Shown: piece by piece, positions 1 through 27,910 of the stretch
Position numbering within the stretch: position 1 is the first letter of the stretch
Layout: the number at the start of each line of letters is the position of its first letter
Source: a virus
DNA length: 27,910 nucleotides
Direction: 5' to 3' (one strand)
Virus record (IMG/VR): IMGVR_UViG_3300043313_000464
Location: 1 to 27,910 of that record
Translations under genes and position numbers: made by a program
Notes under the pieces: generated by a model
Told to the model about the DNA's origin: nothing
Seen by the model: only the letters and a program-made list of their open reading frames with translations
Databases searched by the model: none

Positions 1-4
1 TCAT

Positions 5-1642
5 CTAGAACAATTCCCTCACATATTGCGTGCCGTCCTCGCGCCCGTAACGGCTGCCGTCCTCGCGCATCAGCATGAATTCGGGAGCAGGGTCAGGGAT
101 CACCGGCGGCAGACCTTCGTCGACATCAGGCTCATAGGCTTCGATGAAATCCGGCTCAATACGGATGAACGACCATGTGATGCGATCATTAAGCAAATCG
201 ACTTCGGCGTCCTGTATCTCGACGACGCAATCCTGCAAGCCAGAGACGAACGGATAGTGCAACGGCACCCACCGCTTGCCGAGGTAGCGCATACCGGCCA
301 GGCTGGTCGTGAACGTGCCGGTCATCAGCGCGTTGAGCCGCATCATCGCGCGGTCGGCGAGCCGCCGAGATTGCCCGAGGCTTTGCACCCACCGCAATTC
401 CAGTTGCTGCGAGCGCACGATGCCGGCCTCGGAAATGCTTTCCTCGTCGCGCCACGGGTCGGCCTGCACCGGCACGTATTTCTGGTCTGGCGCGGTGTAG
501 GAGATTTCCAGCTGGTTGACGGTCTGTTCGTCGGCGGTGCCATAGGCCAGGCTGAAACCGAAGATGTGATTTTGCGTCAGTGGCGGATCGCCTGGCTCCC
601 GATAAACGCCGACGGTCAGCGTCATGGTGCCGTCGCCGGCCTCGGCCAGCCAGCCGTCGCACGTCGACAGAATGCCGCCGATCACGTCCTCGGGCATGTT
701 GTCGAAACGGAACCAGCCGTGCGAGGCATAGCGTTTTTCCATACCGCCGCCTGCCACCTCGACCAACTCGTCGCACAGATTGGCCTCGACCATCCACTCG
801 GCCAGGCTGGTCGGCGGCAGGATGATGTCGAGATCCAGCCCCATGCCGCCGTCAGGGTTGGTCAAATAGTCGATCAGTTCGATCACCGGGTTGTCGGTGT
901 ATTTCCAACTCGCGCGGTTGAAACGCGATTGCGTACTGTCGCGCGGATCCCAGCACAGCGAACACTTCACGACGCATGACAGTGACGGCAGGTTGCGCGG
1001 ATAGTTCTGGGTCTGAATGCTGACGTCAGCCGAGCCGGAACATTTCATGCCGACATGCGCGACACCCTCGCCGCGGTGAGCCGGCGTCCAGATAGAGTTA
1101 ATCTGCGGGTCGGATACGAACATCGAGAGTGCCGATTGTCCTGGCGTGCCGATCCGCGTTTCGATCTGGATGCCTAGCGCATATCGGCCGTCGGCATAGG
1201 TCGGGGCCAGGAACGAATTGCCGCCGTGACTGATGTCGGTGAGCGTCGTTACCGGATCGTCGCTCAGATAGAAACCGATGAAACTGTCGACTTGCCCCGC
1301 ATGCAGCGCCTGCACGTCGTAGGAGGTCGCCGGTGCTGGCCCGCCAACTTCGTTCAGCATGAAATAACCAGCAAGCTTGTTGACGCCATAGCCCTTGATG
1401 CGTGGCGGGATGGATTGCTTGACCGCGATCGAACCATCCTCTGGCCTTGGAATGTTCGGCTTTGAGGCCAGCGCATATTGCAGCCCGATGCTCGCGCCGA
1501 GGATAGCGGCGGTTCCGACCACCGTGGCGAGGCTGATCGACGCCGAGCCGATGACAATGGTCGAGGTTGCCGCGGTGCCGAGGCCGGCAATGCCGCCGCC
1601 AATCGTCGCTTCCAGGATCAGCACGCCCGCGACTTCAGCCAT
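5..1642 (-). CDS. J-like tail tip / central tail hub protein
   Basis: A 545-residue protein, last in the visible tail cluster, in the position of the lambda J / gene-transfer-agent host-specificity protein at the tail tip. The first 60 residues are hydrophobic and Gly/Ala/Ser-rich, as in other J-like proteins. The middle is beta-rich with blocks typical of tail hubs, such as ELIDYLTNPDGG and DGWLAEAGDGTMTL. The C-terminus has a short REDGxxYxREDG repeat. The start at 1642 was chosen over an upstream ATG at 1744 because ATGGCTGA overlaps the stop of the peptidase gene by 8 bases, and the extra 34 residues would be Arg/Cys-rich shadow sequence. The TAG stop is followed at once by ATG (positions 4..2), so another tail gene probably begins at the left edge. 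Role inferred from position and composition. Confidence 0.8.
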   Translation of the reverse strand: MAEVAGVLILEATIGGGIAGLGTAATSTIVIGSASISLATVVGTAAILGASIGLQYALASKPNIPRPEDGSIAVKQSIPPRIKGYGVNKLAGYFMLNEVGGPAPATSYDVQALHAGQVDSFIGFYLSDDPVTTLTDISHGGNSFLAPTYADGRYALGIQIETRIGTPGQSALSMFVSDPQINSIWTPAHRGEGVAHVGMKCSGSADVSIQTQNYPRNLPSLSCVVKCSLCWDPRDSTQSRFNRASWKYTDNPVIELIDYLTNPDGGMGLDLDIILPPTSLAEWMVEANLCDELVEVAGGGMEKRYASHGWFRFDNMPEDVIGGILSTCDGWLAEAGDGTMTLTVGVYREPGDPPLTQNHIFGFSLAYGTADEQTVNQLEISYTAPDQKYVPVQADPWRDEESISEAGIVRSQQLELRWVQSLGQSRRLADRAMMRLNALMTGTFTTSLAGMRYLGKRWVPLHYPFVSGLQDCVVEIQDAEVDLLNDRITWSFIRIEPDFIEAYEPDVDEGLPPVIPDPAPEFMLMREDGSRYGREDGTQYVRELF

Positions 1643-2078
1643 TTGCGAGCGTCCAGGCCTTGAGCACCGGCAGCGCGGCGTCCCCGGCAATGACAATGCC
1701 GAGATCGCTGGTTGCCACCGCGCGCATGTCGCCCGATGTCGCAATTGCCCCGGTCGGCCGCCGCTGGATCACGCCGCGGCGTTTAGCGAACGGCGCCAGC
1801 ACTGCCACGATGTCGCCGGCGCCAGGCGTTGCCGCTTCGACATAGCCGCAAGCTGCGAGCCGCCGCGCGCATGCCGCCTCGAACCCGCCTTCGTGCCGCA
1901 CGATCTTGAGGAATTGCCGTTCGGTGGAATAGCGCCCGCGCACATCGGCAATCGGATCCCGGCCGGTGACCAGATAAACCCAGTCGGCCATGAACACCGC
2001 GCAGTCGAACGCGCCCGGTTGCCAGCGCCGTCCGACGAGGCCCGCCAGGTAATCGCTCACGCCGGGAATGTCGGCCAT
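1635..2078 (-). CDS. NlpC/P60-like tail peptidase (DUF6950-type)
   Basis: A 147-residue protein just before the J-like gene, the usual place of the lambda K-type NlpC/P60 peptidase that helps assemble the tail tip and cut peptidoglycan during entry. The motif FDCAVFMADW puts a candidate nucleophile Cys at residue 26. The later ATPGAGDIVAVL block fits the beta-strand region of this fold. The gene overlaps its upstream neighbour by 22 bases and the J-like gene by 8, indicating translational coupling. The catalytic His is not obvious in the C-terminal half, so the fold assignment is firmer than the claim of activity. Confidence 0.7.
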   Translation of the reverse strand: MADIPGVSDYLAGLVGRRWQPGAFDCAVFMADWVYLVTGRDPIADVRGRYSTERQFLKIVRHEGGFEAACARRLAACGYVEAATPGAGDIVAVLAPFAKRRGVIQRRPTGAIATSGDMRAVATSDLGIVIAGDAALPVLKAWTLANG

Positions 2079-2665
2079 GCTTTTTGAAACCCCGAGGCAT
2101 AGATCGGCGTGCGCTCGCAGAACCGATCACCCGGCACGCGCGCTTGCTGGTCCTGGTTGGTGAAATAGGAAAACGACGGCCGCCGCCGGCCGGTCATGAT
2201 CGAGCCGCACGACAGCGTCAGCGCGCGCACCACCGAGCCCGAGCCCTCGTCCGCGGTTTGCGAAATCGCCAGATAGTCGGCCTCGTAATTGGCACACCAT
2301 TTCACCGGCCCGAGCAACTGCCATTCTGCGTCCATGATGCCAATGCCGACCGACATGCGCCTGCCCTTGACCATGTCCGGCGCGCCGCTCGATGCCATCT
2401 GCAACAGCTTGCCCGACACGCCAGAGACCGTGAAATCCACCCGCACCGCGCGGCCGTTGATAAGTTGGTTATAGGGCGGCACCGCCTGCACCTCGCCGAA
2501 CCCGAGGTAGGTTTCGTCCGGCCCGTCATAGACGTTGACGCCCGGCTTGATCTCGCCGATGCCGAGCCACAACCTGATCACCGGATCGGTTTCGAGCCGC
2601 CAGAAAATTGCGATGCGGTGCATGCTGCTTTCGAGCACGGCAATTTCGTTGTCGTTGAGGATCAT
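2057..2665 (-). CDS. Phage tail-tip/baseplate protein, unknown fold
   Basis: A 202-residue protein in the slot of the gene-transfer-agent/TP901-like baseplate proteins between the tape measure and the J-like hub. The sequence is beta-rich (RLWLGIGEI, YDGPDETYLGFGEV) with no enzyme motif. The start at 2665 forms an ATGA overlap with the stop of the gene before it and has GGAA upstream. The in-frame ATG at 2680 lies inside that gene and is less likely. The three proteins between tape measure and J (this one, its upstream neighbour and the peptidase) probably form the distal tail complex. Assigned mainly from position. Confidence 0.62.
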   Translation of the reverse strand: MILNDNEIAVLESSMHRIAIFWRLETDPVIRLWLGIGEIKPGVNVYDGPDETYLGFGEVQAVPPYNQLINGRAVRVDFTVSGVSGKLLQMASSGAPDMVKGRRMSVGIGIMDAEWQLLGPVKWCANYEADYLAISQTADEGSGSVVRALTLSCGSIMTGRRRPSFSYFTNQDQQARVPGDRFCERTPIYASGFQKAWPTFPA

Positions 2666-3396
2666 TGCGGTACGTTCCATGTCTCGACGAAATCGACCGA
2701 GGCGCGATTGAACGTCCAGGGGATTACGTTGAGGTCCATCGAGCTCGGCCGCGCCAGCCGCATCGTGCAGCGCGGCCGGTCGAATTCCAGTTGCGTGCCG
2801 GCTGGCACTTCCTGGCGCAATGGCGGGTTGAATGTCACGACGGCGGTGTCGCTATCGACATAGTGCACCGTCGAGATTTCATAGAGCCGCCAGCCCATCC
2901 GGGTATGGTTGACCGAGAATGCCTCGCCGCCGAGCAGCGGCCCGCAATAGGTTAGCGTCAGTTCCATCGATGTCGCGCGCAGTGGCGCGGTGGCACCGGC
3001 CGACACCTGCGCATTGCTTTGATAGTAGCCGGTGCCGTCGCTGTGCAGCGTATTGTCGCTGTGCCTGATATGCCCGCTGGCGAGGCCAGGCGTTGACGGC
3101 CGGAACAGCGCGTCATTGCGCGGTACCACGATCGATCGCACGCCGCCCTCGCAATATTGCCGCACCGCGCGCCAAAGCAGGGTCGATTGCCGCTGGCGAG
3201 CTCGGCCGGTCAGGCCAGGCCCGCCCGATAGCGACACATCGTTCATCACGCATGACCAGTAACCGCCGCCATCGCTGCGCACCAGGATGGCACCGGCACC
3301 AACCGTTTGCCCCGGCACGGCAGCGACCCCGAGCAGGTTCCAGGCGTGGCTTTGTTCGCGCAACAGCGCGCGCGGGAATTGAACGATCGCCGCCAT
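2662..3396 (-). CDS. Phage tail-tip protein, unknown function
   Basis: A 244-residue protein directly downstream of the tape measure gene. Start and tape-measure stop share one base (TGATG), so the two are coupled. It is beta-rich (YCGPLLGGEAF, RLYEISTVHYVDSDTAVV) with no recognised catalytic motif. In siphoviruses and gene transfer agents this place holds the distal tail protein or first baseplate component, and a similar role is inferred. The family was not identified with certainty. Confidence 0.6.
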   Translation of the reverse strand: MAAIVQFPRALLREQSHAWNLLGVAAVPGQTVGAGAILVRSDGGGYWSCVMNDVSLSGGPGLTGRARQRQSTLLWRAVRQYCEGGVRSIVVPRNDALFRPSTPGLASGHIRHSDNTLHSDGTGYYQSNAQVSAGATAPLRATSMELTLTYCGPLLGGEAFSVNHTRMGWRLYEISTVHYVDSDTAVVTFNPPLRQEVPAGTQLEFDRPRCTMRLARPSSMDLNVIPWTFNRASVDFVETWNVPQ

Positions 3397-5120
3397 CAGC
3401 CGACCCCCGTCGCCTGCAGGCGCTGCGTTTGCGTCACCATCTTCATTAGGCCGTCGGCCTTCTTGTTCGCCGCGGTCACCGCCTGCGCCAGCCGATCGAT
3501 GGTCGACTGCGAGACATCGCCGGACACATAGAACTGGTTGCTCACCGCAGTGCCGCCAGCCATGTTCGCACGCAGCACGTCGTTCGGTATCACTTGCGCG
3601 CCGCGCGGCAGATTGACGAGCTCAGGCCCGCGCTCGCCGACCAGTGCCATGCCGCCCGGTGCCGAGTTGGTGCCGCCGGCAAACCCGAGCATTTTCGAGA
3701 ATGGCGACAACCCGCCGCCGGCACCCGGCGTGAACAGCGACATGATCGTGGAATTGATCGCCGCCTTTGCCAGCGTCTTGAGCAGGCTGTCGAGCACCTC
3801 GTTCAGTTTCTTGCCCTCGACGATGGCGTCGCTAAACGCGGTTGAAATCGCCGAGCCTAATTGCTGGCTTGCCGAGTTGATTTGCTGGACCTTGAAGGTT
3901 GCCTCGGCGAGTGCCTGCGCGGCACGGCCGGCGGCGTCGGCTTGTGCCGCAATCCTGGCGGTCTGTTCTGCCGTGAGCGTAATGGCCTCGCCCTCGGCGA
4001 GATTGAGCTTTCGCCGCATCCCTTCCATCAGCGCCGCCTCGGTGCGCAAGCGTTCCTTTTGCTGAACGTTTGCGCCGGCCGCCGCGGCGTCGGCATTCAT
4101 CAGCGCGATGTGCTTGGTGATCTGGTCATTGGCTCGCTCGAACGCGTCGGCCTCGGTGGCGGTGCCGGCACCGCCGAGGCCGAACGGATCCTTGGCTTTG
4201 CCCTTGCCGGTGACCTCGACCTGCGTCAGTCCCGCGGTCGCCGACTTCTTTGTCTCGTTGAGGATCCGGTTGATTTCCTGCCACCGCGCGAGCTCGCGCT
4301 CGGATGCCGCCTGCAACGGCCCGCCGTGAAAGAGCGACTGTTCCCACTCGGTGATTGCCAGCGCAATCGCGGCGAGTTTCTTGAAACCCTCAACCGCCTT
4401 TCCCGCCCAGTCGCTGCCGAGGTCTTTGATCCACGCCGACCAGGTGTCTTTCAATTTTCTGGTTGCCTCGACCGCGTTGTCGATGTTCGGCGCTGCAGCG
4501 GCGGCAGCTTGGGCCATCTTCACGAATGCGTCGCCGCCATCCTGGAATGCCTTGACCGCACCGGCTGGCATGTTGAGCGCCTCGGCAACCCGAACCTTTT
4601 GCACCTGGTTGTCGAGGTTATTGATGATGTTGCCGACGACTTTCAATGTGTCGTTCAGCGTCATTGCATTGCGGTTGTAGCCCTTCAGAAATTCCGGATT
4701 AGCGTCGAACAGCTTGGTAAGGTTGTTCTCGCCACCGCGCTGCATGGTGTCGAGTTGTTCACGGATACCGGCAATTGCCTTGTTCATATCCTCGAACGAT
4801 GCCCCGGCTTTCGCGCCTGCCGCCTGCACACCGTACAGCCATTGCAGCGAGGTGCCGGCATATTCCGCGGTCTTTTGCAGATCGCTAAACCGGTCAATCA
4901 GCTTGCTCATCGCGTCAACAGCGGCGTTGATACCCTTGTCGACCATGTTGGCAAAGAAATTGCCGAGGAATGACGTTTTAATCGACGGGTTTATTTTCGA
5001 GAATTTATCCTCGACATCGCTGGCAGCCTTCTCGGCCATGATGCCGGCCTTCTGCATGTCCTTTTCAAATTTTGTCAGTTGCGCGGAGAGCGCGACAACT
5101 AACGCTGCGGTGTCTGCCAT
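3396..5120 (-). CDS. Tail tape measure protein
   Basis: A 574-residue protein, mostly helical and Ala-rich, that sets tail length and is ejected with the DNA. The N-terminus (ALVVALSAQLTKFEKDMQKA) is typical of tape measure proteins. The near-C-terminal block ALVGERGPELVNLPRGAQVI is a widespread signature of the family. Hydrophobic Gly/Ala-rich stretches lie at about 235-260 and 440-490. At the usual 0.15 nm per residue this suggests a tail of about 85 nm. It lies 3 bases downstream of the gp10-like gene and overlaps the next gene by one base. Confidence 0.92.
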   Translation of the reverse strand: MADTAALVVALSAQLTKFEKDMQKAGIMAEKAASDVEDKFSKINPSIKTSFLGNFFANMVDKGINAAVDAMSKLIDRFSDLQKTAEYAGTSLQWLYGVQAAGAKAGASFEDMNKAIAGIREQLDTMQRGGENNLTKLFDANPEFLKGYNRNAMTLNDTLKVVGNIINNLDNQVQKVRVAEALNMPAGAVKAFQDGGDAFVKMAQAAAAAAPNIDNAVEATRKLKDTWSAWIKDLGSDWAGKAVEGFKKLAAIALAITEWEQSLFHGGPLQAASERELARWQEINRILNETKKSATAGLTQVEVTGKGKAKDPFGLGGAGTATEADAFERANDQITKHIALMNADAAAAGANVQQKERLRTEAALMEGMRRKLNLAEGEAITLTAEQTARIAAQADAAGRAAQALAEATFKVQQINSASQQLGSAISTAFSDAIVEGKKLNEVLDSLLKTLAKAAINSTIMSLFTPGAGGGLSPFSKMLGFAGGTNSAPGGMALVGERGPELVNLPRGAQVIPNDVLRANMAGGTAVSNQFYVSGDVSQSTIDRLAQAVTAANKKADGLMKMVTQTQRLQATGVG

Positions 5121-5123
5121 GGG

Positions 5124-5528
5124 TTACTCTGCTGAATATTGCTTGATGCGCTTGGTGATCTTGCGCTTCATCGCGGATCGCATTTTCTTTTTCATCAGGC
5201 GGTAGGAGGGAAAGAAAAACGGTTGCGCGGCGACGTGCTCGGTGCCGAATTCGACCGCGCGCGCATAGTCGTAAGGCTTGCCGCTGCCGCCCTGCCGCGT
5301 CGTGGCAGCGCCACCCGCCCTGACCACCACGACGGTCTGCTTCTTGCCTGGCTCGATGCGGATCGATCTGGCGAGCTCGCCGGTCGGCCCATGCTTGACC
5401 GCGGATGCCATCACCCCGACCAGCGCCGCGGCTTGTGCGTTGAGTTCGGCAACCGCGTCGATAAAGATGTCGCGCTGCAGATCAACTGTTAGTTTGCGAA
5501 ATGCCGCCACGCTTTTGTTTGGTGCCAT
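5124..5528 (-). CDS. HK97 gp10-like morphogenesis protein
   Basis: A 134-residue basic protein resembling the HK97 gp10 family, which acts in head-tail joining or tail completion. Typical traits are an N-terminal helix with an Ala-rich stretch, the central block GPTGELARSIRIE, then PYDYARAVEFGTEH and AQPFFFPSYR, and a Lys/Arg-rich tail. The start ATG is preceded by AAGGGA at good spacing. It overlaps the end of the chaperone T-like frame by 47 bases. Its place between tail chaperones and tape measure is unusual: the family normally sits with the connector genes, before the tail tube gene. Confidence 0.78.
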   Translation of the reverse strand: MAPNKSVAAFRKLTVDLQRDIFIDAVAELNAQAAALVGVMASAVKHGPTGELARSIRIEPGKKQTVVVVRAGGAATTRQGGSGKPYDYARAVEFGTEHVAAQPFFFPSYRLMKKKMRSAMKRKITKRIKQYSAE

Positions 5529-5694
5529 TCATTCCCTTGTGCGCCTCGGCCTCGGCGGATGCCTCGACCATCGCGTCAAATTCGGCGTCGCTCGGTGCCG
5601 CAGGTTTCGGCTCGCCGCCGTGCACCCTGTTCCAGCCGTCGACCGCAGCGGCAAATTGCCAGAACGAACAGCGGTCAACCTGGTCCGGCGCCAT
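5482..5694 (-). CDS. Tail assembly chaperone, T-like frame (made mainly by -1 frameshift)
   Basis: This reading frame is open well upstream and overlaps the G-like chaperone gene. From the ATG at 5694 it gives 70 residues (MAPDQVDRCSFWQFAAAVDG...) resembling the small tail chaperone of gene-transfer-agent-like tails, which has a conserved W-(x)2-(A/T)-A block. That ATG lies 2 bases after the G-like stop and lacks a well-spaced ribosome site. A slippery GGGAAAA at 5781-5787 in the G frame, followed by a stem-loop, would instead fuse the two by a -1 shift. The fusion would have about 120 residues of the G-like protein plus 99 of this frame (5482-5781), about 219 in all. This parallels lambda G and GT, which coat the tape measure and recruit tail tube subunits. 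Confidence 0.72.
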   Translation of the reverse strand: MAPDQVDRCSFWQFAAAVDGWNRVHGGEPKPAAPSDAEFDAMVEASAEAEAHKGMNGTKQKRGGISQTNS

Positions 5695-5696
5695 CC

Positions 5697-6140
5697 CTAT
5701 TGCAGCACCGATCCCGTAGAACTCAGAACACCGGATGGGTCCGAACTCGCCGGCTCGTCCGGTGTCGCCGGCGTCGGTTCTTTTCCCACCGGATCGTCGG
5801 GCGGCCCGAACATGGCGAACTGCAACACGGTGCGCGCGGTCGGCATGCTGTTGAAATAGGCCCGCCCCTCGACGTGGCGCTTGACCAGCACCAGCGCACG
5901 ATCGCCTTTCAGCCCGCCGCCGATCAGGCCGAGCCGGATCACCTCGCGCACGTCGTGCGGCCATGCGTTGCCATCCATCAGCGCACGCAACAGCCCCATC
6001 GGCCCGAGCGTCGGCTCGCCGATTTCGAGCCGGTGCTTGTTGATGCTCTCCTGAAGTTCGCGCCATTGCCCGAACGCGATGCGGAACGTGTGTTCCTCAC
6101 CACCGAATTCGAGCGTGACCGAGCCGTCCTCGCTCGACAT
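5697..6140 (-). CDS. Tail assembly chaperone, G-like (GTA gp10 type)
   Basis: A 147-residue protein between the tail tube and tape measure genes, the conserved place of G-type tail chaperones. The sequence (SVTLEFGGEEHTFRIAFGQW, LGPMGLLRALMDG) resembles the gene-transfer-agent chaperone family. The start at 6140 was chosen over an upstream in-frame start because it shares one base with the stop of the tail tube gene (TAATG). The last 27 residues, after Gly-Lys at the slippery site, are Pro/Ser/Glu-rich and probably unstructured, as expected if the functional extension is in the other frame. Confidence 0.8.
   Translation of the reverse strand: MSSEDGSVTLEFGGEEHTFRIAFGQWRELQESINKHRLEIGEPTLGPMGLLRALMDGNAWPHDVREVIRLGLIGGGLKGDRALVLVKRHVEGRAYFNSMPTARTVLQFAMFGPPDDPVGKEPTPATPDEPASSDPSGVLSSTGSVLQ
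5748..5787 (-). promoter_or_regulatory. Programmed -1 ribosomal frameshift signal
   Basis: The minus strand reads GGGAAAA at 5787..5781, in frame as G GGA AAA, matching X XXY YYZ and close to lambda's GGGAAAG. After a 7-base spacer comes a perfect 7-bp GC stem, CGCCGGC (5773..5767) with GCCGGCG (5754..5748), around a 12-base loop. The -1 frame is open from here to its stop at 5482. Site, spacing and structure match the known G/GT arrangement. Actual frameshifting is inferred. Confidence 0.85.
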
Positions 6141-6577
6141 TACGGGATCACCTCCGGCACAACGGCCCCATCTGAAACGATGGCTACCGACATCTGCACC
6201 TTGTTGCCGCGCTCGGCGTTGATGTTGAATTCCTGCAATTTCGCCGGCATGATCCATGCGTATTCAACAGGGTTGCCCAGCTCGATGCGAACGTTGCGGG
6301 TTTCGCCGGCGTTCCACCAGTCTTCCCAGGTCTCGAACGACTCTTGCGCGACCACACCCTCACCGGCAATCGCGCCCTGATAGGACACGACATCGCGGCC
6401 GAGCCACGACGGTGCGTCGGGATCGTCGCAGTCAGGCACATTGGTATCGTTGAGGTTGGCAGTCCGCGTGAACCCTTTCGAGGTCAGACCGCACGGATCT
6501 GTGAATACTTCCGGCGATGCGCCGTCGCCGATCTTCACCAGGAATTTGCTGAACGGATAGGTAGTGGCTTGGGTCAT
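6140..6577 (-). CDS. Major tail tube protein
   Basis: A 145-residue protein just upstream of the tail chaperones. It has the features of a siphovirus tail tube subunit: an N-terminal strand with FLVKIGDGASPEVF, then a substitution-type block (TWEDWWNAGETRNVRIELGN), and late strands (MSVAIVSDGAVVPEVIP). It would polymerise around the tape measure to form the tail tube. The ribosome site GGAG lies 8 bases before the ATG. An intrinsic terminator lies only about 16 bases upstream of the start, between this gene and the one before it. It probably has strong independent expression, though no clear promoter was found in the short gap. Confidence 0.85.
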   Translation of the reverse strand: MTQATTYPFSKFLVKIGDGASPEVFTDPCGLTSKGFTRTANLNDTNVPDCDDPDAPSWLGRDVVSYQGAIAGEGVVAQESFETWEDWWNAGETRNVRIELGNPVEYAWIMPAKLQEFNINAERGNKVQMSVAIVSDGAVVPEVIP

Positions 6578-6592
6578 TGTCGTTTCTCCATG

Positions 6593-6618
6593 AAAAAACC
6601 CGCCTGGCGAAGGCGGGT
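6593..6618 (-). terminator. Intrinsic terminator before the tail tube gene
   Basis: The minus strand has ACCCGCC, loop TTCGCCA, GGCGGGT, then six T residues: a perfect 7-bp GC-rich stem plus U-tract. It ends transcripts leaving the 6647-7090 gene. Being inside the late unit, it must be read through in part, or bypassed by antitermination, for the tail genes to be made from upstream. Confidence 0.85.
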
Positions 6619-6646
6619 CGGTTGCGGTCTTGATTTGAATTGGCGG

Positions 6647-7090
6647 CTACGGCCCGGTGAGCGTCAGCACGCCCGCTGCAGGATCGTAATCAACCGTGAA
6701 TGCTTCCCCGCTCACCAGCGTCACCGACGCGCCGTTGTCCCACCAGCCAATCAGCGGATCGGCGGGCGACGTCGGGGTGTCGTTGTAGAGCACGGCATAG
6801 CGAAACGGCCCGAACCCGCCGCCACTCGCCGTCCACGACACGTCGCCCAGCACCAGCTTGTAGACGCCGCCGGTCTGTGCCGAGCTTGTAATCGATGCGA
6901 CCTGGCCGCCTGCCGTATAGCCGCCGGTCGTGGTCAGCGTCTCCGACAGATCGGCCTTGACGGCCATCGTTGATGCGTTCGGCGCGGTGTTGGTGAGATA
7001 AACCTTGAGGGTATCCGCGCCGAGGTTGTGTACCTTCTCGGCAAGGTGTTCGAGTAACGAATTGAACTTGTTGAACGGCTGGACCGACAT
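6647..7090 (-). CDS. Conserved phage structural protein, unknown function
   Basis: A 147-residue protein resembling a family common near tail tube genes. It begins with FNKFNSLLEHLAEKVHNLGAD and LKVYLTNTAPNAST, has a Gly/Thr-rich middle (TTTGGYTAGGQ), and ends with FRYAVLYNDTPTS and PLIGWWDNGASVTL. The sequence is beta-rich with no enzyme motif. I recall the pattern as frequent in phages but know of no established role; a virion decoration or tail protein is a reasonable guess. An intrinsic terminator follows about 30 bases after the stop, so this gene ends a transcription segment. Confidence 0.7.
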   Translation of the reverse strand: MSVQPFNKFNSLLEHLAEKVHNLGADTLKVYLTNTAPNASTMAVKADLSETLTTTGGYTAGGQVASITSSAQTGGVYKLVLGDVSWTASGGGFGPFRYAVLYNDTPTSPADPLIGWWDNGASVTLVSGEAFTVDYDPAAGVLTLTGP

Positions 7091-7102
7091 ATAATTTCTC
7101 CC

Positions 7103-9583
7103 CTATGCTACAGAATTGTTGCGCGCGTTCACCGCCACCCACGCGGGGCAGGTTGTCAGAACACCGCCCTCGGTCGAGGTAAGCCCGTAACTGTCCGGCG
7201 CACCGAACGACCACCGATACCCGACATTGACCGAAAGAAAAATCGACGGCATCGCCGTTTTGGGCATGGCACAGATCGTGTTGAAATAATTAACCAGCGT
7301 CGTCCCCATCTGCGCGCAGCGATAGGCCGCAATCATTAATTGTTCATCGGCAGCGGTTAGGGAGTGTCCGTAAAGATTGGTGCCCGGTGTAGTAGACCAG
7401 TTTCCCGCCCCCTCATACTGCACGACATACTGTCCGGCACCCATTTGAGCAGTGAACTGGGTATGCCGCGCCAGATGGTCAGTTAGCGATAGCCCATCCG
7501 TGGCTGTCGCCATCGCGTTGACGAAGTTGGTCAGCGCCTGCGTCTGGTTGGGCGCGCCAGCATATGGCCCTGTTCCAGCATACATATGACTGTCGTCGGT
7601 CAGCGTGCCCGCTCCCGATCCAGCGTAGTAAGTTGGACCCGCCTCGAAATACGGCGCGGGTGCTACGGCGTCGTGCCAATTCTTCGGCGGCCCCCACGAA
7701 CCCGCCACCACTACGCTGTCGGTGTTGTAATTGTATCCAACAGTCCCCGGCGTCGAGGAGCCGTTCCACGCCCCGTGATTTCCGGAGATGTCTCCTGCAG
7801 TCATGCCCGACGCGGCATGCATGCCAAACACGATCTTGATCCGCGCCTCGGAGGGGAAAGCCGCCTTGATGTCACGCGCCATCGCAGTCGAGCGCAGTGC
7901 ATGTGCGTCTCGCTTGCTGATGTAGGATGTGCCCCACCGGGTTCGCGAATACCATGAATGCCAGTGGCTCTGGTTAAATGTCGGAGCCGTGTTCCATATC
8001 TCGTTGCAATACTCGATGTAGAGCATCGCGCCGGTCGCGCCCGTCAACAGCCCCGGCCACGTCACGCCACCAACCGTGCTGCCGTTGAGGATTACGTCCG
8101 TGGCCTTTACAGCCCAATTCGACGCCGCGCTGTAGTCGGGATCGATAGAGAGCATCATCCGGTGCGGGTAACAGATCCATAAACTGATCGGGTTCTTCGG
8201 TCCTGTCTGATTGAGTTCTATAATCAGCTTGGTCAGGATTTCCAGCGGCACACCATCCCAGTGCCCATACGCAGCCCCGGAACCGGCGAATATCCACGCG
8301 CCATTGACGTAATTACCCGCACCATCTGATTTGCCGATAATGGTCTTGTCGAAGTAGAACGTCTGGAGATCGTTTTGATTGACATAACCGTTGCCAAAAA
8401 TCCCCGCGCCGACATTGCCGGTTGACCACACAATCGGATAGTCGCCGCGCAATCCGACATTGAGCGACACGTAGACGTAGCAGTCGCATCCCTGCCCTGC
8501 GACAAAAGCAGCCTGCCCGGTAAGGTTCAGATTAGTGATATCGTAGGTCGTCGTATTGATGACGTTAATCGTGGCGGGGAAGAAATCCAGTTTCGGCACG
8601 CCATTGCCTACCGCGACCCGGTGCATGATTACTTGCGCGTTTGTGAACCCGTGCGGAACTGACGTCACCACGCGAGGCGTCGCCGCTGATGTAACCGAGG
8701 TCATCGGTCGAGGCCCATCCACGCCAACCGCACTGCTGCCCATTCGACATATGACAGTCTCGCCATGGGTTACCGATGCCGGGGTCTGGCGCACACCTGT
8801 ATTGATCGACGGCAGCACATACTGGTTGACGCCTGTCGTGGTGCCGTACAGCGGTGACTGTATGAAATTGACGTTGTTGCCATAACTGGCATAATTCGGA
8901 AGGCACCTGTTTTCAAACCGCATGCCTTGAGCGTCATTACCGCCTGACCAGTTCATCACCCGCAGCGCAGACGGGTCATGATCGGCAATCTGTTGCAGGT
9001 ACGCCCGGCGAAACACCCGGCCCGCCAACAGATCGCTTTCGTCCTCCAGCCGGTAAACCCTGAAGTTTCGCACGAAGCCATCTGGTCCGCCGGTTGCAGC
9101 GAATTGAAAACCAAAAATGTTTGGCGCGCCCAACCAACTCGACAAGGTTGCTATGATGCGCGCCGACTGACCCGCGACGTTGCTCCATCTGCCGTTGGAA
9201 ATTTTGGTGTAGGTGGTGCCGGTGTTGTTGCTCTCGGTCCACGTCGCCGCCGACATATACAGCGTGCCGGTGCCGTCCCAAGTGATGACATAGGGACCGT
9301 CGAACTTGCTGCTGTCAGGAAACTTTAATCCGCCGCCCCACTCATGCCCGGACGCATTGGCGTGGTTGGGATAACCCGTCACCTGATCGAGCATCTCAGG
9401 CCACGACGGATTGACACCTACAAACGCCGCGCCAGACGGAGAAGCAAAATTGTCGCTCTCCAGCACGTGGTTGATAAACGGATAGTGTGCCACGTCGTTG
9501 ATGTAGGACAGGTTGACTACACTGCGCTTCGAGAACGGCACCGCAATCGGATCGGACAGTTTTGTTTTGCGAAGAAATCCCAT
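7103..9583 (-). CDS. Virion-associated glycoside-hydrolase-like protein
   Basis: A large protein of 826 residues. The N-terminal 250 residues are beta-rich (WDGTGTLYMSAATW, FGFQFAATGG). Residues 270-370 look like a small beta insert or Ig-like module. From about 380 there is a (beta/alpha)-barrel-like region. Two catalytic Glu candidates of clan-A glycoside hydrolases are visible: E528 in EYCNEIWN (the Asn-Glu acid/base pair) and E724 in QYEGAGNW (the nucleophile strand), 196 residues apart. It would be a virion enzyme cutting a surface polysaccharide or capsule, or a glycan-binding protein. It starts 2 bases after the preceding gene's stop. Its place between tail terminator and tail tube is odd for a tail spike. 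Substrate unknown. Confidence 0.7.
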   Translation of the reverse strand: MGFLRKTKLSDPIAVPFSKRSVVNLSYINDVAHYPFINHVLESDNFASPSGAAFVGVNPSWPEMLDQVTGYPNHANASGHEWGGGLKFPDSSKFDGPYVITWDGTGTLYMSAATWTESNNTGTTYTKISNGRWSNVAGQSARIIATLSSWLGAPNIFGFQFAATGGPDGFVRNFRVYRLEDESDLLAGRVFRRAYLQQIADHDPSALRVMNWSGGNDAQGMRFENRCLPNYASYGNNVNFIQSPLYGTTTGVNQYVLPSINTGVRQTPASVTHGETVICRMGSSAVGVDGPRPMTSVTSAATPRVVTSVPHGFTNAQVIMHRVAVGNGVPKLDFFPATINVINTTTYDITNLNLTGQAAFVAGQGCDCYVYVSLNVGLRGDYPIVWSTGNVGAGIFGNGYVNQNDLQTFYFDKTIIGKSDGAGNYVNGAWIFAGSGAAYGHWDGVPLEILTKLIIELNQTGPKNPISLWICYPHRMMLSIDPDYSAASNWAVKATDVILNGSTVGGVTWPGLLTGATGAMLYIEYCNEIWNTAPTFNQSHWHSWYSRTRWGTSYISKRDAHALRSTAMARDIKAAFPSEARIKIVFGMHAASGMTAGDISGNHGAWNGSSTPGTVGYNYNTDSVVVAGSWGPPKNWHDAVAPAPYFEAGPTYYAGSGAGTLTDDSHMYAGTGPYAGAPNQTQALTNFVNAMATATDGLSLTDHLARHTQFTAQMGAGQYVVQYEGAGNWSTTPGTNLYGHSLTAADEQLMIAAYRCAQMGTTLVNYFNTICAMPKTAMPSIFLSVNVGYRWSFGAPDSYGLTSTEGGVLTTCPAWVAVNARNNSVA

Positions 9584-9585
9584 TG

Positions 9586-10476
9586 CTATGGCCCCGCTAC
9601 AATGGCGTCGAGGAAACCCTGATTACTGCCGCTGGTGCCGGGCGAACCAATGGTGACAGACTTCGCGCCACTGCTGCCGGTGAATATCCGGTATTCGTGC
9701 AGCGTGTAGTCGCTGTTGGAAGCTGTAGGAATGCGCGTGTAACCAGCGCCCGCAGCTGGATCGCTTTCTCCACCCATGTTCCAGCACGCGTACACCAGCG
9801 TATTGGGCGATGTCACGGTGATGTTCGCAGGGTCGGCGGGAGCGCCGTATGGCGTCAGTGTCGGACACGACGCATTGACATCAAACGGCGCGGAATATTT
9901 CGAACCATTGACGGCAAACGCCCGCCCCGACAGATAACTCGAACCGGGAGCGGTAATGGTGATGGTCTCGCCCGCCAACGCCAATGGTGCCTGTATCCAG
10001 AACGAGAATACGCTGCCGCCGCTACCTCGTTGAGCGAACGCCCCTCGTGTCGAGCCGCTGACGCCTGTCACCGGCGCGCTGTTGGCCCTGACCGTCACCA
10101 CGATGATGTTGTTCGGTTTCGTTGTTACCAGCGGAGGCAGCACCAGCGATGTGCCACCGGAATTACCCATCACGATCCCATCCAGCGACAGCGTCAGCGC
10201 AGGCGGCGTCATCTGCGTGGTGCCGGGATCTACAAGTTCGAACGCGCCAGTGCCCGCAGGCATGGTGTATCCCGTCTGCGTCGTCATGTCCTCGCCGGTG
10301 ATGGTAAAGCTGCCAACACCGCATTCCAGGAGGATCGGCGGGGTTCTGGCTGGCGCAACAAGGTTTGCATCCATCCCGTCGAGACGGAATGCGCCAGGCA
10401 ATGCCCTGATCGTATTCGGCGGTGTGGTGTCGGCCATCGCCGATCGCGCGATCATGCCGGCGCGGAAACTTACCAT
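9586..10476 (-). CDS. Beta-sandwich phage structural protein, fiber or adhesin-like
   Basis: A 296-residue protein of Gly/Thr/Ser-rich beta character with few charged residues. Recurrent strands include NNIIVVTVRANSAPVTGV, ETITITAPGSSYLSGRAFAV and NTLVYACWNMGGE. The C-terminal half resembles a beta-sandwich module found in fiber-like proteins of rhizobial phages. No catalytic motif is seen. It sits between the tail terminator gene and the glycoside-hydrolase-like gene, 2 bases from the latter, so the two are probably made together and may act together on the host surface. The start at 10476 leaves 13 bases after the upstream stop with a weak GAG ribosome site. Confidence 0.6.
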   Translation of the reverse strand: MVSFRAGMIARSAMADTTPPNTIRALPGAFRLDGMDANLVAPARTPPILLECGVGSFTITGEDMTTQTGYTMPAGTGAFELVDPGTTQMTPPALTLSLDGIVMGNSGGTSLVLPPLVTTKPNNIIVVTVRANSAPVTGVSGSTRGAFAQRGSGGSVFSFWIQAPLALAGETITITAPGSSYLSGRAFAVNGSKYSAPFDVNASCPTLTPYGAPADPANITVTSPNTLVYACWNMGGESDPAAGAGYTRIPTASNSDYTLHEYRIFTGSSGAKSVTIGSPGTSGSNQGFLDAIVAGP

Positions 10477-10489
10477 GGTGCTGCTGCTC

Positions 10490-10897
10490 TCATGCTGGTT
10501 CGGTCCAGGCGTGCACGGTGATGACAGCGTGCGCGGTGATGCCGTCGGGATCGCGCATGTACTGGATCTGCTCGATCGACAACTCGATCAGCCGCTGGCC
10601 GTCGAGGACGATCTCGGCGCGATCGAGATCTGATGCGATGGCGGCGCCGAGCTGCTTGACCTGGACGGTGTCCGGTCCGGCCGCCCAGCCGTCGAGCGTC
10701 ATGAACACTTCGCCGCCGTCGAGGCAGTCGCCATGCTCGGGCAGCATCTGGAACGGCCCGAACGAAACGTAAGGCTTGACCGCGCTGCCGGGCACGCCGT
10801 CGTAGATCCTCCCGCCGGTGGCAACGCCGGTAGCGCCGGCCATCATAAGTGACCGCGTAGCTTTCTGCATCGCCAGCGCCGGGTCGGAATAGCTCAT
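10490..10897 (-). CDS. Tail terminator protein, DUF3168 family
   Basis: A 135-residue protein of the DUF3168 type, which caps the tail tube and joins it to the head. Family marks are the N-terminal helix MSYSDPALAMQKATRSLM, then GGRIYDGVPGSAVKPYVSFG, and a C-terminal strand DGITAHAVITVHAWT. The ATG at 10897 forms an ATGA overlap with the stop of the head closure gene; the longer frame from 10933 is rejected for that reason. Order (connector, small protein, head closure, DUF3168) follows the normal head-tail joining set. Confidence 0.85.
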   Translation of the reverse strand: MSYSDPALAMQKATRSLMMAGATGVATGGRIYDGVPGSAVKPYVSFGPFQMLPEHGDCLDGGEVFMTLDGWAAGPDTVQVKQLGAAIASDLDRAEIVLDGQRLIELSIEQIQYMRDPDGITAHAVITVHAWTEPA

Positions 10898-11265
10898 ACC
10901 GCCACCCCGGTTTCGGCTATCATCTCGATCCACAGCCCGTGCTTGCTGTCGCCGATCAAAGGATCGATCGCAGTGCGGATGTTGTATTCGCGGCCAGCCT
11001 CGTCAGTGGCTTTCCAGTCGGTGGTGATCAATTTGGTGTCCGGCGACTTGCGGACCCGGATCAGGACCGGCTGGCGCCCGGCGAGCCGGGCCGCATCCAC
11101 TGCTTCGCCGCCGAGCTTGGCGATGATGTTGGCCGACACCACGAAGCGATCAACCCAGCCGGTCGAGACGTTGCCATACTCGTCCTCGACGGCGTCGCGC
11201 TCGGCGAACGTCACCCGGTAGCGCAGGTCACCTGCGCCGCTAACGCTTGCGAGGCCGGAAGGCAT
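10894..11265 (-). CDS. Phage head closure protein
   Basis: About 123 residues resembling the SPP1 gp16 / phage head-tail joining family: GDLRYRVTFAERDAVEDEYGN, WVDRFVVSANI, GREYNIRTAI, and a C-terminal GLWIEMIAETG. It would plug the portal-connector channel and give the surface for tail docking. The start is uncertain. The ATG at 11265 overlaps the small upstream gene by 26 bases. A GTG at 11301 and an ATG at 11298 in the same frame add 11-12 residues but deepen the overlap to about 60 bases. The conserved part begins near GDLRYRVTF, favouring the shorter form. Confidence 0.82.
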   Translation of the reverse strand: MPSGLASVSGAGDLRYRVTFAERDAVEDEYGNVSTGWVDRFVVSANIIAKLGGEAVDAARLAGRQPVLIRVRKSPDTKLITTDWKATDEAGREYNIRTAIDPLIGDSKHGLWIEMIAETGVAV

Positions 11266-11458
11266 GTCTTGCGTCCACGATGTCAGTACCGGCCGCATCA
11301 CCGGAAGGCATCACAACGATACGGCCGGCTCCCTGGCGCTCGATTTCGCGCGCGGCGATTTCAAGCACCCGAGCGTAAGTAACCCCCGCGCGAAACCGCA
11401 CCGTGCGGCGCGGATGCAGCGAATAATGGTAGTCGCGGTTAAAGTAGACGGTCTGCAT
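11240..11458 (-). CDS. Small phage protein in the head-tail joining cluster
   Basis: A 72-residue basic protein (QTVYFNRDYHYSLHPRRTV, then TYARVLEIAAREIERQGAGR). It lies between the head-tail connector and the head closure protein. The start at 11458 shares one base with the connector stop (TGATG). Similar short proteins with a strand followed by a helix are frequent at this place in HK97-type modules. I do not recognise a defined function. Confidence 0.6.
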   Translation of the reverse strand: MQTVYFNRDYHYSLHPRRTVRFRAGVTYARVLEIAAREIERQGAGRIVVMPSGDAAGTDIVDARHAFRPRKR

Positions 11459-12000
11459 CAGCACCTCGGGAACCAATAGGTGCTGATGACATCGGTCATC
11501 CAACCCGGCGACTGCGCCTCGGTGCCGGCGACCAGGATCTCGCGGTTCTCGTAGAGGTGCGAGGTGTAGCGCAGGATGGCATCGGTAATGCCGGGGTCGA
11601 GTTCATCGGCATCGGCATAACCCGACGGGATGCTGACTGCCATGCCGGCGGCGTATGGCCCGACCAGGCAATACAGGCCGACGCCGTGCGTCGACATGGT
11701 CTCGACCATGTAGTTTCCGGTCACATCGCCATCGGCGTCGACCGTGACATCGTTCACCGGCGACACCGGAACCGTTGCAACGCTGTCGCAAAAATTACCT
11801 TCGTCCGGAGACCAGGTCCACGTCACCGGATTGACCGAGACGTTCGTCACCCGCTCGAACCAGTTGATGGCCCGCTTGATGGCGTCAGTGATGTAGGCAT
11901 CGTCGTAGGTTCCGTCGACGCGAAGGTGGCTCTTGACGATCGGCAACAACGCTGTCGGCAGAGCGGTGCGGTCGAGCCCGGTGGATGCGATCGCGCTCAT
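11458..12000 (-). CDS. Head-tail connector protein (gp6-like)
   Basis: A 180-residue protein with the helical N-terminus of HK97 gp6 connectors: PIVKSHLRVDGTYDDAYITD followed by a helix with WFERVTNVSV. A beta-rich centre follows, then a C-terminal helix with TDAILRYTSHLYENRE and a final WFPRC. It would form the ring below the portal. It forms an ATGA overlap with the collagen-like gene. The length is normal for the family. Confidence 0.85.
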   Translation of the reverse strand: MSAIASTGLDRTALPTALLPIVKSHLRVDGTYDDAYITDAIKRAINWFERVTNVSVNPVTWTWSPDEGNFCDSVATVPVSPVNDVTVDADGDVTGNYMVETMSTHGVGLYCLVGPYAAGMAVSIPSGYADADELDPGITDAILRYTSHLYENREILVAGTEAQSPGWMTDVISTYWFPRC

Positions 12001-12617
12001 GCCATCACCTGGCGGTAATAGCGTTCGATCACCGGCATCAGGTCGCAGGACAACACCGAGCCGTCCGAACGCAATACCATCAGCGTGCTATCCGAAATGG
12101 TCATTTCCTCGATCCCGACCCCGTCGGCGCCGCGCTCGCCCTTTGCGCCCTTCTCGCCCGGCGGGCCTTTCTCGCCAGGCCGGCCGCGGACCCCCTTGGC
12201 CCCTAACATCCAGCCCGGCCCCGGCAGTTCGCCGGGATCGTCCTTCACCGCCCGCCATTCGCTGCCGTTGTGTGTGACCACGTCCATGGCCCGGTATTCG
12301 GCCTTGGCGTCCCATAGGCCCCGAGCCTCGCCGGGATAGCCGTCCAGACCGCGCTCACCCTGCGCGCCAGCCTCTCCAGGCGGTCCGGCTGGCCCGATGT
12401 CACCCGCCAGCCCGCGCGGCCCAGGATCGCCCACCGGCCCGCGCTCGCCGTTCTGGCCCCGCTCGCCGGGCTCCCCGGCAGGCCCCGGCAGGCGCACCAG
12501 GTTGCCGTACTCGTCAATCAGTTCCGCGACCCTGGTTTCCAGGGCAATCCGCGCGTTGCGTTCTGTCGCCAGCACCTCGCCGACGGCGGCTATAATCGAG
12601 CTATGATCAAGCTGCAT
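11997..12617 (-). CDS. Collagen-like phage protein with CBM5/12-like module
   Basis: A 206-residue protein. Residues 1-40 form a probable coiled-coil (TERNARIALETRVAELIDE) suited to trimerisation. Residues 45-98 are 18 uninterrupted Gly-X-Y triplets and 139-168 ten more. Between them, about 101-137, a WDAKAEYRAMDVV...GSEWRAV block resembles a CBM5/12 carbohydrate-binding module. The C-terminus is globular. It should form a collagen-like trimeric stalk or fiber exposed on the virion. Its place between portal and connector is unexpected for a fiber. It overlaps the portal gene by 11 bases and the connector gene by 4. Confidence 0.82.
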   Translation of the reverse strand: MQLDHSSIIAAVGEVLATERNARIALETRVAELIDEYGNLVRLPGPAGEPGERGQNGERGPVGDPGPRGLAGDIGPAGPPGEAGAQGERGLDGYPGEARGLWDAKAEYRAMDVVTHNGSEWRAVKDDPGELPGPGWMLGAKGVRGRPGEKGPPGEKGAKGERGADGVGIEEMTISDSTLMVLRSDGSVLSCDLMPVIERYYRQVMA

Positions 12618-13995
12618 GGCTATCCATGGTCCGCTGTAACAGGAACCGCGCGTATGCCTTCGCTTCTTCCGGGTCGGGCTTGTCGTCCCCGGGATCCTCG
12701 GCGTCGGGCGGTGGCAAAGCCGGTGCCGGTGTCGGCTTGGTCAGCGCCTGGTCCCATGCCGACAGCGGGACCACCTGCTGCTGTACCCGGGGTTCGTTGC
12801 CGTCTTTTGCCGCCGGCAGGCTTTCATGTGCCCTAGCTTCATTCGGCGAGAAGATGCCGCCCTGCACCGCCCGCGCCAGGCCGTCGATGCGGTCCTTGAA
12901 CGCCGAACGCAGCAGGATCGAACTATCGAGTTCCGAGTATTCGCCGACTGCCTTGGACAGCCCGAACAGCCGGTCGATCGCGAGCTCAACCTGGTTCAGG
13001 GCAAATCCGAGCCCTCCGCCGATCCAGAAATTCATCAGCGCCTCGGTCGACCCCATCGGCTGTGCTTCCGATCCGATGATGGCCAGGGGAACCCGGAACA
13101 CAGCGGCAATCTGCTGGTCGCTCATTTTCTGCGCCTCGGCGAATTGGGCATCGGCCTGTGAAACGCTGATCGGTTGGAACTTGAGCCCCGATGTCAGGAT
13201 CGGAGTGCCGCCGGCCGCAAGCCCCTTGGCCTGCTCGTCCCAGCGGCCGCGCAGCTGGTTGACCTGTTCCGGCGTCAGCACCATGTCGGTCTGCAGGACA
13301 CCGGATGGCCGGCTCTGGTTGCCATAGAACGCGATCGACTGCGCCATCATGGCGTTGCCGGCACCCACCGCCAGCGCCGCCGCGGTCAGCGGTGTGTCGC
13401 CGATCAGGACATGACGCGGCGTATGCAGGCGGATGTGCAGCACGTCGCGCGCCGGCACATAGCTTAGTTCGTCGAGCTCGAGCGCCTCGATGCGGCCGTC
13501 AATCACGTCGTTGCCGCCGAGCTTGTAGTAGATCTCGCCGCCGATCACCTGTGGCTGGCATTGCCGCGGATGCATCAGGTGCAGCGACGATATCTCAAAG
13601 CGGTCGTTGCGCAGCGCCAGCGCGTAGGCATTGCCGTCGAGGTAGAGCGAGCGCACCGCGTTGAGCAGGAAGTCGGAAATGGTCTGATAGTCGTTCGGGC
13701 TTCGCAGGATCCGCGACAGCGCCGAGGTGGTGATGCGCTCGCGCCCGCCATTGCCCTGCTCGCGCCAGTGACTGCCCGGGCACATCGCGATCGTCTGCGC
13801 GTAGGCCGATACGCAGGCTTCCACCATTGCCGAGGTGGCGCCGCCCGACGGGTCGTAACCCATCTGCCAGAAATTCATGTATTTGCCGACGCTGGACGGC
13901 AGCCAGCCGTCCATGGTCAGCCAGGGACCGTCGCGGTAGGCGCCCTCCGCAGCCTTGGTGCGGAATGCGTCCGTGATGCGCGTCAGCAGGTTCAT
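12607..13995 (-). CDS. Portal protein, HK97 family
   Basis: A 462-residue protein forming the dodecameric ring at the capsid vertex. Family marks are TSAMVEACVSAYAQTIAMCP near residue 55, LLNAVRSLYLDGNAYALALR, DVLHIRLHTP, then VFRVPLAIIG and STEALMNFWI. The C-terminal 60 residues are Pro/Asp/Glu-rich and probably disordered. It starts in an ATGA overlap with the gene upstream. Here it follows the capsid gene, whereas the usual order is terminase, portal, protease, capsid. Confidence 0.93.
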   Translation of the reverse strand: MNLLTRITDAFRTKAAEGAYRDGPWLTMDGWLPSSVGKYMNFWQMGYDPSGGATSAMVEACVSAYAQTIAMCPGSHWREQGNGGRERITTSALSRILRSPNDYQTISDFLLNAVRSLYLDGNAYALALRNDRFEISSLHLMHPRQCQPQVIGGEIYYKLGGNDVIDGRIEALELDELSYVPARDVLHIRLHTPRHVLIGDTPLTAAALAVGAGNAMMAQSIAFYGNQSRPSGVLQTDMVLTPEQVNQLRGRWDEQAKGLAAGGTPILTSGLKFQPISVSQADAQFAEAQKMSDQQIAAVFRVPLAIIGSEAQPMGSTEALMNFWIGGGLGFALNQVELAIDRLFGLSKAVGEYSELDSSILLRSAFKDRIDGLARAVQGGIFSPNEARAHESLPAAKDGNEPRVQQQVVPLSAWDQALTKPTPAPALPPPDAEDPGDDKPDPEEAKAYARFLLQRTMDSHAA

Positions 13996-14702
13996 GTCTT
14001 GGGCTGAACCGGCGATCGTCCGAGCCGGCCCGGCGCGCGGGTGACGTACTCGCCGCCCTGGCCCGCCTGCATCTGCTTCTCGTTGTGGTCGGCATTGCGC
14101 TTTTCGCGCGCCTGCCGCTGCTCGTCGGTTTCGTTCCGTTGCGGCTTGCTTCTCGCCTGGCGGTCGGCGTTGCGCTTCTGCCGCTCGGCGTTGCTCTTCT
14201 CCCGCTCGGTCCGCGCTTCCGCGGTTTCGTTTTCCGGTGCCGGCAGGTCCGGTTCTTCGGGATCGTACTGTGCCTGCGCCCAGGCATTGGCCGCTTCTAT
14301 CGCATAGGCGCGATCCTCGTCGGTCAATTCATGGTCATGATCGACAAGCGGGTTGTTTTCGGCGTCGAACGACGACGGCATGTCACTCATGTTCACCGCC
14401 CAGTGACTATCCTTGGCGTCCTCGGCCTCCGCGTCAGGCATCGTCAGCACGGTATGACGATACGGCCCGACGATGACCCACATCGCCCTGGTGCCTTCCA
14501 TCCCGGTAGGCTGTGTCACCAGTTGCTCGGAAGGGATCGGCCGCGATGCATTGGCTGCGATATCGGCGGCGACCTTGGCGTTAGCCTCGGCACTGGCGTC
14601 GTCCTCGCCGGCGGCCCGCGGTGCATAAGCGGCGGCTACTGCCTCGGGCGGGATCCTGGCGCCCTTCGGCGGCGTCGGTAGATCGGGTTGTTTGTCTGCC
14701 AT
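13992..14702 (-). CDS. Phage protein of unknown function, charged C-terminus
   Basis: A 236-residue protein. The first 60 residues are Pro/Ala-rich. Residues 65-130 hold a small folded part (MWVIVGPYRHTVLTM, DHDHELTDEDRAYAIEAAN). The last 90 residues are Glu/Arg/Asn/Gln-rich, with near repeats built on ERxKxNAxRQ (EREKSNAERQKRNADRQ, REKRNADHNEKQ), probably a long helix or disordered tail. The gene begins just after the capsid terminator and is coupled to the portal gene by ATGA. A head-assembly or scaffold-like role is possible but not shown. Confidence 0.6.
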   Translation of the reverse strand: MADKQPDLPTPPKGARIPPEAVAAAYAPRAAGEDDASAEANAKVAADIAANASRPIPSEQLVTQPTGMEGTRAMWVIVGPYRHTVLTMPDAEAEDAKDSHWAVNMSDMPSSFDAENNPLVDHDHELTDEDRAYAIEAANAWAQAQYDPEEPDLPAPENETAEARTEREKSNAERQKRNADRQARSKPQRNETDEQRQAREKRNADHNEKQMQAGQGGEYVTRAPGRLGRSPVQPKT

Positions 14703-14720
14703 GTCATGGCTCCATCGGTT

Positions 14721-14753
14721 AAAAAACTGGCGGGAAACAAAATGCTCCCCGCC
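14721..14753 (-). terminator. Intrinsic terminator after the capsid gene
   Basis: The minus strand has GGCGGG(GA), loop GCATTTTG, (TT)CCCGCC, then AGTTTTTT. It lies about 30 bases after the capsid stop and just before the 13992-14702 gene. It would limit transcription into portal and tail genes and so raise capsid level relative to downstream products. Confidence 0.82.
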
Positions 14754-14782
14754 GATAGTCCAGTTCTACTTATCTTGTCCTA

Positions 14783-16690
14783 CTACCACGTTACGCCCGT
14801 CATCCAGCTAACCATCGAAGTTCGCCTCATGGTCCAATTCATGTCTACCATCATGCGAATTCCAATCGAGGCTGTCTGCCAAAGGCTTCGTGTCGGCGTG
14901 GCGAGAACGCCAGAGCCTTGCGCACCCGTCGCGATCGGCAGCGGCGTGGTGTCTTCCTCGTGGATGGTTGCCACGTCGGAGACATCGAACTCGGGAGCGT
15001 CACCGGTCACGCTGGCAAACTCGGAAGCGTCCAGCATGATCAGCATGCCTGCGGGCACGGTGGTCGAGGTGATGACCGTCAAGTTACGCAGCGTGCCGTC
15101 CTGAACGTCGGCAAACACGAACTCACCGTTCGGGGTAACGACCCAGGACAGCGACAGCGATTGCGCGGTGTTCATGAGCAGCACCAGGTCGCGGCCGCCA
15201 CGGGCGGCAACGATCGGCGCAATGAGTGCCTTGATGTCGGCAATCATCTTGTCGAACGCCGCGGTAGCCACTGAAGGCGTCAGACCGGATACGCCATTAC
15301 GCAGCCCGGCCGGTCGGATGGTATCGGCCGCCACGGCGTCGATCAGCACGGTGTCGATCGCCACCGCGGTGTCGTCGTTGATGGCCTGGCGGATCACGCC
15401 CTCGATCGCCGGCGTGGAATGGAGTGCCATCTCTCTAGTGAATTCAGAGATGACCGCCATTTTCTTCGGCGTCAGCGGGATAGCCGTCAGCCCGAGCTTG
15501 CGCACCGGGATTGGCTGGCCTTCACCAACGAATGAGCCGTTGATGGTCGGCGTGGCCGAACGTCCAGGTATCCGGATCGTCCCGTTCCGGCCAAAGGTAA
15601 ACTTGATCCCCTTGGACGACAGACGCGGATAGATCGTGGTGATCGGAAGCTGGTTGAGGAAGTCCGCTATTGCGGTCCCAACCAGTTCAGCCGCCCAGGT
15701 CGCCTGAGTGGTGAGAGCAGGACCAACGGCGGTTTTCAGCACCGCGCCAGTACCCTCGTCACCCGGATAGCGTTCGCGCAGCACTTCCTCGATGGTTTTC
15801 TGCTGCATCTTGGCAATGAAGTGCGTGGTCATGGCGCGATAGATGTGGTCGCGCGGATCGAGTTTGCGCAATGCGTGCGGCGTGCGGATGATCGCCGGCG
15901 CCTGCATGCGTTGTTCGGAACTGGCGCGCTGCGATGCGAGGCCGGTTTCGAGTTTCTTCAAGGTGTCGATCTGCTTGGAGATGGTGTCGCGGTTAAGCGT
16001 CCGCTCCTCGATTTCCGCCTGCGCGGTTTCATCGAGCGTATCCATCTCGGCGAGTTCCTGTAGACGGTCTTGATTGGCATTGTATTCGATTTGCGCATGC
16101 TCGATGCGCTCTGAGAGAGGTTTCATTTTCGTGCCCTGTGGCGCGAGGTATTTGGCAGACTTGCCAGTGGTGCGGCTGCGGTTTTCATCTGCAGGCTTGC
16201 AGAAAACCTCGGCCACGATGTCGCCCGGAAGGTTGAGCGATTTGACGGTGGATAGAGCATTAGGGTTAGCTGGAACCGAGACTAAACTAGTTTCCAAGAG
16301 ATCCTGTTTGGTGAAACGAAACGGGCCGTAGTATTTGTCGGCTTCATCGTTCAGTGGTTGCTTCTCGATCGGGCGGAAGCCCACCGACACCGCGCGCAGA
16401 ATGTTTTGACGCACCAGTGCGCGCACCGTGTCGACCAGCGGCGACGTGCCGGCCTCGGCCAGTTCCAGTTCGCCGCGCAACTGCCCGCCCTCGACGCGCA
16501 CATTGGCCCATTTGCCGATTACCTGGTCGGTATCGTGGTTGAACAGCGCGATCGGGTGGCTCTTGAAATGGTCGAGCATCCAGCCCTTCGGCTCGATCAC
16601 GTCGCCCATCCGGTCGACGCTGGCGTCGGACATAACGAACGTATTCGGCGCACCACCCGGAGGCGGCGCCGATTTCACGGCATATCGCAT
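14783..16690 (-). CDS. Fused HK97 prohead protease, scaffold and major capsid protein
   Basis: One 635-residue frame joins the head maturation protease and capsid protein. Residues 1-165 are the U35-type prohead protease: His52 in ALFNHD and Ser102 in RAVSVGF are the expected catalytic pair, followed by LLETSLVSVPANPNAL. Residues 189-262 are a coiled-coil delta/scaffold domain (LSERIEHAQIEYNANQDRLQ). Residues about 266-635 are the HK97-fold capsid protein: TIYPRLSSKGIKFTF, FVGEGQPIPVRKLGLTAIPL, and the late LVLLMNTAQSL and MLIMLDASEFASV. Protease and capsid are usually two genes. An internal ATG (Met189, position 16126) has AGGG 7 bases upstream and could also yield a separate capsid precursor. 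A terminator follows. Confidence 0.93.
   Translation of the reverse strand: MRYAVKSAPPPGGAPNTFVMSDASVDRMGDVIEPKGWMLDHFKSHPIALFNHDTDQVIGKWANVRVEGGQLRGELELAEAGTSPLVDTVRALVRQNILRAVSVGFRPIEKQPLNDEADKYYGPFRFTKQDLLETSLVSVPANPNALSTVKSLNLPGDIVAEVFCKPADENRSRTTGKSAKYLAPQGTKMKPLSERIEHAQIEYNANQDRLQELAEMDTLDETAQAEIEERTLNRDTISKQIDTLKKLETGLASQRASSEQRMQAPAIIRTPHALRKLDPRDHIYRAMTTHFIAKMQQKTIEEVLRERYPGDEGTGAVLKTAVGPALTTQATWAAELVGTAIADFLNQLPITTIYPRLSSKGIKFTFGRNGTIRIPGRSATPTINGSFVGEGQPIPVRKLGLTAIPLTPKKMAVISEFTREMALHSTPAIEGVIRQAINDDTAVAIDTVLIDAVAADTIRPAGLRNGVSGLTPSVATAAFDKMIADIKALIAPIVAARGGRDLVLLMNTAQSLSLSWVVTPNGEFVFADVQDGTLRNLTVITSTTVPAGMLIMLDASEFASVTGDAPEFDVSDVATIHEEDTTPLPIATGAQGSGVLATPTRSLWQTASIGIRMMVDMNWTMRRTSMVSWMTGVTW
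16124..16137 (-). promoter_or_regulatory. Candidate internal translation start for the capsid part
   Basis: Within the protease-capsid fusion the minus strand reads AGGGCACGAAAATGAAA. AGGG lies 7 bases before ATG (16126..16124), in frame at Met189. This falls exactly between the protease domain and the scaffold helix, where a separate capsid gene would begin. Independent initiation would give a 447-residue capsid precursor in excess over the fusion. Inferred from spacing and domain boundary. Confidence 0.5.
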
Positions 16691-16694
16691 CTGA

Positions 16695-16973
16695 TTATTC
16701 CTTAGAAAGAGCCGTTAACGCCTGCCGGTTCTGGTCCGGCGTCATGTTGGCTTCGCCGGTCGCGGCGAGCATTTCCTGCATTCCCAGTACAACCGAGACA
16801 TCATCACCATCCACGATAAGATAGGACTGCGCGGCGCCATCGCGGAATGCAGTCTCAACCTCGATCGCGGTGACGCCCTCGGCCATCACCGCGTCGACCA
16901 CGCCGGCGATCACGTCGACATCTTTGGTCCGATCGGCGACCAGCAGCATATGCCGATGCCGCTCGGTGATCAC
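16695..16973 (-). CDS. Small phage protein between terminase and capsid genes
   Basis: A 92-residue protein if begun at the GTG at 16973, which forms a GTGA overlap with the terminase stop; an ATG at 16949 would give 84. The body is alpha/beta (HMLLVADRTKDVDVIAGVVD, SYLIVDGDDVSVVLGMQEML) with no motif I recognise. It is coupled to the terminase gene and ends 4 bases before the capsid fusion start. Function unknown. Confidence 0.6.
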   Translation of the reverse strand: MITERHRHMLLVADRTKDVDVIAGVVDAVMAEGVTAIEVETAFRDGAAQSYLIVDGDDVSVVLGMQEMLAATGEANMTPDQNRQALTALSKE

Positions 16974-18583
16974 GCAATCATCGCGGTGACATCGAGCGTC
17001 GTCTCGCCACACTTCATCGCCCCAATCGCCATCAGCGTGGATACCGCCAGATCGATCCGGCCATAGGTGCGGCGCTTTTCCGGCTTGCGGTTTTGCTGCG
17101 GCGTGCCCGCCTCATGCACCAGCACCGTGTTGGAGATGCACCAGCGGAGCACGGGATGGCCGCCATGAACCAGCCGACCTTCCGTCGCCGCCACTTCGAA
17201 TTCACGGATGGCCGGCGAATATGATTTGTAGCCCTGAACGAAACCCTCCAGCGGCAGCACGATGCCGAGCCGGGCCATGTCGGAAATCAAACGGATGATG
17301 TTCCACTTGTCATAGGCAATCCGCACCAGGTTCATGCCGCTACTGGCAGCCACGATGTCGGCCAGCACATAGTCATAGTCGATCGTCAGCCCCGGCGTGG
17401 CGTTGAGTTGTCCGTCGCGGTGCCAGGCGTCATACGGCGCACCGTCGCGCTGCGTCCTGGTCAGCAGGGTTTTTTCCGGCGTCCAGGCAAACGGTTTCAG
17501 GTGGATGCGGTGGTGGTCGTCCTCGGCGCAAAGCACCAGCGCCGTCAGGTCGAGCCGTGCCGACAGATCGAGCCCGCCGAACACCGGCCGGCCATCGGTG
17601 AATATCTCATCGCTGACAGGCCCATTGCCGAGTGCCCAGACCGCCGGCGTGCACAGCATGTCGGCCGATGCGGCGATGCGCTGGTTGCAGCGCAGGTTGC
17701 GGAACGCGCTTTCGGCCGACGGCATACGCCGCGCCTGCTCGGCTTCCTTGAACAGGGTTTCGGCATCCAGGAACACACCTAGTGCCGGGTTAGCCGCGCG
17801 GATCACATCGTGGCTGAATACGTCAGCCCCTGTCGGCACCGTCGTGAGGTCGATGATGATCGACGGATCCTTTTCGCTCAACCCGTCATCGATCAGTTGC
17901 GATAGCGGATGCTCGTCATCCTCGGCCTGCGTCGACAGGATGATGCCGAGGCAGCGTTTGCGCTTGCCCATCGCGGTCCGCAGCGCATCGAACAGCTTGC
18001 GATCCCGCGTCTGCGCCATCTCGTCATAGGCCCACCACGACGGCGCCAGACCATGGCCTCGCCGTGCATCGGACGACAGTGCCTCGTATTTGGAACCCTT
18101 GCCCTTGCCCGCCGACACCTCGATGCAACGCCGCTGCCCACCGTTGCGGATCCGCGTCACCGCGCCGAATTCCGGCACCGCCTCGATGATGGCCGACATC
18201 TCGTCATGCATCAGCGCCGACTGATGCCGGTTGACCGCCGCCGAATAACACTCGCCGCGCTCCTCAGCTTCGGGACCGAGCAGATGGCAGAGCGCCAGGC
18301 CCGCAACCAGCCCCGTCTTGCCGTTGCCACGTGGTTCCGAACGCACCGCCAGCCGGACCTCGTTCGACCCATAGACAGCCTCGATGAACCGCCGCTGGCC
18401 AGGCAGCAGTTCCAGGTTGCTGCCGATCTTGATGCCTTTGGTGATAGGTAAAAATTCCAGAAAAGCGATCACCCGCTCGACGCGGGACAGCCCAGGCTTT
18501 TCCCACGGCATCTTGCGCCTGCGTTTACCTTCAAGCTGTTCCCTGGACCGACGCTGCAGCGCCGTACCCCTGGCCACCGTCAT
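16970..18583 (-). CDS. terL: Terminase large subunit
   Basis: A 537-residue DNA packaging motor of the phage terminase type common in HK97-like phages. The ATPase part has the Walker A-like RSEPRGNGKT near 81-90, Walker B WWAYDEM near 183-189 with D187/E188, and the coupling block GIILSTQAEDD. The nuclease part has GGLDLSARLD near 337-345 (acidic metal ligand), YDKWN, and the C-terminal GRIDLAVSTLMAIGA. Length is normal. The start ATG at 18583 is followed by a basic stretch. No small subunit gene is seen next to it. An HNH protein lies upstream. Confidence 0.95.
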   Translation of the reverse strand: MTVARGTALQRRSREQLEGKRRRKMPWEKPGLSRVERVIAFLEFLPITKGIKIGSNLELLPGQRRFIEAVYGSNEVRLAVRSEPRGNGKTGLVAGLALCHLLGPEAEERGECYSAAVNRHQSALMHDEMSAIIEAVPEFGAVTRIRNGGQRRCIEVSAGKGKGSKYEALSSDARRGHGLAPSWWAYDEMAQTRDRKLFDALRTAMGKRKRCLGIILSTQAEDDEHPLSQLIDDGLSEKDPSIIIDLTTVPTGADVFSHDVIRAANPALGVFLDAETLFKEAEQARRMPSAESAFRNLRCNQRIAASADMLCTPAVWALGNGPVSDEIFTDGRPVFGGLDLSARLDLTALVLCAEDDHHRIHLKPFAWTPEKTLLTRTQRDGAPYDAWHRDGQLNATPGLTIDYDYVLADIVAASSGMNLVRIAYDKWNIIRLISDMARLGIVLPLEGFVQGYKSYSPAIREFEVAATEGRLVHGGHPVLRWCISNTVLVHEAGTPQQNRKPEKRRTYGRIDLAVSTLMAIGAMKCGETTLDVTAMIA

Positions 18584-18694
18584 TTTGGTTTTTTTTCCTA
18601 GTGCGTTACAAAATTTTGGGCGCCGCTCCCCCCGTCAGGGGAGAAAAGTTCCAGACCTCCCCCCCTGATACCGTTTTTTAATGATATCAATGGG
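18584..18694 (-). other. Intergenic region before terL, candidate cos site
   Basis: The 111-base gap between the HNH and terminase genes has dense symmetry. A hairpin CTCCCC-6-GGGGAG lies at 18626-18643, a further C7 tract at 18659-18665, GGCGCC at 18619-18624, and the 10-bp palindrome CAAAATTTTG at 18609-18618. HNH plus terminase gene pairs are typical of cos phages, with the cohesive end site nearby. No known cos consensus can be matched by eye, so this is a candidate only. No gene is seen here. Confidence 0.35.
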
Positions 18695-19000
18695 TTATCG
18701 GAACTTTCGTTCCGTATACCACGGATGCGATGCATCGATCGGCATACCATCCACACCGCATGAACCCTTGGGCCCCTGCTCCTCTGCGTTATGGCAGGGC
18801 TGGCATAGGGCCATCAGATTGAGAGGTTCGGTACGTAGGGCAGGTGCTTTCTTGAATGGTTTCCTGTGGTGTACATGCGCCTTGCGCCCTAGCCCTATCA
18901 GGGACGTGTTGCAGCGTGCGCATAGCCAGCCGCTATCGTGCAGGCATTGTAGCCTGGCTACTTCCCATGCGTGTGATTTGTAGAAGGGGTCACATCGCAT
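18695..19000 (-). CDS. HNH endonuclease (packaging-associated)
   Basis: A 101-residue HNH nuclease. CARC near residue 28 and CQPC near 67 are the zinc-binding Cys pairs, with HVHHRKPF as the His-containing active strand and PLNLMALCQPCHNAEE as the helix. In HK97-like phages an HNH protein next to the terminase is needed for cutting at cos. Its place directly upstream of terL supports that role. It begins 9 bases after the Pro/Gln-rich gene; no good ribosome site is seen, so coupling to that gene is likely. Confidence 0.9.
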   Translation of the reverse strand: MRCDPFYKSHAWEVARLQCLHDSGWLCARCNTSLIGLGRKAHVHHRKPFKKAPALRTEPLNLMALCQPCHNAEEQGPKGSCGVDGMPIDASHPWYTERKFR

Positions 19001-19009
19001 GATGTATGA

Positions 19010-19132
19010 CTACTGCTTGGGCTGTTCCGGTGGGGTGGGCTGTGGCTGTGGGGTGGGCTGCTGTGGTGCAGGCTGTGGCTGGGTGGGTGGTTGTTGTGGG
19101 GTGGGCTGTTGCGGCTGGACTGGATCCGGCAT
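19010..19132 (-). CDS. Small Pro/Gln-rich protein
   Basis: A 40-residue protein beginning MPDPVQPQQPTPQQ and ending TPPEQPKQ. Almost the whole length is Pro, Gln and Thr in PTPQ/QPQP units, so it is unstructured or polyproline-like. The case for a real gene is its ribosome site: AGGAGG lies 7 bases before the ATG, one of the best in the window. Two other frames are open through the same tract (His/Pro/Ser-rich and Thr/Ala/His-rich) but have no such site. The repeat tract at about 19020-19110 is GTGGG/CTGTGG-rich on the plus strand. Function unknown; it precedes the HNH gene by 9 bases. Confidence 0.6.
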   Translation of the reverse strand: MPDPVQPQQPTPQQPPTQPQPAPQQPTPQPQPTPPEQPKQ

Positions 19133-19335
19133 TGGTCGTCCTCCTGTTTTGCAATAGCTGAAGTCCAGCTTGTGGGAAGCTGTTTGTCCAGCATGGGTGC
19201 TGGTGTGGCCGGTTCGCGCTTAGAGCCCTTTGGCACAGCCTTGAACTGGGAAACCCTGACCACGCAGGTACCACATCTGGGTGATACCGGACGGCAGGAA
19301 CCTACACGTAGGGAAGCGGGGGATGCAAGCCTGTC
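19133..19335 (-). other. Region with no clear gene
   Basis: About 200 bases between the acidic-protein gene and the Pro/Gln-rich gene. One minus-strand frame is open (GTG at 19263 to a stop at 18958), reading VSQFKAVPKGSKREP and MLDKQLPTSWTSAIAK before running into the repeat tract. It lacks a good ribosome site, and its end overlaps the HNH gene by 43 bases. I do not call it a gene, though the first 45 codons look less random than its tail. A weak 5-bp hairpin (TGTCC-CATA-GGACA) lies at the upstream edge with no T-tract. Confidence 0.4.
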
Positions 19336-19707
19336 CTATGGGACAACGTCTCGCGGCTCCATCGCCCGATCTATACAATCGGCCAGCCTGCGCAGTTCAT
19401 CTCGGACCAAACGAAAACTTTGGTAATCGGAAACATCCGGGATCAATTGTCCGGTTCTGTCACTTTGCAACACAAACATTTTTTCAAGAGCATCCGCCAC
19501 CGTCACCGAACAGAATGGCTTTTCGACCTCGCTGTTGTCATCGTAAATATCTATCGTTAGTGGGTTGGGATCGTCCGGTGCACCATCGAAGCTATGACTG
19601 AGCCGTAACCATGCAGAGCATTCTGCTGGCACGGTAACGCCATCAAATACATCGTCAATTGCCTCTTTTATCGTTTCTCTTAATTCTTCTTTTTCTTCCT
19701 CGTTCAT
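19336..19707 (-). CDS. Acidic phage protein, unknown function
   Basis: A 123-residue acidic protein. The N-terminus is a charged helix (NEEEKEELRETIKEAIDDVF), the centre beta-like (SAWLRLSHSFDG, LTIDIYDDNS), the C-terminus helical (RLVRDELRRLADCIDRAME). It is coupled by ATGA to the NusG-like gene upstream. No family is recognised. A partner or regulator acting with the NusG-like protein is possible from the coupling alone. Base composition is lower in GC than the late genes. Confidence 0.6.
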   Translation of the reverse strand: MNEEEKEELRETIKEAIDDVFDGVTVPAECSAWLRLSHSFDGAPDDPNPLTIDIYDDNSEVEKPFCSVTVADALEKMFVLQSDRTGQLIPDVSDYQSFRLVRDELRRLADCIDRAMEPRDVVP

Positions 19708-20237
19708 GACGCCATCACCATATCGATCGGCAGTGTGTGGCGGATCATGCCGAACAGGACTTCGATCCGGCCTCTGGCATCGATGCGATCCACATCTGCG
19801 ATCATGCCCGAGTAGACACCTCCGTCATCGACCCTGACCTGTTGGCCTGGCTTGAGGCTGGTGTGGAACTTCCGGCCGCGGCGTTGCGAGGCGGTGAATT
19901 CCTCCAGTTCCAATTGCTGGGTATGGTAGATAGCCATCACAGCGACCTCAGGAAGCGTTACGGGCTCGCCCTGTGCGTTTCTGAGCAGATCCCGTACCCC
20001 ACGAACCCCCAGCACGGCATCGACCCCAGCGGCCTCGCCAGCGCGCACAAAGCCATAGGACGGGAACATTGGGCGAACGACCAGGCGGGTGATGGCGCGG
20101 CCCTTGTGGATGCGGCCGGTGCGGACCCTGCGGCGCAGCACCGGGGTGAACATCTCGAGACCGAGTTGGTGCAGGCGCCAGACGGTTGAGACTTCCTGCT
20201 GTGCGGCGGTCAAGACGACATACCAGGCGTTCAGCAT
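19704..20237 (-). CDS. Phage-encoded NusG/RfaH-like transcription elongation factor
   Basis: A 177-residue NusG paralogue. The N-terminal NGN domain has AWYVVLTAAQQEVSTVWRLH, a RPMFPSYGFVRA strand block (the classic RPLFPGYVFV-like motif) and GVRGVRDLL. A C-terminal KOW domain has LKPGQQVRVDDGGVYSGMIA. Such proteins bind RNA polymerase at the beta'-clamp and act as pausing or antitermination factors. The start at 20237 has GAAGG upstream and overlaps the HTH gene by 7 bases; a TTG at 20243 is possible. Placed at the junction of early and late genes, it is a good candidate for the late-gene antiterminator. The host role of NusG itself is carried by another chromosomal gene. Confidence 0.88.
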   Translation of the reverse strand: MLNAWYVVLTAAQQEVSTVWRLHQLGLEMFTPVLRRRVRTGRIHKGRAITRLVVRPMFPSYGFVRAGEAAGVDAVLGVRGVRDLLRNAQGEPVTLPEVAVMAIYHTQQLELEEFTASQRRGRKFHTSLKPGQQVRVDDGGVYSGMIADVDRIDARGRIEVLFGMIRHTLPIDMVMAS

Positions 20238-20440
20238 TGCCAACCTTCAGGCTTATAGAAAAACATGGCGCGCAGACGCTCAATTTCAGACGGTGGAATT
20301 CGGCGCAATCCACCGAATGAAATTGTTTTTACTTCGCCACGATCAACAGCTTTCCGCAGCGTATATTCCGACATCCCCAGTTCCATGGCTGCAGCCGGGA
20401 TGCTCAAGCCCTTGCCTACATTGCGGTGCAGGGCGGTCAT
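20231..20440 (-). CDS. Excisionase/MerR-like helix-turn-helix protein
   Basis: A 69-residue DNA-binding protein of the HTH_17 / excisionase type: GLSIPAAAMELGMSEYTLRK is the helix-turn-helix, and VKTISFGGLRRIPPSEIERL is the wing typical of the family. The start at 20440 forms an ATGA overlap with the gene upstream. It may be a transcription regulator or an excisionase. No integrase is in the window, so a regulator is favoured here. Confidence 0.8.
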   Translation of the reverse strand: MTALHRNVGKGLSIPAAAMELGMSEYTLRKAVDRGEVKTISFGGLRRIPPSEIERLRAMFFYKPEGWQC

Positions 20441-20703
20441 CGTTCCCGTGCTTTCCACGCCTTAAACAGGCTGTCGATGTCGCGCCAGATGGCCTGCGCT
20501 ATGGACGGCTCGGCCAGTTCGCGGCGGGACGTGATCTCGCAGACCGAGCGAACCACCTCGGCCGCCTGCTCCTCGTTTTCGATCTGCCGGGTGGTGAACC
20601 CGCTTTCCCGCAAGAATGCCCAGAACACCGGTTCCTTGCAGCACAGCGCGGCTTGCGTCACCGCTGGTAGTTCGGACCAGGTTCTGCGTTCGGCGTCAGT
20701 CAC
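20437..20703 (-). CDS. Small phage protein, unknown function
   Basis: An 88-residue helical protein. The start is a GTG at 20703 whose first bases overlap the upstream stop (GTGACTGA), with GGGAAAG before it; the longer frame from 20799 crosses the neighbouring gene and is rejected. The sequence includes RRTWSELPAVTQAALCCKEP, EEQAAEVVRSVCEI and a C-terminal DIDSLFKAWKARER. A similar pattern occurs in rhizobial phage early regions, but I know of no function. Confidence 0.62.
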   Translation of the reverse strand: MTDAERRTWSELPAVTQAALCCKEPVFWAFLRESGFTTRQIENEEQAAEVVRSVCEITSRRELAEPSIAQAIWRDIDSLFKAWKARER

Positions 20704-20899
20704 TGAACTTTCCCAGGTTAGGCAGCGTGATCGGTCGTTTCTTGTTTTTTCGGGATGTTCCGCTGCCGTTGAACATCGGCATGTCGCTTCCGCCACCATA
20801 CTTTTTTATTTTGAAAGCGATGTTTGGCGCATTGGATTTATCGGCTGCTTTTATTGTTTCGTAGCCTCTGGGCGCTATTCCTTTAAACCTTCGTTTCAT
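20696..20899 (-). CDS. Small basic phage protein
   Basis: A 67-residue, Lys/Arg/Asn-rich protein (MKRRFKGIAPRGYETIKAAD, TSRKNKKRPITLPNLGK). It forms an ATGA overlap with the exonuclease gene upstream and an 8-base overlap downstream. Its AT content is clearly higher than its neighbours, hinting at recent gain. The charge suggests nucleic-acid binding, but no motif is recognised. Confidence 0.55.
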   Translation of the reverse strand: MKRRFKGIAPRGYETIKAADKSNAPNIAFKIKKYGGGSDMPMFNGSGTSRKNKKRPITLPNLGKFSD

Positions 20900-21537
20900 G
20901 CGGCTGCCGCCTTCTCGCCGTAGATGGTTTCCAGTTGCTCGATCCGGCTTTTGATTTCCTTCAGGAACGCGATCACCTCGGTTTCCAGTTCGGCAATCCT
21001 CGCATCTTCCCGGTACACGCGCCTGACGAACAGCCGCATGTGTTCCGGCATCCGTGGATCATACGAGATGAAATCGCACCATTGCCGGCCGGTGCACGCC
21101 ATCTGAAACTGGATCTGGGTTTGGTATTTGCCTGGCACGTCCTGGCCGAGCAGCGTTTCCAGATGGGTCGCGGTGTTCGGGCATTTGATCTCGACCAGCC
21201 CGTCGTCGCCGACCAGTCCGTCGGGAGAACAGCCGACATCACCGATCGTCGGATGCTCAACGAACGCCACCTGCTCGACGGTGACGCCGTGATAGAACTG
21301 GTAGGCATTGCGCGCTTCCGGCTCGGTGTCGACGCCGTGCTGCATCGCCGGTGTTGTGAACGAACTTTCGATCGGCGCACCCGTCAGCCTCTCGGCGATG
21401 ATCTGCGCGGCATAGTTGGCGCGGCTGGCGCCGTAGCCGCTCTTGGTTCGCGCCACCACGTCGGCGACGCGGGATGCGGTGACCTTGCCAAGGCGAAGTG
21501 CTTTCCACTCGTCGCTGCCCTGGATGATATCGTTCAT
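20896..21537 (-). CDS. YqaJ-type viral recombinase exonuclease
   Basis: A 213-residue exonuclease of the lambda-exo/YqaJ superfamily, which resects double-stranded DNA ends to give single strands for annealing. The start block QGSDEWKALRLGKVTAS is typical. Catalytic residues of the PD-(D/E)XK core are visible: E72 in GVDTEPEA, D106 in GCSPDGLV, and E116/K118 in LVEIKCPN. Then HLETLL...YQTQIQFQM forms the conserved Q motif. The C-terminal 45 residues are coiled-coil. The start at 21537 forms ATGA with the upstream stop and has AAGGAG before it. It pairs with the ERF annealing protein two genes upstream. Confidence 0.92.
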   Translation of the reverse strand: MNDIIQGSDEWKALRLGKVTASRVADVVARTKSGYGASRANYAAQIIAERLTGAPIESSFTTPAMQHGVDTEPEARNAYQFYHGVTVEQVAFVEHPTIGDVGCSPDGLVGDDGLVEIKCPNTATHLETLLGQDVPGKYQTQIQFQMACTGRQWCDFISYDPRMPEHMRLFVRRVYREDARIAELETEVIAFLKEIKSRIEQLETIYGEKAAAA

Positions 21538-21887
21538 GATCGCTCCTTGAATTCGCCGCACCAATCATGCGCGTATGTGCCTTGCCAGCCGTGGAACGGT
21601 GATCCCTGACTGTCAAACTCGTAATCGAAGTATTTGTCGTTCTCGATGTTGGCTAATTTCTCGACGGCGAGCGCAATCAGGCCAAGCGCCAGACCTGTGT
21701 GCCTATGCGATATCACCGGCGCGTAGCGGTGGCATTCGCCTTCCTGATCCTCTTGAGGCACCCGATCGTCAAAACCTTCAGTTTCCCAGAACCGGCAAAG
21801 CTCGCACCGTGTTGCATAGCCATTCGGCCGGCGTGCGCGTACTGCTTCGATCTGTTTGTGGATTTCATCGAGGTCGCTATCGCTCAT
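21534..21887 (-). CDS. Cys-rich phage protein, probable metal-binding
   Basis: A 117-residue protein between the annealing protein and the exonuclease. Four Cys are spaced as in a metal site: CELCRFWE near 28-35, GECHRYAP near 51-58, and a C-terminal HDWCGEF. The pattern C-x2-C ... C ... C with R-x-A-P and W-C-G-E-F is widespread in small phage proteins. It is coupled by ATGA on both sides, so it belongs to the recombination module. A zinc-binding cofactor of that pair is inferred only from context. Confidence 0.65.
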   Translation of the reverse strand: MSDSDLDEIHKQIEAVRARRPNGYATRCELCRFWETEGFDDRVPQEDQEGECHRYAPVISHRHTGLALGLIALAVEKLANIENDKYFDYEFDSQGSPFHGWQGTYAHDWCGEFKERS

Positions 21888-22603
21888 TTCGCCCGCTTTT
21901 TGTTGAGCGCAGCCACTGCGCGATCGTAGTCCTTCGCCTGAATGTCGGCCATGCTCTCGACTTTTAAATATTCGCAGAACAGCCGCTTATCGGCGCCCAC
22001 CTCGTCGGCCAGGTCGACGAGCTTGTCGAGTTGCTCCTGGGTGATGGCCTCACCGTCGCCGGCCGCCTTGCCGTCATCGTCATTGCCAGCGGCCAGTCCC
22101 AGCATCTGCACCAGCGAGTAGCGTTGCAGGTAGGTCAGCGTCGAGCCGATCGCCTGGATGGCGTTTTTGTTGCCGCTGGTGTCGGCAGGTCCGGACAGCG
22201 TGGTTTCTTCGCTGTGGCCGGCCTTGTGGCTGAGAATGCAGGTCACCGATATCCGATCGTTCTGCGTGGTGCGGAACCGGTAGCTCAGGCCATGCGCGCC
22301 GATGATCGGATCGACAACCTTTGCGATCGCCGCAAAGTCCGCATAGCGTTTGGCGTTGTGGCCGGCGACGTTGCGCTGGATCGGCGGGATCTCACGCTTG
22401 GCCGCGGCGACCGCCTCGTCAAACGCCTTGCGTGCCTGGTTGGCATCCCAGCGTTCGTGCAGCGCCATCAGCTTTTCGATCATGGCCATGTCGGCGCCGG
22501 ACATCACCGCCCGGTTGAGCATGTCCAGCGGCGTCACCGACGGCGCTGATCCCGCCGGTTCTTCCGGCGGAATTACGGAAACTTTCTGCAGCTTTTCGGT
22601 CAT
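21884..22603 (-). CDS. erf: ERF-family single-strand annealing protein
   Basis: A 239-residue recombinase. Typical ERF elements are an N-terminal helix region (AMIEKLMALHERWDANQARK), FDEAVAAAKREIPPIQRNV, YADFAAIAKVVDPIIGAHGL, then SYRFRTTQNDRISVTCIL and GSTLTYLQRYSLVQMLGLA, ending the core with GNDDDGKAAG. The C-terminus is a helical accessory part. It would bind the single strands produced by the YqaJ exonuclease and anneal them in phage recombination. ATGA overlaps join it to both neighbours. Confidence 0.93.
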   Translation of the reverse strand: MTEKLQKVSVIPPEEPAGSAPSVTPLDMLNRAVMSGADMAMIEKLMALHERWDANQARKAFDEAVAAAKREIPPIQRNVAGHNAKRYADFAAIAKVVDPIIGAHGLSYRFRTTQNDRISVTCILSHKAGHSEETTLSGPADTSGNKNAIQAIGSTLTYLQRYSLVQMLGLAAGNDDDGKAAGDGEAITQEQLDKLVDLADEVGADKRLFCEYLKVESMADIQAKDYDRAVAALNKKRAK

Positions 22604-23211
22604 CGGTATTTCCTCGCTAAAGTTGCCAGAAGTTCGGGAGATGCAGCCAGATTTCTCCCCTTCGCTGGAGAGCCAGCCGGCGTTTCCACGGGTTCAGGCG
22701 GGGGTTTTTGGGGGTTTTCGGGGTTTTCCACAGGTGGAACCTCGCGCGCAGCTTCAGAGAAGGTAGTAGTTATATCTTCTTCTTTCTTAATTGCTTCACC
22801 ATGGCTGTACCGTGGGTTGACCACGGGTTGACCGTGGCTTAGCCGTGGCTTAGCCGTGGCTTGAATATTCTCCTTCTTTTCCGCCTTGCGTCTGGCACTC
22901 TCCAAGCCCCCATGATGGCCGGCCATGGCTTGCCTGATCCGCAGCTTTTCCGCCTTGGCGATCTCGGTGTTGGCCCGCTTGTTCTCGCCGTTCTCGTCAA
23001 AGTAGCCGGCCACCAGCGGCGCCAGTTGCTTCCGCCACCGGCTCACCGGAACCTTGCAGATCGCGGCCCTGGCAGCGTCCTCTGGCGGGATGCGGCCGTT
23101 GGTCCAGCAATACTGTAGCAGCAGGAAATAGGCGCCGTGGCCCTCCAGCGGCAATTGCAGCGTATCCCGCTGATAGTCGCCCATGTAGAAGGCGATAAAG
23201 GGAAGGCTCAT
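22600..23211 (-). CDS. DUF1376 replication initiation-like protein
   Basis: A 203-residue protein. Residues 1-90 are the DUF1376 domain (FIAFYMGDYQRDTLQLPLEG, AYFLLLQYCWTNGRIPP), a winged-helix-like domain found in phage O-type replication proteins. Residues 90-115 are helical and basic. The rest is a disordered linker with Pro/Glu repeats and a basic end. The start at 23211 shares a base with the HNH stop (TGATG). The linker part of the gene contains six 11-bp tandem repeats and a DnaA-box match, as in lambda where the origin lies within gene O. No helicase loader or helicase is seen in this window. Confidence 0.8.
   Translation of the reverse strand: MSLPFIAFYMGDYQRDTLQLPLEGHGAYFLLLQYCWTNGRIPPEDAARAAICKVPVSRWRKQLAPLVAGYFDENGENKRANTEIAKAEKLRIRQAMAGHHGGLESARRKAEKKENIQATAKPRLSHGQPVVNPRYSHGEAIKKEEDITTTFSEAAREVPPVENPENPQKPPPEPVETPAGSPAKGRNLAASPELLATLARKYR
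22700..22864. other. Candidate phage replication origin within the DUF1376 gene
   Basis: Four elements lie within 165 bp. A G/T-asymmetric tract with three G4-5 runs is at 22700-22723 on the plus strand. A perfect match to the DnaA box TTWTNCACA (TTTTCCACA) is at 22724-22732. An AT-rich stretch spans about 22764-22798, and six 11-bp iterons occupy 22799-22864. This combination inside an O-like gene parallels lambda ori. Origin function is inferred from arrangement. Confidence 0.6.
22799..22864 (+). repeat. Six tandem 11-bp iterons
   Basis: Six consecutive 11-bp units begin at 22799, 22810, 22821, 22832, 22843 and 22854: ccatggctgta, ccgtgggttga, ccacgggttga, ccgtggcttag (twice) and ccgtggcttga. 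Consensus is CCGTGGSTTRR. The 11-bp period is not a multiple of 3, so successive copies encode different residues in the gene. Selection on the DNA rather than the peptide is therefore likely. Confidence 0.85.
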
Positions 23212-23609
23212 CAGAAATAAGTTCCAATTCGGTGTAGGTAGATGGTCTGCCATCCCGGTAGTGCGTTCTCGCGCATATCCGCTAGCCTGCCAGTACTATT
23301 ACACTGGCGGCAGACCGGCTGAAGGTTAGCGATGCAATCGCAGCCGCCGCAAAAAACCGGATGAATATGATCCTTGCTGGCCTTCCCGCCGTTCAATTCC
23401 GAATATGGAATTCCGCAGGCAACGCAGTGACCAAAGATGTCGTGGAGGGTCTTCCACTCGTCCTTGGTATGCGTGCCCTTGGTGCGCGCGTGAGCAACCC
23501 GTTCCGAGCGCGTTCTGCCATATAGCCGGCGCAGGTTTTCCAAATACTCAAAGGCGGCGCCGTGGTCGTGTATCATTGGGCTTGCATTGGTGGCTGTCTG
23601 TTTTTTCAT
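23211..23609 (-). CDS. HNH endonuclease, second copy type
   Basis: A 132-residue HNH protein, unrelated in detail to the terminase-linked one. HCVACGIPYSELN gives the first Cys pair. KASKDHIHPVFCGG holds the DH-x-H active strand. IANLQPVCRQCNSTGR gives the second pair and helix. Residues 1-60 are a helical leader. The start at 23609 forms ATGA with the gene upstream. Being in the replication region, it may be a homing-type or host-DNA nuclease rather than a packaging factor. Not determined. Confidence 0.85.
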   Translation of the reverse strand: MKKQTATNASPMIHDHGAAFEYLENLRRLYGRTRSERVAHARTKGTHTKDEWKTLHDIFGHCVACGIPYSELNGGKASKDHIHPVFCGGCDCIANLQPVCRQCNSTGRLADMRENALPGWQTIYLHRIGTYF

Positions 23610-23941
23610 GCGGCCCCCGCGTGTTTTTCGTAGGGTCCAGAATAATCCGTCATGTCGTGACGCGCCGGCGATGCACGGGTTTCGAAAAACTCTCCCAGTT
23701 CGGGATGCGTGTCCATGAACCATCGCGCCATCTTCGGCGTCCAGTTGTTATTGCACTTGAAATCCTTGTCGCCTTGGTCGACGTGATAGTGCCAACGGAT
23801 GCGATGCAGAACGGCTCGCGCGGAATACTTTTCAAAGCCCCGACCGGCGAGCTCAAGGGACAGCTTCTCAAACAGGTAAACCACAGCTGGCGGTATACCG
23901 GAGAGATCCCGGGCTTTGGCATAGTCGAACAGGTCCGTCAT
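23606..23941 (-). CDS. Phage protein of unknown function
   Basis: A 111-residue protein (MTDLFDYAKARDL..., FEKYSARAVLHRIRWHYHVD, FKCNNNWTPKMARWFMDTHP, ELGEFFETR). The pattern of a helical start, FK-x-NNN, then RWFMD-x-HPELGEFF resembles a conserved protein of phages in rhizobia and other Proteobacteria, with no assigned role. The start at 23941 forms ATGA with the gcrA-like gene. The frame runs open upstream to 24436 but that part is Arg-rich shadow of the gcrA-like gene. Confidence 0.7.
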   Translation of the reverse strand: MTDLFDYAKARDLSGIPPAVVYLFEKLSLELAGRGFEKYSARAVLHRIRWHYHVDQGDKDFKCNNNWTPKMARWFMDTHPELGEFFETRASPARHDMTDYSGPYEKHAGAA

Positions 23942-24399
23942 ATTAACGCCCTCACCGTGACGCGCCCCTTGGCCCAGTGATGCGGGCACCATGACCGCTC
24001 GTTCTCGGTCGGCAGCCCGCAGTAGAAGTATGGCGGCTGGTCCTCGATCTTCCCCAGCGGCCAGCTGCAGACGCCGGGACGCAGATGGTAGATCGTCACC
24101 GGGGTTAGTGGTGCCGGCGGCTCGACCGGCGCGATCGGCACATCGGCCACGCGCCGGACCCTGACGCGGACGGGCTTGGGCATCGGTACCTCCTTGATCC
24201 TGATCGGCGATGGCCGGCCCACCAGCCCGAGCCGGTGGCAGCGGCCGATCACTGCGTTGCGGGTGAGTTCCAGCTTGAATTCGCGGTTGAGCTTGCCCGC
24301 GATCGCGCTCATCGACAGCGAGGCCATACCGCCGCGCTCGTACAGTTCGCGCATCCGCTCGTTGAGGCCGGCAGTGTGCCAGGGACCGCGCGGCGGCAT
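23938..24399 (-). CDS. gcrA-like: GcrA-like cell cycle transcription regulator
   Basis: A 153-residue GcrA family protein. The N-terminal DNA-binding part has NERMRELYERGG, SMSAIAGKLNREFKLELTRN and AVIGRCHRLGL, the family signature. After a Pro/Val linker comes the C-terminal sigma-70-interacting part: GVCSWPLGKIED, FYCGLPTENERSWCPHHW. In Caulobacter and relatives GcrA binds promoters with methylated GANTC and sigma-70, controlling cell cycle genes. Phage copies are known. The start is at ATG 24399, sharing a base with the methyltransferase stop; a GTG at 24402 is an equal alternative. Tight coupling with a methyltransferase gene suggests joint action. Confidence 0.93.
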   Translation of the reverse strand: MPPRGPWHTAGLNERMRELYERGGMASLSMSAIAGKLNREFKLELTRNAVIGRCHRLGLVGRPSPIRIKEVPMPKPVRVRVRRVADVPIAPVEPPAPLTPVTIYHLRPGVCSWPLGKIEDQPPYFYCGLPTENERSWCPHHWAKGRVTVRALI

Positions 24400-25532
24400 C
24401 ACGCTTGCACCTCCGCAAACATGCCCGCATCGTCACGGATGCGGCTCTCAGCCATGGCGGCGTATTCGGGATTGAGTTCGATCAAGAAGGCATCGCGGCC
24501 AAGACGGTCGGCAACAAGCCCCGTTGTGCCAGCGCCGCCGAATGGATCAAGCACGGTGCCGCCTTTAGGACAGCCGGCGAGAATGCACGGATCGATTAGT
24601 GCTGGCGGGAACGTCGCGAAGTGTGCCTCTTGAAATCCGTTAGTTGTTACCTCCCAAACAGATCTTTTGTTGCGTGTGTCACTCGCACCGATCTTTGATA
24701 AGTTGCTTTTAGTCCGGTGGAATTGTGCGTTGCCATCGGCCTCGTACTTCCCCAGACCGGTATTGCCCGGCCCTTCCGGGTAGTTGGCGGCTTCCCTGAT
24801 GGCGCCTGCGTCGTAGTAATAACGCGCACTCTTGCTCATCAGAAAAATGTATTCGTGCGCCTTGGTGCAGCGGTCGGTTACGCTCTCCGGCATCGGGTTC
24901 GGCTTCGACCAGATGATGTCCTGGCGCAGATACCAGCCGTCAGCCTGGAGCGCGAAGGCCACGCGCCACGGGATGCCGATTAGGTCTTTTTCCTTTAATC
25001 CATTAGGCGCGGTTTGCTTCCGGTCTGTTATTTGGTTCAGCGTGTTTCGTGTACTACCGACAAGCGCGGTATCGGAAACCTTCCGATCAGTGCCGCCGTT
25101 GCGGGCATAGCTATCCCCCAAATTGAGCCACAGCGTGCCGTCATCCCGCAGCACGCGGCGCACCTCCCGAAACACAGCCACCATTTCAGCCACGAAAGCG
25201 TCAGGCGTTGCCTCTAGCCCGATTTGGGGGTCATGATGTACTGCGCCGCACCGACACGTTCCGCCCTCACGCCACCGTCCGTTTTTCAACCGCTCTTTAT
25301 TAGCTTCTCCCGGTTGCGAGAACGCGCCCGACGAAGAAACCGCAGCCGTTTTTTCTGTGTAATACCTCTCGTCGCCTTTATGGTCGCACGCCGGATCTCC
25401 ACCCTTCCAAGTTCTGGTTCCATAATCGCGCAGCCCGAAGTAAGGCGGCGATGTCACGCAGCAATGCACTGACTTATCCGGCATCGTGCGCAGAACCTCG
25501 CGGCAATCGCCTTGGCGGATAGTGATGCTCAT
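24399..25532 (-). CDS. DNA methyltransferase, SPPY type (N4-C or N6-A, beta class order)
   Basis: A 377-residue site-specific DNA methyltransferase. Motif IV TSPPYFGLRDYG lies at 27-38 and the SAM-binding motif I DPFGGAGTTG at 329-338; this order (IV before I) is that of beta-class enzymes. DLIGIPWRVAFALQADGWYL and the IIWSKPNPMPESV block are typical of phage enzymes of this kind. The middle, residues 50-130, carries a possible zinc site (GDPACDHKGDERYY, GGTCRCGAVHHD). The SPPY motif does not settle N4-cytosine versus N6-adenine. No restriction partner is nearby, so it is an orphan methylase. It is coupled to gcrA-like. Confidence 0.92.
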   Translation of the reverse strand: MSITIRQGDCREVLRTMPDKSVHCCVTSPPYFGLRDYGTRTWKGGDPACDHKGDERYYTEKTAAVSSSGAFSQPGEANKERLKNGRWREGGTCRCGAVHHDPQIGLEATPDAFVAEMVAVFREVRRVLRDDGTLWLNLGDSYARNGGTDRKVSDTALVGSTRNTLNQITDRKQTAPNGLKEKDLIGIPWRVAFALQADGWYLRQDIIWSKPNPMPESVTDRCTKAHEYIFLMSKSARYYYDAGAIREAANYPEGPGNTGLGKYEADGNAQFHRTKSNLSKIGASDTRNKRSVWEVTTNGFQEAHFATFPPALIDPCILAGCPKGGTVLDPFGGAGTTGLVADRLGRDAFLIELNPEYAAMAESRIRDDAGMFAEVQA

Positions 25533-25816
25533 GGCGTCGGGTTCTCGTGCTTGCCGCCAGCCAGGAATTCCCGATGTGCTTCCAGCACTCGCTCCCCGTA
25601 TTGTTTGGTGCGGGCAGCGGCGTCATCGAGCATCCGAACGTGGTCATCGACGTGCTTCTGTATCTCCTCGACCAGTATCCGCACGCTCTCGAGCAGTGCC
25701 TGGGCTTCGTGGAGATTGTCCTCGGCACCTTTGATCAGGGATGCGCCCAATTGCTCCGCGATCGCGGCAAAAGTGTAAAGACTGTCGCCGTTGGCCGGCT
25801 GTGTTTCGTCGTTCAT
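25529..25816 (-). CDS. Small coiled-coil phage protein
   Basis: A 95-residue protein that is helical almost throughout (NLHEAQALLESVRILVEEIQ, DHVRMLDDAAARTKQYGERV), with strong heptad character. The ATGA overlap joins it to the methyltransferase gene. Ribosome site AGGA is 8 bases before the ATG. No family recognised. Confidence 0.65.
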   Translation of the reverse strand: MNDETQPANGDSLYTFAAIAEQLGASLIKGAEDNLHEAQALLESVRILVEEIQKHVDDHVRMLDDAAARTKQYGERVLEAHREFLAGGKHENPTP

Positions 25817-25832
25817 CGTGCTTTTCCTAATG

Positions 25833-26150
25833 TTAGCGACAACGCCATGATTTTCCTCTGATCGTTTTCTTGAGCCCGTGCCTGGTGCAGATGTCGGCCG
25901 CTGCCGTCTGCACGCGCGGCTGTTTCGGTTGCTCCAGCCGCGGCCAGACGCCCGGCCCGCTATCCTCGATATCCGGCAGCAGTCCTGCCCTTGCCAGCGT
26001 GCCGGGGTCGGTCAGGTCGATCATGCCGCCGACCATGCTGTTGTTGTTGATGCGATAGGCCAGTTTCAGGGCCGCAACCTTGTCGGTATCGCTGGGATCG
26101 GCGAACGCGATCGACGGGAACAGCAGGACGGCGATCAGCAGATGTTTCAC
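25833..26150 (-). CDS. Small exported protein, start inside the parS site
   Basis: A 105-residue protein with a Sec signal peptide: start MKHLLIAVLLFPSIAFA, cleaved likely after AFA, leaving DPSDTDKV. The C-terminus has ICTRHGLKKTIRGKSWRCR, with two Cys, resembling a small domain seen in rhizobial phage proteins. The start is a GTG at 26150, because GGAG at 26162..26159 sits 8 bases before it and the protein then begins with a normal signal peptide. A GTG at 26159 is too near that site. The parS palindrome covers both the start codon and the spacer, so ParB binding could affect expression. Function unknown. Confidence 0.68.
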   Translation of the reverse strand: MKHLLIAVLLFPSIAFADPSDTDKVAALKLAYRINNNSMVGGMIDLTDPGTLARAGLLPDIEDSGPGVWPRLEQPKQPRVQTAAADICTRHGLKKTIRGKSWRCR

Positions 26151-26158
26151 GTGAAACA
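26143..26158. promoter_or_regulatory. parS: Consensus parS site (ParB-binding centromere)
   Basis: TGTTTCACGTGAAACA is a perfect 16-bp palindrome and an exact match to the bacterial chromosomal parS consensus TGTTNCACGTGAAACA known from Bacillus and Caulobacter. It lies at the start of the exported-protein gene. No parA or parB is seen in the window, so host ParB would be the likely binder. Binding is inferred. Confidence 0.85.
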
Positions 26159-26170
26159 CTCCAGGGGTTA

Positions 26171-26203
26171 CCCGTGCAGAGACTTGTCCAGTACCTGCAC
26201 GGG
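26171..26203. repeat. Inverted repeat beside parS
   Basis: CCCGTGCAG at 26171-26179 and CTGCACGGG at 26195-26203 form a perfect 9-bp stem with a 15-base loop, 12 bases from parS, between the exported-protein and Cro-like genes. No T-tract follows on either strand, so it is not a standard terminator. It could be an RNA hairpin before the exported-protein gene or a protein-binding site. Confidence 0.6.
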
Positions 26204-26253
26204 CTTTCCCGCGCGCTACGGGTCGGGGGACTGGGAACGCGCGGTATTACGAT

Positions 26254-26478
26254 TTACGCTGAACGCTTGCGGCGGGCAGGCACCGCCCGCATAGCCCAAA
26301 GACGATCCGGCGCGGCATGACCCTGCTGCGCCAGAATGTCCTTTAATATCAAATATGTATTGGCTGGGAACCGACCGGAAGCGCGCCAGTTGCTGACGGC
26401 ATTGGGGCGGGACGAGGTGAGACGGGCAACGGCAGAATTGCCACCGAGCGCGTCAATTACTTCGCTGACTGAGTTCAT
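26254..26478 (-). CDS. Cro-like helix-turn-helix regulator
   Basis: A 74-residue protein with a Cro/YdaS-type fold: VSEVIDALGGNSAVARLTSS and RPNAVSNWRASGRFPANTY form the helix-turn-helix, with LILKDILAQQG as the following helix and an Arg/Lys-rich tail. Proteins of this type begin with a GGxxAVA helix and NAVSNW recognition helix. It is the first leftward gene, next to a palindromic regulatory region, so it probably controls the switch between leftward and rightward transcription. No clear ribosome site precedes the ATG. The CI-type partner is not in the window. Confidence 0.85.
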   Translation of the reverse strand: MNSVSEVIDALGGNSAVARLTSSRPNAVSNWRASGRFPANTYLILKDILAQQGHAAPDRLWAMRAVPARRKRSA

Positions 26479-26513
26479 GGCAAAAGGCGTATATCAAAAA
26501 AATTGGGCTGGCA

Positions 26514-26559
26514 ACCAGATTATTTGAAAAATAGTTATTGCACCTTCAAATAATTTGAA
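26514..26559. promoter_or_regulatory. Operator-like palindromes between divergent units
   Basis: TTCAAATAATTTGAA at 26545-26559 is a perfect palindrome with a central A. ACCAGATTATTTGAA at 26514-26528 matches it in 11 of 15 positions and shares the half-site ATTTGAA. The two start 31 bp apart, about three helical turns. The surrounding 26479-26594 stretch is AT-rich and lies between the leftward Cro-like gene and the rightward operon, so promoters in both directions are expected here. TTGAAA at 26524 is a possible rightward -35, but no good -10 at 17 bp was found. Confidence 0.6.
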
Positions 26560-26594
26560 CTAGGGTTTTGGTCATTGAAACGGGGCCGCATCAC

Positions 26595-26630
26595 ATGACC
26601 ACCACCGACCAAGGGGAACTAAGGCCATGA
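26595..26630 (+). CDS. Possible 11-residue leader peptide
   Basis: ATG at 26595 opens MTTTDQGELRP and stops at TGA 26628-26630, whose ATGA overlaps the start of the next gene. This would couple the leader to the 57-residue protein. No clear ribosome site precedes it. Length is too short to show coding bias, so this is tentative. Confidence 0.3.
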   Translation: MTTTDQGELRP

Positions 26631-26800
26631 TCGATCTTTACATTCACGACGCTAGCAAAAAGCACCGCTTTGATGTCGCCGTTCTCACTCCCGAAGGTGC
26701 GCGCGAAACATGGGAAATAGATGCCAACAATCGCGCACAAGCTAGCAAGCTAGCAGAACGCGAGGGCTGTCAGGTTCGCAGCGTCAATATGGTTGGATAA
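26627..26800 (+). CDS. Small phage protein, first gene of rightward operon
   Basis: A 57-residue protein (MIDLYIHDASKKHRFDVAVL, ARETWEIDANNRAQASKLAE, then EREGCQVRSVNMVG). The pattern, short strand, then EIDANNRAQASKLA helix and CQVRSVNM strand, looks like a small alpha/beta domain. Plus strand, just after the operator region, with GGGGAA and AAGG upstream. Function unknown. Confidence 0.6.
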   Translation: MIDLYIHDASKKHRFDVAVLTPEGARETWEIDANNRAQASKLAEREGCQVRSVNMVG

Positions 26801-26830
26801 CAGACCGCGACCCGATCGAGAGGACCGACC

Positions 26831-26923
26831 ATGTATGACATCACCGCCATTCTCGCCGGCACATTTACGGTCGCAATGCTCACCGCAATCTATGCCCTGC
26901 TTATCGCAGAGTGGTCGCGATGA
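26831..26923 (+). CDS. Small single-pass membrane protein
   Basis: A 30-residue protein, MYDITAILAGTFTVAMLTAI and then YALLIAEWSR, which is essentially one transmembrane helix (residues about 4-25) with a charged end. GAGAGGA lies 7 bases before the ATG, and the stop forms ATGA with the next gene, both strong signs of a real gene. Function unknown. Confidence 0.65.
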   Translation: MYDITAILAGTFTVAMLTAIYALLIAEWSR

Positions 26924-27186
26924 CTACTCGGGAACAAAAGTTGGATCATCTCCGGGATTTACGGAAGCATGATGACGAGGACCTGCCGACTGAACTGGAT
27001 CTCGTTTATGATGACCTGAAACGGGCACAAGCCCGCATCGAACAACTGGAAGCGGCGCTGCGGGACGTTGAGGACGCGCTTGGCTACGTCAAAAATGAAG
27101 GCAAGTCGCCCGCAGTTCGCGAAAGTAATGCGCACATCGCGTGGAAAATCGCCCGCGCCGCCCTCGCACCGGAGCAGGACAAATGA
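26920..27186 (+). CDS. Small coiled-coil protein, rightward operon
   Basis: An 88-residue acidic helical protein (REQKLDHLRDLRKHDDED, LKRAQARIEQLEAALRDVED). It starts in an ATGA overlap with the membrane protein gene and ends in one with the next gene. The RIEQLEAAL segment is encoded by a 24-base stretch repeated exactly in the following gene. No family recognised. Confidence 0.65.
   Translation: MTTREQKLDHLRDLRKHDDEDLPTELDLVYDDLKRAQARIEQLEAALRDVEDALGYVKNEGKSPAVRESNAHIAWKIARAALAPEQDK
27033..27056 (+). repeat. 24-bp exact direct repeat, copy 1
   Basis: The 24 bases beginning ccgcatcgaacaac and ending ggaagcggc occur here and again at 27302-27325 in the adjacent gene, encoding RIEQLEAA both times. 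Suggests partial duplication of a helical segment or recombination between the two genes. Confidence 0.8.
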
Positions 27187-27650
27187 TCGACCTCACCAAA
27201 GACGAACTGGACCTGCTCTACGAAGGATCGAAGAACGACCGCTTCATCGTCGTCGCCAGTGAAGTGCGCCAGATGGTTGGCATGATCCGTCGCGCCAACG
27301 ACCGCATCGAACAACTGGAAGCGGCACTGTGGGTGTTTACCGGAGTTCTCAGAACACCCAGTTCATATATCAACGACGCTTATGAGTTGCATGTAAAGCG
27401 GGTAGAATACGAGAAAGCCTGCGCTATCCTCGGTCTTGCCCAAGTTGAGCGCGGCGATGTGACGCTCACCAAGGAGCAAGCCTACGCGCTGTTCCTGATC
27501 GTTGACACCACAGCCCGCATTGAGCGGGGCGCGTACCCGACGACCAACTATCTGCGGGAATTGCTCCTGCCAACCTATCGAGCGTGGCACGATGCGAATC
27601 CAGGCACGGCCCACCCGGCTCTAGTGGTGCCTTCGCAGGATCGAGCATGA
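27183..27650 (+). CDS. Phage protein of unknown function with duplicated helix
   Basis: A 155-residue protein. Residues 1-60 include DELDLLYEGSKNDRFIVVAS and the helix ANDRIEQLEAAL shared with the preceding protein. Later parts (RVEYEKACAILGLAQVERGD, TKEQAYALFLIVDTTARIE) are helical. It is coupled by ATGA on both sides, the second with a 27-residue frame. No function recognised. Confidence 0.62.
   Translation: MIDLTKDELDLLYEGSKNDRFIVVASEVRQMVGMIRRANDRIEQLEAALWVFTGVLRTPSSYINDAYELHVKRVEYEKACAILGLAQVERGDVTLTKEQAYALFLIVDTTARIERGAYPTTNYLRELLLPTYRAWHDANPGTAHPALVVPSQDRA
27302..27325 (+). repeat. 24-bp exact direct repeat, copy 2
   Basis: Second copy of the repeat at 27033-27056, in the same reading frame of the next gene. 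Identity stops at the next base (gctg versus actg). Confidence 0.8.
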
Positions 27651-27730
27651 CACACGACCGCCCTCGACCAGAGTTCACCGCCCAAGGCCATCACATGACC
27701 TTGCGCGGTGCATTCCGCACCATTCCCTGA
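27647..27730 (+). CDS. Possible 27-residue basic protein
   Basis: ATGA at 27647 overlaps the preceding stop and opens MTHDRPRPEFTAQGHHMTLR, ending GAFRTIP, for 27 residues. Tight coupling favours translation. The peptide is His/Arg-rich with no motif. Its inner part holds catcacatgacc, also found before the first gene of this operon. Confidence 0.4.
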   Translation: MTHDRPRPEFTAQGHHMTLRGAFRTIP

Positions 27731-27744
27731 TCAGGAGTTATACT

Positions 27745-27910
27745 ATGAGAAAACTACTTTTTGCTACAGCTGCACTACTCGCATTGTCCGGGGCGGCGCA
27801 GGCCGATGTTGTTATCGATACCCGCGGACTGGGCGGCACCGGCACCAACGTGGTGTTCAATTCGTTCGATCCGACGCTGGGTCTGGTTCTTGGTACTCTT
27901 AACGGCCAGA
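27745..27910 (+). CDS. Secreted protein, cut by the right edge
   Basis: Partial, 55 residues visible. The signal peptide MRKLLFATAALLALSGAAQA is followed by DVVIDTRGLGGTGTNVVFNS and then FDPTLGLVLGTLNGQ. AGGAG lies 7 bases before the ATG, the best ribosome site of the right part. The Gly/Thr/Asn-rich mature start resembles secreted or surface-anchored proteins of rhizobia. It may be a host gene beside the prophage or a phage cargo gene, and the visible part does not decide. Confidence 0.75.
   Translation, partial: MRKLLFATAALLALSGAAQADVVIDTRGLGGTGTNVVFNSFDPTLGLVLGTLNGQ

Follow-up and report, generated by a model that had tools for sequence, protein, structure and literature searches.

A predicted clan GH-A-type glycoside hydrolase encoded in a movable three-gene cassette of a viral head-tail module, a candidate virion enzyme against host exopolysaccharide

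The window, that is the whole stretch of DNA analysed here, is an entire 27,910-base IMG/VR record of class linear. Pfam and PHROG matches identified genes for an HK97-type TerL, a protease-MCP, a portal protein, a collagen-like protein, a head-tail adaptor, a head closure protein and a tail terminator, followed by three genes for proteins of 296, 826 and 147 aa and by genes for the tail tube, a tape measure protein and a J-like tail protein. A Phage_HCP match at 11301-10894 lies upstream (at higher coordinates) of the 826-aa gene. An earlier note on this DNA had described that gene as encoding 826 residues with NE at 527-528 and YEG at 723-725, exactly as in the translation (...LYIEYCNEIWN... 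and ...VVQYEGAGNW...). Its placement between tail terminator and tail tube is also borne out by the Pfam and PHROG matches of the neighbours. The gene does not stand alone there, being the middle of a three-gene cassette, which lies elsewhere in a related viral contig (L002). The cassette and its immediate context are as follows.

10490 to 10933, minus strand: tail completion gp17 / tail terminator, upstream context (Pfam and PHROG)
9586 to 10476, minus strand: 296-aa cassette partner without a family match, ending 2 bases before the hydrolase start
7103 to 9583, minus strand: predicted 826-aa clan-GH-A-like glycoside hydrolase (P0001) of an unnamed family (ORF, family profile, AlphaFold2 model and structural matches)
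6647 to 7090, minus strand: 147-aa cassette partner, phrog_644 (PHROG match; 59% identical in L002)
6140 to 6577, minus strand: tail tube protein, downstream context (Pfam and PHROG)

Between the tail tube and tape measure genes, an ORF at 5482-6066 (minus strand) matched phrog_18467 over residues 124-168 only; it could represent a frameshifted tail assembly chaperone region.

L002, a contig of the viral collection, was the one relative contig found to carry the cassette. Its hydrolase is 64% identical to P0001 and its two partners are 62.5% (296 aa) and 59% (147 aa) identical to those of the window, in the same order. Identity between the two hydrolase genes was 74, 79 and 52% at codon positions 1, 2 and 3, and the 64% identical L002 protein sits between homologues of both neighbours; the 826-aa ORF is a real gene. 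The trio separates tail terminator from tail tube in the window but head-tail adaptor from head closure in L002, where a further 140-aa ORF of uncertain reality comes after it. Conversely, the terminator directly adjoins the tube in L002 and the adaptor directly adjoins the head closure gene in the window. The portal, collagen-like, head-closure, terminator and tube proteins are 69-91% identical between the two contigs, and the adaptor 44%. As the trio occupies different head-tail sites in kept surroundings, the three genes moved as a unit; its genes are separated by gaps of 2 and 12 bases.

Three prophage-like loci of the Bradyrhizobium family were considered as the empty cassette site. Their head genes match those of the window (portal 48-58%), but their tails differ and the cassette genes had no match there at E<=1e-4; thus they are not a true empty site, and the comparison of L002 with the window is the better test. 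The collagen-like G-X-Y protein (206 aa, 11997-12617, minus strand), whose gene separates those for portal and head-tail adaptor, is 84% identical to its L002 counterpart. It has matches in three prophage-like loci and is probably a virion fibre.

Parts of the cassette recur elsewhere. In other viral contigs, phrog_644-like proteins adjoin a hydrolase of the family (L042 and L066), and in L018 a part resembling the C-terminal region of the 296-aa protein lies directly upstream of the hydrolase. Eight records of named phages with phrog_644-like proteins were viewed, and in most of them the surrounding genes encode capsid, neck or tail proteins; in one of the eight a pectate-lyase gene lies two genes away, and in another, with non-structural neighbours, an alginate-lyase gene lies three genes away (podovirus records L246 and L247). 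No member of the hydrolase family was found in these eight regions. Polysaccharide enzymes in general may have phrog_644 as a partner. A tally of viral flanks covered 146 ORFs from 54 loci, with 25 of 127 families listed; among those listed, each structural family matched 1 or 2 ORFs, so most viral flanks are uninformative.

No Pfam, PHROG or NCBIfam model matched P0001 (Pfam at E<=1; a single NCBIfam line, E 1.9, is chance). A DNA pattern for the motif EYxNExWN recovered at least 120 stretches from viral contigs, and 68 of the 112 motif ORFs examined (L002 included) also carry a downstream YE-type motif; all 68 form one BLAST-linked group at E<=1e-3. The close variant EYCNExWN was found in L002 only in the viral scan. 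A profile built from 42 other viral members, leaving out P0001 and L002, gave a score of 107.7 bits for P0001 over residues 24 to 819 (E 3.3e-30, taking a set size of 100,000). A related pattern gave at least 116 stretches in bacterial genomes, and the titles among the matches listed include Planctomycetota, Bacteroidota, Cyanobacteria, Rhodobacteraceae, Thiotrichaceae and others. The family profile matched 208 of 241 loci, the window's own copy included, at E<1e-15. Ten members searched against Pfam and NCBIfam and ten viral members searched against Pfam and PHROGs matched no barrel model; what matches they had were to accessory domains or signals, or were weak and unrelated. Judged by sequence, this is a large hydrolase family of many bacterial phyla that occurs repeatedly in viral contigs and is without a model in Pfam, PHROG or NCBIfam.

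P0001 matched none of 50,697 phage records and so cannot be tied to an isolate whose biology is known; the L106 protein likewise had no match among phage records. A profile search of genomes with a two-row alignment found no relatives. Matches in the PDB by sequence were chance only, or linked the pre-barrel region weakly to scaffoldin modules (121-row profile, E 0.055). Literature covering part of the published papers, with CAZy outside it, held no earlier description of the hydrolase family that we could find, and a search for the motif gave one unrelated paper.

The fold of P0001 was predicted with AlphaFold2 on a 121-row alignment (pTM 0.76, mean pLDDT 68.2, barrel core mostly above 80). 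An AlphaFold2 model from two rows was unusable (pLDDT 29.7), hence the fold depends on the 121-row alignment, in which every row except L002 shares 16-23% identity with P0001. Enzymes of clan GH-A share a (beta/alpha)8 barrel, an Asn-Glu pair at the C-terminal end of strand 4 and a nucleophile Glu ending strand 7; the two Glu lie about 5 A apart and the mechanism is retaining. The P0001 model likewise shows a (beta/alpha)8 barrel; its first strand spans 22-24, and the others are at 206-208, 467-472, 521-525, 582-587, 639-641, about 719-720 and 780-782. N527-E528 follows strand 521-525 and E724 follows the short strand 719-720, each kept in all seven unselected relatives (see below). Structure prediction had been proposed in the earlier note as a check on whether both Glu meet in a barrel, and it placed them at the strand-4 and strand-7 positions of a TIM barrel.

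Structural comparison with the model pointed the same way. All ten Foldseek matches at E<=0.001 were described as arabinofuranosidases, one of them labelled GH51. VIA-align superposed 305 residues on the arabinofuranosidase 5o7z (Z 22.6, 3.2 A); several rows after it were named GH51, and 50 of the 50 among the matches listed are glycosidases. The matched arabinofuranosidase and GH51 entries belong to clan GH-A. A BFVD fold search with the model gave no match at E<=0.001. On the strength of the model, the fold and catalytic layout predicted for the 826-aa protein are well supported. The positions that these comparisons single out are given below.

9044 to 9343, minus strand: beta-rich region preceding barrel strand 2, residues 81-180 (DSSP of the model)
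8960 to 8962, minus strand: R208 at the end of barrel strand 2 (invariant in 121 of 121; seven of seven unselected relatives)
8000 to 8005, minus strand: N527-E528, predicted acid/base Glu after strand 4 (alignment, model and seven of seven unselected relatives)
7649 to 7651, minus strand: Y645 after strand 6 (invariant in 121 of 121; seven of seven unselected relatives)
7412 to 7414, minus strand: E724, predicted nucleophile after strand 7 (alignment, model and seven of seven unselected relatives)

Ten positions are invariant in the 121 aligned members: R208, E524, Y525, N527, E528, W530, N531, Y645, Y723 and E724. In this alignment EYxNExWN was pre-selected by the pattern and YE partly by the filter, while R208 and Y645 were unselected. 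Seven full-length relatives found by the profile alone (L284, L286, L287, L288, L297, L298 and L300) all keep R208, N527-E528, Y645 and E724, and Y525 varies in five of them; L296 and L299 (already found by the pattern), L301 (a repeat of L288) and L285 (interrupted) lie outside this set. Since N-E and E724 are kept in all seven, and the unselected R208 and Y645 are invariant in 121, the motifs are not a product of chance. The roles of the catalytic residues in clan GH-A are established. L285 itself, from a Bradyrhizobium-family genome, holds at 1351-3545 a close relative of the hydrolase that is apparently interrupted, with a transposase-like ORF after the open part.

The loop that follows barrel strand 2 is greatly enlarged in P0001 and includes two insertions.

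8264 to 8863, minus strand: insertion between barrel strand 2 and helix 2, residues 241-440 (loop lengths; low pLDDT)
8474 to 8731, minus strand: second insertion nested in the first, approximately residues 285-370, the VPHGFTNAQV region (alignment gaps)

The loop from W212 to G444 is 231 aa long in P0001 and 236 in L002, compared with 119-144 aa in five rows (L066, L136, L039 and L035 among them) and 19-49 aa in 114 of the 121. Over most of residues 241-440 the pLDDT is under 50. The nested piece (about 285-370) is found in P0001 and L002, and also in L284; L066, L136, L039 and L035 have a gap there. The insertion as such also occurs in cellular members (L136 and L284). This lineage-specific insertion is on the barrel's catalytic side, where it probably influences how substrate is bound. 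A resemblance had suggested that it may be a tail-fibre domain; the P0001 insertion had no match at E<=1, and the L039 insertion had two marginal matches (E 0.6) annotated as tail fibre and tail collar.

To place P0001 among cellular proteins, 296 genomes from the family of the L136 Bradyrhizobium were searched, and relatives at E<=1e-10 were found in 6 of them. L284 comes closest, with 35% identity across 666 residues (E 7e-104); it has a twin-arginine-type start, read by eye, and is sister to P0001 plus L002 in a 35-row quick tree (SH-aLRT 99). The grouping of L058 with the P0001 clade in a tree was distrusted for its long branch. Pfam matches in the L284 flank comprise a methyltransferase, a GT4-type glycosyltransferase, a Wzx-type flippase, a GT2 and a WecG-type transferase, and a Wzy-like protein lacking a Pfam match is also present. 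Beside L286 lie a flippase gene and one whose product falls just short of the Pfam cut-off for Wzy_C; on the other side of L286 there is an RND-type transporter gene, as there is beside L284. L136 (Bradyrhizobium sp. SRL28) has a Tat signal. Read by eye, its neighbours include acyltransferase-like and Wzy-like genes and two GT4-like ones, and those of L287 and L288 are GT- or Wzy-like.

Among the top 25 families listed for 123 of the 163 neighbour ORFs (those within length and residue limits), the nearest neighbours of cellular members matched GT1 in 6, GT2 in 6, WecG in 3 and Wzy_C in 3. In a control of 107 ORFs taken from 31 arbitrarily chosen regions in these genomes (contig-1 stretches, with positions unmatched by gene distance), no GT family reached 2 ORFs among the top 25 families listed; given that listing, GT families there stand at one ORF each at most, possibly above zero. 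Polysaccharide-synthesis families are therefore enriched near cellular members, by a modest control. The link to rhizobial exopolysaccharide (EPS) drawn in the earlier note thus gains ground, with nearest relatives that are Tat-exported and lie in polysaccharide clusters of the Bradyrhizobium family. Because the nearest relative sits beside slime-making genes, the virus probably uses its enzyme to cut a slime coat.

The phage matches of the distal tail protein comprise 12 records only (27-34%), 11 of which are phages of Rhizobium, Sinorhizobium or Agrobacterium. The portal protein is 59% identical to that of a prophage-like locus in Bradyrhizobium sp. SRL28, the genome carrying L136, and in the one family searched, that of Bradyrhizobium, portal relatives at E<=1e-30 were found in 9 of 296 genomes. 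On these two lines of sequence evidence, a Hyphomicrobiales host is likely. The SRL28 locus L308 has a prophage-like head module related to that of the window (portal 58%, capsid 43%), an unrelated tail and two tape-measure-like ORFs.

Taking these results together, we lean towards a clan-GH-A-type hydrolase that is virion-borne with its movable cassette and cuts the EPS or capsule of a Bradyrhizobium-like host of the Hyphomicrobiales; its activity, retaining mechanism, substrate, virion attachment and host are what we infer here. The enzyme is most likely a virion part because it is co-encoded with the 296- and 147-aa partners in a movable cassette of the head-tail module. When the particle meets exopolysaccharide, the barrel would bind the chain in a groove beneath the strand-2 insertion. 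E528 as acid/base would protonate the glycosidic bond and E724 as nucleophile would form a glycosyl-enzyme, from which water would release the product. Such a double displacement mechanism is retaining, and R208 and Y645 would assist it in the active site. Cutting of the host exopolysaccharide or capsule during adsorption would bring the phage nearer to the cell, and the two partners probably anchor or aim the enzyme.

The same enzyme might instead act apart from the virion, made late and released at lysis or produced in lysogens, clearing or remodelling EPS around the host. The nearest relatives are indeed free exported enzymes rather than virion parts, and L035, of the same clade, adjoins an acyltransferase-like gene, yet we judge this unlikely: P0001 and L002, unlike the cellular relatives, have no apparent signal peptide (by eye), the hydrolase gene is embedded between tail terminator and tail tube, and it co-moves with two partners, of which the phrog_644 protein recurs among virion genes. 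Less probable still is that a hydrolase barrel without activity serves as a sugar-binding adhesin. The large insertion above the catalytic side and partners that appear to resemble adhesive surface proteins would suit such a role, but the catalytic positions are all kept in P0001, L002 and the seven unselected relatives. Similarly improbable is an enzyme for plant or other environmental glycans (e.g. arabinan, by the GH51 likeness) rather than for the host coat; although the best solved matches are arabinofuranosidases, the fold alone is shared (about 10% identity, no Pfam match), and the cellular relatives adjoin polysaccharide-synthesis genes.

A broader scenario can be offered tentatively, though we rather doubt it as a whole: an EPS hydrolase traded between phage and host, of which the exported host copy trims its own polysaccharide and the phage version, sharing the extra insertion domains, is neck- or head-mounted via the two partners in a movable cassette untied to the tail tip, the family being a new CAZy-type one of many phyla. 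In the viral contig L035, the gene adjoining the hydrolase (921-2060) encodes an acyltransferase-like membrane protein, for which a lysogenic change of surface polysaccharide is possible.

The predicted hydrolase can be set beside several known systems. GH51 enzymes have Asn-Glu after strand 4 and a Glu after strand 7. The P0001 model has both, and its barrel and order of elements agree with GH51 alpha-L-arabinofuranosidases (clan GH-A; 5o7z, 4atw and 3ug3) over the aligned 305 residues. Nevertheless, identity is about 10%, no Pfam or NCBIfam model matches P0001, its strand-2 insertion is large, and its model stops at the barrel end whereas GH51 chains continue past the aligned part. Neither does P0001 belong to the GH51 sequence family by our searches, as the 121-row profile found no GH51 chain in the PDB at E<=10 and Pfam gave no match at E<=1.

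PslG, a GH39 enzyme encoded in the psl cluster, is described as a hydrolase acting on the Psl EPS of Pseudomonas. Its function as a hydrolase of the cell's own EPS resembles the one proposed for P0001, but it is not described as phage-borne. Phage virion-associated depolymerases (beta-helix tailspikes) have the role proposed here, and P0001 differs from them in fold and gene position. Pantoea WceF is described as an EPS-modifying enzyme with a phage tailspike-like fold, and thus as an enzyme type common to a bacterial glycan system and phage particles (PMC7949094); its fold is of the tailspike type as described there, whereas that predicted for P0001 is a TIM barrel. According to the account of DepoScope, phage depolymerases are mostly beta-helix or propeller proteins, and TIM barrels, which made up 10 of the 984 fold hits in phage proteins, were omitted from training of the predictor for their rarity (PMC11326577). 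A candidate virion depolymerase is of a known kind; what is new is a fold rare in that role and a family without a Pfam, PHROG or NCBIfam model. The hydrolases offer a concrete handle on the exopolysaccharides that Bradyrhizobium-family bacteria make, and with them the sharing of an enzyme between EPS clusters and phage particles becomes testable.

Elsewhere in the window, a DNA methyltransferase-like ORF at 24399-25532 (minus strand) includes a stretch, 24870-24979, that is 88% identical in DNA to a Methanoculleus virus gene, and relatives of this ORF are present in L048 and L052.
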